Origin: Azospirillum humicireducens
GTDB taxonomy: Bacteria > Pseudomonadota > Alphaproteobacteria > Azospirillales > Azospirillaceae
Reading direction: 5' to 3'
Assembly (NCBI RefSeq): GCF_001639105.2
Contig: NZ_CP015285.1
Span: 1,046,501-1,110,500 of the forward strand
Length of the DNA stretch: 64,000 nucleotides
A program made the position numbers and the translations under genes. The notes below the pieces were generated by a model that was not told the DNA's origin, ran no database searches, and saw nothing but the letters and a program-made list of their open reading frames with translations. The first letter of the stretch is position 1, and each line of letters starts with the position of its first letter. Of the stretch, positions 1 through 64,000 are shown piece by piece.

Positions 1-251
1 GTCTTGCCGGTGGGCAGCGCCAGCTTCACCGCGCTGTGCAGTGTGCCGTCACCGCCGCCGACCACCACCGTCTCGGCGTCGGATTCCAGCACCCGCTGGA
101 TGGTCTCGGTGCATTGGGCGCCGTCAACGGTGTGCAGATCGACCTCGGCGCCATGCCGCTCGAAGGCGGTGCGGATCGCCTGTCTGGCCCCGTCCAAAGG
201 GCGGTCGACCAGGGAACCGGCCTGCTGGTTCAGGATGACACCGACCTTCAT
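1..251 (-). CDS. Diacylglycerol kinase-like lipid kinase, N-terminal part (runs off window)
   Basis: The leftward frame starts at the ATG complementary to 249-251 and leaves the window still open, so only about 83 N-terminal residues are visible. It begins MKVGVILNQQAGSL and contains ETVVVGGGDGTLHSAV, the glycine-rich GGGDGT nucleotide-binding motif of the DAGK catalytic domain shared by diacylglycerol, sphingosine and YegS-type lipid kinases. These cytoplasmic or membrane-associated enzymes phosphorylate a lipid hydroxyl using ATP. The substrate cannot be read from this fragment; some bacterial relatives act on undecaprenol or other lipids. The gene diverges from the acyl-CoA hydrolase at 570. 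The family call is firm and the substrate is unknown. Confidence 0.85.
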   Translation of the reverse strand, partial: MKVGVILNQQAGSLVDRPLDGARQAIRTAFERHGAEVDLHTVDGAQCTETIQRVLESDAETVVVGGGDGTLHSAVKLALPTGK

Positions 252-569
252 GGCTGACCGGCCGGGTTGGGAAGCGGCATGGCATCGAACCTTCTATGGA
301 CTGCGTCTCGTGGCTGTGCTGATCAGATGAGAGCGTGAGCGCAACGGTCCAAGGGGGGCGAAGTTCCTTGATCGGAAATACGGTGGCGCTTGCGGCGGCG
401 CCAGCGAACATCCGGTGCCGTATGGCCGGTTTGACAGGGGCGCAGGCTCCCGTATCATCTGCGGTGGCCGCTGGCTTCGCCCGATGTATCTGGGGATGCA
501 TCGGGGTTGGACGAAGCGGGTGGTCCGCCACCGCCCGACCTTCAACAATAATCGAGAAAATACAAAAAG
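252..569. other. Divergent intergenic region, no gene seen
   Basis: This 318-base stretch separates the leftward lipid kinase from the rightward acyl-CoA hydrolase and must hold both promoters. Its last 30 bases are AT-richer than the surroundings (540-569). I see no convincing -35/-10 pair, RNA gene or conserved short frame. Confidence 0.5.
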
Positions 570-1631
570 ATGAGCGACGCTGCTGAGATTCTGTTCGAAC
601 GTCGGGGCGCCATCGGCCTCGTCACGCTCAACCGGCCGAAGGCGCTGAACGCCCTGACGCTGGGCATGATCAGGCTGCTGGATCCGCAGCTGCGGGCCTG
701 GAACGCGGACCCGGAGATCAAGGCCGTCGTGATCCGCGGTGCGGGCGAAAAGGCCTTCTGCGCCGGCGGCGACGTCGTCAGCCTCTATGAGGCGGGGAAG
801 TCGGCGAAGGAGGGCCATGGCGACATGGCGTCGGTCCGCGCCTTCTTCAGCGAGGAATATGTGCTGAACCGGCTGATCAAGCGGCTGTCCAAGCCCTATG
901 TCGCGCTGGTCGACGGCATTTCCATGGGCGGCGGCGTCGGTCTGTCGGTTCATGGCAGCCACCGCATCGTCACCGAACGGACCCTGTTCGCCATGCCGGA
1001 AACGGGCATCGGCCTCTATCCCGATGTCGGAGGCACCTATTTCCTGCCCCGGCTGCCGGGGCAGGTCGGCACCTGGCTGGGCCTGACCGGCGACCGGCTG
1101 AAGGCCGCCGACATGCTGGCCATCGGTGCCGCCGACGCCTTCGTGCCGAGCGGGAAGATCGACGCACTGGTCGATGATCTGGCGGCCGGCATCCCGGCGG
1201 ACAAGGCGCTGGCGACCCATCGCGGCGAGGCCGGCGAGGCGTCGGTGACCGCGATTCGCGCCGCGGTCGACCGCTGCTATGGCTTCGACAGCGTCGAGGC
1301 GATCATCAAGGCATTGGAGACCGAGGGGACGGAGTGGGCGGCCGGACAGGCCGCCACCCTGCGCCGCGTCTCGCCGACCAGCCTGAAGGTGACGCTGGCG
1401 GCCCTGCGCCGCGGGGCCAAGCTGGATTTCGAGGCCTGCATGGTGCAGGAACTCCGCCTCAGCCTCGCCTGCCTTGCCGGGGACGATTTCTACGAAGGCA
1501 TCCGTGCCGTGCTGGTCGACAAGGACAAGAACCCGAAATGGAAGCCGGCCGATCTGGCCGATGTCGGACCTTCCGACGTGGAGCGTCATTTCGCCGAGCC
1601 TGCAGGCGGGGATCTGGTGTTCCGTGACTGA
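570..1631 (+). CDS. 3-hydroxyisobutyryl-CoA hydrolase (enoyl-CoA hydratase family)
   Basis: The 353-residue protein has the crotonase fold throughout. The oxyanion-hole segments are AFCAGGDVVSLY (about residues 64-75) and GISMGGGVGLS (about 114-124), followed by MPETGIGLYPDVGGTYFLPRL with the glutamate that is catalytic in 3-hydroxyisobutyryl-CoA hydrolases. The length (about 350) and the DVGGTYFLPRL segment favour the hydrolase over a plain hydratase, which is about 260 residues. The expected reaction is 3-hydroxyisobutyryl-CoA to 3-hydroxyisobutyrate plus CoA, in cytoplasmic valine catabolism. The Shine-Dalgarno is weak (an A-rich run just before the ATG). The next genes are not valine-pathway enzymes, although a branched-chain amino acid type transporter follows at 3012. 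Related decarboxylating or hydratase activities cannot be fully excluded. Confidence 0.88.
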   Translation: MSDAAEILFERRGAIGLVTLNRPKALNALTLGMIRLLDPQLRAWNADPEIKAVVIRGAGEKAFCAGGDVVSLYEAGKSAKEGHGDMASVRAFFSEEYVLNRLIKRLSKPYVALVDGISMGGGVGLSVHGSHRIVTERTLFAMPETGIGLYPDVGGTYFLPRLPGQVGTWLGLTGDRLKAADMLAIGAADAFVPSGKIDALVDDLAAGIPADKALATHRGEAGEASVTAIRAAVDRCYGFDSVEAIIKALETEGTEWAAGQAATLRRVSPTSLKVTLAALRRGAKLDFEACMVQELRLSLACLAGDDFYEGIRAVLVDKDKNPKWKPADLADVGPSDVERHFAEPAGGDLVFRD

Positions 1632-1651
1632 CCTTAAAGGGTGAAGGACGC

Positions 1652-1675
1652 GGCCCCGGCGCGGTCTCCGGGGCC
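1652..1675 (+). terminator. Terminator-like hairpin after the hydrolase
   Basis: Perfect 8-bp stem GGCCCCGG / CCGGGGCC with an 8-base loop, 20 bases after the stop codon. There is no T-run behind it, so intrinsic termination is uncertain. Confidence 0.4.
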
Positions 1676-1883
1676 ACTCCGTTCCGGCTATGCCGGAGCC
1701 TCCGCCCGGTCGAAAACAGTCGGATGGGAGCACCCGGCGAAAGTGGCCTGTACAGACGGGTTGTGCCGGACTTTTTCCGGAATTATTAGGATGATTGCCG
1801 ACGAATGATCGGTTAATCTCGCCTTAAGGTCCCGGTATCGTCCTTGCGCGGGGAACGGCCGGTTAGAGCCAAAGGAGACCGCG

Positions 1884-2357
1884 GTGCGCAAACCCTATTA
1901 TGAGAGCATTCTGTTGATCGAGCGGCTTCACCGCCACTTTCTCGAAGTGCTCAAGACCGAACTCGACCGGCTTGGGATCCAGGACATCAACAACGTCCAG
2001 AGCCTGATCCTCTATAATATCGGTGAAGACGAGATGACGGTCGGCGAACTGACCGCGCGCGGCTATTACCTGGGCTCCAACGTCTCCTACAACGTCAAGA
2101 AGATGGTCGAGAACGGCTATCTCGGACAGGAACGCTCTCCGCACGACCGCCGGTCCGTCCGCGTCCGCCTGTCGGAGAAGGGCTTGGACCTGCGGGAGAA
2201 GATCAGCGTCATGTTCGAGCGTCATCTGGCCGCCCTGGAAAAGGCCGGTTTCAGCGACGAAGAACTGACCAAGGCGAATGAGACTCTGCGGAAGCTGGAA
2301 CGCTTCTGGTCGGCCTCGCTCGACTATAGTGGCTTTCCGATGACCTCAGCGGCCTGA
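1884..2357 (+). CDS. MarR-family winged-helix regulator (LdtR-like)
   Basis: The 157-residue protein starts at a GTG placed 6 bases after a good AAAGGAG (1871-1877). It has the MarR wing signature: TVGELTARGYYLGSNVSYNV as the recognition-helix region (about residues 51-70), MVENGYLGQERSPHDRRSV with the DRRS turn of the wing (about 73-91), and flanking dimerisation helices. The opening RKPYYESILLIERLHRHF is as I recall the alphaproteobacterial LdtR group, named for control of an L,D-transpeptidase; that subfamily call is from memory and less certain. It stands alone with its own upstream region, which contains CCGGA/TCCGG around 1767-1780. No obvious target lies next to it. It likely acts as a dimeric DNA-binding regulator sensing a small ligand or envelope stress. 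Confidence 0.85.
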   Translation: MRKPYYESILLIERLHRHFLEVLKTELDRLGIQDINNVQSLILYNIGEDEMTVGELTARGYYLGSNVSYNVKKMVENGYLGQERSPHDRRSVRVRLSEKGLDLREKISVMFERHLAALEKAGFSDEELTKANETLRKLERFWSASLDYSGFPMTSAA

Positions 2358-2548
2358 GAAAAGCCGGATTTGCGACGGCCCCCGCGGTTCCGGCTCCCGC
2401 GGGCGGCATCCAGGCACGTTTCCCCGACCATCACGCCCCTGTCTGGCGTGGACGGTTTCCGCCGGCAACAAGCGGAACGGGGCAGGAAAGCCAAGCTGAA
2501 CGAGCCGGCACCTTCGCTGCCTTTCCACCATTCCATTTATCTCGCTGA

Positions 2549-2803
2549 ATACTTCCGCGTCATTCTGCATCGACGGGAAGTGGACCTGCGCATGCCAGGA
2601 AGATGTCCGGACGACAGACCGCGTCGGGGGCATTTCTGAGGCAGGCAGCGCTGATCGTGCTTCTCTCGATTCTCGTCCACGGTGCGACGGTGACGCCGAT
2701 CATGCGGCGGTTCGACCGCCGCAGGCTGGAGCTGGCCCCGTCGCCGGCCGGCGCCATACACCCCCGAATGGAAAAAGCGGGCGTTTCGTCCGACCCTCGA
2801 TGA
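2549..2803 (+). pseudogene. Remnant of a cation:proton antiporter C-terminus
   Basis: Between two healthy genes lies an open stretch whose translation includes FLRQAALIVLLSILVHGATV followed directly by TPIMRRFDRRR (about 2636-2725). That hydrophobic LSILVHGATVTP pattern is typical of the last transmembrane helix of CPA1-type Na+/H+ antiporters (NhaP/YjcE-like). Nothing upstream in the same frame continues the transporter: a stop lies at about 2546-2548 and the residues between are not membrane-like. I read it as a decayed 3' fragment. The alternative is a genuine single-span small protein from the ATG at 2603 (66 residues), but that ATG lacks a good ribosome site. Confidence 0.35.
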
Positions 2804-3011
2804 AAATTGTTTGGAAGACTGAAAATCTGCTTCGCTTACAAGGTGATGCCCCTGCATAGTGGTTGGGAAGCGGCGGCGCGGAAGGCCTGATGGTCCCGGA
2901 AAAGCGGACGGATGGGCCGGCGCGACCGCGCGGGGGAACAGCCTGACGAACCGGTCCGGCAAGTCACCCGAAACCATGCGCAATGCAACGCTGAGGGGGA
3001 GGAATTCACGC

Positions 3012-4241
3012 ATGCTCGCACGTCTTTTGACCGGTGCCGCCCTGGCCGCCCTGACGATCGGTATCCTGTCCACGGGGCCGGCCAGTGCCCAGCAGGGCAA
3101 GCTGTCCGGCGACATGGTCAAGATCGGTGTGCTGAACGACCGCTCCGGCCTATATGCCGATCTCGGCGGCGAGGGTTCGGCAGTTGCCGCGCGCATGGCG
3201 GCGGAGGAGTTCGGTAACAAGATTCTGGGCAAACCGATCCAGATCATTACAGCCGATCACCAGAACAAGCCCGACATCGGGTCCAACCTCGCCCGCCAAT
3301 GGATCGACCAGGACGGAGTCGACGTGATCGTCGACGTGCCGAATTCCGGCGTCGCGCTGGCGGTCCAGGAAGTGACGAGGGAAAAGAAGACGATCTTCCT
3401 GATGGAAGGCCCGGCCACCTCGCGCCTGACCGGCGACGCCTGCTCCCCGACCGGCTTCCACTGGCCCTACGACACCCGCGCGCTGGCGGTCGGCACCGGT
3501 CAGGCCATTGTGAAGGAGGGGGGGGACAGCTGGTTCTTCATCACCGCGGACTATGCCTTCGGCCACCAGTTGGAAGCGGACACCTCGGCCCAGGTGAAGA
3601 AGGCCGGCGGCAAGGTGGTGGGATCGGTCAAGGCGCCTCTGAACACCGCCGACTTCTCATCCTTCCTGCTGCAGGCCCAGGCGTCGGGCGCCAAGATCGT
3701 CGGGCTCGCGAATGCCGGCGGCGACACCATCACTTCGATCAAGCAGGCCTCGGAATTCGGCCTGACGCAGAGCGGTCAGCAGAAGCTGGCCGGTCTGCTG
3801 ATCTTCCTGTCGGACGTGCATGCTCTGGGGTTGCAGGTCGCCCAGGATCTGGTTCTGACCACCGGCTTCTATTGGGACCGCAACGACGAGACCCGCGCCT
3901 GGTCCAAGAAGTTCTTCGATCGCCACGGCAAGATGCCGACCATGGTGCAGGCCGGCAGCTATTCCGCCGTGCGCCATTACCTGAAGGCCATCGAGGCAGC
4001 CGGCACCGACGACGGGCCGACCGTCGCCGCCAAGATGAAGGAAATGCCGGTCAACGACATGTTCGCCAAGAACGGCACCATCCTGCCCAACGGGCGCATG
4101 GTCCACGACATGTATCTGGCGCGGGTGAAGAAGCCGTCGGAATCGAAGGGGCCCTGGGACTATTACGAGATCCTCCGCACCATTCCTGGCAACGAGGCCT
4201 TCGCCACCTTCGAAGAGAGCGGCTGCAAGCTGCCCAAGTGA
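3012..4241 (+). CDS. ABC transporter substrate-binding protein, branched-chain amino acid type
   Basis: The 409-residue periplasmic binding protein belongs to the LivJ/LivK (Peripla_BP_6) group. I chose the ATG at 3012 because a purine-rich GAGGGGGAGGAA site (2992-3003) precedes it and it opens a clean signal peptide ending GPASA-QQG (cleavage after about residue 26); an upstream in-frame ATG at 2859 adds only low-complexity residues. The mature protein starts VKIGVLNDRSGLYADLGG, the usual type I periplasmic fold opening, and later shows DSWFFITADYAFGH. The two permease genes follow in the same direction. The ligand may be a branched-chain amino acid, an amide or urea, or an aromatic acid; the family is versatile and the sequence does not decide. 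Confidence 0.9.
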   Translation: MLARLLTGAALAALTIGILSTGPASAQQGKLSGDMVKIGVLNDRSGLYADLGGEGSAVAARMAAEEFGNKILGKPIQIITADHQNKPDIGSNLARQWIDQDGVDVIVDVPNSGVALAVQEVTREKKTIFLMEGPATSRLTGDACSPTGFHWPYDTRALAVGTGQAIVKEGGDSWFFITADYAFGHQLEADTSAQVKKAGGKVVGSVKAPLNTADFSSFLLQAQASGAKIVGLANAGGDTITSIKQASEFGLTQSGQQKLAGLLIFLSDVHALGLQVAQDLVLTTGFYWDRNDETRAWSKKFFDRHGKMPTMVQAGSYSAVRHYLKAIEAAGTDDGPTVAAKMKEMPVNDMFAKNGTILPNGRMVHDMYLARVKKPSESKGPWDYYEILRTIPGNEAFATFEESGCKLPK

Positions 4242-4350
4242 AAGAAACCCGTGAGTAAAGGCAAGACGTGACGAAGCGGCATCCCCGCCGCCGCAACGGT
4301 CGTCAGGCCGGCGCGGCGGCAGGGGGAGCCGCGGGGAGAGGGCGACGCTC

Positions 4351-5241
4351 ATGATGGGGACGATTTTCGGCATTCCGCCCCAGGCGCTGTTCGGACAGCT
4401 TCTGCTGGGGCTGATCAACGGATCGTTTTACGCGCTGCTCAGCCTTGGGTTGGCGGTGATCTTCGGCATGCTGAACGTCATCAACTTCGCCCATGGCGCG
4501 CTGTACATGATGGGCGCCTTCGTGGCGTGGCTGCTGTTGACCCAGCTCGGCATCGGCTATTGGTGGGCGCTGCTGCTGGCGCCGCTGATCGTCGGGCTGT
4601 TCGGGGTGGTGCTGGAGAAAACGCTGCTGTCGCGGCTGTACAAACTGGACCATCTCTACGGCCTGCTGCTGACCTTCGGCCTCGCGTTGATCGTGGAGGG
4701 TGCCTTCCGCCACCAGTATGGCGTTTCCGGCCAGCCCTATCCGATTCCCGACGCGCTGAAGGGTGGGCAGAATCTGGGCTTCATGTTCCTGCCCAACTAT
4801 CGCGGCTGGGTCGTGGTGGCGTCGCTGGTCGTCTGCCTCAGCACCTGGATCGCCATCGAAAAGACCAAGCTGGGCGCCTATCTGCGCGCGGCAACCGAAA
4901 ACCCGGTTCTGGTCCAGGCGTTCGGCATCAATGTGCCGCGCATGGTGACGTTGACCTACGCCTTCGGCGTGGCGCTGGCCGGGCTGGCCGGCGTGCTGGC
5001 CGCACCCATCTATCAGGTATCGCCGCTGATGGGATCCAACCTGATCATCGTGGTGTTCGCGGTGGTGGTGATCGGCGGTATGGGGTCGATCCTGGGGGCG
5101 GTGCTGACCGGCTACGGCCTGGGCCTGCTGGAAGGGCTGACCAAGGTGTTCTACCCGGAGGCCTCGAACATCGTGGTCTTCGTCATCATGGCGGTGGTGC
5201 TGATGATCAAGCCCGCCGGCCTGTTCGGACGGGAAAGGTGA
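4351..5241 (+). CDS. ABC transporter permease, LivH type
   Basis: The 296-residue integral membrane protein is almost wholly hydrophobic and follows the LivH pattern: GLINGSFYALLSLGLAVIFG and MLNVINFAHGALYMMGAF near the start, and VVVIGGMGSILGAVLTGYGL in the last third. About eight transmembrane segments can be traced. It would form a heterodimeric inner-membrane channel with the LivM-type product that begins 4 bases after its stop. Two ATGs in a row (4351, 4354) are possible starts behind GGGGAGAGGG at 4331-4340. A gap of about 110 bases to the binding protein gene suggests the same transcript with possible processing. Confidence 0.92.
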   Translation: MMGTIFGIPPQALFGQLLLGLINGSFYALLSLGLAVIFGMLNVINFAHGALYMMGAFVAWLLLTQLGIGYWWALLLAPLIVGLFGVVLEKTLLSRLYKLDHLYGLLLTFGLALIVEGAFRHQYGVSGQPYPIPDALKGGQNLGFMFLPNYRGWVVVASLVVCLSTWIAIEKTKLGAYLRAATENPVLVQAFGINVPRMVTLTYAFGVALAGLAGVLAAPIYQVSPLMGSNLIIVVFAVVVIGGMGSILGAVLTGYGLGLLEGLTKVFYPEASNIVVFVIMAVVLMIKPAGLFGRER

Positions 5242-5245
5242 GCCT

Positions 5246-6256
5246 ATGAGCCTCCATTCGCAAAGGGGCGGCCGGTCCCTCGCCAAGGCTCCCCGTACCG
5301 CCGCACAGGTGTCGGTTTCCGACAAGGGCCTGACGCTGTGGAGGACCGGTGCGCTGATGGTGCTCGCCGGCCTGCTGGCGGCTCCCTTCCTGCTTTATCC
5401 CGTCTTCCTGATGAAGGTGCTGTGCTTCGCGCTGTTCGCCTGCGCCTTCAACCTGCTGATCGGCTTCGGCGGCCTCTTGAGCTTCGGCCACGCCGCCTTC
5501 TTCGGCAGTGCCGCCTATGTCACCGCCCATGCGGTGAAGGTCTGGGGGCTGCCGCCTGAACTCGGCATCCTGCTTGGCACCGCCGCTTCGGCCTTCCTGG
5601 GGTTGGTGTTCGGGGGCATCGCCATTCGGCGTCAGGGCATCTACTTCGCCATGATCACTCTGGCGCTGAGCCAGATGATCTTCTTCCTGGCGCTGCAACT
5701 GCCCTTCACCCACGGCGAGGACGGCATCCAGGGCGTGCCGCGCGGCACCCTGTTCGGGTTGTTCGACCTGAACAACCCGATGGCGATGTATTACACCGTG
5801 CTGGCGATATTTCTGATCGGCTTCGCCATCATCTGGCGCGCGGTCCATTCGCCCTTCGGTCAAGTCCTGAAGGCCATCCGCGAGAATGAACCGCGTGCGA
5901 TCTCGCTCGGCTACCGCACCGACCGCTACAAGCTGGTCGCCTTCCTTCTGTCGGCGACCCTTGCCGGGCTGGCCGGTGGCACCAAGGCCATCGTCTTCCA
6001 GCTCGCCAGCCTGACCGACGTGACGTGGCAGATGTCGGGCGAAGTGGTGTTGATGACGCTGCTGGGGGGCATGGGCACGATGTCCGGCCCTGTGATCGGT
6101 GCGGCGCTGGTGGTGACACTGGAAAACTATCTGGCGGCGACCAGCCTGCCGGTGCCGGTGGTCATCGGCTGCATCTTCGTCGTCTGCGTGTTGGTCTTCC
6201 GTCGGGGCATCGCCGGTGAAATCCAGGCGAGACTCGGAAAGAAACACGGATTTTGA
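5246..6256 (+). CDS. ABC transporter permease, LivM type
   Basis: The 336-residue protein starts 4 bases after livH-type stop, so translation is probably coupled. It shows the LivM core: FNLLIGFGGLLSFGHAAFFG (about residues 69-88), the cytoplasmic loop AIRENEPRAISLGYRTDRYK that contacts the ATPase, and LLGGMGTMSGPVIGAALVV near the end. It pairs with the upstream permease. No LivG or LivF ATPase gene follows; the next frame is a phasin with its own promoter region. The ATPases must be supplied from elsewhere in the genome, or this importer borrows subunits from a paralogous system. Confidence 0.92.
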   Translation: MSLHSQRGGRSLAKAPRTAAQVSVSDKGLTLWRTGALMVLAGLLAAPFLLYPVFLMKVLCFALFACAFNLLIGFGGLLSFGHAAFFGSAAYVTAHAVKVWGLPPELGILLGTAASAFLGLVFGGIAIRRQGIYFAMITLALSQMIFFLALQLPFTHGEDGIQGVPRGTLFGLFDLNNPMAMYYTVLAIFLIGFAIIWRAVHSPFGQVLKAIRENEPRAISLGYRTDRYKLVAFLLSATLAGLAGGTKAIVFQLASLTDVTWQMSGEVVLMTLLGGMGTMSGPVIGAALVVTLENYLAATSLPVPVVIGCIFVVCVLVFRRGIAGEIQARLGKKHGF

Positions 6257-6375
6257 GAAGATTTGCCGAGCGAGTGTGTCGGATAATATAAAAAACGTTT
6301 CGAAATAAAGACTCTAAGATTTCAAAATGCCGCGTACTCCGAAAGAAAGGGGGCGGAGCTATTATTTTGCGTCCT

Positions 6376-6399
6376 GGAACGTTCTGCTTGCCGGGTGTT
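6376..6399 (+). promoter_or_regulatory. Possible EcfG-type promoter before the phasin gene
   Basis: GGAAC at 6376-6380 and GTT at 6397-6399 are separated by 16 bases, close to the GGAAC-N16/17-CGTT pattern of alphaproteobacterial general-stress promoters but one base short and with T in place of C. It sits about 100 bases before the phasin start. Such pairs occur by chance several times in 64 kb. Confidence 0.25.
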
Positions 6400-6495
6400 A
6401 TACGACTCAACTCATGCGGCGGTGCAGCAAAATGACCGACGCGAAGTTTGGGAAGAAGCGTCCGCCCGGACGAACCTATTCGAGGAGCATCCCGC

Positions 6496-7158
6496 ATGGC
6501 CACGGACAAAGATATCTCGACCACCACGCGTGATACCGCCAACCGTGCGAAAGGCACGGTGGAAGAGTTGACCCGCACCGGGGAGACGACCACCCGCCGC
6601 GCCGCCGACGCTGCCCGTTCGATGGGCGAGGAAACCGCCGAGACCGGCCGCCAGGCGGCCGATGCCGGTGCGGAAGTCGGGCAGAAGGCGATGGACGCCG
6701 GCGCGGACATGACCCGCCGGACCGCCGACACTGCCCGTACGGTGATGGGAACGGCCAGCGACGTTGCCGGCCGTACGTCGGAGCAGTTGCAGCGCGCTCT
6801 CGGGCTGTCCAAGGAGGCCCAGGGCGAGGTCGCCAGCCAGACGCGTGAAACCATGGACGTCATGGTGCAGTGCGGCGGCGTGCTTGCCGACGGCTGGCAG
6901 ACTGCCTGGCGCGAGTGGATGGGACTGGCTCAGGAAGTCGCCAGCCGCAATGCCGAGGGTATGAACGCCCTGATGCGCAGCCGGACGGTCCCGGATTTCT
7001 ACGCGACGCAGAGCCGGATGCTGAAGGACAATATGCAATTGGTGCTGAGCCGCAGCGTCAGGATTTCCGAGCTGTCGGCGAACACCGCCAGTTCCGCCAT
7101 CGGCAAGCTGAACGCCCGTCTGGAAGGTGCGGCCCAGCAGACCGAGCGCCGCTTCTAA
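6496..7158 (+). CDS. Phasin-family protein
   Basis: The 220-residue protein starts at the ATG at 6496, preceded by GAGGAG at 6482-6487; a longer frame exists but lacks a ribosome site. The first 100 residues are an Ala/Thr/Asp-rich, strongly helical repeat-like region (many TARR, AADAG, DMTRRTADTAR steps) able to form amphipathic helices. Residues about 105-215 match the phasin layout: MVQCGGVLADGWQTAWREWM, then SRTVPDFYATQSRMLKDNMQ and a final amphipathic helix. Phasins coat polyhydroxyalkanoate granules. The gene is monocistronic, with a terminator after it. The long N-terminal helical extension resembles stress or LEA-like proteins and is unusual for a plain phasin. Confidence 0.75.
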   Translation: MATDKDISTTTRDTANRAKGTVEELTRTGETTTRRAADAARSMGEETAETGRQAADAGAEVGQKAMDAGADMTRRTADTARTVMGTASDVAGRTSEQLQRALGLSKEAQGEVASQTRETMDVMVQCGGVLADGWQTAWREWMGLAQEVASRNAEGMNALMRSRTVPDFYATQSRMLKDNMQLVLSRSVRISELSANTASSAIGKLNARLEGAAQQTERRF

Positions 7159-7201
7159 GCGCCCAGCCATCCAAGAGGAACGGTCTCCATCCTGACCTGA
7201 A

Positions 7202-7229
7202 CCCCGGTCCGCAAGAACCGGGGCTTTTT
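7202..7229 (+). terminator. Rho-independent terminator after the phasin gene
   Basis: Stem CCCCGGT (7202-7208) and ACCGGGG (7217-7223) with an 8-base loop, followed by CTTTTTC. It lies 43 bases after the phasin stop codon. Confidence 0.88.
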
Positions 7230-7272
7230 CTGTGCCCCGTGCGTCGACAACGACCTGTCCGGCCCTGCCAGG

Positions 7273-8115
7273 TCAGGACGCCTCAGGCGTCAGCCAACTC
7301 ACCGACGCACCGCCGCCGGTGGAGGGCAGGGCGTCGTGCAGGGCCGGCAGCAAGTCACGCAGCGTCTCGTCAAGCTTCCAGGGCGGGTTGACGATCAGCA
7401 GGCCGGAGCCGTTCAGGCGCAGATGGGTGTCCTCCGGATGCCATGTCAGCTCGGCGATCAGCACCTTGGGGATTCCGGTCTTTTCCACCGCGTCCTGGAA
7501 CCGCCAGACCGCGGCCCGCTCCTTGATCGGATACCAAAGGGCGAAGATGCCGGTGGACCAGCGGCGATGCGCAAGGGCCAGCCCTTCGGCCATGCGGGCG
7601 AATTCGTCCGGCTGTTCGAAGGGGGGATCGATCAGGACGAGCCCGCGCTTCTCCTTGGGCGGCAAATGCGCCTTCAGCGCGGTGTAGGCGTCGGACTGGT
7701 GAACGGACACGGTGCGGTCACCGGCGAACTCCGCCTTCAGGCTGTGGGCGTCTTCGGGATGCAGCTCAACCAGGACCATGCGGTCCTGTGGGCGCAAGGC
7801 GGCGCGGGCGATGCGGGGAGAACCGGGATACCAGCGCAAGGTCCCGTCCGGATTCAGCGCCTGCACGGCATCCAGATAGGGCGCAAGCCCCGGCTGGGCG
7901 GGCGGCTGTCTCCACAGGCGGCCGATGCCGTCGTCACTTTCGGCGGTCTTGCGGGCCTGCTCGGAAGTCAGGTCGTAGCGTCCGATGCCGGCATGGGTGT
8001 CGAGAACGCAGAAGGGCGCCGGTTTGGCGCGCAGATGATCCAGGATCAGCGCCAGAACGGCGTGCTTCATCACGTCGGCCGGATTGCCGGCATGGAAGAT
8101 GTGGCGATAGTTCAT
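7273..8115 (-). CDS. rlmJ: 23S rRNA (adenine-2030-N6)-methyltransferase RlmJ
   Basis: The 280-residue protein begins MNYRHIFHAGNPADVMKHAV, a near-signature opening of RlmJ. It continues with FCVLDTHAGIGRYDL (SAM-binding loop, about residues 36-50) and VLIDPPFEQPDEF (about 175-187), the DPPF catalytic motif that positions the target adenine. RlmJ methylates A2030 in the peptidyl-transferase half of 23S rRNA; in E. coli its loss has mild effects. Length is equal to the family norm. It is convergent with the phasin gene across a terminator. Confidence is very high for family and reaction. Confidence 0.96.
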   Translation of the reverse strand: MNYRHIFHAGNPADVMKHAVLALILDHLRAKPAPFCVLDTHAGIGRYDLTSEQARKTAESDDGIGRLWRQPPAQPGLAPYLDAVQALNPDGTLRWYPGSPRIARAALRPQDRMVLVELHPEDAHSLKAEFAGDRTVSVHQSDAYTALKAHLPPKEKRGLVLIDPPFEQPDEFARMAEGLALAHRRWSTGIFALWYPIKERAAVWRFQDAVEKTGIPKVLIAELTWHPEDTHLRLNGSGLLIVNPPWKLDETLRDLLPALHDALPSTGGGASVSWLTPEAS

Positions 8116-8209
8116 GCGCCGGGGTTTACCCGATCACGCCGCTTCATGCCAGCGGTCATGGCGGCGCTCGTGCAGATATGGGGAACAGGTGCGCGATTCG
8201 AGGCGCAGG

Positions 8210-8905
8210 TCAGTTGATCGCAGCGACCTGCTGGGCATTGCGGAAACTGCGGCGGGTGCCGGGGGCGACGCTGATGGGATCGGTGTCTTCGCACCGGGAG
8301 GAGGCGAGCAGCTTGGCGCTCCGCTCATCCAGTTCTGACAGGCTCTGCCAAATCTTGCAGACATAGGCCTGGGCGCGGCGGCCCGAACCGCCATTGTAGC
8401 GGGCCAATGCGGTTTTCCAGTTGCCTTCCTCGCCATGGAAGCGAACCAACAGCTGTCCGGCGTAGAAGACGTTGTCGCGCGGTTCAACGATCCTTTCGAC
8501 CGGCTGGAACTCACCGCGGTGCGAGGCGACGGAGAGCTGCATGCAACCGACAAAGGTGTTGGAGCGAAGCTGTCCGCGGTGGTCGCGAAGGTGCCGGGCG
8601 GCGTCGTTGACGTTGCGGGCGTAGTAGGGACGGCCTTGAACGCTCATCGCGAAGGGATGCGGCGCGCCGTCCTGTCCGCTTTCGACCAGGGCGATGGCCA
8701 CCAGCATCCCGGACGGAATGCCCAGCTTCTGTTCGGCTTCCACTGCGTGGGTGACGCAGCTCTCCTTGGTGAGCGACGGAGTCGCGGACTGGGCCTGGGC
8801 GGGGTTCGCCATCGTCAGCGCCACCAGAGGGGCCGTCAGCAGTCCCGCAGCCAGTGCGAAGCGTCCACCCGCTGTGGCGCATACGCGCTGATTTCGTCCC
8901 CGCAT
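8210..8905 (-). CDS. Periplasmic lytic transglycosylase-like (SLT domain)
   Basis: The 231-residue protein starts at 8905 behind a strong AAGGAGG (8910-8916). An N-terminal hydrophobic signal ending NPAQAQ predicts export. GIPSGMLVAIALVESGQDG (about residues 61-79) carries the catalytic glutamate of goose-lysozyme-type lytic transglycosylases, and the usual AxxYNGG segment appears as ALARYNGGSGRRAQAYVCK (about 165-183). The enzyme would cleave the glycan strand of peptidoglycan, producing anhydromuramyl ends. Compared with full-length Slt proteins it is only the catalytic domain with a short C-terminal tail, like the small transglycosylases tied to secretion or flagellar assembly. No such apparatus is encoded nearby, so its role remains open. 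Confidence 0.85.
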   Translation of the reverse strand: MRGRNQRVCATAGGRFALAAGLLTAPLVALTMANPAQAQSATPSLTKESCVTHAVEAEQKLGIPSGMLVAIALVESGQDGAPHPFAMSVQGRPYYARNVNDAARHLRDHRGQLRSNTFVGCMQLSVASHRGEFQPVERIVEPRDNVFYAGQLLVRFHGEEGNWKTALARYNGGSGRRAQAYVCKIWQSLSELDERSAKLLASSRCEDTDPISVAPGTRRSFRNAQQVAAIN

Positions 8906-9495
8906 CCCAAACCTCCTTCTGCTGTCGCCCCGTGTTCAACGGCGGCTGTTTGACCCCCCGCGCGGGGCCGTTGTTCCGGTCACCGAGTCGCTTACGGCGA
9001 CCGCCTCCTACCCAGATGTTCGACGCCTCCCAATCGGGCGCCGCGGCCACACTTCCAAAAATTTGATCCATCGTCAACCGCCTTGCACCCTGGTAATACC
9101 ACAGCTTTCCTCCCTCGGACGTCACGCAGGGGTGTCGGGCCGACGGCCTAGGCCATTCGGATGCAGGCTTAAGCCTTTGAATCGCCACATTTGCCGGCGA
9201 AATCGGAAGGGGTGCCGCGATGGTCTCGGTCTGTCTTCCGTGCAGGCGATGAAAAAGGGGCTACTGCGACCGCGTGTCGCCGGAATCACACGTCCAGATG
9301 ATTTTCGCGACCCCCTTGCGCAGCGCAGCATGTTGGGGCAGTAAAATCCGCCGCCTTGTTTCCCTGGACTCGGGCGGGCCGGGTTCGAGGCTGCCGTCCC
9401 AGGCTGATCGCTGGCGGTTCGCGGCAGGCGGAAACCGAGCCTCACGGACCGGGGTATCCGGTCGTGCAGGCCCGACCTCAAAGGAAATCATCCCC
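8906..9495. other. Divergent intergenic region of 590 bases
   Basis: It holds the regulatory DNA of the leftward transglycosylase and the rightward TPR-methyltransferase. Visible structure: CCCCGCGCGGGG at 8956-8967 and two exact 10-bp palindromes listed separately at 9145-9175. The 9280-9495 part can be read in frame with the downstream gene but has Arg/Ser/Pro-rich, non-conserved composition. I see no tRNA and no convincing small gene. Confidence 0.5.
9145..9175. promoter_or_regulatory. Twin 10-bp palindromes, operator-like
   Basis: GGCCTAGGCC (9145-9154) and GGCTTAAGCC (9166-9175) are both perfect palindromes, share the GGC-4-GCC frame and have centres 21 bases apart, about two turns of B-DNA. 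This geometry suits a dimeric protein binding twice on the same face. No protein is known to me for these sites. Confidence 0.3.
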
Positions 9496-10851
9496 TTGTC
9501 CGCGGACCCGTCCTTCGGCGGAGCATCGCCCGCTCCCGACCTCGATCAACTGTTCCGCTTCGGTTATGAGCGGCTCTATGCCGGGGATTTCACCGGTGCA
9601 GCCCGTGGATTTCGGATGGCGGCCGCCGCCGGTCCGGCGAGCGGCGAAGCCTGGGCGGCGCTGGCCGACGCCTGCGGCGGAGCGGGCCTGGTCGAGCGGA
9701 CGGCTGTCTGCTACCGGCGCGCCGTGTTGCTGGATCCCGCCACTTGGACATGGCGGCTGATGCTGGCCGACGCCCTGCGGCAATGCGGCGAAATCGATGC
9801 TGCGCATGCTCTATATAGTGTGCTGGCCAGCGAGCGGAGCGATTCGGCTGCGGTGCGACTCGGGCTTGCCCATTGCCTGTCCGCGTCGGGCCGGCATGAG
9901 GAGGCGCTGGAGGAGTTCCGGGAAGCGTTGGCCCTGCGCCCGAACGACCGCGACGCCGCGCTGGCGCTGGCCGAGGCGCTGACCATGACGGGCGATGCGC
10001 TGGCGGCGGTGGAGCTGCTGCAGCCGCTGGGGCGGCGTCATCAGGATGACGCGGCGGTCCACCATGCGCTGGGCCGCTGCTGGCTGGCACTGCGCGAACC
10101 GGCGAAGGCTATGTCCGCGCTCCGCCATGCGCGCGATGCCGCCGAGGGGGAGGAGGTTGCTCCCATCGAGCGGCTGATCGCGGCCCTGGAGGCGGGTGCG
10201 GGCGCCGACCTGTCGGCCGCCTATGTCCGCGCCCTGTTCGACCGCTATGCCGATCGCTTCGATCAGGATCTCGTCGGCAGGCTCGGCTATGCGGCGCCGG
10301 ACCTGCTGCGGGCGGCGGTGGATCGCGCGGTGCCGGGGACGGCTGGCCTGCGGATTCTCGATCTCGGCTGCGGCACCGGTCTGGCGGGCGTCACCTTCAA
10401 GCCGCTGGCGGCGCATCTGGCCGGCGTCGACCTGTCGCCGCGCATGGTGGAGAAGGCGCGGCAGCGTGGTCTTTACGATGACCTCGGCGTCGGCGACGTG
10501 GTGGAGGTGATGGAGCGCTCCCCCGGCGGCTGGGACCTGCTGGTCGCCGCCGATGTGCTGGTCTATATCGGCGACCTCGCCCCGGTCTTCGCCGCTGCCG
10601 CCCTTGCCTTGTCCCGGGGAGGCCACTTCGCCGCCACGGTGGAGCGCCTGCCGGCCGAGTCGGCGCTGGAGTTCGCTCTCGGTGCCACCCGCCGCTATGC
10701 CCATGCCGAGGCTTATGTCCGCCGCAGCGCCGAGGAGGCCGGTTTCGCCGTGTGCCTGATGGAACCCTGCACGCCCCGACGGGAAAAGGGCCTGCCGGTT
10801 TCCGGACTGCTGTTCGTCCTTGAGCGTGTGGCGTCAAGCCAAACAGGGTGA
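9496..10851 (+). CDS. TPR-repeat SAM-dependent methyltransferase
   Basis: I place the start at TTG 9496, nine bases after AAGGAAA, because upstream residues look non-coding; the product is then about 451 residues. Residues about 20-220 are tetratricopeptide repeats (for example RHEEALEEFREALALRPNDR). Residues about 270-430 are a class I methyltransferase: LRILDLGCGTGLAGV is the SAM-binding glycine loop, VDLSPRMVEKAR the acidic loop, and DLLVAADVLVYIGDL the catalytic-face motif IV region. The target is unknown; TPR-methyltransferases of this arrangement in alphaproteobacteria may modify proteins, glycans or small molecules. It is convergent with the PhoD-like gene and appears to be a single-gene transcript. 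Confidence 0.82.
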   Translation: MSADPSFGGASPAPDLDQLFRFGYERLYAGDFTGAARGFRMAAAAGPASGEAWAALADACGGAGLVERTAVCYRRAVLLDPATWTWRLMLADALRQCGEIDAAHALYSVLASERSDSAAVRLGLAHCLSASGRHEEALEEFREALALRPNDRDAALALAEALTMTGDALAAVELLQPLGRRHQDDAAVHHALGRCWLALREPAKAMSALRHARDAAEGEEVAPIERLIAALEAGAGADLSAAYVRALFDRYADRFDQDLVGRLGYAAPDLLRAAVDRAVPGTAGLRILDLGCGTGLAGVTFKPLAAHLAGVDLSPRMVEKARQRGLYDDLGVGDVVEVMERSPGGWDLLVAADVLVYIGDLAPVFAAAALALSRGGHFAATVERLPAESALEFALGATRRYAHAEAYVRRSAEEAGFAVCLMEPCTPRREKGLPVSGLLFVLERVASSQTG

Positions 10852-10889
10852 CGCGCATTTCCGGCCAAATCGGTTGAAATGGGCTCGGT

Positions 10890-12404
10890 TCAGATGGCCT
10901 GGACGTAGCGGCCGGCATCGGCGGGCAGGCGCCAGCGGGCATGGAGTTGGCCCTTGCCATCGAAGCTGCAGGCGATCCATCCCGGACCGTGCAGCAGGCG
11001 CCGGCCGCCGTCGACGAAGGGCGGCATCTCGAACCTGTGGGCGGGCAGAGGGTGATCCGGCCGGGTCGCCAGCGGCTCCGCCAGCCGGGCACGCCAGCCC
11101 GGCCGGGCTGCGGTCGAGGGAGAGGCGGTGAATCGCGGGACATAGAGCTGCCACATCTCCAGCCCGCCGCCCCGCAGCACCCCCCGGCCGCCAGCGCCCG
11201 AAACGCCGCGCGACGCCACGGTGATGCGGCATCCGCTCCGCCGGGAAAATTCGGCGAGGGTGCGCAGCATCCGTTGCCACTCGGCATGGCGGGCCGGCGC
11301 GTTCCAATGATCGCCCGCCCGCCGCACCAGCCGGCGTTGCAGCGGAGCCGGCAGCACTGCGCCCAGCCGGTCGAACGCGACGCTTCCGGGGGCCAACAGC
11401 GGCGCACCGCTGACCAGGATCAGGTGCCGACAGCCGGCGAAGCGGTCGAGCCAGTCCGGCAGCAGGCTCCAGTCCCGCTCCGACAGGATGCGGCGGGCAT
11501 TGCGGTCGGTCCACAGGTCGAGCGCCAGCAACCCGGCCTCTCCCATGATGAAGCCCTGCGCCAGGGTTCCGCAGGCTGCTCCCCACAGGCAGTCTGGCGG
11601 CGAATCCGCGACGGAGCCGGTTTGAAACAGCAGGGTCTGCCGGCGAGTCGCCACCAGCAGCGGGCGCAGGCTGCGCGACGCTGAGTCGCCGTCCTCCCGG
11701 CCACCCCAGGCGCCTGCCAGCAGCCGGCCAAGGTCGGAGCCATCCCACATCATCACCGACGGGATCGAGGCGAGCACGGTTGCCGCCGCGGCACCGCTCC
11801 ACCCGCGCAGCATCCTATCGAAGCCGGCTGTCAGCAGTTCCTCCGTCACGCCGGGCAGGGGCGGACCGAGCCGGCGGGAGGCGTCGCCCAGAAGGGAGGC
11901 CGCCTGCGGGGCGGCCGCCACCACGGCGTCGCCATCGACCTGTCCGCCGGCCTGGATCAAGAGGTGATAGCGGTCGGTGGAATGTCCGGCGAGAAGATCG
12001 GGCCAGAGCGCGGCGGACGGCAGCGGCGCCCCATCATCCGACGATTCGGTGCCACTTGTCGGCACATTGATTCCGCTTCCGTATAGAATCGCCATACGTG
12101 GGGATGAATGACGGCCCGGAACGATCACCGTCCATCTGGCGCCGTCGGGAAAGCCGTAGGCGACATCGGTGTCGCGCATGCCGCGGGGGACGGCGAAGTC
12201 GAAGCGCCAGACATGGCGGCGGCGCCAGACGGTCAGGTGGCGCGGGGGAACCGGCAGGGTGACGCCGTCCACCCGCAGGTCGTCGGGCTCGACCTCCCCA
12301 TCCAGTACGAACAGCGCCGACAGCCACCAGCGGTCGCGCTGTTCACCACGGAAATACAGGATGGGGCCGAGCAGGATGCTCGGCTCCGCTCGTCTGCGCG
12401 TCAT
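10890..12404 (-). CDS. PhoD-like phosphatase homologue lacking catalytic residues
   Basis: The 504-residue protein aligns by eye with the PhoD-related metallophosphatases: GPILYFRG at the start, TVLASIPSVMMWDGSDLGRL (about residues 209-228), LDLWTDRNARRILSERDW, CRHLILVSGAPLLAP, DHWNAPARHAEWQRMLRTL and GCRITVASRG. In active members the corresponding motifs read GGDQ(I/V)YAD, MMWDDHD and GEVHLG, which bind the two metals. Here they read GGQVDGD, MMWDGSD and ASRGVSG, so the metal-ligand Asp and His residues are gone at three sites. Length is normal and the frame is intact, so this looks like a maintained pseudo-enzyme, not a decaying gene. It has no signal peptide. The 74-residue anti-sigma-like gene lies 91 bases upstream on the same strand. 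Confidence 0.7.
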   Translation of the reverse strand: MTRRRAEPSILLGPILYFRGEQRDRWWLSALFVLDGEVEPDDLRVDGVTLPVPPRHLTVWRRRHVWRFDFAVPRGMRDTDVAYGFPDGARWTVIVPGRHSSPRMAILYGSGINVPTSGTESSDDGAPLPSAALWPDLLAGHSTDRYHLLIQAGGQVDGDAVVAAAPQAASLLGDASRRLGPPLPGVTEELLTAGFDRMLRGWSGAAAATVLASIPSVMMWDGSDLGRLLAGAWGGREDGDSASRSLRPLLVATRRQTLLFQTGSVADSPPDCLWGAACGTLAQGFIMGEAGLLALDLWTDRNARRILSERDWSLLPDWLDRFAGCRHLILVSGAPLLAPGSVAFDRLGAVLPAPLQRRLVRRAGDHWNAPARHAEWQRMLRTLAEFSRRSGCRITVASRGVSGAGGRGVLRGGGLEMWQLYVPRFTASPSTAARPGWRARLAEPLATRPDHPLPAHRFEMPPFVDGGRRLLHGPGWIACSFDGKGQLHARWRLPADAGRYVQAI

Positions 12405-12495
12405 GCCTCATCCGTCCGAACCGGGCCCCCGAAGGGAGCGTCAGCGCATCCCATAGCGCATGGCGGCGCGGGACGGAGAGGAAAATCGCGACGCC

Positions 12496-12720
12496 TCAGC
12501 CTTTCCGCTTGCGCAGCAGCTCCAGCATGCGCGGCGGCACCTCTTCCTTCAGGACCGGGTCATACAGGCGATGAAGTTCCTCCACATGCTGGCGATGCTG
12601 GGCAAGCAGCGCCTTCGCGTCGGGATCGCTTTCGACCACGCTTTCGAATGCCGCGCGCTCCCGTTCGTCGAGGGCGCCGTCCAGATAGGCGTTGATATCG
12701 GTCATCGTCACACGCTTCAT
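12496..12720 (-). CDS. Small anti-sigma-factor-like protein
   Basis: The 74-residue soluble protein (start at ATG 12720; 12705 is a possible later start) contains DINAYLDGALDERERAAFES, the Y-L-D-G-x-L-D opening of alphaproteobacterial anti-sigma factors, then VEELHRLYDPVLKEEVPPRM. The second segment resembles both the linker of those anti-sigma factors and the core of NepR, which binds EcfG. There is no zinc-binding HxxxCxxC and no membrane anchor. An ECF sigma factor gene lies 1.3 kb upstream on the same strand, separated by a stress SDR gene on the other strand. A cytoplasmic sigma-binding role is inferred from these motifs. It may also be co-transcribed with the PhoD-like gene downstream. 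Confidence 0.6.
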   Translation of the reverse strand: MKRVTMTDINAYLDGALDERERAAFESVVESDPDAKALLAQHRQHVEELHRLYDPVLKEEVPPRMLELLRKRKG

Positions 12721-12945
12721 CTCTGTCGTTCCCGGATGGGTCGCCGGGGTTTTCCCCTGGGACACGATCAACCGTGACACGTCCGGTCGCTCTGCCGTTT
12801 CCGGAAAGATCGGCCGAAAGGACGCCTGCCCGATCTTATGGGCATGATCCTCGGCCATACCAGTCCGACAAACGGCGCGATCACCGCTCCCTTTCGAGGC
12901 GAGCAATCCGGCATCGCCATCCTCTTTCGCGTCGCCCGGCCAAGT

Positions 12946-12971
12946 AACAGGCCGGTGTCGCTGATTGTTCC
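12946..12971 (-). promoter_or_regulatory. Possible EcfG-type promoter for the anti-sigma-like gene
   Basis: On the minus strand GGAAC (complement of 12967-12971) is followed after 18 bases by GTTAC (GTT at 12948-12946). This fits GGAAC-N17-TGTT, one base off the CGTT consensus of alphaproteobacterial EcfG promoters. It is back to back with the rightward motif. Confidence 0.35.
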
Positions 12972-12985
12972 AGCCGGCGACGGGC

Positions 12986-13010
12986 GGAACGCGATGCAAT
13001 CGCGGCTGTT
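12986..13010 (+). promoter_or_regulatory. Possible EcfG-type promoter for the general-stress SDR
   Basis: GGAAC at 12986-12990 and GTT at 13008-13010 with 17 bases between, that is GGAAC-N16-TGTT. It ends about 60 bases before the SDR start. The product belongs to a family known as general stress proteins in other bacteria, which supports the reading. Confidence 0.45.
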
Positions 13011-13070
13011 GTGATCGTGCAACGCATCCCATCCGCGCCCCGAGGTGGGGACAGTCGAAGGAGAATGCCC

Positions 13071-13931
13071 GTGGCTCAGCAGGAGAGCAGGCAACCGCCG
13101 CAGCACCAGGACAGCCGGCCCGGCCATCAGGCTCCGATGGACCCACAGCCATCCGAAACCCGGCCCGGCTATCGCGGCAGCGGCAAGCTGCAGGACAAGG
13201 TGGCGCTGATCACCGGCGGAGACAGCGGAATCGGCCGCTCCATTGCCGTGCTGTACGCCCGCGAAGGCGCCAAGGTCGGAATTCTGTACCTGAACGAGGA
13301 CGAGGACGCCCGCGAGACCCGCCGGCTGGTGGAGGCGGAGGGGCAGCCCTGCACCATCCTGGGCGGTGACGTCGGTCAGGAGGAAACCTGCCGCAAGGCG
13401 GTGGAGAGCATGATCGGCGAGCATGGCCGCATCGACATTCTGGTCAACAATGCGGCCGAACAGCATCCGCAGACGTCGATCGAGGACATCACCGCCGAAC
13501 AGCTGGAGCGCACCTTCCGCACCAACATCTTCGGCCAGTTCTTCATGGTGAAGGCTGCCCTGCCGCACATGCACGAAGGCGCCTGCATCATCAACACCAC
13601 CTCGGTCACCGCCTATAAGGGAAATCCGGAACTGCTGGACTATTCGGCGACCAAGGGCGCAATCGTCGCCTTCACCCGGTCGCTGTCGATGGCGCTGGCC
13701 GACCGCGGCATCCGCGTCAACGCGGTGGCGCCCGGTCCGATCTGGACGCCGCTGATCCCCTCAACCTTCGACGAGGAAAAGGTGGTGACTTTCGGCGGCA
13801 ACGTCCCGATGAAGCGGGCCGGCCAACCCGACGAGGTGGCGCCGTGTTTCGTCTTCCTGGCGTCGGACGACTCTTCTTATATGTCGGGCCAGGTCCTGCA
13901 CCCGAACGGCGGCACGGTGGTGAACGGCTGA
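13071..13931 (+). CDS. General-stress short-chain dehydrogenase (YghA/YdaD type)
   Basis: The 286-residue protein starts best at GTG 13071, seven bases after AAGGAG; the ATG at 13065 is too close to that site. A hydrophilic Gln/Pro-rich head (residues 1-40) with PMDPQPSETRPGYRGSGKL is typical of the YghA/YdaD/YhxC group. The NAD(P) site is LITGGDSGIGRSIA, the structural motif is ILVNNAAEQHP, and the catalytic Ser-Tyr-Lys set appears as NTTSVTAYKGNPELLDYSATKGA. Members reduce aldehydes or oxidise alcohols, and several are induced by heat, salt or ethanol. An EcfG-type promoter motif precedes it and a sigma/anti-sigma-like pair flanks it, so a role in the general stress response is likely. The substrate is unknown. 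Confidence 0.9.
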   Translation: MAQQESRQPPQHQDSRPGHQAPMDPQPSETRPGYRGSGKLQDKVALITGGDSGIGRSIAVLYAREGAKVGILYLNEDEDARETRRLVEAEGQPCTILGGDVGQEETCRKAVESMIGEHGRIDILVNNAAEQHPQTSIEDITAEQLERTFRTNIFGQFFMVKAALPHMHEGACIINTTSVTAYKGNPELLDYSATKGAIVAFTRSLSMALADRGIRVNAVAPGPIWTPLIPSTFDEEKVVTFGGNVPMKRAGQPDEVAPCFVFLASDDSSYMSGQVLHPNGGTVVNG

Positions 13932-13960
13932 CGCTCATCGGGCCATCTCCCCCAGGCAAC

Positions 13961-13994
13961 AAAAACGCCCGCTGCGTCCTTGGGGCGCAGCGGG
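13961..13994 (-). terminator. Terminator for the ECF sigma gene
   Basis: Stem CCCGCTGCG (13968-13976) and CGCAGCGGG (13986-13994), with AAAAAC at 13961-13966, which reads as a U-tract on the minus strand. It lies 32 bases past the sigma gene stop and also separates it from the convergent SDR gene. Confidence 0.82.
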
Positions 13995-14025
13995 TCCGTC
14001 CCTTGATGGCGTATGCCCGCCGGAA

Positions 14026-14499
14026 TCAGGCGGTCATCAGAGTGTTCAGCCGTTCCCGCGCGCGGCACAGGCGGGAGCGAATGGTGCCGATGGAGACATT
14101 CAGCGTTTCCGCCGCCTCCTGATAGGGCCGGCCTTCGATGGCGACCAGCTTGACCACCTTGCGCTGGCTGGGAGTGAGAGAGGAGAAGGCGCGGTCGACG
14201 TCGCGGAAGACCAGACGCGACATCTGAGCCGCATCGACGGACATGGCGCCGTCCCACAGCTCCACCTTCGTCACATGGCGGTCGCGCTGCAGGTTGTTGA
14301 AATGCAGGTTCTTCAGCATGGTGGTCAACCAAGCCTGCATATTTGTGCCCGGTTCGAAACGATGTTGGCGCGAAAGGGCTCGGGCCATGCAGTCCTGCAG
14401 CAGGTCCTCTGCGGCGTTGGCGTCGCGGGTCAGTTTGCAGGCATAGCGCTGCAGGTTCGGCATGCAGCGGATCAGTTCGTTTTCGAACGAGTACGCCAT
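14026..14499 (-). CDS. ECF-family RNA polymerase sigma factor (EcfG-like)
   Basis: The 157-residue protein starts best at ATG 14499 (MAYSFENELIR), about seven bases after the GGAGGAAGG in the + complement at 14507-14516; ATGs at 14517 and 14505 are alternatives. Region 2 reads CKLTRDANAAEDLLQDCMAR with the -10-binding helix, then FEPGTNMQAWLTTMLKNLHF. Region 4 reads LTPSQRKVVKLVAIEGRPYQ followed by the helix-turn-helix EAAETLNVSIGTIRSRLCRA. The FEPGTNMxAWL block resembles EcfG (ECF15) sigma factors, which direct the alphaproteobacterial general stress response, but PhyR and a classical NepR are not adjacent. The 74-residue protein at 12496 is a candidate partner. Confidence 0.9.
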   Translation of the reverse strand: MAYSFENELIRCMPNLQRYACKLTRDANAAEDLLQDCMARALSRQHRFEPGTNMQAWLTTMLKNLHFNNLQRDRHVTKVELWDGAMSVDAAQMSRLVFRDVDRAFSSLTPSQRKVVKLVAIEGRPYQEAAETLNVSIGTIRSRLCRARERLNTLMTA

Positions 14500-14981
14500 G
14501 GTCATTCCTTCCTCCACGGTCTGTTCGTCCCGGCCGGCCGGTCGAACGGCGGCGCCCTTCTATCGGCGGCGGGGCGCAAAGCAGGGACGGCGTTTGGTGT
14601 TCCGGCGCGCGAGCGGGGCGCTGCCGGTTCGAAAGGCTGAGGATCGATGCTGCTTTTCAGGTCTTGCGGCGTGCGGCGGCCTGGGGGGATGCCATCTGCC
14701 GGCCCGTCATGGGAGCCCGGCCAGCAATCTCTTGGGCAATCTCTTGGGCAATCCCAGCGGGATGTCGCGGAACGATCCGGTCGGCGGTGGCGTCATTGAG
14801 GCGGTCCCGTTGTTGCCCGTCGTTGATCGTGTCGGGAGCTAAACGCGCTGTCCGCCGCGTATGTTCCACCGCCGGAATCGGAAAGAGTGACATCGGGGGC
14901 AGATCGCGGCGATTCCGGTCGCGGTTCCGGTTGCCGGTCTTACCACCATCGAACGCGCCGAACGGTGCCGGATCGCAACAG
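14500..14981. other. Intergenic region of 482 bases, no gene seen
   Basis: This lies upstream of the sigma gene and downstream of the acetyltransferase, both leftward. Short frames occur on both strands but have biased Arg/Gly/Pro composition without recognisable motifs. The only structure noted is the 12-base tandem repeat at 14724-14754. Confidence 0.5.
14724..14754. repeat. 12-base tandem repeat, about 2.5 copies
   Basis: GCAATCTCTTGG is repeated exactly at 14724-14735 and 14736-14747, with a partial third copy GCAATCC at 14748-14754. It lies in non-coding DNA and could vary in copy number by slippage. Confidence 0.8.
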
Positions 14982-15563
14982 TCAGGATGTGGCCGGGAAA
15001 CGCGCGGTGAGCGGCTTTTCCAGGCGCAGCGCCGTCATGTCGTCCTCGTAATAGGCTGGGTAGACGGCGAAGCGGCGGTAGCCGGCGGCGCTATAGAGGG
15101 CGATCGCCGCCATGTTGTCCGCCCTGACTTCCAACCGCAGCCCGGCGCAGCCATGGGCCGCTGCGGCATCCTCAAGCGCCGACAGCAGGCGGCGGGCGAT
15201 GCCCCGGCTGCGGCTGGCCGGTTCCACGGCGAAGGAAGTGAGGCGGGCGAAAGGGGTTCCGGCATGAAAGCCGAGCACGCCATAGGCCACCGGCCGGTTC
15301 CCTGCACCGGATGGGCAGCCGGCGGAGCTGTCGCCCTGCCAGTTCTCCGGCCAGTTCTTCGGCCGGTCTCCCTCTTGGCGCTCGGCCACAAGGACCACAC
15401 CTTTTGCTTTCAGGATCGCATAGCGGAAGTTGCGCCATGTCATCCGGTCGGTCGCGAAGCTCTGCTCCTCGATCGCCAACAGCGCGGGTATGTCGGCCGC
15501 CCTGGCGCGGCGGATGACGATGAATGCTGCATCGCAGTGGACAGGATCGATTTCGTGACGCAT
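14982..15563 (-). CDS. GNAT-family N-acetyltransferase (RimI-like)
   Basis: The 193-residue protein has the GNAT fold: IRRARAADIPALLAIEEQSF at the start (the IExxxF of RimI-like proteins), the central strand YGVLGFHAGTPFARLTSFAV, the acetyl-CoA pyrophosphate loop SRSRGIARRLLSALE, and LRLEVRADNMAAIALYSAAG near the C-terminus. That order matches RimI, which acetylates ribosomal protein bS18, but many paralogues have other targets. Between strands 3 and 4 there is an extra 20-residue low-complexity insert (ERQEGDRPKNWPENWQGDSS region) not typical of RimI. The start at 15563 has a poor ribosome site. It is not beside tsaB, the usual neighbour of rimI, so the target is uncertain. Confidence 0.8.
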   Translation of the reverse strand: MRHEIDPVHCDAAFIVIRRARAADIPALLAIEEQSFATDRMTWRNFRYAILKAKGVVLVAERQEGDRPKNWPENWQGDSSAGCPSGAGNRPVAYGVLGFHAGTPFARLTSFAVEPASRSRGIARRLLSALEDAAAAHGCAGLRLEVRADNMAAIALYSAAGYRRFAVYPAYYEDDMTALRLEKPLTARFPATS

Positions 15564-15754
15564 CGTTGATGGGAAGAAAGGGAGGGGGGTGCCACTCTAC
15601 TCCCTTTTGCCACAGTGAAACGACGGTATGGTCCGCCTGGGGAAAGCTTTGTTTAACCAACAGCGCCGAAACTTCTCACCATGTCGGCCCCCTGTTGGAG
15701 CGCTGTCCTTCCAGCCGCCCGCTCCCATTGGCCTTTCAAGCAGAAAGTCAGGAC

Positions 15755-18253
15755 ATGGACGCTCGGTTTAAATCTCGCGACATCGAACGCCGCAGCCTGG
15801 ATGTCGACGGCCTGAAACGGTCGTTCCTGGAATGGCTTGTCTATTCGGTCGGCAAGGATGCCCGCGCCGCCACCCGCCGCGACTGGTTCCACACCGTGGC
15901 CCTGGCCGTGCGCGACCGCGTCGTCGACCGTTGGATGGACACGACGCGCAGCTATTATCAGGAAGACGCCAAGCGCGTTTATTATCTTTCCCTGGAATTC
16001 CTGATCGGGCGTCTGCTGACCAACAGCCTGTCGAACCTGGGCATCGTGGATGAATGCCGTCAGGCGCTCGACCGCCTTGGCCTGTCGATGGAGGATGTGG
16101 TCGACGCCGAGCCGGACGCGGCGCTCGGCAACGGCGGCCTCGGCCGTCTCGCCGCCTGCTTCCTGGACAGCATGGCGTCGCAGGGGCTGCCCGGATACGG
16201 CTATGGCATCCGCTACGAGTTCGGCCTGTTCGAGCAGCGGTTCGAGAATGGGTGGCAGGTCGAATATCCGGAACAGTGGCTGCAGTTCGGCAATCCGTGG
16301 GAATTCGCCCGTCCGGAGGTGCTCTACCCGGTCCAGTTCTATGGCCGTGTCGAGGAGTTCCGCGACAGCGTCGGCGAGCGTGCCTATCGCTGGGTCGATG
16401 CCGACCGCGTGCTGGCGATGGCCTATGACACGCCGGTCGTCGGTTTCGGCGGCGAGACGATCAACACGCTGCGCCTGTGGTCGGCCCGCGCCACCCGCGA
16501 CTTCAACTTCGGCCACTTCAACGACGGCGCCTATATGAAGGCGGTCGAGCAGAAGATCCTGTCGGAGAATCTCAGCCGCGTCCTCTATCCCAACGACGCG
16601 ACGGAGACCGGCAAGGAGCTGCGGCTGAAGCAGGAGTATTTCTTCACCTCCGCCTCGCTGCAGGACATCCTGCGCCGTTACCTGCAGCACCACACGACAT
16701 TCGACAACCTGCCCAACAAGGCGGCGATCCAGCTGAACGACACCCATCCGGCCATCGGCATCGCCGAGTTGATGCGCCTGCTGGTCGACCAGCACGCCCT
16801 GCGCTGGGACAATGCGTGGGAGATCACGCGCGCCACCTTCGCCTACACCAACCACACCCTGCTGCCTGAGGCGCTGGAAGCCTGGCCGGTGCGGATGATC
16901 GAGCGGGTGCTGCCGCGCCACATGCAGATCATCTACGAGATCAACGCCAAGTTCCTGAACCGCACCAAGGCGCGGGCCGATGGCGACAATGCCAAGCTGT
17001 CGCGGTTGTCGCTGATCGACGAGCGCGGCGAACGGCGCGTGCGCATGGGCAACCTGGCCTTTCTCGGCTCGCACAAGGTCAACGGTGTGTCGGCCCTGCA
17101 CACCGAGTTGATGAAGCAGACGGTGTTCGCGGACTTCCACCAGGAGTTCCCGGACCGCATCAACAACAAGACCAACGGCATCACTCCGCGCCGCTGGCTG
17201 AAGCAGGCCAACCCGGCCCTGTCCGAACTGATCACCACGCGAATCGGCGAGGGCTGGATCTCCGACCTGTCGCAGATCGCGGCGCTGCGCGAGAAGGCCG
17301 ACGACGTGGTGTTCCGTGAGGAGTTCCGCCGGGCCAAACGCAAGAACAAGAAACGCCTTGCCGCCTATATCACCCGCCAGACCGGCGAGGAGGTGCTGGT
17401 GGACAGCATCTTCGACGTCCAGGTCAAGCGCATGCACGAATACAAGCGCCAGCTGCTGAACGTCCTGCACACCATCGCGCTGTACAATGAGATGCGCGAC
17501 AATCCGACGGTCAGCTGGGTCCCGGTGACCAAGGTGTTCGCCGGCAAGGCGGCGCCGTCCTACCATATGGCCAAGCTGATCATCAAACTGATCAACGACG
17601 TCGCCAAGGTGGTGAACCACGACCCGTCGGTGCACGACAACCTGAAGGTCGTGCTGCTGCCGAACTACAACGTCACCGCCGCCGAGATCATCATCCCGGC
17701 CGCCGACCTGTCGGAGCAGATCTCCACCGCCGGCATGGAGGCGTCGGGCACCGGCAACATGAAGCTGGCGCTCAACGGTGCGCTGACTATCGGCACGCTG
17801 GACGGCGCCAACGTCGAGATCCGCGAGCATGTCGGGCCGGACAACATCTTCATCTTCGGCATGACCGCCGACGAGGTGAACGACCTGCGCGCCAGCGGCG
17901 GCTTCAACCCGCGCGAGGTGATCGCCTCGAACCCCAGCCTGAAGCGGGCGCTCGACATGATCTCCACCGGCGCCTTCTCGCCGGACGACCGCAACCGCTA
18001 CCATCCCATCGTCCAAGCGCTGACCGACGGTGGCGACCATTTCCTGGTGACGGCGGACTTCGCCGACTATTGCCGGGCCCAGGATGCGGCGATGCAGCTG
18101 TACCGCGATTCGGAGGAATGGACCCGCAAGGCCATCCTGAACACCGCCAACATGGGCTGGTTCTCGTCCGACCGTACGGTCAACGAGTATGCCGGGGAGA
18201 TCTGGGACGTACACCCGGTGCATCCGAACCATGACGGCGAAGGGTTCCGGTAA
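15755..18253 (+). CDS. glgP: Glycogen phosphorylase
   Basis: The 832-residue enzyme starts at ATG 15755 behind TCAGGA; an in-frame upstream extension is unlikely to be translated. Signature segments in order are RVYYLSLEFLIGRLLTNSL, DAALGNGGLGRLAACFLDS, GYGIRYEFGLFEQRFENGWQ, NLPNKAAIQLNDTHPAIGI, VKRMHEYKRQLLNVLHTIAL, and EASGTGNMKLALNGALTIGT, where the lysine of GTGNMK (about residue 669) binds pyridoxal phosphate. It releases glucose 1-phosphate from glycogen or maltodextrin with inorganic phosphate. Length matches the family (about 815-840). No glg biosynthesis genes are visible nearby, so it appears to be transcribed alone. Confidence 0.97.
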   Translation: MDARFKSRDIERRSLDVDGLKRSFLEWLVYSVGKDARAATRRDWFHTVALAVRDRVVDRWMDTTRSYYQEDAKRVYYLSLEFLIGRLLTNSLSNLGIVDECRQALDRLGLSMEDVVDAEPDAALGNGGLGRLAACFLDSMASQGLPGYGYGIRYEFGLFEQRFENGWQVEYPEQWLQFGNPWEFARPEVLYPVQFYGRVEEFRDSVGERAYRWVDADRVLAMAYDTPVVGFGGETINTLRLWSARATRDFNFGHFNDGAYMKAVEQKILSENLSRVLYPNDATETGKELRLKQEYFFTSASLQDILRRYLQHHTTFDNLPNKAAIQLNDTHPAIGIAELMRLLVDQHALRWDNAWEITRATFAYTNHTLLPEALEAWPVRMIERVLPRHMQIIYEINAKFLNRTKARADGDNAKLSRLSLIDERGERRVRMGNLAFLGSHKVNGVSALHTELMKQTVFADFHQEFPDRINNKTNGITPRRWLKQANPALSELITTRIGEGWISDLSQIAALREKADDVVFREEFRRAKRKNKKRLAAYITRQTGEEVLVDSIFDVQVKRMHEYKRQLLNVLHTIALYNEMRDNPTVSWVPVTKVFAGKAAPSYHMAKLIIKLINDVAKVVNHDPSVHDNLKVVLLPNYNVTAAEIIIPAADLSEQISTAGMEASGTGNMKLALNGALTIGTLDGANVEIREHVGPDNIFIFGMTADEVNDLRASGGFNPREVIASNPSLKRALDMISTGAFSPDDRNRYHPIVQALTDGGDHFLVTADFADYCRAQDAAMQLYRDSEEWTRKAILNTANMGWFSSDRTVNEYAGEIWDVHPVHPNHDGEGFR

Positions 18254-18265
18254 TCTTCGATCAGG

Positions 18266-18301
18266 CGAATGCGCAGGCGCTTTACAATGTCTGCGCATTC
18301 G
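18266..18301. promoter_or_regulatory. 11-bp inverted repeat around a possible -10 box
   Basis: CGAATGCGCAG (18266-18276) and CTGCGCATTCG (18291-18301) are exact inverted copies with a 14-base spacer that contains TACAAT (18283-18288). Read as DNA it is an operator-like dyad covering a -10 element for the asd leader; read as RNA it is a strong hairpin 13 bases after the glgP stop, but with no T-run. Transcription from this -10 would begin at about 18295, placing GAAGG (18307-18311) and the leader ATG correctly. Confidence 0.45.
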
Positions 18302-18315
18302 GATATGAAGGCGCC

Positions 18316-18393
18316 ATGAACCGCAAGGCCATCACCACCACTACGACCAAAAAAGCGACTCGCTTCGGCGGGAAGCGTCGTGGTGCGTGCTGA
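18316..18393 (+). CDS. Threonine-rich leader peptide of asd
   Basis: A 25-codon frame begins at ATG 18316 behind GAAGG (18307-18311) and ends at TGA 18391-18393. Its centre reads ITTTTTKKAT, with five consecutive threonine codons using three different triplets (ACC ACC ACT ACG ACC), then two lysine codons and a sixth threonine. This is the hallmark of amino-acid attenuation leaders such as E. coli thrL. The next gene, 138 bases downstream, is asd, whose product feeds threonine, lysine and methionine synthesis. The peptide probably has no function beyond letting the ribosome sense charged tRNA-Thr and perhaps tRNA-Lys. It has not been verified experimentally or by comparison here. Confidence 0.7.
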   Translation: MNRKAITTTTTKKATRFGGKRRGAC

Positions 18394-18453
18394 TCGGATC
18401 GACCAGCGTTTCTTCCACGAGGCAGGCCCCGCCGGACAACGGACGGGGCCTCG
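18337..18453 (+). promoter_or_regulatory. Candidate attenuator of asd
   Basis: The Thr codons (ACCA and CGAC around 18337-18347) can pair with GTCGTGGT (18377-18384). TCGTGG in that segment (18378-18383) can instead pair with CCACGA (18415-18420). CCACGA carries the foot of a third hairpin: CGA (18418-18420) with TCG (18451-18453) and GGCCCCG (18425-18431) with CGGGGCC (18444-18450), extended by an inner CCG/CGG. This 1:2, 2:3, 3:4 layout is that of a ribosome-controlled attenuator. The weak point is the poor T-tract after the last stem (TCGTCGTATCC). Confidence 0.5.
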
Positions 18454-18531
18454 TCGTATCCGGGGTCCGCTGTCCGAACGACCGATAGGCCGGTCCGATC
18501 AACAGTGCGATAGACAGGACGGAACCCCGCC

Positions 18532-19572
18532 ATGAGCAGCAGCAACGCCTCCGCTTCCTCCAAGTCCCTCCGCGTCGCCGTGGTCGGCGCCACCGGCGCC
18601 GTCGGCCGCGAGATGGTCAAGGTCCTGCACGACCGCAACTTCCCGGTCGCCGAACTCGGCCTGTTCGCTTCCGAGCGGTCCGCCGGCAAGGTGCAGGATA
18701 CCCCCTATGGCGCCCTGACCCTGAAGGCCTTCGACGCCGCGGTGGTGAAGGGCTATGACGTTGTCCTGCTGGCGGTGTCGGGTGACTTCGCCAAGGCGCA
18801 TGCCAAGGATCTGGCGTCGGCCGGTGCGCTGGTGATCGACAACAGCTCCGCCTTCCGCTACGACGCCGACATCCCGCTGATCGTTCCGGAAATCAACGCC
18901 CACGTCTTCCGCGAGGCGTACGCCGCCGGGTCGCGCCTGATCGCCAACCCGAACTGCACCACGGCCATCGCCGTCGTGGCGCTCGGCCCGCTGCACAAGG
19001 CCTTCGGCATCAAGCGCGCCATCGTCTCCACCTATCAGGCCACCAGCGGCGCCGGCGCCGAGGGCATGGCCGAGCTGGAGGAGCAGACGCGCAACCAGCT
19101 GGATGGCAAGCCGGTCACCAACAGCGTGTTCCGCCACCCGATCCCCTTCAACCTGATCCCCCAGATCGACGCCTTCCAGGAGAACGGCTACACGAAGGAG
19201 GAGATGAAGGTGACGTGGGAGACGCGGAAGATCATGGAGGTTCCGGATCTGCCGGTCAGCTGCACCGCCGTCCGTATTCCGACCTACCGCGCCCACTCCG
19301 AAGCCATCACGCTGGAGACCATCCAGCCGGTTACGCCGGACGCTGCCCGCGCCGTCCTGGCCGATGCCGCCGGCGTGAAGGTGGTGGACGATCCCGCCAA
19401 CGGCGCCTATCCGATGCCGCTGAACGCCACCGGCCAGTATGATGTCGAGGTCGGTCGCATCCGCAACAACATCGTCTTCGGCGATCATGGCCTCGACCTG
19501 TTCGTCTGCGGCGATCAGCTGCTGAAGGGTGCCGCCCTCAACGCGGTGCAGATCGCCGAGCTGGCTCTCTGA
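18532..19572 (+). CDS. asd: Aspartate-semialdehyde dehydrogenase
   Basis: The 346-residue enzyme reduces aspartyl phosphate to aspartate semialdehyde with NADPH, the branch point for lysine, diaminopimelate, threonine and methionine. [19 protein letters not shown] (about residues 12-30) is the nucleotide-binding loop, [19 protein letters not shown] holds the catalytic cysteine at residue 142, [15 protein letters not shown] is the substrate loop, and [16 protein letters not shown] carries the catalytic histidine. Length is normal. The gene sits behind its own 5' region with a threonine-rich leader peptide and alternative hairpins, so its expression is probably set by aminoacyl-tRNA supply. Confidence 0.97.
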
Positions 19573-19580
19573 CTGGTTTC

Positions 19581-19617
19581 ATTCTGCGGGGCGGCTCTCC
19601 GTCCCGCAGAATTCTTC
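19581..19617 (+). terminator. Terminator after asd
   Basis: Perfect 10-bp stem ATTCTGCGGG (19581-19590) and CCCGCAGAAT (19603-19612), followed by TCTTC. It begins 9 bases after the asd stop. Confidence 0.6.
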
Positions 19618-19750
19618 AAATGCATGCGTCCGGTTTTAATTTCCCGGTTGCACTCAATTTATTGCGCGTCTCGTATGGTTTTGACAGGGCTTCTGACCGG
19701 CCGGGGTAACCGGCAAGTCGGTCGCCGTCGAACCGGAACGAGAGGCGATC

Positions 19751-19993
19751 TTGGAATATCTGATCAGCGACATCATTCTGCTTGCCTGCAGCTATGTCCC
19801 CGAAAACTTTCTGCCCTGCGATGGCAGCCTCGTCCCCATTGCGAAGTATCAAGCGCTCTTCACCCTGATCGGAACCCAATATGGCGGCGACGGCAAGACG
19901 ACCTTCGGCCTGCCGAACCTGAAGGGCAAGGAGCCGCTACCCAGCCTCCACTATGTCATCTGCTACAACGGCTATTATCCGCCGCGGCCCTGA
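19751..19993 (+). CDS. Orphan phage tail-collar-domain protein
   Basis: The 80-residue protein starts at TTG 19751, preceded by GAGAGG (19739-19745). ILLACSYVPENFLPCDGSLV, YQALFTLIGTQYGGDGKTTF and GLPNLKGKEPLPS are the successive motifs of the tail-collar (MdpB-like) fold, in which the final GLPNLKGR segment normally leads into a longer domain. Here it ends after a further 17 residues (HYVICYNGYYPPRP), so it is a minimal single collar module. Larger relatives are phage short-tail-fibre proteins or microcystin-dependent proteins of unknown function. No other phage gene is nearby. It has its own gap on both sides and its function is unknown. Confidence 0.75.
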   Translation: MEYLISDIILLACSYVPENFLPCDGSLVPIAKYQALFTLIGTQYGGDGKTTFGLPNLKGKEPLPSLHYVICYNGYYPPRP

Positions 19994-20065
19994 CGGGCCT
20001 TTGCCGGGACCGGACGGGCGGAACGCTCTGGAATCCGCCTGACGCTGCTGCTATCTAATCGACGG

Positions 20066-20099
20066 GGGCCGATGGGCGTGTTTCGCCTGTCGGCCCTTT
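20066..20099 (+). terminator. Terminator-like hairpin after the collar gene
   Basis: GGGCCGA (20066-20072) pairs with TCGGCCC (20090-20096) and GGCG with CGCC inside, followed by a short TTTC. It lies 72 bases after the collar-domain stop and 44 bases before prfC. Confidence 0.5.
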
Positions 20100-20142
20100 C
20101 GCCGTTCTCACGATCACCTTCTCTTGTCACGGGACCCCGCGC

Positions 20143-21750
<1,608 letters not shown>

Positions 21751-21777
21751 TTGACGGACAAGACGCCTTTCCTGTCG

Positions 21778-21814
21778 CCCGCCCCCGGTTGACCCCGAGG
21801 GCGGGTTCTCTTTT
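21778..21814 (+). terminator. Terminator after prfC
   Basis: Stem CCCGCCC (21778-21784) and GGGCGGG (21799-21805), followed by TTCTCTTTT. It begins 28 bases after the prfC stop. Confidence 0.82.
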
Positions 21815-21962
21815 GTCGAGTGAGACACGGACCGGACTTCCCAGCTGGATGGACGGCTTGACGGCGCCGATCCGGTGTCGGAACGTGTGCGAGTGCACTT
21901 AACAGTTTCGACACGTAATAAACGGCCTCCGTCGGACGGGCAGGGTCGGAAATGAGGCGGTC

Positions 21963-23534
21963 ATGGCGTGGGGATTGGACGAACTTCTGGACACCAGCGG
22001 CTTGGTGCCGCATGGCGTCTGCCTGTTGTGGCGGCCCGACATTCTGGCGCTGCATGTCGCTTCGGACATGCTCATCGGCCTGTCCTATTTCTCCATCCCG
22101 GTGGCGCTGGTCTATTTCGTCATGCGCCGGCGCGACGTCGAGTTCGGCTGGGTGGCGCTTCTGTTCGCCCTTTTCATCATCGCCTGCGGCACCACCCATT
22201 TCCTTGGCGTCTGGACGCTGTGGAGCCCCGACTATGTGCTGGAGGGGCTGGTCAAGGTGATCACCGCGTTCGCGTCGCTGGCGACCGCTGCGGCGCTGTG
22301 GTGGCTGATGCCGCGCCTTCTCACCCTGCCGAGCCCGAAGGAGTTGGAGGCGACCAACCGCGCGCTTCAGCAGGAGATCGCCATCCGTCGCCAGATGGAA
22401 ATGCGCTATTCCAGCTTCTTCAACAATCTCGCCGAGTCGCTGTTCATCGTCCAGGTGTTGCCGGATGGCGATTTCGCCTTCGAGGCCATCAACCCGGCGC
22501 TGGCGCGGGCCACCGGTCTGGACCCGGAAGGACTGCGTGACCGGCGCGTCAGGGATGCGCTGGGGCCGGAGGTGGCTGATTCGATCATCCCCCGCTACAC
22601 CGCCTGCCGCGACGGGGGCGAGAGCATCGATTACGAAGAGACCCTGGACCTGCCGGTCGGCCAGCGGGTCTTCCACACCATGCTGGTTCCGGTGAAGGAT
22701 GCCGCCGGCCGCGTCGTTCAGATCCTCGGCAGCGGCCGCGACGTGACCGAGCGCAAGCGTCTTCAGGCGGAGGTGATCCAGACCTCCAAGCTGGCGACCC
22801 TGGGCACGCTGGCCGCGGGCATGGCGCATGAGATGAGCCAGCCGCTGAACGTCATCCGCCTGTGGACGGAGAACATGCTGTCCCGTCTGCACGACAATCT
22901 GCTGGAGACCCAACGGGCCGAACGGTCGCTGACCCTGGTGATCGAGCAGACCGACCGCATGGCCAGGCTGATCGACCATGTCCGTACCTTCGGCCGCCGC
23001 GACGGTGGCGGCATGCAGGCCTTCGCCCCCGCCCATTGTGTCCAGAGCGCGGTGGAATTGGTGCGTCACCAGTATGCTTTGGAAGACATCGAGATCATAG
23101 AGAGTGCCACGTCGGCGCAACTCCCGGTGACCGGGCGTCCACTTGAATTGGAGCAGGTGATCCTCAACCTTTTCTCGAACGCGCGCGATGCGATCATCGC
23201 TCTTCGTGCAACCGGCCGGGAGGCGGGACGCATCATGGTGGCGGTCTGCGACGAGGCCGATGGACAGACCGTCGCCATCCAGGTGACGGACGACGGTGGC
23301 GGCATCGACCCGTCGGTTCTGCCCCAGATCTTCGATCCCTTCTTCACGACCAAGGAGGTCGGCAAGGGGTCGGGACTTGGCCTGTCGATCGGTTACGGTA
23401 TCATCGACGGCATGGGTGGCCGCATCGATGCCCGCAACATCGATCTGGAGGGCGCACGCCGTGGCGTCCGCTTCACCATAACCCTGCCCAGCCAGCCGGT
23501 TTCCTCCTCCGACAGGGAGCTGTCGCATGCATGA
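21963..23534 (+). CDS. Ethylene-receptor-like membrane histidine kinase
   Basis: The 523-residue protein opens with three membrane helices matching the ethylene-binding domain of plant ETR1 and cyanobacterial homologues. SDMLIGLSYFSIPVALVYFV carries Asp35 and Tyr42, and FIIACGTTHFLGVWTLW carries Cys75 and His79. These equal ETR1 Asp25, Tyr32, Cys65 and His69, the residues needed for Cu(I) and ethylene binding. A PAS-like domain follows (about 145-265), then a HisKA dimerisation helix with LAAGMAHEMSQPLNVIRL (phospho-acceptor His289) and an HATPase domain with NLFSNARDAI, VTDDGGGIDP and GKGSGLGLSIGYGI. No GAF domain is present. The response regulator gene overlaps its 3' end by 8 bases. A working ethylene receptor has been reported in Azospirillum, which fits. 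Confidence 0.88.
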   Translation: MAWGLDELLDTSGLVPHGVCLLWRPDILALHVASDMLIGLSYFSIPVALVYFVMRRRDVEFGWVALLFALFIIACGTTHFLGVWTLWSPDYVLEGLVKVITAFASLATAAALWWLMPRLLTLPSPKELEATNRALQQEIAIRRQMEMRYSSFFNNLAESLFIVQVLPDGDFAFEAINPALARATGLDPEGLRDRRVRDALGPEVADSIIPRYTACRDGGESIDYEETLDLPVGQRVFHTMLVPVKDAAGRVVQILGSGRDVTERKRLQAEVIQTSKLATLGTLAAGMAHEMSQPLNVIRLWTENMLSRLHDNLLETQRAERSLTLVIEQTDRMARLIDHVRTFGRRDGGGMQAFAPAHCVQSAVELVRHQYALEDIEIIESATSAQLPVTGRPLELEQVILNLFSNARDAIIALRATGREAGRIMVAVCDEADGQTVAIQVTDDGGGIDPSVLPQIFDPFFTTKEVGKGSGLGLSIGYGIIDGMGGRIDARNIDLEGARRGVRFTITLPSQPVSSSDRELSHA

Positions 23535-23907
23535 TCCATTACACATCCTGATCGCGGAGGACGAAGTCCTCGCGGCGATGGCGCTGGAGGATTTCCTGTC
23601 GCTCAAGGGCTTCCGTGTCACCGTCGCCGCCAATGGGGCGGAGGCGCTGGAGCACTATGCCAGTGAGCAGGTTCATGCTCTGGTGACCGATCTGCGCATG
23701 CCGCGCATGGACGGCCAGACCCTGATCCGCGAAATCCGCAATCGCGATGCCGCGTTGCCGGTGGTGGTGATGACCGGCTATCTGACGGAGGACAGCGACC
23801 TGAAGCATGAGCGCTGGAAGCCGCTGGAGATCCTCAGCAAACCGGTGAACCCGCGCATCATCTGCCAGACTCTCCACCGCATGCTCGGCCTGCCGCAGGA
23901 GGCGTGA
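23527..23907 (+). CDS. Single-domain response regulator (receiver)
   Basis: The 126-residue protein is only a CheY-like receiver. HILIAEDEVLAAMALEDFL gives the acidic pocket (Glu11, Asp12), ALVTDLRMPRMDG holds the phospho-acceptor Asp55, PVVVMTGYL the switch Thr, and EILSKPVNPR the conserved Lys. No output domain is attached, so it must pass the signal to another protein. It overlaps the ethylene-receptor-like kinase gene by 8 bases, implying coupled translation and a cognate pair. Confidence 0.93.
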   Translation: MHDPLHILIAEDEVLAAMALEDFLSLKGFRVTVAANGAEALEHYASEQVHALVTDLRMPRMDGQTLIREIRNRDAALPVVVMTGYLTEDSDLKHERWKPLEILSKPVNPRIICQTLHRMLGLPQEA

Positions 23908-23925
23908 GCGGGACGGCGGCGCGGC

Positions 23926-24852
23926 TCAGTCCGCCAGCGGCTCGACGTCGACGCTGACCGTCAGGCCATGGCCGGCCCCGCCGACGAGGACGCCGCGCGC
24001 CGGGCTGACATCGTCATAGTCGCGGCCCCAGGCGATGGTGATGAAGTCGCGGTTGGCGATGCAGGCATTGGTGGGGCAGATGTCCAGCCATCCGGCGGCA
24101 GCCCCGCACCAGACCGATGCCCAGGCATGGCTGACATCCGCGCCCACCAGCCGCGGCCGGCCCGGCGGGGGCAGGGTGCGCAGATATCCCGACACATAGC
24201 GGGCAGGCAGCCCCATGGCACGCGCGCAGCCGACGGCGATGTGGGCGAAATCCTGGCAGACGCCGCGGCGGTTGCGCATCACCGCCGCCAACGGCGTGGC
24301 GACCGTCGTGGCCGTCGGGTCGAAAGCGAAGTCCCGGTTGATGCGGTTCATCAGGTCGATGGCGGCGGCGACGGCCGGACGGCCGGGGGAGTAGCTTCCC
24401 CGTGCATAGTCCAACAACTCCGGGCTGGATGCGACAAGAGCACTGTCGAAGCAGTATTGCGTGATCTCCGCCCCGTCATCCGGTCCGGACAGGCCGCGCA
24501 GGCTGTCGCGCACATGCTCCCACGGAGCCGAATCGCCGGGTGCCAGTGCCGGCGGCTCGAACACCTCCACCTCGCTTTCGGCAATGACCGAGAAGGTCCG
24601 GTGCGGTTCCTGCACGGCGACATAGGTGACAGTGTTGCCGAAATAGTCCACCCGGTCCGACCGCACCGCCGGGACCGGATCGATGGTCAGCAGGCTGCGC
24701 CGGATGCGTTGACGCGGGTGCGGGCGGGCGGTCAGGTGCAGCAGGTGGTGGGAGATCGGCACATCCTCGCCATAGTCGTACGAGGTGGCATGGCGCACGC
24801 GGTAGCGGGTGGAGGTGCCGCTGCTGCCGGGAAGCGGGGTGGAGGAGGTCAT
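23926..24852 (-). CDS. Transglutaminase-like cysteine protease-fold protein
   Basis: The 308-residue protein starts at ATG 24852, four bases past the stop of the ATP-grasp/alpha-E gene, so the two are co-transcribed. The N-terminal domain (YRVRHATSYDYGEDVPISHH) is the bacterial transglutaminase-like N-terminal beta region. The catalytic triad is visible: Cys in NRRGVCQDFAHIAVG, His in VGADVSHAWASVW, and Asp in GWLDICPTNACI. Such proteins occur with circularly permuted ATP-grasp and alpha-E proteins; comparative genomics has predicted that they make and process a peptide tag or small peptide. No substrate is known. Confidence 0.9.
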   Translation of the reverse strand: MTSSTPLPGSSGTSTRYRVRHATSYDYGEDVPISHHLLHLTARPHPRQRIRRSLLTIDPVPAVRSDRVDYFGNTVTYVAVQEPHRTFSVIAESEVEVFEPPALAPGDSAPWEHVRDSLRGLSGPDDGAEITQYCFDSALVASSPELLDYARGSYSPGRPAVAAAIDLMNRINRDFAFDPTATTVATPLAAVMRNRRGVCQDFAHIAVGCARAMGLPARYVSGYLRTLPPPGRPRLVGADVSHAWASVWCGAAAGWLDICPTNACIANRDFITIAWGRDYDDVSPARGVLVGGAGHGLTVSVDVEPLAD

Positions 24853-24856
24853 CGGG

Positions 24857-27466
24857 TCAGGCCGATCGTGCGAAGGCATGGCTGAAATAGGCGTGCGCCA
24901 GGAAATTCGACACGTCCGGCAGCGACATCGCCAGCGTGTCCAGCAGCGCCCGCAGCGCATCGCCGGAGGCCAGAGCGTCGGTCCGCTCCAGCCCGTTGCG
25001 GGCGGCGGCGACGATGGCCAGCGCCCCGCCGGTGGGATCGGTGCCTGTGCCGACGCCTTGGTTGGGCAGTGCCCGCAGATGCCGGTCCAGCGCGGCCAAT
25101 TGGAAGGCAAGCGCGCGGGGGTTCGCCTCCTCTCCCAGCAGCAGGTCGAGCACGGAGCTGCGCTGGACGCTGGTCAGATGGCGGGCGCGGTAGGTCATGA
25201 CGCTTTCGCCCAGCTCCAGCAGGACGGCCAGGGTGGCTGCCTGCATCGGTTCGTCCAGGCGGTCGAGGTCGGCGACATGGACGCCGCGCATCAGCGCGAT
25301 CATGTGGAGGGAGCGTTCGATGCGCCGTCCGATGTCGAGGAAGCGCCAGCCGGCGCCCCTGGTCATGCTTTCCTGCTCCAATCCGGAGAAGGCGGCCAGC
25401 GTGATCATCACGTCGTCCAGCCGCAGCAGGAGCGACGCCGGGTCCATCCGTCCCTTCGGCGGCTGGGTCTGGCGGTCGATGGCCGACACCACCCGCCACA
25501 TGTCCATCGACAGGCGGTCGCGTACCGAATAGGCGGTGCGGTGAAGGCGCAGAACCTGGGCGCGCAGGCTGTTGGGGTGGTCCGGGTCGTTCACCGCCGC
25601 GTGCAGCGCCTCGCGCAGGCCTCGGTTGGCGCCACTTTCCGTCACATGCGCCATATCGGCCGGGATCATTCCCAGGGAGCTGAGGAGATCGAGCAGCGGG
25701 CGGACCTGCAGGGTGGCGCCGGGCATGTTGCTGTCGATCAGCCGGCTCTGCGTCGCACGCAGCAGGCGCAGCGCCCCCTCCGCCCGTTCCGCATAGCGGC
25801 CGAGCCAATAGAGGCCGTCGGCGACGCGGCTGGGCAGATCGTTGGCGGACGGACGGGCGCCGCTGGCCGTCGGTTCCGTCGCCAAGGCCGGCCGCGGCTG
25901 GGTGGAGGAGACGTCGGCGCGCCGCGGCGCCAGGATCCAGGTGTCCTTGCTGCCGCCGCCGCTCTGCATCGACACCACCAGCCGGCCGGATTCGCTGGAC
26001 ACGCGGGTCAGCCCGCCGGGCATGACGGCATAGCCGCCGCTGGGGGTGGCGCAGAGGAAGACGCGCAGCACCAGCGGGCGCGGCTGCAACCGGCCATCCT
26101 GCCAGACCGGGGCAGTGGACAGCGCCATCTGTTCCTGCGCCACGAAATACCAGGGACGGCGCTTGATCCGCTCGATCAGGGCCGACCGCTCGCCGGCCGA
26201 CAGCTGGGCGCCGAAGATCGGTTCGAAGGACAGGGACGGGAAGGCCGGCTTGACGACCAGACCGTCGAGATGGTCGATGACGTAGGCGCGCTCCGCATCG
26301 TTGCCGCACCACCAGCTGGCGACGCCGGGCAGGCGCAGCTCCTCCCCCAGCAGATGGCGGCAGAGCGTCGGCAGCGACGACTTCATCGCCATCGATTCCA
26401 TCAGGCCGGAGCCCAGCGCGTTCGCCATCACCACAGTGCCGGCGCGCACTGCCTCGATCAGCCCGGCCACGCCCAGCGAACTGTCGGCGCGCAGTTCCAG
26501 CGGATCGGCGAAGTCGGCGTCGAGCCGGCGCAGGATCACGTCCACCTGCTCCAGACCCGACAGGGTCTTCAGGAACACCGTCCGGTCGCGCACCGTCAGG
26601 TCGGCCCCCTCCACCAGAGTCAGGCCGAGGTAGCGGGCGAGATAGACATGTTCGAAATAGGTCTCGTTGTAGGGGCCGGGGGTCAGAAGGACCACGCGGG
26701 GCAGGCCGCCCGTACCGTTGCCCCTTGGGGCGAGGGACAGCAGCGTCTCCTTGAAGGTGTCGAAGAAGCCGGTCAGCCGCTCCACCTGGCAATGGCGGAA
26801 GCTGTCGGGCAGCACCTTGGCGATGACCGCGCGGTTTTCCAGCGCATAGCCGCTGCCGCTCGGGGCCTGGGTGCGGTCGGACAGCACCCACCAACGACCG
26901 TCCGGCGCGCGGGCGAGGTCGGCCGCGTAGAAATGCAGGTGGACGTCGTTGGGAACGCGGATGCCATGGACGGCCCGGCGGAAGCCAGGGTCGGCATGGA
27001 TCACCGAGGGCGGCAGCCTGCCGTAGCGCGTCAGCGTCTGTGGCCCGTAGAGATCGGTCAGGATGGCGTTCAGCAGCGAGGCGCGCTGGATCAGCCCCGA
27101 CTCGATGGCCTTCCATTCATGAGCCGGCAGCAGCAGCGGCATCATGTCGAGCGGCCATGGCCGCTCCATCCCGTTGGGATCGCCGTAGATGTTGTAGGTG
27201 ACGCCGTTCTGGTGCAGCAGCCGCCGCGCCTCCTCCCACCGTTCGGCCATCTGTTCGGCGTCGAGCGGGCCCAGCGTGCTCATGAAGGTCTGCCAGTGCG
27301 GCCGCAGCCGACCCTGGCCGGTCACCATCTCGTCATAGACATGGCCGGAGCCATAGCCGATGGCATCGGCCTCGCCGAACAGCGATCCCTGTGTGAAGGG
27401 AACCGGCGGCATCCCCGACGGGACCACGGACGTCGGTGCGCGGAAAGGCTGATCTGGCTGGGACAA
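24857..27466 (-). CDS. Circularly permuted ATP-grasp fused to alpha-E domain
   Basis: The 869-residue protein joins two domains that are often separate genes. Residues about 60-500 are a circularly permuted ATP-grasp ligase (QNGVTYNIYGDPNG, WWVLSDRTQAPSGSGYALEN, LLTPGPYNETYFEHVYLARY, LVEGADLTVRD, GLVVKPAFPSLSFEP). Residues about 550-865 are the all-helical alpha-E domain, opening SRVADGLYWLGRYAERAEGA, with MTRGAGWRFLDIGRRIERSL later. ATP-grasp enzymes activate a carboxylate as acyl phosphate and join it to an amine, so an amide or peptide ligase is expected. The transglutaminase gene follows directly; a DUF2126 transglutaminase and a di-haem lipoprotein lie upstream on the same strand. The natural product is unknown. 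Confidence 0.92.
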   Translation of the reverse strand: MSQPDQPFRAPTSVVPSGMPPVPFTQGSLFGEADAIGYGSGHVYDEMVTGQGRLRPHWQTFMSTLGPLDAEQMAERWEEARRLLHQNGVTYNIYGDPNGMERPWPLDMMPLLLPAHEWKAIESGLIQRASLLNAILTDLYGPQTLTRYGRLPPSVIHADPGFRRAVHGIRVPNDVHLHFYAADLARAPDGRWWVLSDRTQAPSGSGYALENRAVIAKVLPDSFRHCQVERLTGFFDTFKETLLSLAPRGNGTGGLPRVVLLTPGPYNETYFEHVYLARYLGLTLVEGADLTVRDRTVFLKTLSGLEQVDVILRRLDADFADPLELRADSSLGVAGLIEAVRAGTVVMANALGSGLMESMAMKSSLPTLCRHLLGEELRLPGVASWWCGNDAERAYVIDHLDGLVVKPAFPSLSFEPIFGAQLSAGERSALIERIKRRPWYFVAQEQMALSTAPVWQDGRLQPRPLVLRVFLCATPSGGYAVMPGGLTRVSSESGRLVVSMQSGGGSKDTWILAPRRADVSSTQPRPALATEPTASGARPSANDLPSRVADGLYWLGRYAERAEGALRLLRATQSRLIDSNMPGATLQVRPLLDLLSSLGMIPADMAHVTESGANRGLREALHAAVNDPDHPNSLRAQVLRLHRTAYSVRDRLSMDMWRVVSAIDRQTQPPKGRMDPASLLLRLDDVMITLAAFSGLEQESMTRGAGWRFLDIGRRIERSLHMIALMRGVHVADLDRLDEPMQAATLAVLLELGESVMTYRARHLTSVQRSSVLDLLLGEEANPRALAFQLAALDRHLRALPNQGVGTGTDPTGGALAIVAAARNGLERTDALASGDALRALLDTLAMSLPDVSNFLAHAYFSHAFARSA

Positions 27467-27624
27467 TGTCTGACTGATGCTTTTTGCCTATGAACGGAGC
27501 AACAGTCTGAACGTCCGCGTGATGCGATGCAAGGCCGGCGGCCGGCGGACCCATCCGAAAGAGGAAAGAGTTGGTGACGATCCATTCGGGCGCGGGCCGA
27601 TCGGGAGCAGGTCGCCTCCGGCAA

Positions 27625-27661
27625 GGAAAAGCCGGAGCGCCGCGTGAAGCGACGCCCCGGC
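27625..27661 (-). terminator. Terminator after the di-haem lipoprotein gene
   Basis: On the minus strand GCCGGGGCGTCGC (27661-27649) pairs with GCGGCGCTCCGGC (27643-27631), with a 5-base loop, followed by TTTTCC. It lies 30 bases past the stop at 27691 and separates that gene from the ATP-grasp operon. Confidence 0.82.
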
Positions 27662-27690
27662 TTGCCGGACTGTGCGGATGAAAGTCCCGA

Positions 27691-29724
27691 TCAGAGTGTC
27701 TTCAGATATTCCAGCAGCTGCCAGCGCTGCGCGTCGGTCAGGCCGGCGCCGAACTCGTGGCCGGTGTTGCGGTTGCCGGGCTTCGTCGTGTCATAGACGA
27801 AGCTGGCGCCCGCCGCCGAGGAATCCACCCCGACCTTGACCGGGTCGATGGAGGTGCTGCCCATGCGGAAGGCCGCCGACCGCTGCGAGGCCGGCAGCAG
27901 CATCTCATACAGGTTGGGGACCGAGCCGTTGTGCATGTAGGGCGCCGTCGCCCACACGCCGTCGAGCGGACGGGCCTTGTAGGCCAGCAGCTGCTTGATG
28001 GTCGCGGCCAGCGCCTCCACGTCGGACGTGACGGCTTTGGCGGGAGCGGCGGCCTTCGTCTGCGCCATTGCCGCGCTGCCGCCGGCCGGGACGGCGCCGA
28101 CGGTCGGCTTGGTCTGGCCGCGGCCGGTCAGGGCGGCGATCACCTTCTGGTGGTCGGCGGTCTGCTTGGCGCCGGGCTTCACGAAGGGCGTGGTGTCGAG
28201 CGTACCACCCTTGGCCTGGGACTCCGGCGACCAGCTGGCGGGGGCGCTGGCGGTCAGCCACGGCGCCGGGGCGTTGTCACCCTTCAGCAGATCGAGCAGC
28301 AGGCCCGGTTCGCGCACCAGATCGCCGAGGATGGCGCCTATCACCGCGTTGGACAGCAGGTTGGCGGCAAGGTCGGGGTTCGCCAGCGGTTTGCCGCCGA
28401 GCAGCTGAGGCGGCATGGCGACGTTGGCGATGGCGCCGGTATCGACCTTTCGGCACAGCGCATCGACCGCCATCTTCGGATCGGCGTCGTAGTTGACGGT
28501 GATCATCTTGGCGGCCACCGCGGCATCGACGCCCTTGGTGCAGATGGTGGTGAAGGCCGTGACCACGGCGACGGCATTGTCCGGCTGCGCCCAGTTGAAC
28601 AGCGGCACCATCTGGATCGGGGCCGTGGTGTAGGTTTCGCCGCGCGGCAGGATCGCGTGGCAGCTCTCGCAGTTTTCCTTGTAGATCGGCTCGCCGGCCG
28701 CGGCCTTGACGATGTCGACGTTGCCGGCGAGGCTGTCCGGCCACACCGGCGACCGCAGCTTGCGCAGCTGGTTTTCCATGTCGACCAGATTGCGGCCGCG
28801 GACCGTGGATTTGTAATAGTAGTGCGCGGCGTCGGCCGGCGGCTTCAGCGTCACCTTGCCGAACACGCCCAGCACCTCGCCGGCATTGCGGCCCAGCGCG
28901 TCGAAGGCGGTGGCATTCGGCAGCAGGCCGTTCCACTGCACCCGCGGCTGGTGCGGCGCGTCCCACAGATAGGGATAGCTGACCGGCGCGTTCGGCGCGC
29001 GGTTGTTCTTCGGCAGATTCAGGTCGATCGCCGACACGCGGTTGAAGATCATGCCGAAGGCGTCGGTCCGCATCGGCCCCCAGGGCGTGTCTGGGGTGCT
29101 GGCGGCGACGAATTCGGCGAAGGAGCGGTCGAAATCCTTCAGCGCGTTGTACAGCGCCAGCTTCTGCTGGTCGGTGGCGGTGGCGCCCAGCACGCGGGTG
29201 GCGAAGGGCTGGAAGGCGGCGTCGCTGATCACGGTGGTGTGGACCGCGTTGCTCAGCCCGCTGATGAAGCCGTAGAGGTCGCCGGTGGTGACCGCGCCGT
29301 CGATGCGCATGGTCTTGCCGTTCACCGTCACGTCGCCGGTGTGGCAGGCGGCGCAGGTCATGCCGAACCATTCGGTCTTGTCGGGATCGGTGTCCTTGAC
29401 GAAGCCGACCGGCAGCAGATCGGGGTTCCAGGTGGCCGACGTGTTGGCCGGATAGCCGTAGCGGGTGATGCTCTTGACGAAGGGCTGCTTGGTCTGCGGA
29501 TCCTCCAGCGCCATGAACCAGTCATAGCGCATGATCTGCGAGCCCTGCGTGGTGGTGTAGTACCACTGGCGGGCCTCCTGCGACCAGCCCTGGTCCAGAT
29601 ACCACAGGCCGTTGACCTCGGTCGGCGGCTTGACCGGCACGGGGCGGGGCGGCTTTGGCGGTTCGGCGCAGGAGGCGAGCAGCAGCGCTGTGGCGGCCAG
29701 GGTCGCGTAAACGGGAGTCTTCAT
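27691..29724 (-). CDS. Di-haem c-type cytochrome lipoprotein, RoxA-like
   Basis: The 677-residue protein begins with a signal peptide ending LLLASCAEPP, a lipobox, so it should be anchored to a membrane facing the periplasm. Two haem c sites are present: GMTCAACHTGD (about residues 108-118) and NCESCHAILP. TAPYMHNGSVPNLYEMLLPA near the end and the overall length recall the RoxA/RoxB rubber-oxygenase branch of the MauG/cytochrome c peroxidase superfamily. PYLWDAPHQPRVQWNGLLPN is another conserved-looking block. Rubber oxygenase activity is not implied; the branch includes many proteins of unknown function. It lies between the DUF2126 gene and the ATP-grasp operon, all leftward, with its own terminator. 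Confidence 0.82.
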   Translation of the reverse strand: MKTPVYATLAATALLLASCAEPPKPPRPVPVKPPTEVNGLWYLDQGWSQEARQWYYTTTQGSQIMRYDWFMALEDPQTKQPFVKSITRYGYPANTSATWNPDLLPVGFVKDTDPDKTEWFGMTCAACHTGDVTVNGKTMRIDGAVTTGDLYGFISGLSNAVHTTVISDAAFQPFATRVLGATATDQQKLALYNALKDFDRSFAEFVAASTPDTPWGPMRTDAFGMIFNRVSAIDLNLPKNNRAPNAPVSYPYLWDAPHQPRVQWNGLLPNATAFDALGRNAGEVLGVFGKVTLKPPADAAHYYYKSTVRGRNLVDMENQLRKLRSPVWPDSLAGNVDIVKAAAGEPIYKENCESCHAILPRGETYTTAPIQMVPLFNWAQPDNAVAVVTAFTTICTKGVDAAVAAKMITVNYDADPKMAVDALCRKVDTGAIANVAMPPQLLGGKPLANPDLAANLLSNAVIGAILGDLVREPGLLLDLLKGDNAPAPWLTASAPASWSPESQAKGGTLDTTPFVKPGAKQTADHQKVIAALTGRGQTKPTVGAVPAGGSAAMAQTKAAAPAKAVTSDVEALAATIKQLLAYKARPLDGVWATAPYMHNGSVPNLYEMLLPASQRSAAFRMGSTSIDPVKVGVDSSAAGASFVYDTTKPGNRNTGHEFGAGLTDAQRWQLLEYLKTL

Positions 29725-29855
29725 CCCTGTTGTTCCCTTTTTCGGTGGCGTGGCGCATAGCCTTTCGACCGATAAGGGTAATTCCGATAATCTCATTGCG
29801 AGAAATAATATCGGGTTATTGTGCTGAAAAGTTGGTGTCACGCTGCTCATGCAGG

Positions 29856-29883
29856 CATCCCCTCTCCGATGGGAGAGGGGATG
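29856..29883. repeat. 12-bp perfect palindrome, dispersed-repeat type
   Basis: CATCCCCTCTCC (29856-29867) and GGAGAGGGGATG (29872-29883) form an exact stem with a 4-base loop, 30 bases downstream of the DUF2126 gene. The CCCCTCTCC/GGAGAGGGG sequence is of a kind often scattered between genes in GC-rich genomes and may also serve as a terminator. Confidence 0.6.
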
Positions 29884-29912
29884 GGGTTTCAGGCGGGAGC
29901 GAGGCGGGCGCC

Positions 29913-32900
29913 CTATCCCCGCCGCAGGTCCAGAGTCATCGGGAATTGCGGGTTGCGTTCCTCCGCCGGGATGTCCATCGGGCCGGGAGTGTGGCCGAAG
30001 GGGAAGAAACGGGCCAGACGGCGCCCTTCCGCCTCGTTGGCGTTGACCGGGAAGGTCTCGTAGTTGCGGCCGCCCGGATGCATGACGTGATAGGTGCAGC
30101 CGCCGATCGACCGGCCGGCCCAGCTGTCGAGGATATCGAAGATCAGCGGGGTGTGGACGGGGATCGTCGGGTGCAGGCAGGAGGGCGGCTGCCACGCGCG
30201 GTACCGCACGCCGCCGACGAACTCGCCCTCCACCCCGGTCGGGATCAGCGGAACGCGCCGGCCGTTGCAGGTGATGACGTGGCGGGCGTCGATCAGGCCG
30301 GTGACGCGGACCTGCACCCGCTCGACCGAGCTGTCGACATAGCGCACCGTGCCGCCGCCTCCCGGCTCCTCGCCCAGGACATGCCAGGGCTCCAGCGCCA
30401 TGCGCAGTTCCATGGTGATGCCGCGCTGGCTGACATGGCCGTAGACCGGGAAGCGGAAGTTGAAATGCGGCGCGAACCAGCTGTCCTCCAGCGGATAACC
30501 GTGGTCCCGCAGGTCCTGCAGCACGTCGGCCATGTCCTGCTGGACGAAATGCGGCAGCATGAAGCGGTCATGCAGGTCGGTGCCCCAGCGCACCAGCTTG
30601 CCCTTGTAAGGGTGCTTCCAGAAGCGCGCGACCAGCGCCCGCATCAGAAGCTGCTGGGTCAGGCTCATCTCCGCATGCGGCGGCATCTCGAAGGCGCGGA
30701 ACTCGACAAGGCCGAGGCGGCCGGTGGAGCTGTCGGGCGAATAGAGCTTGTCGATGCAGAACTCCGCCCGGTGGGTGTTGCCCTGCACGTCGACCAGCAG
30801 GTTGCGCAGCACCCGGTCCACCAGCCAGGGCGGGCAATTGCCGCCGGCCGCCGCCTGGTCGATCTGGTTGAAGGCGATCTCCAGCTCATAGAGCTGGTCG
30901 TCGCGGGCCTCGTCCACACGCGGGGCCTGGCTGGTCGGGCCGATGAACAGGCCGGAGAAGACGTAGGACAGGGCAGGGTGGTTCTGCCAGTAGGTGATCA
31001 GGCTGCGCAGCAGGTCGGGCCGGCGCAGGAAGGGGCTGTCGGCAGCGGTGGCGCCGCCCATCACCACATGGTTGCCGCCGCCGGTGCCGCAATGGCGCCC
31101 GTCGATCATGAACTTCTCCGCCCCCAGGCGGGACTGGCGCGCATCCTCGTAGAGCGCGATGGTGTTGCGGACCAGATCGTCCCAGCTGTGGGCGGGGTGG
31201 ATGTTCACCTCGATCACGCCGGGGTCGGGAGTGACGGCCATCGAGTTCAGGCGCGGGTCCTTCGGCGGCTGGTAGCCTTCGATGACCACCGGCATCTCAA
31301 GCTCGACCGCGGTCGCCTCGATCTCCGCCAGCATCGCCAGATAATCCTCCAGCGTGCTCATCGGCGGCATGAACAAATGCAGGCGGCCGTTGCGCGCCTC
31401 GCAGCTCAGGGCGGTGCGCACCACCCACCAGGCCGACTTGCCTTCTTCCGGCAGTTCGTCGCGGATTTCCGCCATGATGCGCTGGCGCTGGGCGATCCGC
31501 TTGTCGGTGTGGACGCCGCGGTCGGCGTCCTGGACGGCACCGCGGATCTCCTGCCGGCGCTGAACCGGATGCGGGGGCAGAGGGCCGCGATTCTCGAACG
31601 GATCGGTCTCCCAGCCATAGGGATAGTCGGACTTGGATACCCAGGGCAGCGAGCCCAGCGGCAGCCGGTAGCCGACCGGACTGTCGCCGGGGATCAGCAG
31701 CAGCTTTTCCTGGCGCAGCGGCCATGTGCTGGACAGCCAGACCGGCCCCTGCTGGGTCATGCGGCGGTTGATCGGCAGGACGAATCCCACCGGTTCCGCC
31801 AGTCCGCGGGTGAAGACGCGGGTCAGCCGCTCGCGCTCCTCCTTGTCGTCCAGCCTGCTGTTCAGCGGATCGACGTTGATGGGAAGCTGCGATTCCTTGC
31901 GCAGGTAGTGCCAGGGGTCCTCATAGGCGCCCAGCACAAGATTGGGGTCGAGGCCCAGCCGTTTCGCCAGCGCCATCAGGAAGACGCCGGCATCCTGGGC
32001 GGTGTGGCCGTAATCGGTGTCCTCGCGCGCCAAAAGGTCGCTGTTGGCCCACAGCGCCTCGCCGTCGCGGCGCCAATAGAGGGTCATCGCCCAGCGCGGC
32101 AGCGATTCGCCTGGATACCATTTGCCCTGGCCGAAATGCAGCAGGCCGCCGGGGGCGAAGCGGGCCATCAGCCGGTGGATCAGGTCGGCGGCCATCTTGC
32201 GCTTCTGCGGACCCAGCGCCGTCGTGTTCCACTCGGCCCCGTCCATGTCGTCGATGGAGACGAAGGTCGGCTCGCCGCCCATGGTCAGGCGGACGTCCTC
32301 CACCTTCAGATCCTCGTCCACCCGGTGGCCGAGCGCCTCGATGGCCGCCCATTGCTCGGGCGTATAGGGCTTGGTGACGCGCGGCGCCTCGTAGATGCGG
32401 GTGACCGACATCTCATGGCCGAACTCGACCTCCGCCTCGTCGACGAGGCCCGAGATCGGGGCTGCGGAGGAGGCGTCGGGCGTGCAGGCCAGCGGGATGT
32501 GACCCTCGCCCGCCAGCAGGCCGGAGGTGGGGTCGAGCCCGACCCAGCCGGCGCCGGGCAGGAACACCTCGGTCCAGGCATGGAGGTCGGTGAAGTCGCT
32601 TTCCGGGCCGGACGGGCCGTCCAGCGCCTTCTGGTCGGCGGTCAGCTGGATCAGGTAGCCGGAGACGAAGCGGGCGGCGAGCCCGAGGTTGCGCAGGATC
32701 TGCACCAGCAGCCAGGCCGAATCGCGGCAGGACCCGGTGCGCTTGGTCAGCGTCTCCGCGCAGCTCTGGATGCCGGGCTCCATCCGGATGACATAGCCGA
32801 TGTCCTGCTGGAGCCGCTGGTTCACCGCGACCAGGAAATCGATGGTCGGCGTCTTCCCGCGCGGAATGTCCTTCAGATAGGCGGCCAGCTCCGGCCCCGG

Positions 32901-33266
32901 CTCCTCCGTCTCCAGATAGGGGCGCAACTCGCGCTGCAGCCAGTCTTCATAGGCGAAGGGGATATGGCTCGCCTTCTCTTCCAGGAAGAAGTCGAAGGGG
33001 TTGATCGCGGCGATTTCGGCGACCAGATCGACCTCGACGATGAACTCGCGCGTCTTTTCCGGGAAGACGAAGCGGGCCTGGAAGTTGGATTGCGGGTCCT
33101 GCTGCCAGTTCAGGAAATGCTGCTTCGGCGTGACCTTCAGCGAATAGCTGAGGATCGGCGTCCGGCAATGGGGCGCCGGGCGCAGGCGGATGATCTGCGG
33201 GCCGAGGGACACCGGCCGGTCGTAGCGATAGATCGTCTTATGGTTCAGCGCGACGTGGATCGCCAT
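29913..33266 (-). CDS. DUF2126-family transglutaminase with amidoligase-like domain
   Basis: The 1117-residue protein has a transglutaminase-like N-terminal third and a long DUF2126 remainder. The transglutaminase triad is Cys in KRTGSCRDSAWLLVQIL (about residue 179), His in FTDLHAWTEVFLPG and Asp in GLDPTSGLLAGEGH. The DUF2126 part includes VRLTMGGEPTFVSIDDMDGA, LHFGQGKWYPGESLPRW, VIEVNIHPAHSWDDLV, HCGTGGGNHVVMGG and LGLVEFRAFEMPPHAEMSL; it has been proposed to be a glutamine-synthetase-like COOH-NH2 ligase. Together with the ATP-grasp/alpha-E and small transglutaminase genes it forms the set predicted to make and cleave a peptide modification. It is normally adjacent to them; here a cytochrome gene intervenes. 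Confidence 0.93.
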   Translation of the reverse strand: MAIHVALNHKTIYRYDRPVSLGPQIIRLRPAPHCRTPILSYSLKVTPKQHFLNWQQDPQSNFQARFVFPEKTREFIVEVDLVAEIAAINPFDFFLEEKASHIPFAYEDWLQRELRPYLETEEPGPELAAYLKDIPRGKTPTIDFLVAVNQRLQQDIGYVIRMEPGIQSCAETLTKRTGSCRDSAWLLVQILRNLGLAARFVSGYLIQLTADQKALDGPSGPESDFTDLHAWTEVFLPGAGWVGLDPTSGLLAGEGHIPLACTPDASSAAPISGLVDEAEVEFGHEMSVTRIYEAPRVTKPYTPEQWAAIEALGHRVDEDLKVEDVRLTMGGEPTFVSIDDMDGAEWNTTALGPQKRKMAADLIHRLMARFAPGGLLHFGQGKWYPGESLPRWAMTLYWRRDGEALWANSDLLAREDTDYGHTAQDAGVFLMALAKRLGLDPNLVLGAYEDPWHYLRKESQLPINVDPLNSRLDDKEERERLTRVFTRGLAEPVGFVLPINRRMTQQGPVWLSSTWPLRQEKLLLIPGDSPVGYRLPLGSLPWVSKSDYPYGWETDPFENRGPLPPHPVQRRQEIRGAVQDADRGVHTDKRIAQRQRIMAEIRDELPEEGKSAWWVVRTALSCEARNGRLHLFMPPMSTLEDYLAMLAEIEATAVELEMPVVIEGYQPPKDPRLNSMAVTPDPGVIEVNIHPAHSWDDLVRNTIALYEDARQSRLGAEKFMIDGRHCGTGGGNHVVMGGATAADSPFLRRPDLLRSLITYWQNHPALSYVFSGLFIGPTSQAPRVDEARDDQLYELEIAFNQIDQAAAGGNCPPWLVDRVLRNLLVDVQGNTHRAEFCIDKLYSPDSSTGRLGLVEFRAFEMPPHAEMSLTQQLLMRALVARFWKHPYKGKLVRWGTDLHDRFMLPHFVQQDMADVLQDLRDHGYPLEDSWFAPHFNFRFPVYGHVSQRGITMELRMALEPWHVLGEEPGGGGTVRYVDSSVERVQVRVTGLIDARHVITCNGRRVPLIPTGVEGEFVGGVRYRAWQPPSCLHPTIPVHTPLIFDILDSWAGRSIGGCTYHVMHPGGRNYETFPVNANEAEGRRLARFFPFGHTPGPMDIPAEERNPQFPMTLDLRRG

Positions 33267-33505
33267 GGAAAACCCCGCCTCATGCCTGTTCGATGATGGT
33301 CGCGCCCTGGTTTGCTCCAGGGTCGCCAGCGCAACGGTAACACCGATAAATCGGCCCCGACAGGGCGGTCCCGATCCGATCCTACCGCAGTTGCGAAAAA
33401 GTCACGAAGTTGCCGATGACGCGCGCTGCGGCTTTCTTCCGTTCGCGTTACCCCTTATATCCTAAGCGGATGAGGTATTAGGCGTCGGCGGGGTTTCGCG
33501 TTTGG

Positions 33506-34447
33506 ATGGTGTCGGTGGCGGCTTCTTCGATTTTCAGCGGCAACCGTGGGGCGGGTGGAATGGGCGACGCGGGCAATGGCGGCGCCGGACGGGGCGTCGT
33601 TACCGGGAAGTACTTCAATTTCAAGCCGCTGCCGCCGCCGGCGGACATACTGGGCAACCCGCTGGTCGTCCCCAACCTGCCGACGCACAAGCTTCCGAAG
33701 GAGACGTTCGGCAGCCGGGTGAAGCGTTTTTTTGCCCGGATGAACCTTGGCAGCCAATCGGCGGAAACCCGGTTGCGCTGGAAGCTGTACGACACGATCC
33801 AGGCGACCATGGCGTCGCTTTCTCCATCCGTGACGCTGGTGGCTGAAAAGCGGGTGCCGGTGAAGCAGAAGAAGCTGTCGGTTCCGGTGGTCGTCGTCCG
33901 TCATCCCTATCACCTGCGTCATGTGTTCGAGATGCTGCCCAACATCCCCGATGGGCTGGCGGCGGAACGACGGTTCATCGAATTGCTGATAACCCGCGCG
34001 CTGAAACGCTATGGGGAGCAGATGTCCCTTATAAAGGGCAGCCCCTTTTCCTTCGAACATGAGGCGCGGGAGTATTTTTTCGCAGGATTCCGGCTGGAAA
34101 AGCAGATCAAGAAGGTCAATAGCCCGGACGAACGCTTCGCAGCGCTCCAGGCTATCCACACAAACTATTTCCACGGTCGTAATTATTATTATTTTGCTCT
34201 ACTGAGACGGGAGAAGCTGGCGCCTGACAACAAGCTGTTCATGCTGTTCGCCCGCGCTGTCTATTTCATGGCGCGGATCGATTGGAACGGCGAGCTGTTG
34301 GAGAAGCCGAACCCGCGCGCCCTGCCAAGCCGAGACGACATGTTGTTTTTCGTCGAGCGTGACAAGTCGGTCGTGACGCGCTATCGCACCGACCAGGATT
34401 TCCAGCGTCAGGTCAAGGCCGTGCTGGAAGCCTTTCCTGCCTCGTGA
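33506..34447 (+). CDS. Protein of unknown function (313 aa)
   Basis: I do not recognise this protein. It opens with a Gly/Ala-rich stretch and a proline-rich segment (FKPLPPPADILGNPLVVPNL), then a mixed alpha/beta region with VVVVRHPYHLRHVFEMLPNI, RRFIELLITRALKRYGEQMS and NYFHGRNYYYFALLRREKLA. No signal peptide or membrane helix is evident. The start is uncertain: ATG 33506 or 33560, neither with a clear ribosome site. Codon use around 34170-34210 (AAT TAT TAT TAT TTT, then CTA, AGA) is unlike the strongly GC-ending neighbours and hints at transfer or weak expression. The LprI-like gene follows 34 bases later in the same direction, perhaps in the same transcript. Confidence 0.6.
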   Translation: MVSVAASSIFSGNRGAGGMGDAGNGGAGRGVVTGKYFNFKPLPPPADILGNPLVVPNLPTHKLPKETFGSRVKRFFARMNLGSQSAETRLRWKLYDTIQATMASLSPSVTLVAEKRVPVKQKKLSVPVVVVRHPYHLRHVFEMLPNIPDGLAAERRFIELLITRALKRYGEQMSLIKGSPFSFEHEAREYFFAGFRLEKQIKKVNSPDERFAALQAIHTNYFHGRNYYYFALLRREKLAPDNKLFMLFARAVYFMARIDWNGELLEKPNPRALPSRDDMLFFVERDKSVVTRYRTDQDFQRQVKAVLEAFPAS

Positions 34448-34481
34448 CGTTCTGCTTCACCATTTCCCAAGGTTTCCTGCC

Positions 34482-35345
34482 ATGAGTGCCCTGTCCCTGA
34501 TGAGCGGTCTTGTGACCGCAGGCTCGATGCTCGCGGTACTGGCGCTTGCGGTTCCGGCGGCTCCGGCCCTGGCTGAGACGCCGGTCGCGGACACTGCGGC
34601 GGCGAACTGCGATGCGGCGGGGACGCCGTCGGCGCAACTGCTCTGCCGCGACGCCGGATTGGTGGCCGCCGGCGAGGCGATGGACGCGGCGCTGGCGGCG
34701 CTGGGTGCCACCACCGACGCCGCCGGCCTGACGGCGATCGAGGCGGGCCAGACCGTCTGGCGGGCACGGCGCGACGATGCCTGCCCGGTGACGGCCGCTG
34801 ACCTCGCCGATGCCAAGGCGACCAAGTCCCGCACCGACTGCCTGCTGCGCGTCACCCGTCAGCGCACCGCGGCGCTCGAGTCGGAACGTCAGGCACGGTC
34901 CCGGCCGGTCGCCGATCTGCCTCTGGCCGTCACCGGAGCGGCTGCACCGCGGTTCGTGGCGCCGCAGACGCCGGTCCCGCCGATCAGCCGCCGGGCGACG
35001 CTGTCGGTTCTGACCGGGCGCTGGGCCAAGGCCGATCCGAACGACCGCACCGCCATCGACGATTGCCGCACGTCCTATCTGGAGATCGGTGCGGACCGGA
35101 CCCTGTCCGCCGTTGACGCGCGGGTGCCCGAGTTCCCGCTGACCGGCCGGTTGCCAACCGAAGGCGACCCGGTGCAGCAGGTGCCGGTACAGCCCCTCCA
35201 GCCAGCCGAAGGGGCGACGGACGCTGTCCCCGCGCCGCTGGCAACCCTGCGGCTGCTGCCCGCCGACTCGGCGCGCTTCGACCGGCTGATCCTGCGCATG
35301 GCGGCGCCCGCCACCTTCGCGGCGGAATTTGTCCGCTGCCGGTAG
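34482..35345 (+). CDS. Secreted LprI-like (DUF1311) protein
   Basis: The 287-residue protein has a signal peptide ending APALAETPV (about residue 30). Residues about 40-130 carry the LprI/DUF1311 pattern of paired cysteines: NCDAAGTPSAQLLCRDAGLV, VWRARRDDACPVTAAD and SRTDCLLRVTRQRTAALESE. This module is named after a mycobacterial lysozyme inhibitor and occurs in many periplasmic proteins. The C-terminal part (about 170-285) is a separate domain starting LTGRWAKADPNDRTAIDDCR with two more cysteines, which may form a disulphide-bonded lipocalin-like or unknown fold. A role in the periplasm is expected; lysozyme inhibition is only suggested by family. Confidence 0.75.
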   Translation: MSALSLMSGLVTAGSMLAVLALAVPAAPALAETPVADTAAANCDAAGTPSAQLLCRDAGLVAAGEAMDAALAALGATTDAAGLTAIEAGQTVWRARRDDACPVTAADLADAKATKSRTDCLLRVTRQRTAALESERQARSRPVADLPLAVTGAAAPRFVAPQTPVPPISRRATLSVLTGRWAKADPNDRTAIDDCRTSYLEIGADRTLSAVDARVPEFPLTGRLPTEGDPVQQVPVQPLQPAEGATDAVPAPLATLRLLPADSARFDRLILRMAAPATFAAEFVRCR

Positions 35346-35350
35346 GGGAA

Positions 35351-35389
35351 GCGAGCGGCGGCATTCGAAGCGCTTCTCCCACCGCTCGC
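35351..35389. terminator. Hairpin between convergent genes
   Basis: GCGAGCGG (35351-35358) and CCGCTCGC (35382-35389) enclose the palindrome GAAGCGCTTC (35367-35376). It fills the 47-base gap between the LprI-like gene and the SDR and may stop transcription from both sides, but no T-run is visible. Confidence 0.4.
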
Positions 35390-35392
35390 GCC

Positions 35393-36172
35393 TTACGCGG
35401 TGGGTACGGTGCCGCCGTCGATGACATACTCGGTGCCGGTTATCGTCCCGGCACGATCGGAGGCCAGGAAGGCGATCAGGTTGGCAACGTCCTCCGGCTT
35501 GGAGGGCCTGCCGATGGGAATGCCGCCGAGCGACTCCATGATGATCCGCTTGCCGCCCTCATAGTCGGTGCCGGCGTCCTCTGCGAGCCGCTCCGCCAGC
35601 CGCACCGATGCCTCGGTTTCGATCCAACCGGGTGAAACGCGCACCACGCGCACGCCCTTGGGCGAGACCTCTTTCGAGAGGCTTTTGCTGTAGGTCGAAA
35701 GCGCGGCCTTCGCGGCGGCATAGGCTGTCGTCGACTCCGGCAACGGCAGCGCGCGCTGGATCGAGGTCACATGGATGACCACGCCATGGCCTTGCTCCAC
35801 CATCGCCGGTACGAGGTCGCGGTCGAGCCGGATGGCTGGCATCAGATTGAGATCCAGTTCGCTTCGCCATTCCGTGTCGCTGAGCGCCGCAAAGCCGCCT
35901 GCCGGAGCGGACGAGCCGCCCAGCATGTGAACGATGACGTCGACCCCGCCCAGGCGCTCGCGCACTGCGGCGGCGAGCGTCGCGCACCCCTCCGCCGTCG
36001 TCAGGTCGGCGCAGACGAACATCCCCTCGTCCAGGCTGTCGGGACGGGATCGGGCAGCGGTCAGCACACGGGCACCGAGCGCGCGAAACAGCGCAATGGT
36101 TGCCGCACCCGCGCCGCGCGTGCCCGACGTGACGAGCGCTCGCTTGCCGTCGAGGCTGATGAAGGGGCTCAT
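35393..36172 (-). CDS. Short-chain dehydrogenase/reductase
   Basis: The 259-residue protein starts at ATG 36172 ([20 protein letters not shown]). [15 protein letters not shown] is the Rossmann glycine loop, [18 protein letters not shown] replaces the usual NNAG motif with HMLGG, and the catalytic residues are Ser in [11 protein letters not shown] and Tyr/Lys in [27 protein letters not shown] closes the family pattern. The substrate is unknown; the HMLGG variant occurs in a subgroup often paired with LysR regulators. It diverges from a LysR gene 106 bases away, which probably controls it. Confidence 0.9.
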
Positions 36173-36189
36173 GGACTGTTCTTTCTGAT

Positions 36190-36247
36190 CGGGATTGCTC
36201 TGTCCCGCAAAGGTAGGCCTGGACCCATGTTCCGATAATCGGGATAA
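36190..36247. promoter_or_regulatory. LysR-type operator candidate in divergent promoter
   Basis: CCGAT-A-ATCGG (36234-36244) is an exact interrupted palindrome, and the half-site ATCGGGAT occurs at 36240-36247 and again in the same orientation at 36190-36197, 50 bases away. Two spaced sites in a 106-base divergent region are what LysR regulators typically use. Confidence 0.45.
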
Positions 36248-36278
36248 AGCGTGATGATGAATTTCGATAGGCGGGACA

Positions 36279-37190
36279 ATGCGGCGGGCCGATCTGAATG
36301 ATCTGGATGCGGTCATCGCCATCGCGCGACGGGGCTCGTTTCGCGCGGCGGCGCTCGATCTGGGGATGTCGACGACCGCGCTCAGCAACGCGGTCGGAAA
36401 GCTCGAATCGGCTCTCGGCGTCCGTCTGTTCCACCGCACGACGCGGAGCGTCTCGTTGACCGATGCCGGTCGGGTGTTCATCGAGCAGGTCGGACCGGCA
36501 CTGCAGGATGTTCACGGCGCCCTGGAAGCCGTGCGGTCGCAGCAGACGATCCCGTCAGGCACGTTGCGCATCAATGCCTTCGCCGCGGCGGGGCGGGAGA
36601 TCCTGTCGCCGCTGGTGCTGGAGTTCATCCGCCGCCATCCGCAGGTGCATGTCGACCTCGTCACCGAAGGGCGGCTGGTTGATATCGTCGCCGAGGGCTT
36701 CGATCTTGGTGTGCGGGTGGCCGATCTCGTTCCCAGCGACATGATCGCCGTTTCCCTGGGGCGCCAGCAGCGATATGCCGTCGTCGGGTCGCCGGCCTAT
36801 TTCGCGACGCATGATCGGCCGCGCGTGCCGCCTGACCTGCTCAACCACCCGTGCCTGCGAGTCCGCCTGCCGAACGGCGCCCTTTTCCGGTGGCAGTTCG
36901 AGAAGGACGGGCAATCGGCACAGATCGACGTCGATGGACCGATGACCCTTGACGAGGCCAGTCTGGCGCGCATTGCCGTCCTCGAAGGTGTCGGCATCGG
37001 CTTCTTCATGGAATCGGACGTGCGGGCCGACATCGAAGCGGGCCGTCTCGTTCGCGTGCTCGATGACTGGACGCCGCCGCGTTCCGGGCTCTGCCTCTAT
37101 TATTCCGGACGGCGCAACCCGTCAGCCGCCTTCAGGGCCTTCATCGGCTTGGCCCGCGAACTCGGTGCAAAGAGCGGTTCCCCGGATTGA
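36279..37190 (+). CDS. LysR-family transcriptional regulator
   Basis: The 303-residue protein has the LysR N-terminal helix-turn-helix ([39 protein letters not shown], spanning about residues 21-58), followed by the effector-binding domain with [20 protein letters not shown] and [18 protein letters not shown], characteristic of the PA0477/AaeR-DmlR-like branch. It is transcribed divergently from the SDR gene with an operator-like palindrome between them, so it most likely regulates that gene and itself. The inducer is unknown. Confidence 0.92.
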
Positions 37191-37211
37191 TGACGGCTGG
37201 GAGCGTGATGC

Positions 37212-38108
37212 CTATGTTCGTGATACCAGGAAGCGCACGGTCATCGACAGCCGTTCTCCCGCAGGCAGGGCGATGACGCCGGCATCCGCCTCCTGCGGAC
37301 GGTTCAGCGCGTCGGTCATGTGGGTGACCGGTTCCAGGCACAGATAGGATTCGCCGGGAGGTGCATAGACGATCAGGTGGCCGACCGGCCCGTCGGCGAT
37401 CATGGTCAGGCGCAGCCGCTCTTGCGGTCGGTCCAGCGTCGCCGTGCCCGACCATCCGGTGAAGCCGTTGTCCAGCGCGGCATGGTCCATGACGATGCCG
37501 TGGCGGAAATCCCAGGCGGCGGGCAGGGGACGGCGCCGCGACGGCAGGATGGTGTCGTCATTGTCCCAGACGCCGCGAACATCGGCGGTGACGATGCTGC
37601 CGGGCGACTTGGCGAAATAGGGGTGCAGCCCCAGTCCGGCCGGCATGTCGCTGCCGGACTCGTTGACCAGGTCGAGGGTGACGGTCAGCCCCTCGCCGTC
37701 GAGCGCCAGGGTCTGGGTCGCGCGGTAGCTCCAGGGCCAGGCGTCGGCGCGGTGGCTGAAGCCCATGCGGAGCGCGTCCTCTGCCGCAGCCTCGACGGTC
37801 CAGGGGGTCGACCAGCCATGGCCGTGGATGCGATGCGGCGATCCGGGGTCGGTGGCGAGGACGACCTCCCGGCCCTGGAAGACGAAGCGCCCGCCGCCGA
37901 TGCGGTTGGAAAAGGGAACCAGCGGGAAGCAGGCCATGTCCGGAGCGAAGTCGCCGGCCAGTGCCCTATCAGAGGCGGGACGGAACAGATCGACCGGACC
38001 GGCCGCGGTCGACAGGCTCCAGCCCGCCAGCGAACCGCCGATGTGCGGAGTCGCGGTGAGCGTCATGGCGCCGTGCCGCAACGCGATGATGGTGCCGGGC
38101 CGGATCAT
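37212..38108 (-). CDS. Aldose 1-epimerase family protein
   Basis: The 298-residue protein (start ATG 38108, GGGAGAAG upstream) follows the mutarotase fold. FPLVPFSNRIGGGRFVFQG (about residues 60-78) contains the Asn-Arg of the substrate pocket, PHRIHGHGWSTPWTV carries the catalytic-site histidine, GLGLHPYFAKSPGS the second histidine and YLCLEPVTHMTDALNRP the conserved glutamate. It would interconvert alpha and beta forms of a sugar or sugar phosphate. This short branch is near the YeaD/GalM-like proteins and the exact sugar is unclear. No sugar catabolic operon is attached; it diverges from the Ser/Thr kinase gene. Confidence 0.9.
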   Translation of the reverse strand: MIRPGTIIALRHGAMTLTATPHIGGSLAGWSLSTAAGPVDLFRPASDRALAGDFAPDMACFPLVPFSNRIGGGRFVFQGREVVLATDPGSPHRIHGHGWSTPWTVEAAAEDALRMGFSHRADAWPWSYRATQTLALDGEGLTVTLDLVNESGSDMPAGLGLHPYFAKSPGSIVTADVRGVWDNDDTILPSRRRPLPAAWDFRHGIVMDHAALDNGFTGWSGTATLDRPQERLRLTMIADGPVGHLIVYAPPGESYLCLEPVTHMTDALNRPQEADAGVIALPAGERLSMTVRFLVSRT

Positions 38109-38130
38109 GCGCTTCTCCCATCGTCAGCCT

Positions 38131-38146
38131 TGCGATTCTTATCGCA
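38131..38146. promoter_or_regulatory. 6-bp inverted repeat upstream of the epimerase
   Basis: TGCGAT (38131-38136) and ATCGCA (38141-38146) with a 4-base spacer lie 23 bases before the epimerase start, in a position to act as an operator. Confidence 0.3.
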
Positions 38147-38387
38147 CATGCGAAGACCGAAGGGAACGGCCGCCGCCGTTGGCGCAACGCTGACACAGTT
38201 TGTGTGTGTTTGATGAAAAATGTGGGTATCGTACACCCCTCCTTTACCCTCCATCGGCGACGATGGGGCGCAAGCCGGGGTATGTTCAGCTGCGGATGTC
38301 AATGCGGCCGACGCCCCGTTGTTGCGGTTCTCCTTGCGTCCTCGGGCCTCGGGGGAATCGGCCGGGCATCTGCAGGAAAGGTCGCGA

Positions 38388-41066
38388 GTGTCCAGTTCAC
38401 CGCTCAGCCGCGCGATGCCGTCAAATCAGGCCGCAATGGGCTCGCTCGACGAGGCGGAACAGTGCGGCGTCCTGGCGGATTACCATGCGCTGCCGGCGCG
38501 GATGGTGATCGGCGTCGTGCTGCGGCCGTATCTGGACCCGCTGTGCCTGACTCCCACCGAACTGATCCATCTCGCCAAACCGCTGAAATCCTGCCTGGAC
38601 CAGGGAATGGTGGTGGAAGCCGCCATCACGAAGGTCGCCGCCGTGCAGGCCCGTGCACCCGGGCAGGAGCAGATGAGGCGCCGGCAGGCCATCCGCGGCG
38701 CGGTGGATGAAAGCTGGGCCAGGGCGCGTGCCGCCCAGGTCGCCTTCGCCGCGATGCCGCGCGGCCGCCGGCCGGTGGACTGGCTGCTGTCGCAGGGAAC
38801 CGCGACGCCGACCGGCGACGCCGACTACGACCTGCGGGTGGCGGTCGCCCTGGAACTGGTGGAGATCAAGAACTGGGGCGGCAAGCTGGACCGGCTGCTG
38901 GAACTGCACCAGTGGGACCGGGACGAACGGCTGGCCGCGGCGGTCGATGGGGTGATCGGCGATATCCTGGCCTCCGTCGCCGCAGGAGCGGATCTGTTCG
39001 GCGCCAACCTGCTGCCCGGAACCCTGCTGTCCACCCTGTGCGACATGCTGTTCGGCCGTATCGGCATGGAGGCCATGGGGCCGAATCGCATCGGCGTGCT
39101 GAACGCGCTGTTCCGGCAGGGCAAGCTGCCGATGGCGAAAGCCGCCGTGCTGGACCGCATCCGCCGGCAGTTGAAGGCGCCCCAGCCGCTGGGCCGCGGT
39201 GCCTTCGACCAGGAGGCGGAGCTGCTGAAGACGCTGATAGGTCATCTGCTGACCCGCGACGGGCTGATCGGCGGGGCGGCGATGGCCGATGCACTGACGG
39301 TGCGCTATTCGCGCCGTCTGGAGCAGGGCGGGGCCAGCGCCTATCGCCGCTCCATCGTCGGGCTCAGCGAAGGTCAACCGGACCTGCTTTGCCGTATCCA
39401 CTATCTCACCCGCATCGCGGCCGCACCCGCCGGGGAGCGCCATGCGGACGAAGTCCTCGCGTCGCTGGACGCCGCGGTCGGCAATGAGCTGCTGATCGAG
39501 AATATGCTGGTGCAGACGCCGGACACGGCGCTGCTGGAACGTGACTTCGGCCGCGCGCTGGCTGCCATCCGGTCCGCTCCGCTTTCGGCCGATGCCTGCG
39601 AGCGGATCGCCGCCCGTGCCGAACGCGCCGTCGACGAATATGTGAAGACCGGCCAGCTTGCCGCCCGGTTGAAGCAGGTGGAGCCGGTTTTGCGCCGCCG
39701 CACCATCCGGCTGGCGGAAGTCGCCTGCTCCGGACTGATCCGCGAGGACGGTGCCCTGCCTCTGATGCGCCAGCACATTCTGGAGATCGTCCGCCAGCCG
39801 CAGTTCCAGGCGGAGATCGCCCAGCCGGACAGCGACGTCGCCCAGGCGGAGGTGCGCCGGCTGCTCCACCTGCTCGACCGTCTGCGTCAGATGGCCACCG
39901 CGCCTTCCCCGCCACCGGTGGCGATGCCGGTTCCCGGCCCCGTGGCGCATCAGGCCGGACCGCGCAGTGCGGACACCATTTGCACCCCCGCTGCCGCCAG
40001 GCCGGTCGCCGCGCCTGCCGCCGCGCCTCCGGCAGCACGGGCATCCGCGGATACGATTCTGGTCGGTGTGCCGCCGCCTGCCGCCGCCCCATCTGCCTCG
40101 GATGGGCTGTGTCCGAGCTGCTACATGGCCCACGCAACGGGCGGTCCCTGCACCGCCTGCGGCTTTCCCATGAAATCGGACAACCGGCCGGGGGTGCATC
40201 TGATGCCCGGCACGCTTCTGCATGGCCGCTACCGCGCCGGGCGGGTGCTGGGGCAGGGCGGGTTCGGTGCCACCTATCTGGGGTGGGACGACCGGCTGCG
40301 GGTGAAGGTGGCGATCAAGGAATATTACCCGGCCAACCTGATCGCGCGGATTCCCAACGCCGCCGCCGTCTCCCCCTTCTCCGACGAGCATGCGGAGATG
40401 TTCACCGCAGGACTCACCAAATTCCTGGAGGAGGCGCGCACCTTGGCCCGCCTGCGCGACGTGCGAGAGATCGTCGGCGTCCAGGACTTCTTCGAGGAGA
40501 ACGGTACGGCCTATCTGGTGATGGAACTGCTGGAAGGCCGGACCATGAAGAGGTATCTGGCCGATTGCGGCGGCCGGATCGACGTCAAGCGGACGCTGTC
40601 GGTGGTGACGCCCATCGCCAAGGCGCTGCAGGCCATCCACGAGCAGGGTCTGATCCACCGCGACGTCAGCCCGGACAACATCTTCCTGACCAATGGCGGG
40701 GAACGGAAGCTGCTGGATTTCGGAGCGGCGAGGCAGACGGCGAAGCCCGGCAACGGGCTTACCGTGATCCTGAAGCCGGGATATGCCCCGCCGGAACAAT
40801 ATTCGAACGAAGGGCGCCAGGGCCCCTGGTCGGACGTCTATGCCTTGTGCGCCACGATCTATCTGGCGCTGAGCGGCCGCACCCCGCCGGATGCCACGGC
40901 CCGCTTCATGAACGACAAGGTGCCGAGGCCGTCGGAACTTGGGGTGGCGCTGCCGTCGGGGTTCGAGAAGGTGCTGATGTCCGGGTTGGCGATGCGCTGG
41001 CAGGACCGGCCGCAGTCGATGAAGGACCTGTTGCGCGCGATGACCACCGCGTTGGCCGGCGGCTGA
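38388..41066 (+). CDS. Ser/Thr protein kinase with large N-terminal helical domain and zinc ribbon
   Basis: I start the gene at GTG 38388, six bases after AGGAAAGG, giving 892 residues. Residues 1 to about 525 are Leu/Ala/Arg-rich, probably all helical, with no motif I can name. A Pro/Ala linker follows, then a zinc-ribbon-like CPSCYMAHATGGPCTACGFP (about 574-593). Residues about 610-885 are a eukaryote-like kinase: LGQGGFGATYLGWDDRLRVK (ATP loop), VAIKEYYP (Lys), LIHRDVSPDNIFL (catalytic loop, with Ser in place of the usual Lys in HRDxK), LLDFGAAR and GYAPPEQYSNEG. The HRDVSPDN and IKEYYP forms are common in the bacterial STK group with fused sensor domains. It has no membrane helix. The target is unknown. 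Confidence 0.88.
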   Translation: MSSSPLSRAMPSNQAAMGSLDEAEQCGVLADYHALPARMVIGVVLRPYLDPLCLTPTELIHLAKPLKSCLDQGMVVEAAITKVAAVQARAPGQEQMRRRQAIRGAVDESWARARAAQVAFAAMPRGRRPVDWLLSQGTATPTGDADYDLRVAVALELVEIKNWGGKLDRLLELHQWDRDERLAAAVDGVIGDILASVAAGADLFGANLLPGTLLSTLCDMLFGRIGMEAMGPNRIGVLNALFRQGKLPMAKAAVLDRIRRQLKAPQPLGRGAFDQEAELLKTLIGHLLTRDGLIGGAAMADALTVRYSRRLEQGGASAYRRSIVGLSEGQPDLLCRIHYLTRIAAAPAGERHADEVLASLDAAVGNELLIENMLVQTPDTALLERDFGRALAAIRSAPLSADACERIAARAERAVDEYVKTGQLAARLKQVEPVLRRRTIRLAEVACSGLIREDGALPLMRQHILEIVRQPQFQAEIAQPDSDVAQAEVRRLLHLLDRLRQMATAPSPPPVAMPVPGPVAHQAGPRSADTICTPAAARPVAAPAAAPPAARASADTILVGVPPPAAAPSASDGLCPSCYMAHATGGPCTACGFPMKSDNRPGVHLMPGTLLHGRYRAGRVLGQGGFGATYLGWDDRLRVKVAIKEYYPANLIARIPNAAAVSPFSDEHAEMFTAGLTKFLEEARTLARLRDVREIVGVQDFFEENGTAYLVMELLEGRTMKRYLADCGGRIDVKRTLSVVTPIAKALQAIHEQGLIHRDVSPDNIFLTNGGERKLLDFGAARQTAKPGNGLTVILKPGYAPPEQYSNEGRQGPWSDVYALCATIYLALSGRTPPDATARFMNDKVPRPSELGVALPSGFEKVLMSGLAMRWQDRPQSMKDLLRAMTTALAGG

Positions 41067-41090
41067 TCGGGGCGTCAGCCGGGCATGGAA

Positions 41091-41123
41091 AGGGGGACCG
41101 GCGCACCGGTCCCCCTTCTTTTT
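41091..41123 (+). terminator. Terminator after the kinase gene
   Basis: Perfect stem GGGGGACCGG (41092-41101) and CCGGTCCCCC (41106-41115) with loop CGCA, followed by TTCTTTTT. It lies 25 bases after the stop. Confidence 0.92.
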
Positions 41124-41143
41124 CCCGTGCTGCTGCGATGCCG

Positions 41144-41713
41144 TTACTTGGCGTCGGCAGCGACCTGCATCTTGATGATCTTGTCCGGGTCGGTGACCTG
41201 ACCGTTGCGGGACTGGCTGCCCTTCTTGATCATGTCCACGAACTCCATCCCCTCGACCACCCGGCCCCAGACGGTGTACTGGCGATCCAGGAAGTTGGAC
41301 GGCGCGAAGCAGATGAAGAACTGGCTGTCGGCGCTGTCCGGATCCTGAGCGCGGGCCATCGACAGGGTGCCGCGGATGTGCGGCGCGCTGGAGAACTCGG
41401 CCTTCAGCTTCTTGCCGGAGCCGCCCATGCCGGTGCCGGTCGGGTCGCCGGTCTGGGCCATGAAGCCATCGATGACGCGGTGGAAGACGACGCCGTCGTA
41501 GAAGCCCTGGCGGGTCAGTTCCTTGATGCGGGCGACGTGGTTCGGCGCCAGGTCGGGCCGCAGTTCGATCACCACGCGACCGTCCTTGAGGTCGAGGTAA
41601 ATGGTGTTTTCCGGATCCAAGGCCTTCGCCTCCCCTTGCGAAACTGTAAAGAACGAGACAGTGAAGATTGTGGCGAACAGGGCCGCCAGCAACGCGCGGG
41701 TCCACCGCTTCAT
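41144..41713 (-). CDS. Periplasmic cyclophilin-type peptidyl-prolyl isomerase
   Basis: The 189-residue protein starts at MKRWTRALLAALFATIFTVS (ATG 41713), a signal peptide with cleavage near GEAKA. The cyclophilin core follows: GFYDGVVFHRVIDGFMAQTG (catalytic Arg in FHRVI), SSAPHIRGTLSMARAQDPDS, SQFFICFAPSNFLDRQYTVW and GRVVEGMEFVDMI. It accelerates proline cis-trans isomerisation during folding of exported proteins. It is convergent with the kinase gene across the terminator. Confidence 0.95.
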   Translation of the reverse strand: MKRWTRALLAALFATIFTVSFFTVSQGEAKALDPENTIYLDLKDGRVVIELRPDLAPNHVARIKELTRQGFYDGVVFHRVIDGFMAQTGDPTGTGMGGSGKKLKAEFSSAPHIRGTLSMARAQDPDSADSQFFICFAPSNFLDRQYTVWGRVVEGMEFVDMIKKGSQSRNGQVTDPDKIIKMQVAADAK

Positions 41714-41837
41714 GCGAAACACTCCGATGAGCCGAAATCCGCGCCCCGGACCATAGGGGAAAAGCGGCGGAATGCAAAGCCGCGCTGGCGGGGGGCGGCG
41801 ATCCGCCAAAAGTCACGGATGACGGACGCTTGTCCGG

Positions 41838-43571
41838 GTGTTCATCGTGCCAAGGACATGGCAAGCCATTCGGATCGCAGGAGCGGAGAGGGGACGGCGG
41901 GTGAGGCTGGGACGGGCGATAGCGGGAACGGCGGCGGTCGCGGTGACGCTGGGCGTCACCGCCCTTGGCGGTGCCATTCTGGCCGGTCCCGCCCTGATCG
42001 GCGGCGCGGCGACGGACCTGCTGCACGACGCCGGCTTCAGTGGGGCCGGGCTTGCCGTCACCGGATTGCGGATTGCCGACGGCTGGGACGGGCTGCGGCT
42101 GGACTTCACCGCCGGCAGCGGACCGCTCGAGACCGCCGCCCCGACGTTGGACCTCCCGATGACCGGTCGGGTCACTCTGTCCGGTGCTCTGCGGGTGGGG
42201 ATGGACGGCGGCACGCTGACCGTCAGTCCCGACGGCTGCCTGCCGGTCGTCGCCGACAAGTTGTCCATCAGCGGTCAGGCGCTGGAGCTGCCGCAGGGGG
42301 CAACGGTTTGTGCCATGCCGGATGGACCGCTGCTGCGCTGGTCGCCGTCGGCGATGACCGTCGCTGCGGAGGTGAAGGCGCCACGGCTCGACGCACCGGC
42401 CAGCAGCCTGCGTGCCGACCGGCTGGTGCTGCGGTTGGGGCAGGACGGAAACCGGCGGCAGGCGGACGCCACCATCGCCAAGCTGACCAACACCGCCAAG
42501 CCGGCGCCGGTCGTGCCGCTCACCGTGACCCTTCGTGCCGTCCAGGAGGGGGAACAGCCCTGGTCCATCGACGGCACCGCGAAGGATGCGCAGGGCCTGC
42601 TATCCGTCACGCTGACCGGCAGTTACGACCAGACGGCCGGCGCCGGCCGGGTGGAGGCGGTGGCGAAGCCGGTCGCACTGGCTCCGGACGGGCCGGGACT
42701 GGCCGCCCTTTCGCCGCTGGCGGCGAGCTTTCTTCAGAAGGCGTCCGGCACACTGTCGGGCAAGGCGACAATCGCCTGGGATGCCAAGGGCATGACCACA
42801 GCCGGGCAGGCGGCGGTGAAGGGGCTGGCCGGCGTCGCCGGGCCGGTGACCGTCGCCGGTGTGACCGGAACGATGGCCCTGGCGAGCCTGTCTCCGCCGG
42901 TGATTCCGGCTGGACAGAGGCTGTCCATCGGCCTGCTCGATGTCGGGGTTCCGCTGACGGATGGCACGCTGCAGTTCGGCTATGGGCGCGATGGGCGGCT
43001 GGATGTGGGCCGGGCGGAATGGCGCTGGGCCGGCGGCACGCTGCGCGCCGATCCGTTCAAGCTGGCGCCCGCCGCGCCCAAGGGAACCGTCACCCTGCAT
43101 GCACATGGAATCGACGCGGCCAAGCTGCTGGAGCTGATCGCCGTCGACGGGCTGGAGGCGAGCGGCAGGCTGGCCGGCACCCTGCCGGTGGTCTTCGGCG
43201 ACGATACGGTGACGCTGAACGGCGGCGTTCTGGAGTCCGCCGCGCCCGGCACCCTGCGCTACGATCCCGCCAACCCGCCCGCGGCGCTGAAGGGGGAGGA
43301 GGGAAGTCCCACCGCCATGCTGATGGGGGCGCTCACCGACTTCCGATACGACAGCCTGCGGATCACCATCGACGGGCAGGCAGGCGGCGAGCTCAGCGCC
43401 GGCCTGTTCCTGCGCGGCGCCAACCCGTCATTCTACGATGGCTATCCGGTTGCGCTTAACCTTAAGCTGTCCGGGGCGCTCGACCGGATTCTGCGCCAGA
43501 ACCTCGATGTCTACCGGATCCCGGACACGCTGCGGGACCGCATGAGCGGCTCCGACCAGAAGGACCCCTGA
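41838..43571 (+). CDS. ydbH: YdbH-family intermembrane transport protein
   Basis: The 577-residue protein has one N-terminal membrane helix (GTAAVAVTLGVTALGGAIL region, about residues 30-55) and a long beta-rich periplasmic part. It is shorter than the E. coli protein (about 880) but has the family C-terminus: GTVTLHAHGIDAAKLLELIA, followed by SGRLAGTLPV and GLFLRGANPSFYDGYPVALN, ending DRILRQNL. YdbH is one of three AsmA-like bridge proteins (with TamB and YhdP) that carry phospholipids between inner and outer membranes. The next two genes are YnbE and YdbL, its usual partners, so the assignment is supported by context. Confidence 0.88.
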   Translation: MFIVPRTWQAIRIAGAERGRRVRLGRAIAGTAAVAVTLGVTALGGAILAGPALIGGAATDLLHDAGFSGAGLAVTGLRIADGWDGLRLDFTAGSGPLETAAPTLDLPMTGRVTLSGALRVGMDGGTLTVSPDGCLPVVADKLSISGQALELPQGATVCAMPDGPLLRWSPSAMTVAAEVKAPRLDAPASSLRADRLVLRLGQDGNRRQADATIAKLTNTAKPAPVVPLTVTLRAVQEGEQPWSIDGTAKDAQGLLSVTLTGSYDQTAGAGRVEAVAKPVALAPDGPGLAALSPLAASFLQKASGTLSGKATIAWDAKGMTTAGQAAVKGLAGVAGPVTVAGVTGTMALASLSPPVIPAGQRLSIGLLDVGVPLTDGTLQFGYGRDGRLDVGRAEWRWAGGTLRADPFKLAPAAPKGTVTLHAHGIDAAKLLELIAVDGLEASGRLAGTLPVVFGDDTVTLNGGVLESAAPGTLRYDPANPPAALKGEEGSPTAMLMGALTDFRYDSLRITIDGQAGGELSAGLFLRGANPSFYDGYPVALNLKLSGALDRILRQNLDVYRIPDTLRDRMSGSDQKDP

Positions 43572-43579
43572 TCGCCACC

Positions 43580-43843
43580 ATGGTAACCAAACTTGCACCC
43601 ACCCATCTTATGGCCGCGCGCCTGACGGCTGCTCTGCTGTTGCCCGTCGCGGCGGCGGCCTGCGCCCCCACGGTCAAGATCGAAGCGCCCGACAAGCCCA
43701 TCGAGATCAACCTGAACGTCCGCATCGAGCAGGAGGTGCGGGTCAAGCTGGAACGCGATGTCGACGACGCCATCCGCAACGACCCCGCCCTGTTCGGCCT
43801 GCCCGCGGAGTCCGTGCCCTCTCCTGCCAAGGGGAAGAAGTGA
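43580..43843 (+). CDS. ynbE: YnbE-family outer-membrane lipoprotein
   Basis: The 87-residue protein has a lipobox in LLLPVAAAACAPTVKIEAPD and then KPIEINLNVRIEQEVRVKLE, the conserved YnbE beta segment. An internal ATG at 43610 (MAARLTAALLL) would give a more typical signal length. In E. coli YnbE anchors the periplasmic end of YdbH at the outer membrane and adds beta strands that complete the lipid channel. It starts 8 bases after ydbH and overlaps ydbL by 4 bases. Confidence 0.9.
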   Translation: MVTKLAPTHLMAARLTAALLLPVAAAACAPTVKIEAPDKPIEINLNVRIEQEVRVKLERDVDDAIRNDPALFGLPAESVPSPAKGKK

Positions 43844-44211
43844 TGACCAGCCTTCCCATCACCCGCCGCCGTTTCAACCGTCTGGCCCTGTCCGCCATGG
43901 CCGCGGGGCTGCTGGCCTCGGCGGTTCCGTCGCTCGCCTTCGCGCAGGATGCGCTCGCCGCCGCCAAGGCCGCCGGGCAGATCGGCGAACGTCCGGATGG
44001 GTTGGTCGGCGCCGTTCCCGGCGCTCCCGCCTCGGCCCAGGCACTGGCCGAGCAGGTGAATGCCCAGCGTCTCGCCCGCTACCGGGAGATCGCCAAGGGC
44101 AACGGCACCGCGCTCGACAAGGTCCAGGCGGTCGCCGGCCAGCAGCTGATCGAACGCACCCCAGCCGGCCAGTTCGTGATGACCGCAGCCGGCCAGTGGC
44201 AGCGGAAGTGA
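43840..44211 (+). CDS. ydbL: YdbL-family periplasmic protein (DUF1318)
   Basis: The 123-residue protein has a signal peptide with a twin-arginine-like start (ITRRRFNRLALSAMAAGLLA, cleavage near SLAFA-QDAL) and the DUF1318 core AKAAGQIGERPDGLVGAV, VNAQRLARYREIAKGNGT and ALDKVQAVAGQQLIERTPAG. YdbL is the third member of the ydbH-ynbE-ydbL lipid transport operon and is thought to limit YdbH-YnbE assembly. The RRRF motif suggests possible Tat export, which is unusual for this family. Its stop overlaps the GTG of the next gene. Confidence 0.9.
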   Translation: MMTSLPITRRRFNRLALSAMAAGLLASAVPSLAFAQDALAAAKAAGQIGERPDGLVGAVPGAPASAQALAEQVNAQRLARYREIAKGNGTALDKVQAVAGQQLIERTPAGQFVMTAAGQWQRK

Positions 44212-46229
44212 CCGACGCATCCGCCGTCGCCGACCTGCGCCGCCGTCTGGCCGGCAAGCCCGGCGACGGCGTGCTGCTGGCAGCATTGTTCGCGGCGCTC
44301 GACGCACAGGCGCTGGCCGGCACGCCCGAGGAGGCGGTCGCACGGTCCAATTACGGCGAGGCGCTGCGGCGGCAGGGCCGGTTGGCGGAGGCGGAGGCCC
44401 ATCACCGCAAGGCGCTGGCGTGGCTGCCGGATTTCGGCGGCAACCATTTCAACTGGGGCGTGACCCTGCAGGCGCTGGGCCGCCCGGCGGAGGCGGCGTC
44501 GGCGTATGGCGAGGCGGCGCGACTGATGCCCCGCTTCGCCCCGGCACCCTGCAACCAGGGTGTCCTGCTGCGTGAGCTCGGCCGGCTGGGCGAGGCGGAG
44601 GCGGTGCTGCGCCGGGCCCTGGAACTCGACCCGATGCTGGTGCCGGCGCGGCTTGCCCTGGCGGCGCTGCACCGCGACCGTGGCGACCTGGACCATGCCG
44701 TCGCCGGCTTCCGCGCCTGCCTGTGCCTGCGGCCCGATCTGGCGGAGGGGCAGGCGAACCTCGCCTTGTCCCTGAAGGAGCGGGGGCGGCGTGGCGGAGC
44801 GAAGGACAATTCAGCCAGCGTGGCGGGATTCGAGCGTGCCTTGTGCATCGGTTTGCCCGATCCCGGCGGGGTGCTGGCACAGCTGATCCAGCAGCGCCGT
44901 CATCTCTGCCGCTGGGACGGGTTGGAGGCGCTGTCGGCACGTCTGGCGGCGCTGGTGCGGGAGGGGCGGAGCCAGCAGGTCCATCCCTGGATCTTCCTCG
45001 GCGCAGGGGCGGGGCCGGAGCTGGAGCGGGTCTGTGCCGAACGTTATGCCGCGTGGAAGACCCGAGGCATTGGTCCAGCCTTTCCGAAACGCACCAGCCG
45101 CGGCGCAAGGCTGCGCATCGGCTATCTCTCCGCCGACTTCCATGAGCACGCGACGGCGGTGCTGATCGCCGAACTGATCGAGCGGCACGACCGCGGGAGG
45201 TTCGAGATCGTCGGCTGCTCCCACGGTCCCGACGATGGCGGACCGCTGCGCCAGCGGCTTGCCGCGGGATTCGACCGCTTCCTCGAGCTGTCCGCCCTGA
45301 CCGACGAGGCGGCGGCGCAGGCGATCCATGCGGCGGGGATCGACATCCTGGTCGACCTGAAGGGTCATACCCAGGGTGCCCGGCCCGGCATCGCCGTCCG
45401 CCGGCCGGCACCGGTGCAGGCGCAATGGCTGGGCTATCCGGGAACGACGGGCAGTGCGGCCTTCGATTATGTGATTGCCGATAAGGTGGTGGCGCCGGCC
45501 GACCATCAGCCCTTCTACAGCGAGCGCATCGTCCATCTGCCTGACAGCTATCAGCCAAACGACCGCCAGCGCGCCATCGGACCGGTGCCCAGCCGTGCCG
45601 ACTGCGGCCTTCCCGCCGACGGCGTGGTGTTTTGTGCCTTCAACGCGCCCTACAAGATCGGGCCGGAGCTGTTCGGCCGCTGGTGCCGCATTCTGCACCG
45701 GGTGCCGGGATCGATCCTGTGGCTGCTGGAAGGGCCGGGGGAGGCGGCGGTCAACCTGCGCCGTGCCGCGGCGGAGCGGGGAATCGCGGCGGAGCGGCTG
45801 GTCTTCGCCCCGCGGCTGCCCGGCCCCGCCCATCTGGCCCGCCACCGGCTGGCCGATCTGTTCCTCGATTCGAGCCCGGTCGGCGCCCACACCACCGCCG
45901 CCGATGCGCTGTGGGCCGGATTGCCGGTGCTGACGGTGCCGGGCCGCTCCTTCGCCGGGCGGGTCGCCGCCAGCCTGCTGCGGGCCGTCGGTCTGCCGGA
46001 GTTGGCGGTTCCGGATTGGGAGGCCTATGAAGCGACGGCGCGGCGGCTGGCCGAAACCCCTGCCGAACTGACCGCGTTGAAACGGCGGTTGGAAGAGGCG
46101 CGCGCGACCGCCCCGCTGTTCGATACCGACCGTTTTGCCCGGTCCATCGAGGCTGCCTACCTCGCCATGTGGGATATCCACGCGGCGGGCGGGCCGCCGC
46201 GTGGGTTGGAGGTTCCGTCTCAGGGATAG
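44208..46229 (+). CDS. TPR-containing O-GlcNAc-transferase-like glycosyltransferase (SPINDLY type)
   Basis: The 673-residue protein starts at GTG 44208, overlapping the ydbL stop (GTGA). Residues about 40-200 are TPRs (FGGNHFNWGVTLQALGRPAE, LGEAEAVLRRALELDPMLVP). Residues about 300-650 are the GT41 domain: LRIGYLSADFHEHATAVLIA with the catalytic-site His, DILVDLKGHTQGARPGIAV, PVQAQWLGYPGTTGSAAFDY, VVFCAFNAPYKIGPELFGRW, DLFLDSSPVGAHTTAADALW and GLPVLTVPGRSFAGRVAASL. Homologues add GlcNAc or fucose to Ser/Thr; bacterial members may glycosylate flagellin, adhesins or other proteins. Its tight link to the phospholipid-transport genes is unusual. Confidence 0.9.
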   Translation: MTDASAVADLRRRLAGKPGDGVLLAALFAALDAQALAGTPEEAVARSNYGEALRRQGRLAEAEAHHRKALAWLPDFGGNHFNWGVTLQALGRPAEAASAYGEAARLMPRFAPAPCNQGVLLRELGRLGEAEAVLRRALELDPMLVPARLALAALHRDRGDLDHAVAGFRACLCLRPDLAEGQANLALSLKERGRRGGAKDNSASVAGFERALCIGLPDPGGVLAQLIQQRRHLCRWDGLEALSARLAALVREGRSQQVHPWIFLGAGAGPELERVCAERYAAWKTRGIGPAFPKRTSRGARLRIGYLSADFHEHATAVLIAELIERHDRGRFEIVGCSHGPDDGGPLRQRLAAGFDRFLELSALTDEAAAQAIHAAGIDILVDLKGHTQGARPGIAVRRPAPVQAQWLGYPGTTGSAAFDYVIADKVVAPADHQPFYSERIVHLPDSYQPNDRQRAIGPVPSRADCGLPADGVVFCAFNAPYKIGPELFGRWCRILHRVPGSILWLLEGPGEAAVNLRRAAAERGIAAERLVFAPRLPGPAHLARHRLADLFLDSSPVGAHTTAADALWAGLPVLTVPGRSFAGRVAASLLRAVGLPELAVPDWEAYEATARRLAETPAELTALKRRLEEARATAPLFDTDRFARSIEAAYLAMWDIHAAGGPPRGLEVPSQG

Positions 46230-46945
46230 GCGCAGCGGTCCGCCGTCACCTCCACGAAGGAGCGCTGGGAGGCGGCGAAGGTGAAGCGGTATTCGCTGTT
46301 GTCGACCACCAGCGACTGGTGCAGCGGCAGAACGCCGGCGACCGTTGCGGTCTTGCCGCCGATGCCGGTGATGCGGATCGTCACCGGCTGGCCCGGATCG
46401 AACCAGCTCTCGGCATTGCCTTGCGCGTTGTGGGCGGATTGGCCTTCGCCGGTGACGGTCACGGTGCCGTTGCCGAAGGTCACGCCGCGGGAGCCGCCCT
46501 TCAGCAGCGGGGTGCTCAGCGTGAAGCGTTTGGTGTCGGCCGGTTGGCAGTTGCGCTGAACCTGGGCCTGGGAGATGACGAAGGAGAGGCGGTTGGCGTC
46601 CAGTCCGCTCTTCAGCCGTTCGGACACCAGCTGCGTCAGCTTGGCGAGGTCGCCGGTCGGCACCTCCCGCTGCAGGCGGCCATCCAGCTCGGCGGCTCGC
46701 GCCTCCGCAGTGCGGGCGGCATGCTGCATCTGTGTGGCCAGAAGCTCCAGCTCCGCCTTCTGGCGCGACAGGGTGGCGATCTCCTCCCGCAGGGTGACGT
46801 CGCGGCCTTTCAGCTGCTCGATGCCCATCTGGTAGGAGAAGAGCCCGATGCCGAGAATCAGCGCGGCCAGCAGCAGGAACTTGATCAGGCCGGCCCGCAT
46901 GCGCTTGCGATACCGTCGTTCGTAGTCGTAACGTCCCAGGGTCAT
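46220..46945 (-). CDS. Membrane-anchored coiled-coil protein of unknown function
   Basis: The 241-residue protein has a basic N-terminus (RYDYERRYRKRMRAG), one membrane helix (LIKFLLLAALILGIGLFSYQ, about residues 20-39), a coiled coil (about 45-105; REEIATLSRQKAELELLATQ) and a periplasmic beta-rich domain with NRLSFVISQAQVQRNCQPAD, a GTVTVTGEG turn and ADRCAYP at the end (two cysteines that may pair). I do not recognise the family. Its last 10 bases overlap the convergent glycosyltransferase gene. The topology, a single anchor plus stalk plus head, recalls envelope adaptor proteins. Confidence 0.75.
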   Translation of the reverse strand: MTLGRYDYERRYRKRMRAGLIKFLLLAALILGIGLFSYQMGIEQLKGRDVTLREEIATLSRQKAELELLATQMQHAARTAEARAAELDGRLQREVPTGDLAKLTQLVSERLKSGLDANRLSFVISQAQVQRNCQPADTKRFTLSTPLLKGGSRGVTFGNGTVTVTGEGQSAHNAQGNAESWFDPGQPVTIRITGIGGKTATVAGVLPLHQSLVVDNSEYRFTFAASQRSFVEVTADRCAYP

Positions 46946-46993
46946 GATGTCGGTCGCGGCGGGCTGTCTCGTCGGGCGATATGGCTAACGGCA

Positions 46994-47022
46994 ACGGCCA
47001 AGGGATGCAACCCCCTGGCCGT
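46994..47022. terminator. Hairpin between lptD and the coiled-coil gene
   Basis: ACGGCCA (46994-47000) pairs with TGGCCGT (47016-47022), with GGG/CCC inside. It is 54 bases past the lptD stop and lacks a T-run, so termination is uncertain. Confidence 0.35.
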
Positions 47023-47075
47023 CCATTCTGCCGTGATGCCTGGACGCTCCCGGCTTGTGTATGGGCGCGCGGATT

Positions 47076-49421
47076 CTACTGATTGGCCGAACCGCCCCCC
47101 AGGAAGCCGGCGTTGATGCCGGGGCTCTTGAACTCGCCGACATTCTTGAAGACCAGACGGAAGAAGATGGTGTTGCCGTCCTGCTCGCCTGTGGTGCTGA
47201 CCGTGTAGTCGCGGCGGGCGATCGTCTGGAAGACAAGGCATTCGTCGGCATAGGACAGAACCGCCAGGCTGGAGCGCGGACCGGGCTGCGGTTCCATCGC
47301 CTGGCTGTGGCTGATGCCGATGCTCCAATAATCGCTGAACTGCGACGACACGCCGAACGACGCCTGCTCCACCCGGTCACGGGTGACCGCAGTGCGCGAC
47401 GTGGTCTGGTCGACATAGGTGTAGGAGGTGGACAGCCGCAGCAGGGGCACGCCGGCCGAGGCGTTCAGCGAATGGCGGCGGGGCCGGAGCGTCTCATGGT
47501 CGATGCGGAAGCCGTAATTCACATCCAGCCAGTCGGCAGGCTGCAGGTCCAGGCGGCCGACATAGTCGGACACACTGTCCTCCAGGCCGGACCCGCCGGT
47601 GAAGCCGGCGCTGCTTTCCGTCAGGCGGCGGCTCTGGCCCAGGAACAGGCTGGCGGAGCCCTGGGTGTTGCCGTAGATCGCCGTGCGCAGGCCGTAGGTG
47701 ATGCGCATGCCGTCGTCCAGCCGGTCGATGCCGGTAAAGCGGTTCGGCTGCAGCAGGTTCACGTCGTCGAATTCGATGTCCAGGCTGTCCTCGTTCGGGA
47801 ACACCCGGCCGTTCGGCAGCTTGGGCGCGAAGGTCATCTGGCCGATCGGCTCGATCAGCTGGGACGAGTTTTCGCCATAGCGGACGAAGGGATAGCGGAC
47901 GGTCGCCTGCCCCTGCGGGAAGAAGCGGAAGCGGCCGATATTGTCGTCCCCGCGCGCGGTCGGATTGGCGGAGTTGAACTGCTGCGCCGTATAGCCGGCG
48001 ACCAGCACGCTGCCCGACAGGGTGGTGACGAAGCCGGCGTTGGAGACGATGTTGCGCTCCCACCCCGGCTGAACGACGACGCGCTGGGTGTCGGGCCCGG
48101 CATTCTTGAAACGCGAGACGCCCAGCAGGCTGGTGTCCAGCGACCAGCGGCCACCGAACAGGCTTCCCGGCTCGCCCAGCGCATTGTACTGCGCATAGGG
48201 CAGGGCGACCGGTTCGGGAATGGAGTTCCCGTAACGCATGTCCTGGAAGCTGTAGCCGGTGATCGCCGCATAGTTCCGGCCGCGGAAGCCCTCCACATAG
48301 GCCTTGCTGGTCAGATAGTCGTCGCGGAAATCGTAATAGCGGCGCAGGAAGGTCGGATCGCTTGCGCGCTTGATGTCGAATCCGGCGCGCCAGGTTTCGT
48401 CGATGTCGAACAGGCCGCGCGCGGCGATGTAGCCGCGGTTGCGCGTCTCCTTCGGCGCCGTGCTGCTGTTGCCGCCGTCGCCGCGGGTGATGGCGCCCTC
48501 CAGCTCCAGCCGGCCGTTCTCGAAACGCTTGCGGTATTGGCCGCCCAGCAGGGGCCCCTGCTGGGAGTAGTAATGCAGGTCGAAGGTGGCGTCCTGGTCC
48601 GGCCCGATGTCCCAGTAATAGTGGGTCTTGAGGATGGTGCCCAGATTCGAGTTGTTGCCGAAGGACGGCGTCAGGAAGCCGCTCTTGCGGTCGACCGACG
48701 GATCGGGGTGCGACAGGTAGGGCGTATAGGCGACCGGGATCCCGAAGATCTCCATCGTCGCATCGCGGTAGCGGACCTCGTGCTCCTCATTGTCGTGCAC
48801 GATGCGCACGGCGCGGATCTGCCACAGCGGCGGACGGGTGGGGTCCTCCTTGCAGAGGTCGCAGGGGCTGTAGACGCCGCGGTTGACGCGTGTCAGCCGG
48901 CCCTCGCGCCGCTCGCCCTCGGTGCCGGCCATCCGGCCGTTGTCGGTCATCAGGACGCGGATGTTCTCGATGAACACGTCCTTCAGGTCGTCGGTCAGCT
49001 CGGCATAATCGGCGAAGACGATGTCGCCCGACGGCTCCACCAACCTGATCTTGCCGGTGGCGGTGACGACCTTGGTCTTCTGGTTGTAGGTGATCTTGTC
49101 GGCGCGGACGCTGCGCTTGCCTTGCGCCAGCTCGACGTTGCCGCTGGCGGTCACGAGGCTGTTCACCTCGTCGAATGTGACCTGGTCGGCGGTGAGCAGC
49201 ACCGGGTCCTGCTTCTGCCCCGTCCCGTTCGCGGTTCCGCCGGCCGGCTTGGTTCCGGGGACCGGATTGGCCGGCGACTGGGCCTGCGCCATGTCGGTGA
49301 AGGCCAGATCCACGGCGGCGACCCCACACGCCACCATCAGCCCGACGATGCCGGAGCGCAGGATGGGATTGGCGGCGGTCGGAGCTTTGGCGCGGGCGCG
49401 CCGGGAGACGTGCTTGAGCAT
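47076..49421 (-). CDS. lptD: LPS-assembly outer-membrane protein LptD
   Basis: The 781-residue protein starts at ATG 49421 (MLKHVSRRARAK) with a signal sequence ending near DMAQAQSP. An OstA-type domain (about residues 75-200) opens VLLTADQVTFDEVNSLVTAS and contains KITYNQKTKVVTATGKIRLV. RGVYSPCDLCKEDPTRPPLW is the cysteine pair block seen in alphaproteobacterial LptD. The rest is a beta-barrel ending FRLVFKNVGEFKSPGINAGF. LptD with LptE inserts lipopolysaccharide into the outer leaflet. The usual neighbours (surA, pdxA, lptFG) are not here: hss is upstream and the coiled-coil gene downstream. Confidence 0.94.
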   Translation of the reverse strand: MLKHVSRRARAKAPTAANPILRSGIVGLMVACGVAAVDLAFTDMAQAQSPANPVPGTKPAGGTANGTGQKQDPVLLTADQVTFDEVNSLVTASGNVELAQGKRSVRADKITYNQKTKVVTATGKIRLVEPSGDIVFADYAELTDDLKDVFIENIRVLMTDNGRMAGTEGERREGRLTRVNRGVYSPCDLCKEDPTRPPLWQIRAVRIVHDNEEHEVRYRDATMEIFGIPVAYTPYLSHPDPSVDRKSGFLTPSFGNNSNLGTILKTHYYWDIGPDQDATFDLHYYSQQGPLLGGQYRKRFENGRLELEGAITRGDGGNSSTAPKETRNRGYIAARGLFDIDETWRAGFDIKRASDPTFLRRYYDFRDDYLTSKAYVEGFRGRNYAAITGYSFQDMRYGNSIPEPVALPYAQYNALGEPGSLFGGRWSLDTSLLGVSRFKNAGPDTQRVVVQPGWERNIVSNAGFVTTLSGSVLVAGYTAQQFNSANPTARGDDNIGRFRFFPQGQATVRYPFVRYGENSSQLIEPIGQMTFAPKLPNGRVFPNEDSLDIEFDDVNLLQPNRFTGIDRLDDGMRITYGLRTAIYGNTQGSASLFLGQSRRLTESSAGFTGGSGLEDSVSDYVGRLDLQPADWLDVNYGFRIDHETLRPRRHSLNASAGVPLLRLSTSYTYVDQTTSRTAVTRDRVEQASFGVSSQFSDYWSIGISHSQAMEPQPGPRSSLAVLSYADECLVFQTIARRDYTVSTTGEQDGNTIFFRLVFKNVGEFKSPGINAGFLGGGSANQ

Positions 49422-49576
49422 GTCGGAACGATTGGGGGAAGCGAAAGCCCAAGTCAACGGTTTCAAGACCCTACCGCGGGCAATGTCTCCGTGTCGCCGT
49501 CCGCCCTGTGGCAGCAACGCCGCAGCCCCCGCCGCCGGAGCGGCGGCAGGAGCCGCGGGACTTCACCCAACCTGTC

Positions 49577-50998
49577 TCAAACGACCCGGAAGTTCTTGAA
49601 CTGCCACGGATCGTCCTCGTCGATGTCCTCAGGGAACAGAGTGTTGCGGTCCTGCAGCGGCGTCCAGTCGCCATAGGCGCCGACCACCTCGCCCAGATAG
49701 GGGGAGGCGATGGCGAGCACTCGGCTGAAGTCGACCTCGTCCGGTTCCACCACGCCCCGAGTCGGGTTCTCCAGCGTCCAGACGATGCCGCCCAGAACGG
49801 TGGAGGTCACCTGCATCGAGGTGGCGTTGTTGTAGGGAGCCAGCGACCGCGCCGTGTCGATGTCGAGCCGCGAACCGTACCAGTAGGCGCCCTTGGAGTG
49901 GCCCATCAGCAGCACGCCCAGCTCGTCCATGCCGCCGGTGATTTCGTGCATCATCAGCCGCTGTTCGGCCTGCATGTTGTAGTTCTTTCCGACCAGCTCG
50001 TGCAGCGACATCACCGCGTCGTCGCAGGGATGGTAGGCATAATGGCAGGTCGGCCGGTAGACGACCTTGCCGCCCTCGCGCACCGTGAAATAGTCGGAGA
50101 TCGAGATCGCCTCGCTGTGGGTGATGAGGAAGCCGTGGAACGGTCCCTCCAGCGGGGTCCAGGTGCGCACACGGGTGGCTGCACCCGGCCGCATCAGGTA
50201 GATGGCGGAATCGCAGCCGAACTCGTGGCGCCGTCCATCGGGCGGCAGGCCCTTCTCATGCGTGCCCCAGCCGAGCTCGGCCGGTTGGCAGCCCTCGCCG
50301 ACGAAGCCGTCGATCGACCAGGTGTTGACGAATTCGCCGATCTGCTTGGGCTGGTTCGACACCTGGGTGTCGCGTTCGGCGACATGGATGGTCTTGATGC
50401 CCAGTTTCTGCGCCAGCCGGCCCCAGCCGTCGCGGTCGGTGGGGACCTCGGTCTCGACACCGGTGTCGGCGGCGATGTTCAGCAGAGCCTGCTTGACGAA
50501 ATGCGACACCAGACCCGGATTCGCCCCGTGGGTGATCAGTGCGGTCGGGCCGCCTTCGAAGCGGCTGCGCAGCGCCAGAGCCGTTTCGCGCAGCGCGTAG
50601 TTGGAGCGCAGCGACGGTGACAGGCTGGAATCGGTGTAGCCGCCCGCCCACGGTTCGGTGCAGGTGTCGGTGTAGAATGCGCCGACCCGCTGGCAGAACT
50701 CGATCAGCGCGACCGACGAGACGTCGACCGACAGGTTGACCAGGAAATCGCCCTTGTCGATCAGCGGCTTCAGGATCTGGAAGAAGTTGTCGTTGTCGAG
50801 GGGGTTGTTGTGGAAGGCGACGCCGTAATGCTCCGCCTCCTCGCGCCCGCGCTCCTCGGCGGTGACGATGGTGATTCGGTCGGCGGTAAGTCCGTCGATG
50901 TGACGCAGAAGCAGAGGCAAGACACCCTGGCCAATCGAACCGAATCCAACGATGACCATGCGGCCTGTGAACGTGCAGAGCTTCGTGTCCAGGGCCAT
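49577..50998 (-). CDS. hss: Homospermidine synthase
   Basis: The 473-residue enzyme starts at ATG 50998. RMVIVGFGSIGQGVLPLLLR is the NAD-binding loop, FLVNLSVDVSSVALIEFCQR and FYTDTCTEPWAGGYTDSSLS are conserved catalytic-domain blocks, and ALITHGANPGLVSHFVKQAL and GTHEKGLPPDGRRHEFG follow. It joins two putrescine molecules (or putrescine and spermidine) into homospermidine with NAD as hydride carrier, the main polyamine in many alphaproteobacteria. The ornithine decarboxylase gene that makes putrescine lies directly upstream on the same strand, 143 bases away, with a large hairpin in between. Confidence 0.97.
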   Translation of the reverse strand: MALDTKLCTFTGRMVIVGFGSIGQGVLPLLLRHIDGLTADRITIVTAEERGREEAEHYGVAFHNNPLDNDNFFQILKPLIDKGDFLVNLSVDVSSVALIEFCQRVGAFYTDTCTEPWAGGYTDSSLSPSLRSNYALRETALALRSRFEGGPTALITHGANPGLVSHFVKQALLNIAADTGVETEVPTDRDGWGRLAQKLGIKTIHVAERDTQVSNQPKQIGEFVNTWSIDGFVGEGCQPAELGWGTHEKGLPPDGRRHEFGCDSAIYLMRPGAATRVRTWTPLEGPFHGFLITHSEAISISDYFTVREGGKVVYRPTCHYAYHPCDDAVMSLHELVGKNYNMQAEQRLMMHEITGGMDELGVLLMGHSKGAYWYGSRLDIDTARSLAPYNNATSMQVTSTVLGGIVWTLENPTRGVVEPDEVDFSRVLAIASPYLGEVVGAYGDWTPLQDRNTLFPEDIDEDDPWQFKNFRVV

Positions 50999-51038
50999 GA
51001 TTTTTTGTCTCCCCGAGGTAGTTTAGGCCAACGACATG

Positions 51039-51088
51039 GTCAGGCGCTTCCGCCCACTTCGGAGAAGTGGGAGCGGAACGCGCCTGAC
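51039..51088 (-). promoter_or_regulatory. 22-bp hairpin between ornithine decarboxylase and hss
   Basis: GTCAGGCGC/GCGCCTGAC (51039-51047 with 51080-51088), TTCCGC/GCGGAA (51048-51053 with 51073-51078) and CCACTTC/GAAGTGG (51054-51060 with 51064-51070) stack into one long stem with two small bulges and a GGA loop. There is no T-run on either side. In a joint transcript it would sit between the two coding regions and could block exonucleases, set relative expression or be a processing site. Confidence 0.6.
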
Positions 51089-51141
51089 CGGTGAATGTTA
51101 CGGGTGTCTTTACGCTTTATCCACAGAAACCGGCGGCGCGA

Positions 51142-52425
51142 TCAGGCTGCGCAGGAGCGCAGTTGATAGCCGGGCGTGGCAAGCAGCGGCGCGTCGGACA
51201 CTTCGACGACGCGCGCCTGGTCGAAACCGTTGAAGGCGGTGCGCAGGCAGGAGCCGTAGGCGCCGAGCTGACCCAGCTCGATCCAGTCGCCGGCCTTGAC
51301 GTCGGCCGGCAGGTGGAAGGGGCCGTTCATCCGGTCGGCGCTGTCGCAGGTGGGACCATAGAAGCTGAAGGCGGCATCCTCGGCGTCGGTCATCGCCTCG
51401 AACGGTCGGATCAGCCGCGCCGGGAAGCGGAAACCCGGCACGCCGGCATCCGACAGGGCGCCATAGACGCCGTCGTTGATGAACAGCACGTCGCCGCGCC
51501 GCTTCACCACCTGGACCACCAGCGAGACGCCGGGTGCGACCAGGGCACGGCCAGGCTCGCACCACAGGCGGCACTGCGCCGGCAGGTCGATGGATGCGAT
51601 GCCGCGGGCGATGGCGGCCATGAAGTCGCCAAGCGGCGGCGGGGTCACGCCCGGATAGGACACGGGAAACCCTCCGCCGATGTCGAGCACATCGATGGAC
51701 ACGCCGCTCTCGGCGATGACGTAGCCGGCGAGCGCGATGGCGCGCTCGTAGGCCGAGGGGTCGAGCATCTGAGAGCCGACATGGAAGGACATCCCGACCT
51801 TCGGCGCCACGGCGCGGGCGGCGCGCAGCAGCTCCACCGCATCGGTCATGGCCGCGCCGAACTTGCCGGACAGGTCGTAGACGGCATTGCCCTTCGGCAG
51901 GGCCAGACGCACGACGAGGCCGAGGTCGGCGGCGTTGTCCGTCTCCTCCAGGATCTTGTCCAACTCCTCGCGGCTGTCGAGAACGAAGTCGCGGACGCCA
52001 TACTGGCGATAGGCGTTGCGGATCGCCTGACGGCCCTTGACCGGGTGCATGTAATGCAGGACGGCGTCGGGGAACATCTGGCGGAGCAGCCGGATTTCAC
52101 CGGGGGAGGCGACGTCGAAATGGCGCACGCCACCGGCCCACAGGGCACGCAGCACCGCGGGTTCCGGATTGCACTTCACGGCATAGAGAACGTCGCCGCT
52201 GCGGGCGACGGCGTCCGTCGCCTCGGCGAAGGCGGCCAGGAAACTGCCGGCGGTGTCCGCCAGCACGCCGGGACGGATGCAGTGCATCGGCTCTTCCGGG
52301 CGGTGCAGGGCGACGGCCTGCATGACGGTGGACCGGCGGCCGCTGGACAGTGAAACGGCGCTGCTGTCGTTGAGGCCGACGCGGCGCAGCGGGGTGACGG
52401 CGGAACGGGAACGCAGGAAACCCAT
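51142..52425 (-). CDS. Ornithine decarboxylase (alanine-racemase-fold type)
   Basis: The 427-residue enzyme starts at ATG 52425, with AGGAG at 52431-52435. It has the eukaryote-like ODC fold: GDVLYAVKCNPEPAVLRAL holds the PLP lysine, FDVASPGEIRLL and GMSFHVGSQMLDPSAYERAI follow, LDIGGGFPVSYPG is the PLP phosphate loop, RLWCEPGRALVAPG the conserved arginine block, and FYGPTCDSADRMNGPFHLP carries the CDSAD active-site cysteine. It converts ornithine to putrescine, which the next gene, hss, turns into homospermidine. A 30-35 residue N-terminal extension precedes the core. A specific leader RNA lies upstream (52578-52686). Confidence 0.95.
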   Translation of the reverse strand: MGFLRSRSAVTPLRRVGLNDSSAVSLSSGRRSTVMQAVALHRPEEPMHCIRPGVLADTAGSFLAAFAEATDAVARSGDVLYAVKCNPEPAVLRALWAGGVRHFDVASPGEIRLLRQMFPDAVLHYMHPVKGRQAIRNAYRQYGVRDFVLDSREELDKILEETDNAADLGLVVRLALPKGNAVYDLSGKFGAAMTDAVELLRAARAVAPKVGMSFHVGSQMLDPSAYERAIALAGYVIAESGVSIDVLDIGGGFPVSYPGVTPPPLGDFMAAIARGIASIDLPAQCRLWCEPGRALVAPGVSLVVQVVKRRGDVLFINDGVYGALSDAGVPGFRFPARLIRPFEAMTDAEDAAFSFYGPTCDSADRMNGPFHLPADVKAGDWIELGQLGAYGSCLRTAFNGFDQARVVEVSDAPLLATPGYQLRSCAA

Positions 52426-52577
52426 GGCGCACTCCTATCCCCGGACGGCGGCGTGCAAACCGGTCCGGTGAGCAGACGGCGACTCGCTGCCGCGCCACGA
52501 ACCGCACAGCACAAGGCTGTTGCGGGGGTGGTGCAGCGGAATCGGCGATTGATCGGATATGGGAAGGGGGGAGACGG

Positions 52578-52667
52578 AAAAAGCCGGTGCGAGCAGCGGC
52601 CCCGGGCTGTGAAGCTCCAGGCAACAGCGCGTCGTTTACCGGCTAAAGGGCTACCGTCTCACAGCCC
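52578..52667 (-). promoter_or_regulatory. Candidate attenuator upstream of ornithine decarboxylase
   Basis: On the minus strand, AGCCGGT (52644-52638) pairs with ACCGGCT (52588-52582), which runs into TTTTT (52582-52578): an intrinsic-terminator layout, though the 49-base loop is long. GGGCTGTGA (52667-52659), which overlaps leader codons 7-10, can instead pair exactly with TCACAGCCC (52612-52604). The two pairings cross each other, so only one can form. Alphaproteobacterial ornithine decarboxylase genes are known to carry a structured leader (speF RNA family); whether this is that family needs a covariance-model search. Confidence 0.5.
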
Positions 52668-52686
52668 CACCGTGGGCAGCGTACAT
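52651..52686 (-). CDS. Eleven-residue leader peptide of the ornithine decarboxylase gene
   Basis: Behind a good AGGGAGGT (52691-52698) an ATG at 52686 opens MYAAHGGAVRR, ending at TAG 52653-52651. The codons GGG GCT GTG AGA overlap the 5' arm of the candidate antiterminator, so ribosome position could decide the fold of the downstream RNA. The final two arginine codons (AGA, a rare codon, and CGG) are next to the stop, recalling arginine/ornithine-sensing arrest peptides such as SpeFL, although there is no sequence match to that peptide. Confidence 0.5.
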   Translation of the reverse strand: MYAAHGGAVRR

Positions 52687-52803
52687 ACTGACCTCCCTCT
52701 CGGGACCGGCCCACTGGAATGGCCGGTTCTGCCAAAAAGGACGCGGTACGTCGTAGCATAACCACAGAGGGCCATAGGCACGTGCGGGTGCGTCGTGCCG
52801 TCT

Positions 52804-52831
52804 GATTTACGCTTTTCCCGCCGTGATTCAA
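52804..52831 (-). promoter_or_regulatory. Possible promoter of the ornithine decarboxylase transcript
   Basis: On the minus strand TTGAAT (52831-52826) and TAAATC (52809-52804) are separated by 16 bases, in an AT-rich patch otherwise absent nearby, about 110 bases before the leader peptide start. The fit to TTGACA/TATAAT is partial. Confidence 0.35.
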
Positions 52832-52862
52832 GTGAATTTTTTAGGGCAGGAACAAGGCGCAG

Positions 52863-53426
52863 TCAGGCCGCGTCCACAGCCGCGGGCTCGAACAGGGGAA
52901 AGCGTGCGGCGATGGTGTCGCCGGTGGGGCTGGCGATCCACCCCTCCGGCCGCGTGAAGAAGCGGATGGTGGTGAAGCGGGGCCGAGGTCCCATGTCGAA
53001 CCAGTGCGGGGTCCCGGCGGGAACGCTCAGCAGGTCGCCTGCTTCGCAAACCACGCGGAAGACGCGGCGGTCGAGATGGATGTAGAAGGCGCCCGACCCT
53101 TCGACGAAGAAGCGAGCCTCATCCTCGTCATGGGTGTGTTCGTCCAGGAATTTGGCGCGCAGGGCGGTGACGCCTTCGGTTGCCGGCGTCACCCGCATCA
53201 CGTCGACGGAGCGGAAGCAGCGCGCCTCCTTCAGCGCCTCGACCGGCGCGGCGTAAGCCGCCAGAACCGCATCCCCGTCGCCGGACGCAGGCAGGGGAGT
53301 GCTGGCGGTCCAGCGTTCGAACAGGATGCCGACATGGGCCAGATGCCCGGCCATCAGCGCGGGATCGGCGGTGCTCAGTTCCGGCCGCCGCGCGTCGCTT
53401 TCCAGATACACGGTCAGCTTGCTCAA
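52863..53426 (-). CDS. mtnD: Acireductone dioxygenase
   Basis: The 187-residue cupin starts best at TTG 53426 (LSKLTVYLESDA), with CAGGAG upstream. The metal ligands are visible in FLDEHTHDEDEARFFVEG (His, His, Glu) and GTPHWFDMG (His). GSGAFYIHLDRRVFRVVCEA and GDLLSVPAG complete the family. Depending on the bound metal the enzyme gives the methionine precursor ketoacid (Fe) or an off-pathway product with CO (Ni) in methylthioadenosine salvage. No other mtn gene is next to it. It precedes the polyamine genes on the same strand, but those have their own promoter candidate. Confidence 0.93.
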   Translation of the reverse strand: MSKLTVYLESDARRPELSTADPALMAGHLAHVGILFERWTASTPLPASGDGDAVLAAYAAPVEALKEARCFRSVDVMRVTPATEGVTALRAKFLDEHTHDEDEARFFVEGSGAFYIHLDRRVFRVVCEAGDLLSVPAGTPHWFDMGPRPRFTTIRFFTRPEGWIASPTGDTIAARFPLFEPAAVDAA

Positions 53427-53521
53427 TATCCGAACTCCTGCCGAACCATCCCACACAGCCTGAAGTGATGCCGGTTCCGGCGCAATAAGCCGAATCGCAA
53501 GCGCGACCCTTCGCCGCGCGA

Positions 53522-54730
53522 TCAGCGGCTGCGCTGGAGCCCTATGGTCACGGCGACCGCGATCAGCAGAAGCAGTCCGACAAAAGCCGCCACCCCCGTC
53601 CATCCGTGATCGTGCCAGAACAGGCCGCCCAGCGTCCCGGCCAGCGTGGACCCCAGATAGTAGCAGAAGAGGTAGATGGACGACGCCTGTCCCCGCGCCA
53701 CCATGGCCCGGCGGCCGATCCAGGCGGACACGATCGAATGGGCGCCGAAGAAGGCGAAGGTGAACAGGGCGATTCCGGGGGCGATGGCGAACAGGCTGTC
53801 AACCTCCAGCAGGAGCAGACCGCCGACCATCAGCGCCACCGCCGCCGCCAGGCTGCGGTTCGACCCGAAGCGTCCCGACCAGCCGCCGAACAGCGGCGAG
53901 CTGACGACGCCGAAGCTGTAGACCAGGAACACCGCGCCGACGACCGCCGGCCGCAGCTCGAACGGCGGCTCGCTCAGGCGGAAGCCGATATAGTTGAAGA
54001 CGGTGACGAAGCCTCCCATCAGCAGGAAGCCCAGCGAGAACAGCCCGAGCAGCGCCGGATCGGTCAGCAGCCCGCGCCAGGCCCGCACCAGCGCCTTCAG
54101 CCCGGCGGCGCGGCGGACGAAATGGCGCGACGGCGGCAGGGCGAACCAGACGGTGACCGCTGCGGCCACCGCCAGCGCACCCACCACCCCGACCGCCAGC
54201 CTCCAGGTGCCGAGATCGGTGACGATGGCGGTCAGCACGCGGCCGGACATGCCGCCGATGGCGGTGCCGCCGATATAGAGCCCCATGGCGACGCCGGCCG
54301 ATTTCGGATCGACCTCTTCGGAGACATAGGCCATGGCGACGGCCGGCAGGCCGCTCAGCGCCAGCCCTTCCAGCGCCCGCACCGCCAGGAAGCCGTGCCA
54401 GTCCGGCATCAGCGCGCCGACGATGCCCAGCAGCCCGGCGGCGAGCAGGGCCGCCACCATCACCGGCTTGCGCCCGATCCCGTCGGAGATGGCGCCCGCC
54501 ACCAGCAGGGCTCCGGCCAGCACGCCGGTGGTCAGCGACAGCGACAGGCTGGATTCGGCCGGCGTGACCCCGAACTCCCGCACGAAGTCGGGCAGAAGCG
54601 GCTGGACGCAATAGAGCGTCGCGAAGGTGGAGAAGCCGGCGACGAACAGGATGCGGCTGGCACGGCGATAGGCGGGGGTGCCGGCCTGCAGATAGCCCGT
54701 ATCGGCACCGGTCTCGATCTCGTCGCGCAC
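53522..54730 (-). CDS. MFS transporter, YnfM-like
   Basis: The 402-residue protein starts at GTG 54730 with GGAG eight bases upstream. Twelve membrane segments can be traced. The MFS loop motif appears as [20 protein letters not shown] (between helices 2 and 3). [20 protein letters not shown] and [20 protein letters not shown] are typical of the YnfM/arabinose-efflux-like group. The substrate is unknown; relatives export drugs, sugars or amino acids. It diverges from serS. Confidence 0.9.
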
Positions 54731-54947
54731 GCGCTCGGCTCCATGGTCGCTGTTCGCGCCGGCTGCTGCAGCGCACCAGCGACATTGCCCTGTGGAGTAC
54801 CTTCCTTCCAACAGCCGCCACGGCGCAGCCGCCATGACGTTCGCGCAGGTCCCTATCGGGAGTGGTGCCGCCGCGGCCTTGCACTGGACCTTGGCCGGGC
54901 CGCGCCGTATAACCAATGCCCCACACAATTCGTTGATTGTTCGAGCC

Positions 54948-56219
54948 ATGCACGACCTTCGCGCCATCCGTGAGAATCCCGAAGCCTTCGACCGCGGTCT
55001 CGGCCGCCGCGGACTGGCGCCGATGTCGTCCTCTCTGCTCGACCTCGACGGCCGCCGCCGTGCCGCGCAGACCCAGATGCAGGAGATGCAGGCCCGCCGG
55101 AACGAGGCGGCCAAGGAAGTCGGCCTCGCCAAGCGCGAGGGCCGCGACGCCCAGCCGATCCTGGACGAGATGGCGGCTCTGAAGGACCGCCTGCCCCAGG
55201 TCGAGGAGGAGGAACGCGCGCTCGGCGCCGAGCTGGACGCCATCCTGGCGGGCCTGCCCAACATCCCGGCCGACGACGTGCCGGAGGGGCCGGACGAGAC
55301 CGCCAACGTCGAGGTCCGCCGCTGGGGCACCCCGGCCGACATCGCCAACCCCAAGCAGCATTACGAGCTGGGCGAGGCGCTGGGCCTGATGGATTTCGAG
55401 GCGGCGGCCCGCATGTCCGGCGCCCGCTTCACCGTGCTGAAGGGCGGGCTCGCCCGTCTGGAGCGCGCTCTCGCCGACTTCATGCTGGACATCCACACCG
55501 GCGAGCACGGCTTCACCGAGATCGCGCCGCCGCTGATGGTGCGCGACAACGCCCTGTTCGGCACCGGCCAGCTGCCGAAGTTCGAGGAGGACCTGTTCAA
55601 GACCACCTCCAGCGACCATTACCTGATCCCGACCAGCGAGGTGCCGCTGACCAATCTGGTCAATGACCAGATCGTGGCGGCGGAGGAACTGCCGCTGCGC
55701 TACACCGCGCTGACCCCCTGCTTCCGTGCGGAAGCCGGCTCGGCCGGGCGCGACACCCGCGGCATGATCCGCCAGCACCAGTTCTGGAAGGTGGAGATGG
55801 TCGCCATCACCACGCCGGAGCAGTCGGAGGACGAGCACCAGCGCATGACCCGCTGCGCCGAGACCATCCTGGAGCGGCTGGGCCTGCCCTACCGCACCAT
55901 CGTGCTGTGCACCGGCGACATGGGCTTCTCCTCGCGCAAGACCTATGACGTCGAGGTCTGGCTGCCGGGCCAGAACGCCTACCGCGAGATCTCCAGCGTG
56001 TCCAATTGCGGCGATTTCCAGGCGCGGCGGATGAAGGCCCGTTGCCGGGTCAAGGGCGAGAAGCAAACTCAATTCGTCCACACCCTCAACGGATCGGGTG
56101 TGGCGGTCGGGCGCTGCCTGATCGCGGTGCTGGAGAACTACCAGCAGCCCGACGGTTCGATCCTGGTTCCCGAAGCGCTCCGTCCCTACATGCGCGGAGT
56201 GGAGAGGATTTCGATCTGA
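54948..56219 (+). CDS. serS: Seryl-tRNA synthetase
   Basis: The 423-residue enzyme starts at ATG 54948 ([20 protein letters not shown]). Residues about 30-105 form the long antiparallel coiled-coil arm that holds tRNA-Ser. Class II motif 2 is [20 protein letters not shown], with TSEVPLTNL before it, and motif 3 is [20 protein letters not shown]. It charges tRNA-Ser and also the selenocysteine tRNA if present. It heads the serS-surE-pcm-nlpD operon, with surE starting on its stop codon. Confidence 0.97.
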
Positions 56220-57001
56220 TGTTCACCCTGCCGCTCGACCTGTCCCGGACGCGCATCCTCGTCACCAACGACGACGGCATCCATGCGCAGGGATTGAAGG
56301 TTCTGGAAGCCATCGCGCGCGAACTGTCAGACGACGTCTGGGTGGTGGCGCCGGAGATGGAGCAGTCGGCGGCCAGCCATTCGCTGACCATCAACCGGCC
56401 GCTCCGCCTGCGCAAGCTGGACGAGCGCCGCTACACCGTCGACGGGACGCCGACCGACTGCGTCCTGCTGGCGGTCAACCAGGTGATGAAGGACGCCCGT
56501 CCGACGCTGGTGCTGTCCGGCGTCAACCAGGGCTCCAACATCGGCGAGGACGTGACCTATTCCGGCACCATCGCCGCGGCGATGGAAGCGACGCTGCTGA
56601 ACGTGCCGGCCATCGCCATGAGCCAGCACTATGAGCCGGGCCAGCCAATCGACTGGTCCGCCGCCGCCGCCCACGGGGCGGAGGTGGTGCGCAAGGCGGT
56701 GACGGTGGCCTGGCCGAAGAACGTGCTGCTGAACGTCAACTTCCCGGCCCGCCCGGCGGCGGAGGTGACGGGCATCCAGGTGGTTCGCCACGGCAAGCGC
56801 AAGATCGGCGACGAGCTGTTCGAGCGGGTCGACCCGCGCGGCAAGCCCTACATCTGGATCGGCACGCTGCGCGGCGAGGCCGACGTGTCCGACGACACCG
56901 ACATCCATGTCGTGTTCAACGGCGGCATCTCGGTGACGCCGATCTACCTCGACCTGACCCACACGCCGACGCTGCAGACGTTGAGGCAGGCTTTCGTGTG
57001 A
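56219..57001 (+). CDS. surE: 5'/3'-nucleotidase SurE
   Basis: The 260-residue enzyme starts at the ATG of TGATG shared with serS. RILVTNDDGIHAQGLKVLEA is the metal-binding N-terminus (Asp-Asp), VVAPEMEQSAASHSLTINRP carries the Ser/Asn of the site, and LVLSGVNQGSNIGEDVTYSG the second metal loop. SurE dephosphorylates nucleoside monophosphates and short polyphosphates and is linked to stationary-phase survival. Overlaps on both sides indicate translational coupling. Confidence 0.97.
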   Translation: MFTLPLDLSRTRILVTNDDGIHAQGLKVLEAIARELSDDVWVVAPEMEQSAASHSLTINRPLRLRKLDERRYTVDGTPTDCVLLAVNQVMKDARPTLVLSGVNQGSNIGEDVTYSGTIAAAMEATLLNVPAIAMSQHYEPGQPIDWSAAAAHGAEVVRKAVTVAWPKNVLLNVNFPARPAAEVTGIQVVRHGKRKIGDELFERVDPRGKPYIWIGTLRGEADVSDDTDIHVVFNGGISVTPIYLDLTHTPTLQTLRQAFV

Positions 57002-57651
57002 CCTACAACCCGCGCAAGATCCGCTTGCTGATGGCCCTTCGCGGGGCCGGCGTCACCGACACCAAGGTGTTGGCGGCCATCGAGCGGATCCCGCGCGAGC
57101 TGTTCGTTCCGGAGGCCTTCCAGGACCGGGCGTGGGAGGACGTGGCTTTGCCCATCGACCTCGGCCAGACCATCAGCCAGCCGCTGGTGGTCGGGCTGAT
57201 GACGCAGGCGCTGGACCTGCATCCCCGGCACCTGGTGCTGGAGGTCGGCACCGGTTCCGGTTATCAGGCGGCGGTGCTATCCCGGCTTTGCCGCCGGGTC
57301 TTCACCATCGAACGGCTGAAGCCCCTGCTGGGCGAGGCGGAGGCCCGGTTCAAGGCGCTGGGCATCGGCAACATCACCACGCGTCTCGGAGACGGGACGA
57401 GGGGCTGGCCGGAACAGGCGCCCTTCGCCCGCATACTGGTCACAGCCGCCGGCGGGCCCGAGCCGCCAAAAGACTTGACGGATCAACTCGCCGTTGGTGG
57501 TGTCATGGTCATTCCGCTGGGGACCGATCACCGCGATCAGAGGGTGGTGCGTTTCCGGCGATCCGAAGCTGGCCTTATCCGGGAGGACCTGTGGCCCGTC
57601 CGTTTCGTTCCGCTGCTGTCCGACCCGCCACAACCGGTCCGTTCCGCATGA
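56998..57651 (+). CDS. pcm: Protein-L-isoaspartate O-methyltransferase
   Basis: The 217-residue enzyme starts at GTG 56998, overlapping the surE stop by 4 bases. LPIDLGQTISQPLVVGLMTQ is the PCMT substrate-site region, LEVGTGSGYQAAVLSRL the SAM-binding loop, and RILVTAAGGPEPPKDLTDQL the late conserved block. It methylates isoaspartyl residues as the first step of repairing age-damaged proteins. The surE-pcm-nlpD order is shared with many proteobacteria. Confidence 0.96.
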   Translation: MTYNPRKIRLLMALRGAGVTDTKVLAAIERIPRELFVPEAFQDRAWEDVALPIDLGQTISQPLVVGLMTQALDLHPRHLVLEVGTGSGYQAAVLSRLCRRVFTIERLKPLLGEAEARFKALGIGNITTRLGDGTRGWPEQAPFARILVTAAGGPEPPKDLTDQLAVGGVMVIPLGTDHRDQRVVRFRRSEAGLIREDLWPVRFVPLLSDPPQPVRSA

Positions 57652-58913
57652 GACCCGTCATGTCCGCACGCCTTCTGCCGGCTCTGGTCCTGTCCACCGC
57701 TGTCTTCGCACTCGGTGCCTGCGACCGGGTGGGCGGGCTGGCGCCCTTCACCCATGTCTCCGAAACACCGGATTCGGCCGGCGGAGCCATCACGGTGCAG
57801 AAGGGCGACAGCGCCTACAGCCTGTCCCGCCGCTACAATGTGCCACTGCGCGACCTGATCGAAACCAACAAGCTGGCTCCGCCCTACCGGCTGGAGGTTG
57901 GCCAGCGGCTGATCCTGCCGACCTCGCGCCAGTACATCGTGCAGAAGGGCGACAGCCTCTACAGCATCTCGCGCATGCACAATGTCGATGTCAGCGAGTT
58001 GACGCGGCTGAACAACCTTTCGCCGCCCTACGCGGTGCAGGCCGGCCAGCCCCTGCGCCTGCCGGGTGCCAGCGACGGCAGCGGCACGATGATGGCGTCG
58101 GGTGGCGCGGTGCCGCTCACGCCGCAAGGGAATGGTGTTCAAGGGACCGGGCCGCAAGGCTCCCCTGCCGGGCGCAGCTCCGTTCAGGCGACCGAACTGC
58201 CGCCGCCGGGTGCGTCCGCTCCGCCGTCCGGCGGCATCGCTGCCGCCCCGTTGCCGCCACCGTCCAAGCCGGGCGGTGCGGTCGAGCCAGCCCAGGCGGC
58301 GCAGGCGCCCGCCGGCGACACCACCTATCAGCCGGGACAGGCGCCGACCATGCTGCGCCCGCCCGGAGCCAAGCCGGCGCCGACCCCGATCCCGGCCCCC
58401 TCCGCGGCACCGGCTCCGCAGCAGGAGGTGGCAGCCGCACCGCCGCCCAAGCCGGAGCCGAAGGCCGAGGCCGCGACCCCGCCGCGCGGCGGCGCCCGCT
58501 TCCTGTGGCCGGTGAAGGGCAAGCTGATTTCCGGCTTCGGGCCGAAGCCCGACGGACTGCACAATGACGGCCTGAACATTGCGGCACCCAAGGGCACCGC
58601 GGTGGTCGCCGCCGACAATGGCGTGGTCGCCTATGCCGGCAATGAACTGCGCGGCTTCGGCAACCTGCTGCTGCTGAAGCATTCGGACGGCTGGATCACC
58701 GCCTACGCCCATCTCGACAGGATCGAGGTGGAGCGCGGCGCCACGGTGAAGCGGGGGCAGGTGATCGCCCGGGTCGGCCAGACCGGCGGCGTATCCTCGC
58801 CCCAGCTCCATTTCGAGCTGCGCAAAGGCAGTCAGGCCGTCGACCCGAGCGATCAGATGGACCGCAAGGTCAGCGAAGGGGCTGGCCGAGACGACCGGCC
58901 AGGTCCTGGATGA
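57648..58913 (+). CDS. NlpD-like LysM/LytM lipoprotein, degenerate peptidase
   Basis: The 421-residue protein begins at ATG 57648 (ATGA overlap with pcm). The signal ends in the lipobox VFALGACDRV. Two LysM domains follow: ITVQKGDSAYSLSRRYNVPL (about residues 45-90) and YIVQKGDSLYSISRMHNVDV (about 92-138). A Pro/Ala/Gln linker (about 150-280) leads to a LytM (M23) domain from FLWPVKGKLISGFGPKPDGL. The first zinc-ligand segment, HxGxD in active enzymes, reads NDGLN here, losing His and Asp, while YAHLDRI and SSPQLHFELRKG remain. Like E. coli NlpD and EnvC it probably activates cell-wall amidases without cutting peptidoglycan itself. Its 3' end overlaps the convergent DUF815 gene by 44 bases. 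Confidence 0.88.
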   Translation: MRPVMSARLLPALVLSTAVFALGACDRVGGLAPFTHVSETPDSAGGAITVQKGDSAYSLSRRYNVPLRDLIETNKLAPPYRLEVGQRLILPTSRQYIVQKGDSLYSISRMHNVDVSELTRLNNLSPPYAVQAGQPLRLPGASDGSGTMMASGGAVPLTPQGNGVQGTGPQGSPAGRSSVQATELPPPGASAPPSGGIAAAPLPPPSKPGGAVEPAQAAQAPAGDTTYQPGQAPTMLRPPGAKPAPTPIPAPSAAPAPQQEVAAAPPPKPEPKAEAATPPRGGARFLWPVKGKLISGFGPKPDGLHNDGLNIAAPKGTAVVAADNGVVAYAGNELRGFGNLLLLKHSDGWITAYAHLDRIEVERGATVKRGQVIARVGQTGGVSSPQLHFELRKGSQAVDPSDQMDRKVSEGAGRDDRPGPG

Positions 58914-59766
58914 ACTGCCAGGCCACCCGGCCCGACCGGCTTCCGCGCGTGACCGACCATTCCACCGCTTCCGCGCGCAACCGGTCCGCCGGGATGTCCA
59001 GGCCGAAATGGCCGACATAGCCCTCGATCATGGCGAAATAGGTGTCCTGGTCGCAGTTGTGGAAGCCCAGCCACAGCCCGAAGCGGTCGGACAGGGATAC
59101 CTTCTCCTCAACCGCCTCTGCCGGGTTGATGGCGGTCGACCGTTCATTCTCGATCATGTCGCGCGGCATCAGGTGGCGGCGGTTTGATGTGGCGTAGAAC
59201 ACCACATTGTCCGGCCGTCCCTCGATCCCGCCGTCCAGCACCGCTTTCAGCGACTTGTAATGCGCATCGTCGTGGTCGAAGGACAGATCGTCGCAGAACA
59301 GGATGAAGCGGCGTGGCTCGCCCTTCAGCCGGGCCAGCAGGCGGGGCAGGGTGGGGATGTCCTCCCGGTGGATTTCCACCAGCGCCAGTTCGCCCGGCCG
59401 CTCCCCGCAGATGGCGGCATGGGCCGCCTTGACCAGCGAGCTTTTGCCGGTGCCGCGCGCCCCCCAGAGCAGGGCGTTGTTGGCGGGCAGGCCGGCGGCG
59501 AAACGCCGCGTGTTGTCCAGCAGGATCTCCCGCTGCCGCTCGATGCCCTGCAGAAGCATGATGTCGACGCGGTTGACCACCGGAACCGGCTCCAGCCGGT
59601 CGGGATCGGGGTGCCAGACGAAGGCATCGGCGGCGGTGAAGTCCAGCGGGCGGTCCGGCGGCGGGGCCAGCCGTTCCAGCGCCTCTGCAATGCGGGTCAG
59701 CAGCGGAATCAGGGACTGATCGGCAGCGGAGGGGCCAGCACCGGAGCCAGTGATGGATTGCGACAT
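58870..59766 (-). CDS. DUF815-family AAA ATPase
   Basis: The 298-residue protein starts at ATG 59766 (MSQSITGSGAGPSAA). GLPANNALLWGARGTGKSSL is the Walker A P-loop, RRFILFCDDLSFDHDDAHYK the Walker B strand, and DNVVFYATSNRRHLMPRDMI the sensor-1 Asn region; LSDRFGLWLGFHNCDQDTYF is specific to DUF815 proteins. The biochemical role of the family is not established. In alphaproteobacteria it often sits near yajC-secDF, as here, but on the other strand. Confidence 0.92.
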   Translation of the reverse strand: MSQSITGSGAGPSAADQSLIPLLTRIAEALERLAPPPDRPLDFTAADAFVWHPDPDRLEPVPVVNRVDIMLLQGIERQREILLDNTRRFAAGLPANNALLWGARGTGKSSLVKAAHAAICGERPGELALVEIHREDIPTLPRLLARLKGEPRRFILFCDDLSFDHDDAHYKSLKAVLDGGIEGRPDNVVFYATSNRRHLMPRDMIENERSTAINPAEAVEEKVSLSDRFGLWLGFHNCDQDTYFAMIEGYVGHFGLDIPADRLRAEAVEWSVTRGSRSGRVAWQFIQDLAGRLGQPLR

Positions 59767-59991
59767 AATTCTCCGGATATTTTTTCTGGATGTTCCATGG
59801 AAAGTGGTCGCGTGCGCAGCCATCTTTCCGACGCCTTCGCACCGTAACACAGCAGGGCAAGCACACAAGCCGTGGCGGGCCCGCGGATTGTGGCGCATCA
59901 CCATTGCATCCCGGTCATGGGCGTTTATAGTCGCGGCGTCCCGGCGGAACGCCGATCCGGTGCCGAGACCAAACCTGTAAGGAGCTTCCAG

Positions 59992-60423
59992 ATGTTCGTT
60001 TCGACGGCTTATGCACAGACGGCGGCGCCGGCTGGCGGCGGCGGTGACATGCTCGTCCAGTTTCTGCCGCTGATCCTGATCTTCGTCGTCTTCTACTTCC
60101 TGCTCATCCGTCCGCAGCAGAAGAAGATGAAGGAGCATAAGGCCATGCTGTCGGCCATCCGCCGCGGCGACCGCGTCGTGACCGGCGGCGGCATCATCGG
60201 CGTCGTCACCAAGGTCGGCTCCGACGACGAACTGACCGTCGAAATCGCCGAGAACGTGCGCGTTCGCTGCCTGCGCTCGACCGTGAACCTTGTGCTGGCC
60301 AAGACCGAGCCGGCCGGCAAGTCCGGCGGCGACGCCGCTCCGGCCGCCACCCCGGAAGGCGAGGCCAAGCCGGCCGATACTCCCGCCGCCGGCGGCATCG
60401 GCAAGCTGTTCGGCCGCAAGTAA
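59992..60423 (+). CDS. yajC: Preprotein translocase subunit YajC
   Basis: The 143-residue protein starts at ATG 59992 with AAGGAG at 59979-59984. One membrane helix (QFLPLILIFVVFYFLLIRPQ) leads into RPQQKKMKEHKAMLSAIRRG and DRVVTGGGIIGVVTKVGSDD, the YajC core. The tail is Ala/Pro/Lys-rich and longer than in E. coli (110 residues). YajC associates with SecD-SecF at the translocon; its genes follow immediately. Confidence 0.96.
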   Translation: MFVSTAYAQTAAPAGGGGDMLVQFLPLILIFVVFYFLLIRPQQKKMKEHKAMLSAIRRGDRVVTGGGIIGVVTKVGSDDELTVEIAENVRVRCLRSTVNLVLAKTEPAGKSGGDAAPAATPEGEAKPADTPAAGGIGKLFGRK

Positions 60424-60549
60424 GCCGCAGCCGGGCTCCTCTCACGCGGGCCAGCCCGAAGGCGCTTCCCAACCGGACCGTCCGCCCGCCGCCCTTCGGC
60501 GGCGGATCGGCCGTCCCGGCTTGGGTGTCTGATCGGATTCGAGTGACGC

Positions 60550-62148
60550 ATGCTCTATTTTTCGCGCTGGAAGATATACCTGATCCTGGCGACCTGCATC
60601 GCCGGCTTCATCATGATGCTGCCCAACTTCCTGGGCCGCGACACGCTGGCGGCGCTGCCGTCCTGGTACGCGCACAGCAAGGTGTCGCTGGGTCTCGACC
60701 TGCGCGGCGGATCGCATCTGTTGCTCGAGGTCGACATGGCCACCGTCATCCGTGACCGGGTGGAAGGGCTGGTCGACGGCGCCCGGCAGCAGCTGCGCAC
60801 CGCCAATGTCGGTTATACCGCCCTGAACGCGGGCGAGCGCGCCGTGACCGTTCAATTGCGCGACCCGGCACAGGCCGACGACGCGGTGAAGGCTCTGCGC
60901 CAGCTTGCCAGCCCGGTGGGCGGCACGGCGCTGGGCGGCGGGCAACCGGACCTGACCGTGTCGGTCGACGGTTCCACGGTGACCGTGGCGCTGAGCGAGG
61001 TCGCGCTGCGCGACCGCGCCACCCAGGCCATCGAACAGTCGATCGAGATCGTCCGCCGTCGCATCGACGAGACCGGCGTGAACGAGCCGACCATCGCCCG
61101 CCAGGGCACCGACCGCATCCTGGTCCAGCTTCCCGGCGTGGAGGATCCCGACCGGATCAAGCGCCTGCTCGGCACCACCGCCAAGATGACCTTCCGGCTG
61201 GTGGACGTGAATGCCGACCCCAACAGCGGCCGCGCCCCTCCGGGATCTGAGATCCTGCCGTCCACCGAGGGCGACCGCTACCAGTCGAAATACGTCATCC
61301 GCAAGAAGGTCGAGGTCGACGGTGCCACGCTGCAGAACGCGTCCGCCGGCACCAACCCGCAGACCGGCGAATGGGTGGTCAACTTCGAATTCAACACGGC
61401 GGGCGCCAACCGCTTCGCCGAAGTCACCAAGCAGAATGTCGGCCGGCCCTTCGCCATCGTGCTCGACAACAAGGTGATCAGCGCGCCGGTCATCCGCGAG
61501 CCGATCACCGGCGGGCGCGGCCAGATCAGCGGCAACTTCACCGCTGCCAACGCCAACGACCTCGCCGTTCTGCTGCGCGCCGGCGCCCTGCCTGCGCCGC
61601 TGAAGGTGATCGAGGAGCGGACCGTCGGTCCCGACCTGGGTGCCGATTCGATCCGCGCCGGCCTGACCTCCGTCGCCGTCGGCTTCGCCATGGTCTGCGT
61701 CTACATGATCGCCTGCTATGGGCTGTTCGGCGCCTTCGCCTGCTTCGCGCTGTTCGTCAACATCGTGCTGACGCTGGCGGCGCTGTCGCTGCTGCAGGCC
61801 ACGCTGACGCTGCCGGGCATCGCCGGCATCCTGCTGTCGCTGGGCCTCGCGGTCGACGCCAACATCCTGATCAACGAGCGTATCCGCGAGGAGACGAAGA
61901 AGGGCCGCGGCGTCTTCGCGTCGATGGAGGCCGGCTTCAGCCGCGCCTACAGCACGATCGTCGACTCCAACCTGACGACGGCCATCAAGATGGCGCTGCT
62001 GTTCATCTTCGGCACCGGCGCGATCAAGGGCTTCGCCGTCACCATCACCTTCGGCATCCTCATCTCCATGTTCACCGCCACGGTGCTGGTGCGCCTGATG
62101 ATGGTGACGTGGCTGCGCCGGACGCGTCCGGCCGTGTTGCCGGTCTGA
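60550..62148 (+). CDS. secD: Protein translocase subunit SecD
   Basis: The 532-residue protein starts MLYFSRWKIYLILATCIAGF with the first membrane helix. KVSLGLDLRGGSHLLLEVDM is the D1 motif of SecD, FELNTAG-like FEFNTAGANRFAEVTKQNVG and ISGNFTAANANDLAVLLRAG are periplasmic blocks, and GIAGILLSLGLAVDANILIN the D4/D5 motif with the proton-path Asp. Six membrane helices are visible. SecDF uses the proton gradient to complete protein export. It is shorter than E. coli SecD (615), as usual in alphaproteobacteria. Confidence 0.97.
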   Translation: MLYFSRWKIYLILATCIAGFIMMLPNFLGRDTLAALPSWYAHSKVSLGLDLRGGSHLLLEVDMATVIRDRVEGLVDGARQQLRTANVGYTALNAGERAVTVQLRDPAQADDAVKALRQLASPVGGTALGGGQPDLTVSVDGSTVTVALSEVALRDRATQAIEQSIEIVRRRIDETGVNEPTIARQGTDRILVQLPGVEDPDRIKRLLGTTAKMTFRLVDVNADPNSGRAPPGSEILPSTEGDRYQSKYVIRKKVEVDGATLQNASAGTNPQTGEWVVNFEFNTAGANRFAEVTKQNVGRPFAIVLDNKVISAPVIREPITGGRGQISGNFTAANANDLAVLLRAGALPAPLKVIEERTVGPDLGADSIRAGLTSVAVGFAMVCVYMIACYGLFGAFACFALFVNIVLTLAALSLLQATLTLPGIAGILLSLGLAVDANILINERIREETKKGRGVFASMEAGFSRAYSTIVDSNLTTAIKMALLFIFGTGAIKGFAVTITFGILISMFTATVLVRLMMVTWLRRTRPAVLPV

Positions 62149-62159
62149 GAGGTCTTCCG

Positions 62160-63116
62160 ATGTTCCATCTCCGCCTCGTCCCCGACAACACCAAGATCCC
62201 CTTCATGAACGGCCGCATCGCCGGCCTCGTCGTGTCGGCGGTTCTGTCCATCGCGTCGGTCATCCTGTTCTTCCATCCCGGTCTGAATTACGGCATCGAC
62301 TTCCGCGGCGGCATCGTGATCGAAGCGCGCACGCCGCAGGCCGCCGATTTCGCCTCGCTCCGCCACACCCTGTCCGGCCTTGGCATGGGGCAGGTGGCGT
62401 TGCAGGAGTTCGGGTCGGCCCAGGACGTGCTGATCCGCCTGGAACGCCAACCCGGTGACGACGCCGCCCAGCAGGTTGCCGCCGACAAGGTGCGGAGCAC
62501 ACTGGCTGAGGCCGTTCCCGGCACCCAGGTGCGCCGCGTCGAGGCCGTCGGCGCGTCGGTCAGCGGCGAGCTGTTCGCCAACGGCATGCTGGCGCTCGGC
62601 CTCGCGATGGTGGCGATGCTGGTCTACATCTGGTTCCGCTTCGAATGGCAGTTCGGCTTCGGCGCGGTGGTGACGCTGCTGTTGGATATCACCAAGATCG
62701 TCGGTTTCTACGCCATCACCGACATGCAGTTCAATCTGACGGCGGTGGCGGCGATCCTGACGGTCATGGGCTATTCGGTGAACGACAAGGTCGTGGTCTA
62801 TGACCGCATGCGCGAGAATCTGCGCATCTACAAGAAGATGCCGCTGCGCGACCTGATCGACCTGTCGATCAACGAGACGCTGAACCGCACCGTCGGCACC
62901 TCGGTCTGTACCCTGCTGTCGATCATTCCGCTGGCGCTGTTCGGCGGCGAGGCGCTGCAGGACTTCGGCATCGTGCTGATCTTCGGCGTTGTCCTGGCGA
63001 CCAGCTCGTCCGTGTTCATCGCGGCACCCATCTTGCTGTTCCTGGGCGAGAACCGCCTGCGCCGCGGCACCCCGACCGATGCGGCGCCGGGCAACACCCC
63101 GGCGACCACGCCGTAA
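62160..63116 (+). CDS. secF: Protein translocase subunit SecF
   Basis: The 318-residue protein starts at ATG 62160, 11 bases after secD, with GAGAGG upstream. LNYGIDFRGGIVIEARTPQA is the SecF signature, and ILTVMGYSVNDKVVVYDRMR is the conserved fourth-helix/loop block. Six membrane helices can be traced. It forms the SecDF-YajC complex with the preceding products. A proline/threonine tail ends the protein. Confidence 0.97.
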   Translation: MFHLRLVPDNTKIPFMNGRIAGLVVSAVLSIASVILFFHPGLNYGIDFRGGIVIEARTPQAADFASLRHTLSGLGMGQVALQEFGSAQDVLIRLERQPGDDAAQQVAADKVRSTLAEAVPGTQVRRVEAVGASVSGELFANGMLALGLAMVAMLVYIWFRFEWQFGFGAVVTLLLDITKIVGFYAITDMQFNLTAVAAILTVMGYSVNDKVVVYDRMRENLRIYKKMPLRDLIDLSINETLNRTVGTSVCTLLSIIPLALFGGEALQDFGIVLIFGVVLATSSSVFIAAPILLFLGENRLRRGTPTDAAPGNTPATTP

Positions 63117-63147
63117 CGCCGGACGACAGAGGTAAGGAGAGGGCAGC

Positions 63148-63525
63148 ATGGCCGACATCATGCCGATGATCCCGTCCGACCGTCAGGTCATCGACGGCTA
63201 TGGTCCGGGGCAGTTCTGCGTCTCCGGCCAATGGCGCGTCGGCGCGGTCGTCGTGCTGCCCGACCGCACCCAGGCCTGGGGGGCGACCGATGCCGCCTCC
63301 CTGACCCTGGAAGATTTCGCCATGGTGCTGGCGGCCGAGCCGAAAGTGGAAATCCTGCTGCTCGGCACCGGCCCGACCATGACGATGATTCCGAAGGCGC
63401 TCCGCCAGGGCCTGCGCGAGCAGGGCGTGGTGGTGGAACCGATGGACAGCCGCGCGGTCTGCCGGACCTACAACGTCCTGCTGGCCGAGGGCCGGCGGGT
63501 GGCTGCGGCGATGCTGCCGGTCTAG
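63148..63525 (+). CDS. Mth938-domain protein (DUF498, NDUFAF3-like)
   Basis: The 125-residue protein starts at ATG 63148 (MADIMPMIPSDRQVIDGYGP), with AAGGAGAGGG before it. VEILLLGTGPTMTMIPKALR and VVVEPMDSRAVCRTYNVLLA are the Mth938 domain motifs; the human relative NDUFAF3 is a complex I assembly factor. In alphaproteobacteria the gene commonly follows secF, and here it is 31 bases downstream in the same operon. Its molecular role in bacteria is not settled; assisting membrane-complex assembly fits the context. Confidence 0.92.
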   Translation: MADIMPMIPSDRQVIDGYGPGQFCVSGQWRVGAVVVLPDRTQAWGATDAASLTLEDFAMVLAAEPKVEILLLGTGPTMTMIPKALRQGLREQGVVVEPMDSRAVCRTYNVLLAEGRRVAAAMLPV

Positions 63526-63551
63526 AAGCACGACACGGTTCCAGAAACGAC

Positions 63552-63583
63552 AAAGGCGCCCTCTCGGGCGCCTTTGCGTTTTT
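63552..63583. terminator. Bidirectional terminator
   Basis: AAAGGCGCCC (63552-63561) and GGGCGCCTTT (63566-63575) form a perfect 10-bp stem with loop TCTC, followed by GCGTTTTT on the plus strand. It lies between the convergent sec operon and the superoxide dismutase gene and probably serves both. Confidence 0.9.
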
Positions 63584-63602
63584 CACCCTTCGACCGAAAG
63601 GA

Positions 63603-64000
63603 TCACGCGGCCAGCTGCTCGGCGGCGAAGTCCCAGTTGGCGAGGTTGTCGATGACGGCCTTCACGAAGTCGGCGCGGCGGTTCTGGAAGTCGACATAGT
63701 AGGCATGCTCCCACACGTCGATGGTGAACAGCGGCTTGTGGCCGTGCGCCAGCGGGGTGTCGGCGTTGCCGGTCTTGCCGATCTTCAGCTTGTCGCCGTC
63801 CAGGTACAGCCAGGCCCAGCCGGAACCGAACTGGGTCAGGGCGGCCTGCGTCAGCTCTTCCTTGAACTTCTCGACGCTGCCGAAGTCGGCGACGATGCGC
63901 TGCTCCAGGGCCGCCGGCATCTTGCCGCCGTCCTTCTTCAGGCACTGCCAGAAGAAGGTGTGGTTCCACACCTGGGCGGCGTTGTTGAAGATGCCGACCT
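63603..64000 (-). CDS. sodB: Fe-type superoxide dismutase, C-terminal part (runs off window)
   Basis: About 131 C-terminal residues are visible; the N-terminus lies past the window end. NNAAQVWNHTFFWQCLKKDG includes the second metal His and the AAQ glutamine that favours the iron type over manganese. FGSGWAWLYLDGDKLKIGKT is the core beta strand, and FTIDVWEHAYYVDFQNRRAD supplies the Asp and His metal ligands. The enzyme converts superoxide to peroxide and oxygen in the cytoplasm. It is convergent with the sec operon across the shared terminator. Confidence 0.95.
   Translation of the reverse strand, partial: VGIFNNAAQVWNHTFFWQCLKKDGGKMPAALEQRIVADFGSVEKFKEELTQAALTQFGSGWAWLYLDGDKLKIGKTGNADTPLAHGHKPLFTIDVWEHAYYVDFQNRRADFVKAVIDNLANWDFAAEQLAA

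Follow-up and report, generated by a model that had tools for sequence, protein, structure and literature searches.

Threonine and lysine are both made via aspartate-semialdehyde dehydrogenase, and the question raised by this locus of Azospirillum humicireducens is whether the gene for this enzyme, asd, is controlled by the translation of a short frame rich in threonine and lysine codons that lies in front of it. In the window, meaning the whole 64,000-nucleotide stretch of DNA that was analysed, asd occupies positions 18532-19572 of the + strand, its product scoring 380 bits on TIGR01296 (asd_B), the cut-off of which is 324. A glycogen phosphorylase gene on the same strand ends upstream at 18253, and a release factor 3 gene is the downstream neighbour. 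The original prediction had described a frame with five Thr codons followed by Lys-Lys, 138 bases before asd, and all of these coordinates hold: the leader peptide frame, MNRKAITTTTTKKATRFGGKRRGAC (18316-18393, + strand; conserved in relatives), runs through 25 codons from the ATG at 18316 to a stop that ends at 18393, leaving a gap of 138 bases to the start codon of asd at 18532. As in an attenuator, the short frame carries codons for products of the pathway, with the putative sensor codons, five for Thr (18334-18348) and then two for Lys (18349-18354; all + strand), falling within what is termed segment 1 below. Judged from its sequence and that of its relatives, the region 18316-18529 is very probably built like a ribosome-mediated attenuator, which would likely activate asd under a shortage of charged tRNA-Thr or tRNA-Lys.

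Conservation of the frame and its alternative helices

The original prediction held that a Thr-rich frame should be conserved before asd in relatives, and it is present in 44 of 45 Azospirillum genomes, these being all 44 that hold this asd, with its start 182 to 216 bases 5' of the gene in every one. The 45th genome is without this asd, having only a 48%-identical copy with no Thr frame before it. This asd is also present in four of the five genomes of the sister genus g13, each time preceded by the frame; the fifth genome lacks both a close Asd and any match to the covariance model described below. A hairpin-pattern search recovered the same scaffold in Azospirillum brasilense, A. oryzae, A. 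picis, A. halopraeferens and others.

The RNA downstream of the sensor codons can be divided into segments with more than one possible partner. Segment 2 (18366-18383, + strand), consisting of CGGCGGG (18366-18372) and TCGTGG (18378-18383), can pair with segment 1 or with segment 3 (18415-18434, + strand), which consists of CCACGA (18415-18420) and the 5' arm of a terminator-like hairpin, including CCCGCCG (18428-18434). This hairpin, 3:4, is GGCCCCGCCGG-ACAA-CGGACGGGGCC, followed by TCGTCGTAT (18425-18450, + strand), and occurs as a single exact copy in its own genome. As segment 3 pairs with either 2 or 4, the antiterminator and the terminator-like hairpin are mutually exclusive, as in known attenuators. 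The original prediction had rightly drawn TCGTGG as pairing either with the Thr codons or with CCACGA, and had placed the hairpin at 18418-18453, within which lies the core of the GC hairpin; its set of helices was incomplete, having missed the main antiterminator helix, CGGCGGG:CCCGCCG.

In an alignment of 36 distinct leaders, out of 48, from Azospirillum and g13, the antiterminator helix 2:3 is paired in 96.3% of cells, against 43-56% when the arms are slid, and helix 1:2 likewise in 96.3%, against 29-64%. The strongest part of 2:3, CGGCGGG:CCCGCCG, forms all seven pairs in 36/36 leaders, one of them as G-U. Compensatory changes are found at columns 70:113 and 82:100 in 2:3, and at columns 33:70, 43:64 and 44:63 in 1:2, with columns 33, 70 and 113 changing together, as mutually exclusive pairing predicts. 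In a comparison that ignores common descent, both helices beat 500/500 shuffles in percentage paired, in doubly changed cells and in covariation score. The number of pairs with double changes was reached by 469/500 shuffles for 2:3 and 48/500 for 1:2, the number of pair types by 500/500 and 492/500, respectively, and one slid version of 2:3 exceeds the true helix in double-change pairs (four versus two). The core of 3:4, an 11-pair helix, is paired in 100% of lettered cells across the 36 sequences, with nine pairs invariant; the terminator arms hardly vary, and therefore covariation says little about this helix. The extension at its foot pairs poorly, in 20% of cells of the 36-leader alignment.

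Ribosome position and the predicted switch

These pairings suggest how translation of the frame might be coupled to expression of asd. A ribosome stalled at the Thr/Lys codons would cover segment 1, leaving CGGCGGG...TCGTGG free for CCACGA...CCCGCCG, and the resulting antiterminator would occupy the 5' arm of the terminator, allowing RNA polymerase to continue into asd. A ribosome that has run past the Thr/Lys codons would cover CGGCGGG, and hence the GC hairpin at 18425-18450 would form, which would stop transcription. We infer the stop in transcription, the response to threonine and lysine, and the leaderless start discussed below.

Folding was predicted with the ribosome masked, assuming that 13 bases past the start of the A-site are covered (10 and 16 were also tried). 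Mean predicted antiterminator pairing in the 36 distinct Azospirillum and g13 leaders is 0.76 with the ribosome at the Thr/Lys codons and 0.32 after them; the corresponding values are 0.83 versus 0.29 in 18 other asd leaders, and 0.72 versus 0.22 in 36 leaders that precede thrS. The sensor codons are placed such that a stalled ribosome would free segment 2: under the 13-base footprint, the predicted boundary is between -3 and +2 codons away from the last of these codons in 90/90 leaders. A 10-base footprint puts two thrS leaders at -7, and a 16-base one gives a range of -4 to +1. The terminator 5' arm is still predicted to be paired upstream in asd leaders folded without any ribosome (means of 0.76 in the 36 leaders and 0.87 in the 18), and therefore, against the textbook picture, default termination in untranslated RNA is not predicted.

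Termination or translation control

The original prediction had conceded a poor U-tract after the hairpin, and poor it is, but it is nevertheless enriched in T: the nine bases after the stem hold 4.23 T on average in Azospirillum and g13, against 0.86 expected (22 distinct sequences), in an interrupted tract. The thrS leaders hold 5.0 versus 2.0 expected (36 distinct sequences), and the 18 other asd leaders, mostly from Roseomonas and its relatives, 0.67 versus 1.5 expected. Hence, with the tract interrupted in Azospirillum and mostly absent in the 18-sequence asd group, the hairpin might not act as an intrinsic terminator in all leaders.

An alternative that takes up this point is that the leader controls the translation of asd, or the access of Rho, rather than intrinsic termination, with a stalled ribosome opening a hairpin at 18461-18529 and the GC hairpin being a mere relay. 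Segment 5 (18461-18475, + strand), comprising CGGGGT (18461-18466) and CTGTCC (18470-18475), is predicted from duplex energy to cover the asd Shine-Dalgarno region (18516-18529, + strand), in which AGGA (18516-18519) overlaps GGACGG (18517-18522) and is followed by ACCCCG (18524-18529). In the window this duplex has 12 pairs and an energy of -20.5 kcal/mol, with 3/100 shuffles as good, and a strand that could cover the Shine-Dalgarno recurs across lineages with differing sequences (GTCTCTC/GAGAGAC, CTCCGTTTG/CAAACGGAG and CCGTCC/GGACGG). The helix also beats shuffles, at -16.9 versus -11.1 kcal/mol in the two genera, -13.4 versus -10.3 in other asd leaders and -14.7 versus -9.6 in thrS leaders; it reaches p<=0.05 in 51/83 sequences, the other 32 falling short. 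These analyses left out loci with no recognised hairpin (four loci) or gene start, those with a spacing outside 35-130 bases, and identical loci, and a few of the gene starts used (L230, L255) are probably misplaced. Together with the poor or absent U-tract in the asd leaders of two groups, this helix argues for translation control. Against it, the same hairpin is followed by a U-rich stretch in thrS leaders and in three asd leaders (L067, L072, L078), and T is enriched fivefold after the stem in Azospirillum. Furthermore, arm 4 may compete for the anti-Shine-Dalgarno strand, with 28/83 sequences in favour, yet its release alters predicted access to the Shine-Dalgarno little, raising it from 0.31 to 0.40 across 33 sequences, and in the window from 0.35 to 0.38, no better than with a shuffled arm 4. 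We therefore regard control of translation in place of termination as unlikely, if still worth serious thought.

The two modes of control might also be combined, in a chain of helices 1:2, 2:3, 3:4, 4:5 and 5:Shine-Dalgarno through which one stalled ribosome would open two locks. Termination would be prevented, and the freed terminator arm GGACGGGG would pull the anti-Shine-Dalgarno strand away, because it mimics the GGACGG of the ribosome site, so that asd would be translated. This chain, in which the scaffold would be a sensor of Thr and Lys before asd and of Thr before thrS in Alpha- and Betaproteobacteria, is a tentative proposal that we think rather doubtful.

The asd leaders of Roseomonas and relatives (L226, L231, L249, L255, L257, L261 and relatives) mostly have no U-tract. 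Stretches of CCCGTCTC in leaders of this type look complementary to the terminator 3' arm and the Shine-Dalgarno region.

The leader peptide and its probable leaderless start

A further alternative to attenuation of transcription, the preferred reading, is that the frame encodes a small protein acting in trans, its position upstream of asd being incidental. That attenuator peptides can act in trans is demonstrated by peTrpL of Sinorhizobium meliloti (PMC7298713, PMC10117765). However, beyond the Thr/Lys run of the present peptide Gly-Gly alone is kept, the remainder of the tail being variable (KRRGAC, PSRGVC, PSDGGVR, LPRGMS), and the codons for Gly-Gly are those that encode CGGCGGG, such that these residues are kept because of the CGGCGGG:CCCGCCG pairing. 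A function in trans is accordingly a very improbable account of the frame.

Upstream of the frame lies a predicted promoter, conserved in relatives, with TTTACA (18281-18286) and TATGAA (18304-18309) separated by a 17-base spacer (18281-18309, + strand), and ending 6 bases 5' of the leader ATG. Of 47 distinct upstreams of Azospirillum and g13, 44 have a promoter-like site whose end lies 5-11 bases 5' of the ATG, against 2% in shuffles. Among the matches listed in the pattern search, such a site precedes the ATG at this distance in 22/35 asd rows, which overlap the Azospirillum set, and in 27/36 thrS rows; shuffles of the three sets give 1.6-2.6%. The ribosome site of the original prediction, AAGG (18308-18311), is present and yet not conserved: Shine-Dalgarno-like 4-mers before the leader are rare, occurring in 8/47 distinct upstreams of the two genera and, among the matches listed, in 3/35 asd and 0/36 thrS rows. 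The promoter-like site is so close to the ATG, at 6 bases, that the leader probably forms the 5' end of the mRNA, and AAGG overlaps the end of the conserved TTTACA-17-TATGAA, so that the ATG is probably the first codon of an mRNA predicted to start at or next to it. From the position of the promoter, transcription would start at the leader ATG, and the leader would be translated without a ribosome site.

Related leaders before asd and thrS

A covariance model built from the 36 distinct leaders matched 67/82 genomes of the family and 59/385 of the class at E 0.1, the weakest matches probably arising by chance. Further matches were fetched, mostly the strongest (20 of 45 family rows and 37 of 71 class rows, six of them elsewhere in Azospirillum genomes), and these 57 divide into 21 that precede asd, 19 that precede thrS and 17 with neither gene downstream, some of the last resembling plain terminators. 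A search of a collection of 84,980 species genomes for the hairpin scaffold in DNA alone found at least 121 matches in at least 120 stretches, with at least 47 before asd, at least 59 before thrS and at least 15 others, two of which (L314, L315) are asd-type leaders with no asd match downstream. Among the matches listed, the loci belong to Alphaproteobacteria and to Betaproteobacteria (Paraburkholderia, Burkholderia, Caballeronia and Andreprevotia). Genes in these loci were named from tblastn comparisons in which one ThrRS and three Asd sequences served as references. The names of three asd and three thrS genes are confirmed by NCBIfam, although one of these thrS genes, truncated where its locus ends, scores below the cut-off.

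The two types of leader differ in their sensor codons. Among the scaffold matches listed, Lys occurs between the first and last Thr of the run in 47/47 asd leaders versus 6/59 thrS leaders. These comprise 81 matches in 80 loci, where the counts are 36/36 versus 4/37 (25/25 versus 3/17 as distinct cores), and 40 matches in 40 further loci, examined only after the claim about Lys had been made, where they are 11/11 versus 2/22. The covariance-model set, which overlaps the scaffold set in genera, gives 32/32 versus 3/19 (Fisher p 1.4e-10, with common descent ignored). Three of the four Lys-containing thrS leaders from the 80 loci are from Inquilinus, and both from the 40 further loci have nearly the same peptide. 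Hence asd leaders likely sense threonine and lysine, and thrS leaders threonine, which strengthens the guarded suggestion of the original prediction that tRNA-Lys might be involved, Lys lying inside the Thr run of every asd leader counted and rarely in that of thrS leaders.

When an Asd tree of 81 rows is labelled by leader, seven changes of label are needed, at least four of them forced by well-supported branches, and Thr/Lys leaders fall on four deep Asd clades. The rows were picked partly by leader, and therefore the tree counts lineages and not frequency.

It is vanishingly improbable that a chance Thr-rich frame stands beside an ordinary terminator of the glycogen phosphorylase gene, for which the position of the hairpin between asd and the end of that gene on the same strand would speak, given the conserved promoter-like site that separates the frame from that gene, the conservation of the frame, the absence of a Thr/Lys frame scoring at least as high as that of the window (8) from 1800 random 450-base windows away from asd leaders (five scored 7), and the presence of the same device before thrS and in other asd lineages. 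The attenuation proposed by the original prediction has gained from the conserved and covarying frame and stems and from the related leader before thrS, and on this comparative evidence we hold it with considerable confidence to be the best reading, ahead of its rivals.

Several loci depart from the simple arrangement of one leader and one gene. In L274 (Azospirillum halopraeferens DSM 3675) and L098, asd and thrS lie in tandem, each with a scaffold leader of its own, and Lys is in the Thr run of the asd leader and not in that of the thrS leader. Thr-run leaders precede a small cysteine-hydrolase-like gene in L215, L216, L224, L247 and L280 (Paraburkholderia, a Burkholderia sp. and Andreprevotia), the gene of L216 having no NCBIfam match, and in L096 a cysteine-hydrolase-like gene is followed by thrS. 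The scaffold at L227:3767-4378, with a leader lacking a Thr run, precedes a gene resembling a homoserine/threonine efflux gene (below the NCBIfam cut-off). The model or scaffold matches L084, L086, L102, L135 and L298 have hydrophobic leader frames without a Thr run, the next gene in the first four reading like a GNAT acetyltransferase, and are perhaps, to judge from these frames, other sensors on the same scaffold. Model matches before other genes in L076, L136, L079 and L082 have similar leader frames (NRNHMTR, NRKHMTR, NKAAMTRSGG and RKNAAMTRSGG), and L139 (E 3.5e-6) lies directly before a dihydrodipicolinate-synthase-like gene of the lysine pathway, with a leader frame that is not Lys-rich.

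Asd and thrS genes without the leader

The genome of A. humicireducens has a second asd copy (46% identity; G000:C1:2118634). A leader of this kind was found neither before this copy nor before the second copies of four relatives, the genes of eight Asd relatives at 55-69% identity, or thrS of the same genome. A TTTT-containing frame before the second copy in L060 is presumably the tail of the upstream gene, and the region before the second copy in L062 has a weak partial match to the model (E 0.27). Among 90 other asd upstreams, which are 30 plus the next 60 best TIGR01296 matches and not a random sample, a Thr/Lys frame was found in eight, with other stems and in several cases then a U-rich terminator; the remaining 82 are without one, and the device is therefore not universal. 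Four Thr-containing frames in this set were dropped as the end of a leuB-like gene, to which we take their motif to belong.

Discussion

The thr operon of Escherichia coli has a well-known attenuator, thrL, represented in Rfam by thr_leader. The asd leader resembles thrL in its short frame with a Thr run, in its predicted antiterminator, which would depend on stalling and compete with a terminator-like hairpin, and in its putative control of an aspartate-pathway gene. It differs in that its target is asd on its own, its second sensor residue is Lys rather than Ile, its mRNA is probably leaderless, and an extra hairpin is predicted over the Shine-Dalgarno. Rfam thr_leader has no match at 17900-19000 of the window even at E 10, and no Rfam family reaches its gathering score in 14 related loci.

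Another alphaproteobacterial leader is trpL/rnTrpL of S. meliloti: PMC10117765 describes a leaderless mRNA starting at the leader AUG, as predicted for asd, although its sensor is Trp and its target trpE. The same paper reports SEP5, a translated frame that lies in the 5' UTR of an "aspartate dehydrogenase" gene of S. meliloti and contains six codons for Thr and three for Lys; it was proposed only as a possible leader peptide and reported to be conserved only in Sinorhizobium. This "aspartate dehydrogenase" gene is probably asd. Hence the view of the original prediction that a Thr leader before asd would be a new arrangement fails as put, a Thr/Lys leader having been suggested earlier in S. 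meliloti (PMC10117765), whereas the hairpins, thrS and genera beyond Sinorhizobium described here are absent from the passages on SEP5. Threonine and asd are absent from the main text of a survey of premature terminators (PMC2965389), and in a study of alphaproteobacterial RNA motifs (PMC1273637) an ilvB leader peptide appears, while neither asd nor thrS occurs. Among the papers listed in our literature search, none dealt with a leader attenuator of asd or thrS in these groups except for SEP5. The asd leader is probably a new form of ribosome-mediated attenuation, partly foreshadowed by SEP5.

What began as a guess from a single genome is now a testable regulatory family, in which one hairpin scaffold is combined with Thr and Lys codons before asd, and with Thr codons before thrS. 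This family spans Alpha- and Betaproteobacteria, and is matched by no Rfam family here. The translated SEP5 frame of S. meliloti may likewise find its explanation in the scaffold, and the leader hints at a reason for which some Alphaproteobacteria have retained two asd genes, only one of them preceded by it. The contrast between asd and thrS constitutes a natural experiment, in which the sensor codons follow the products of the gene that is controlled.
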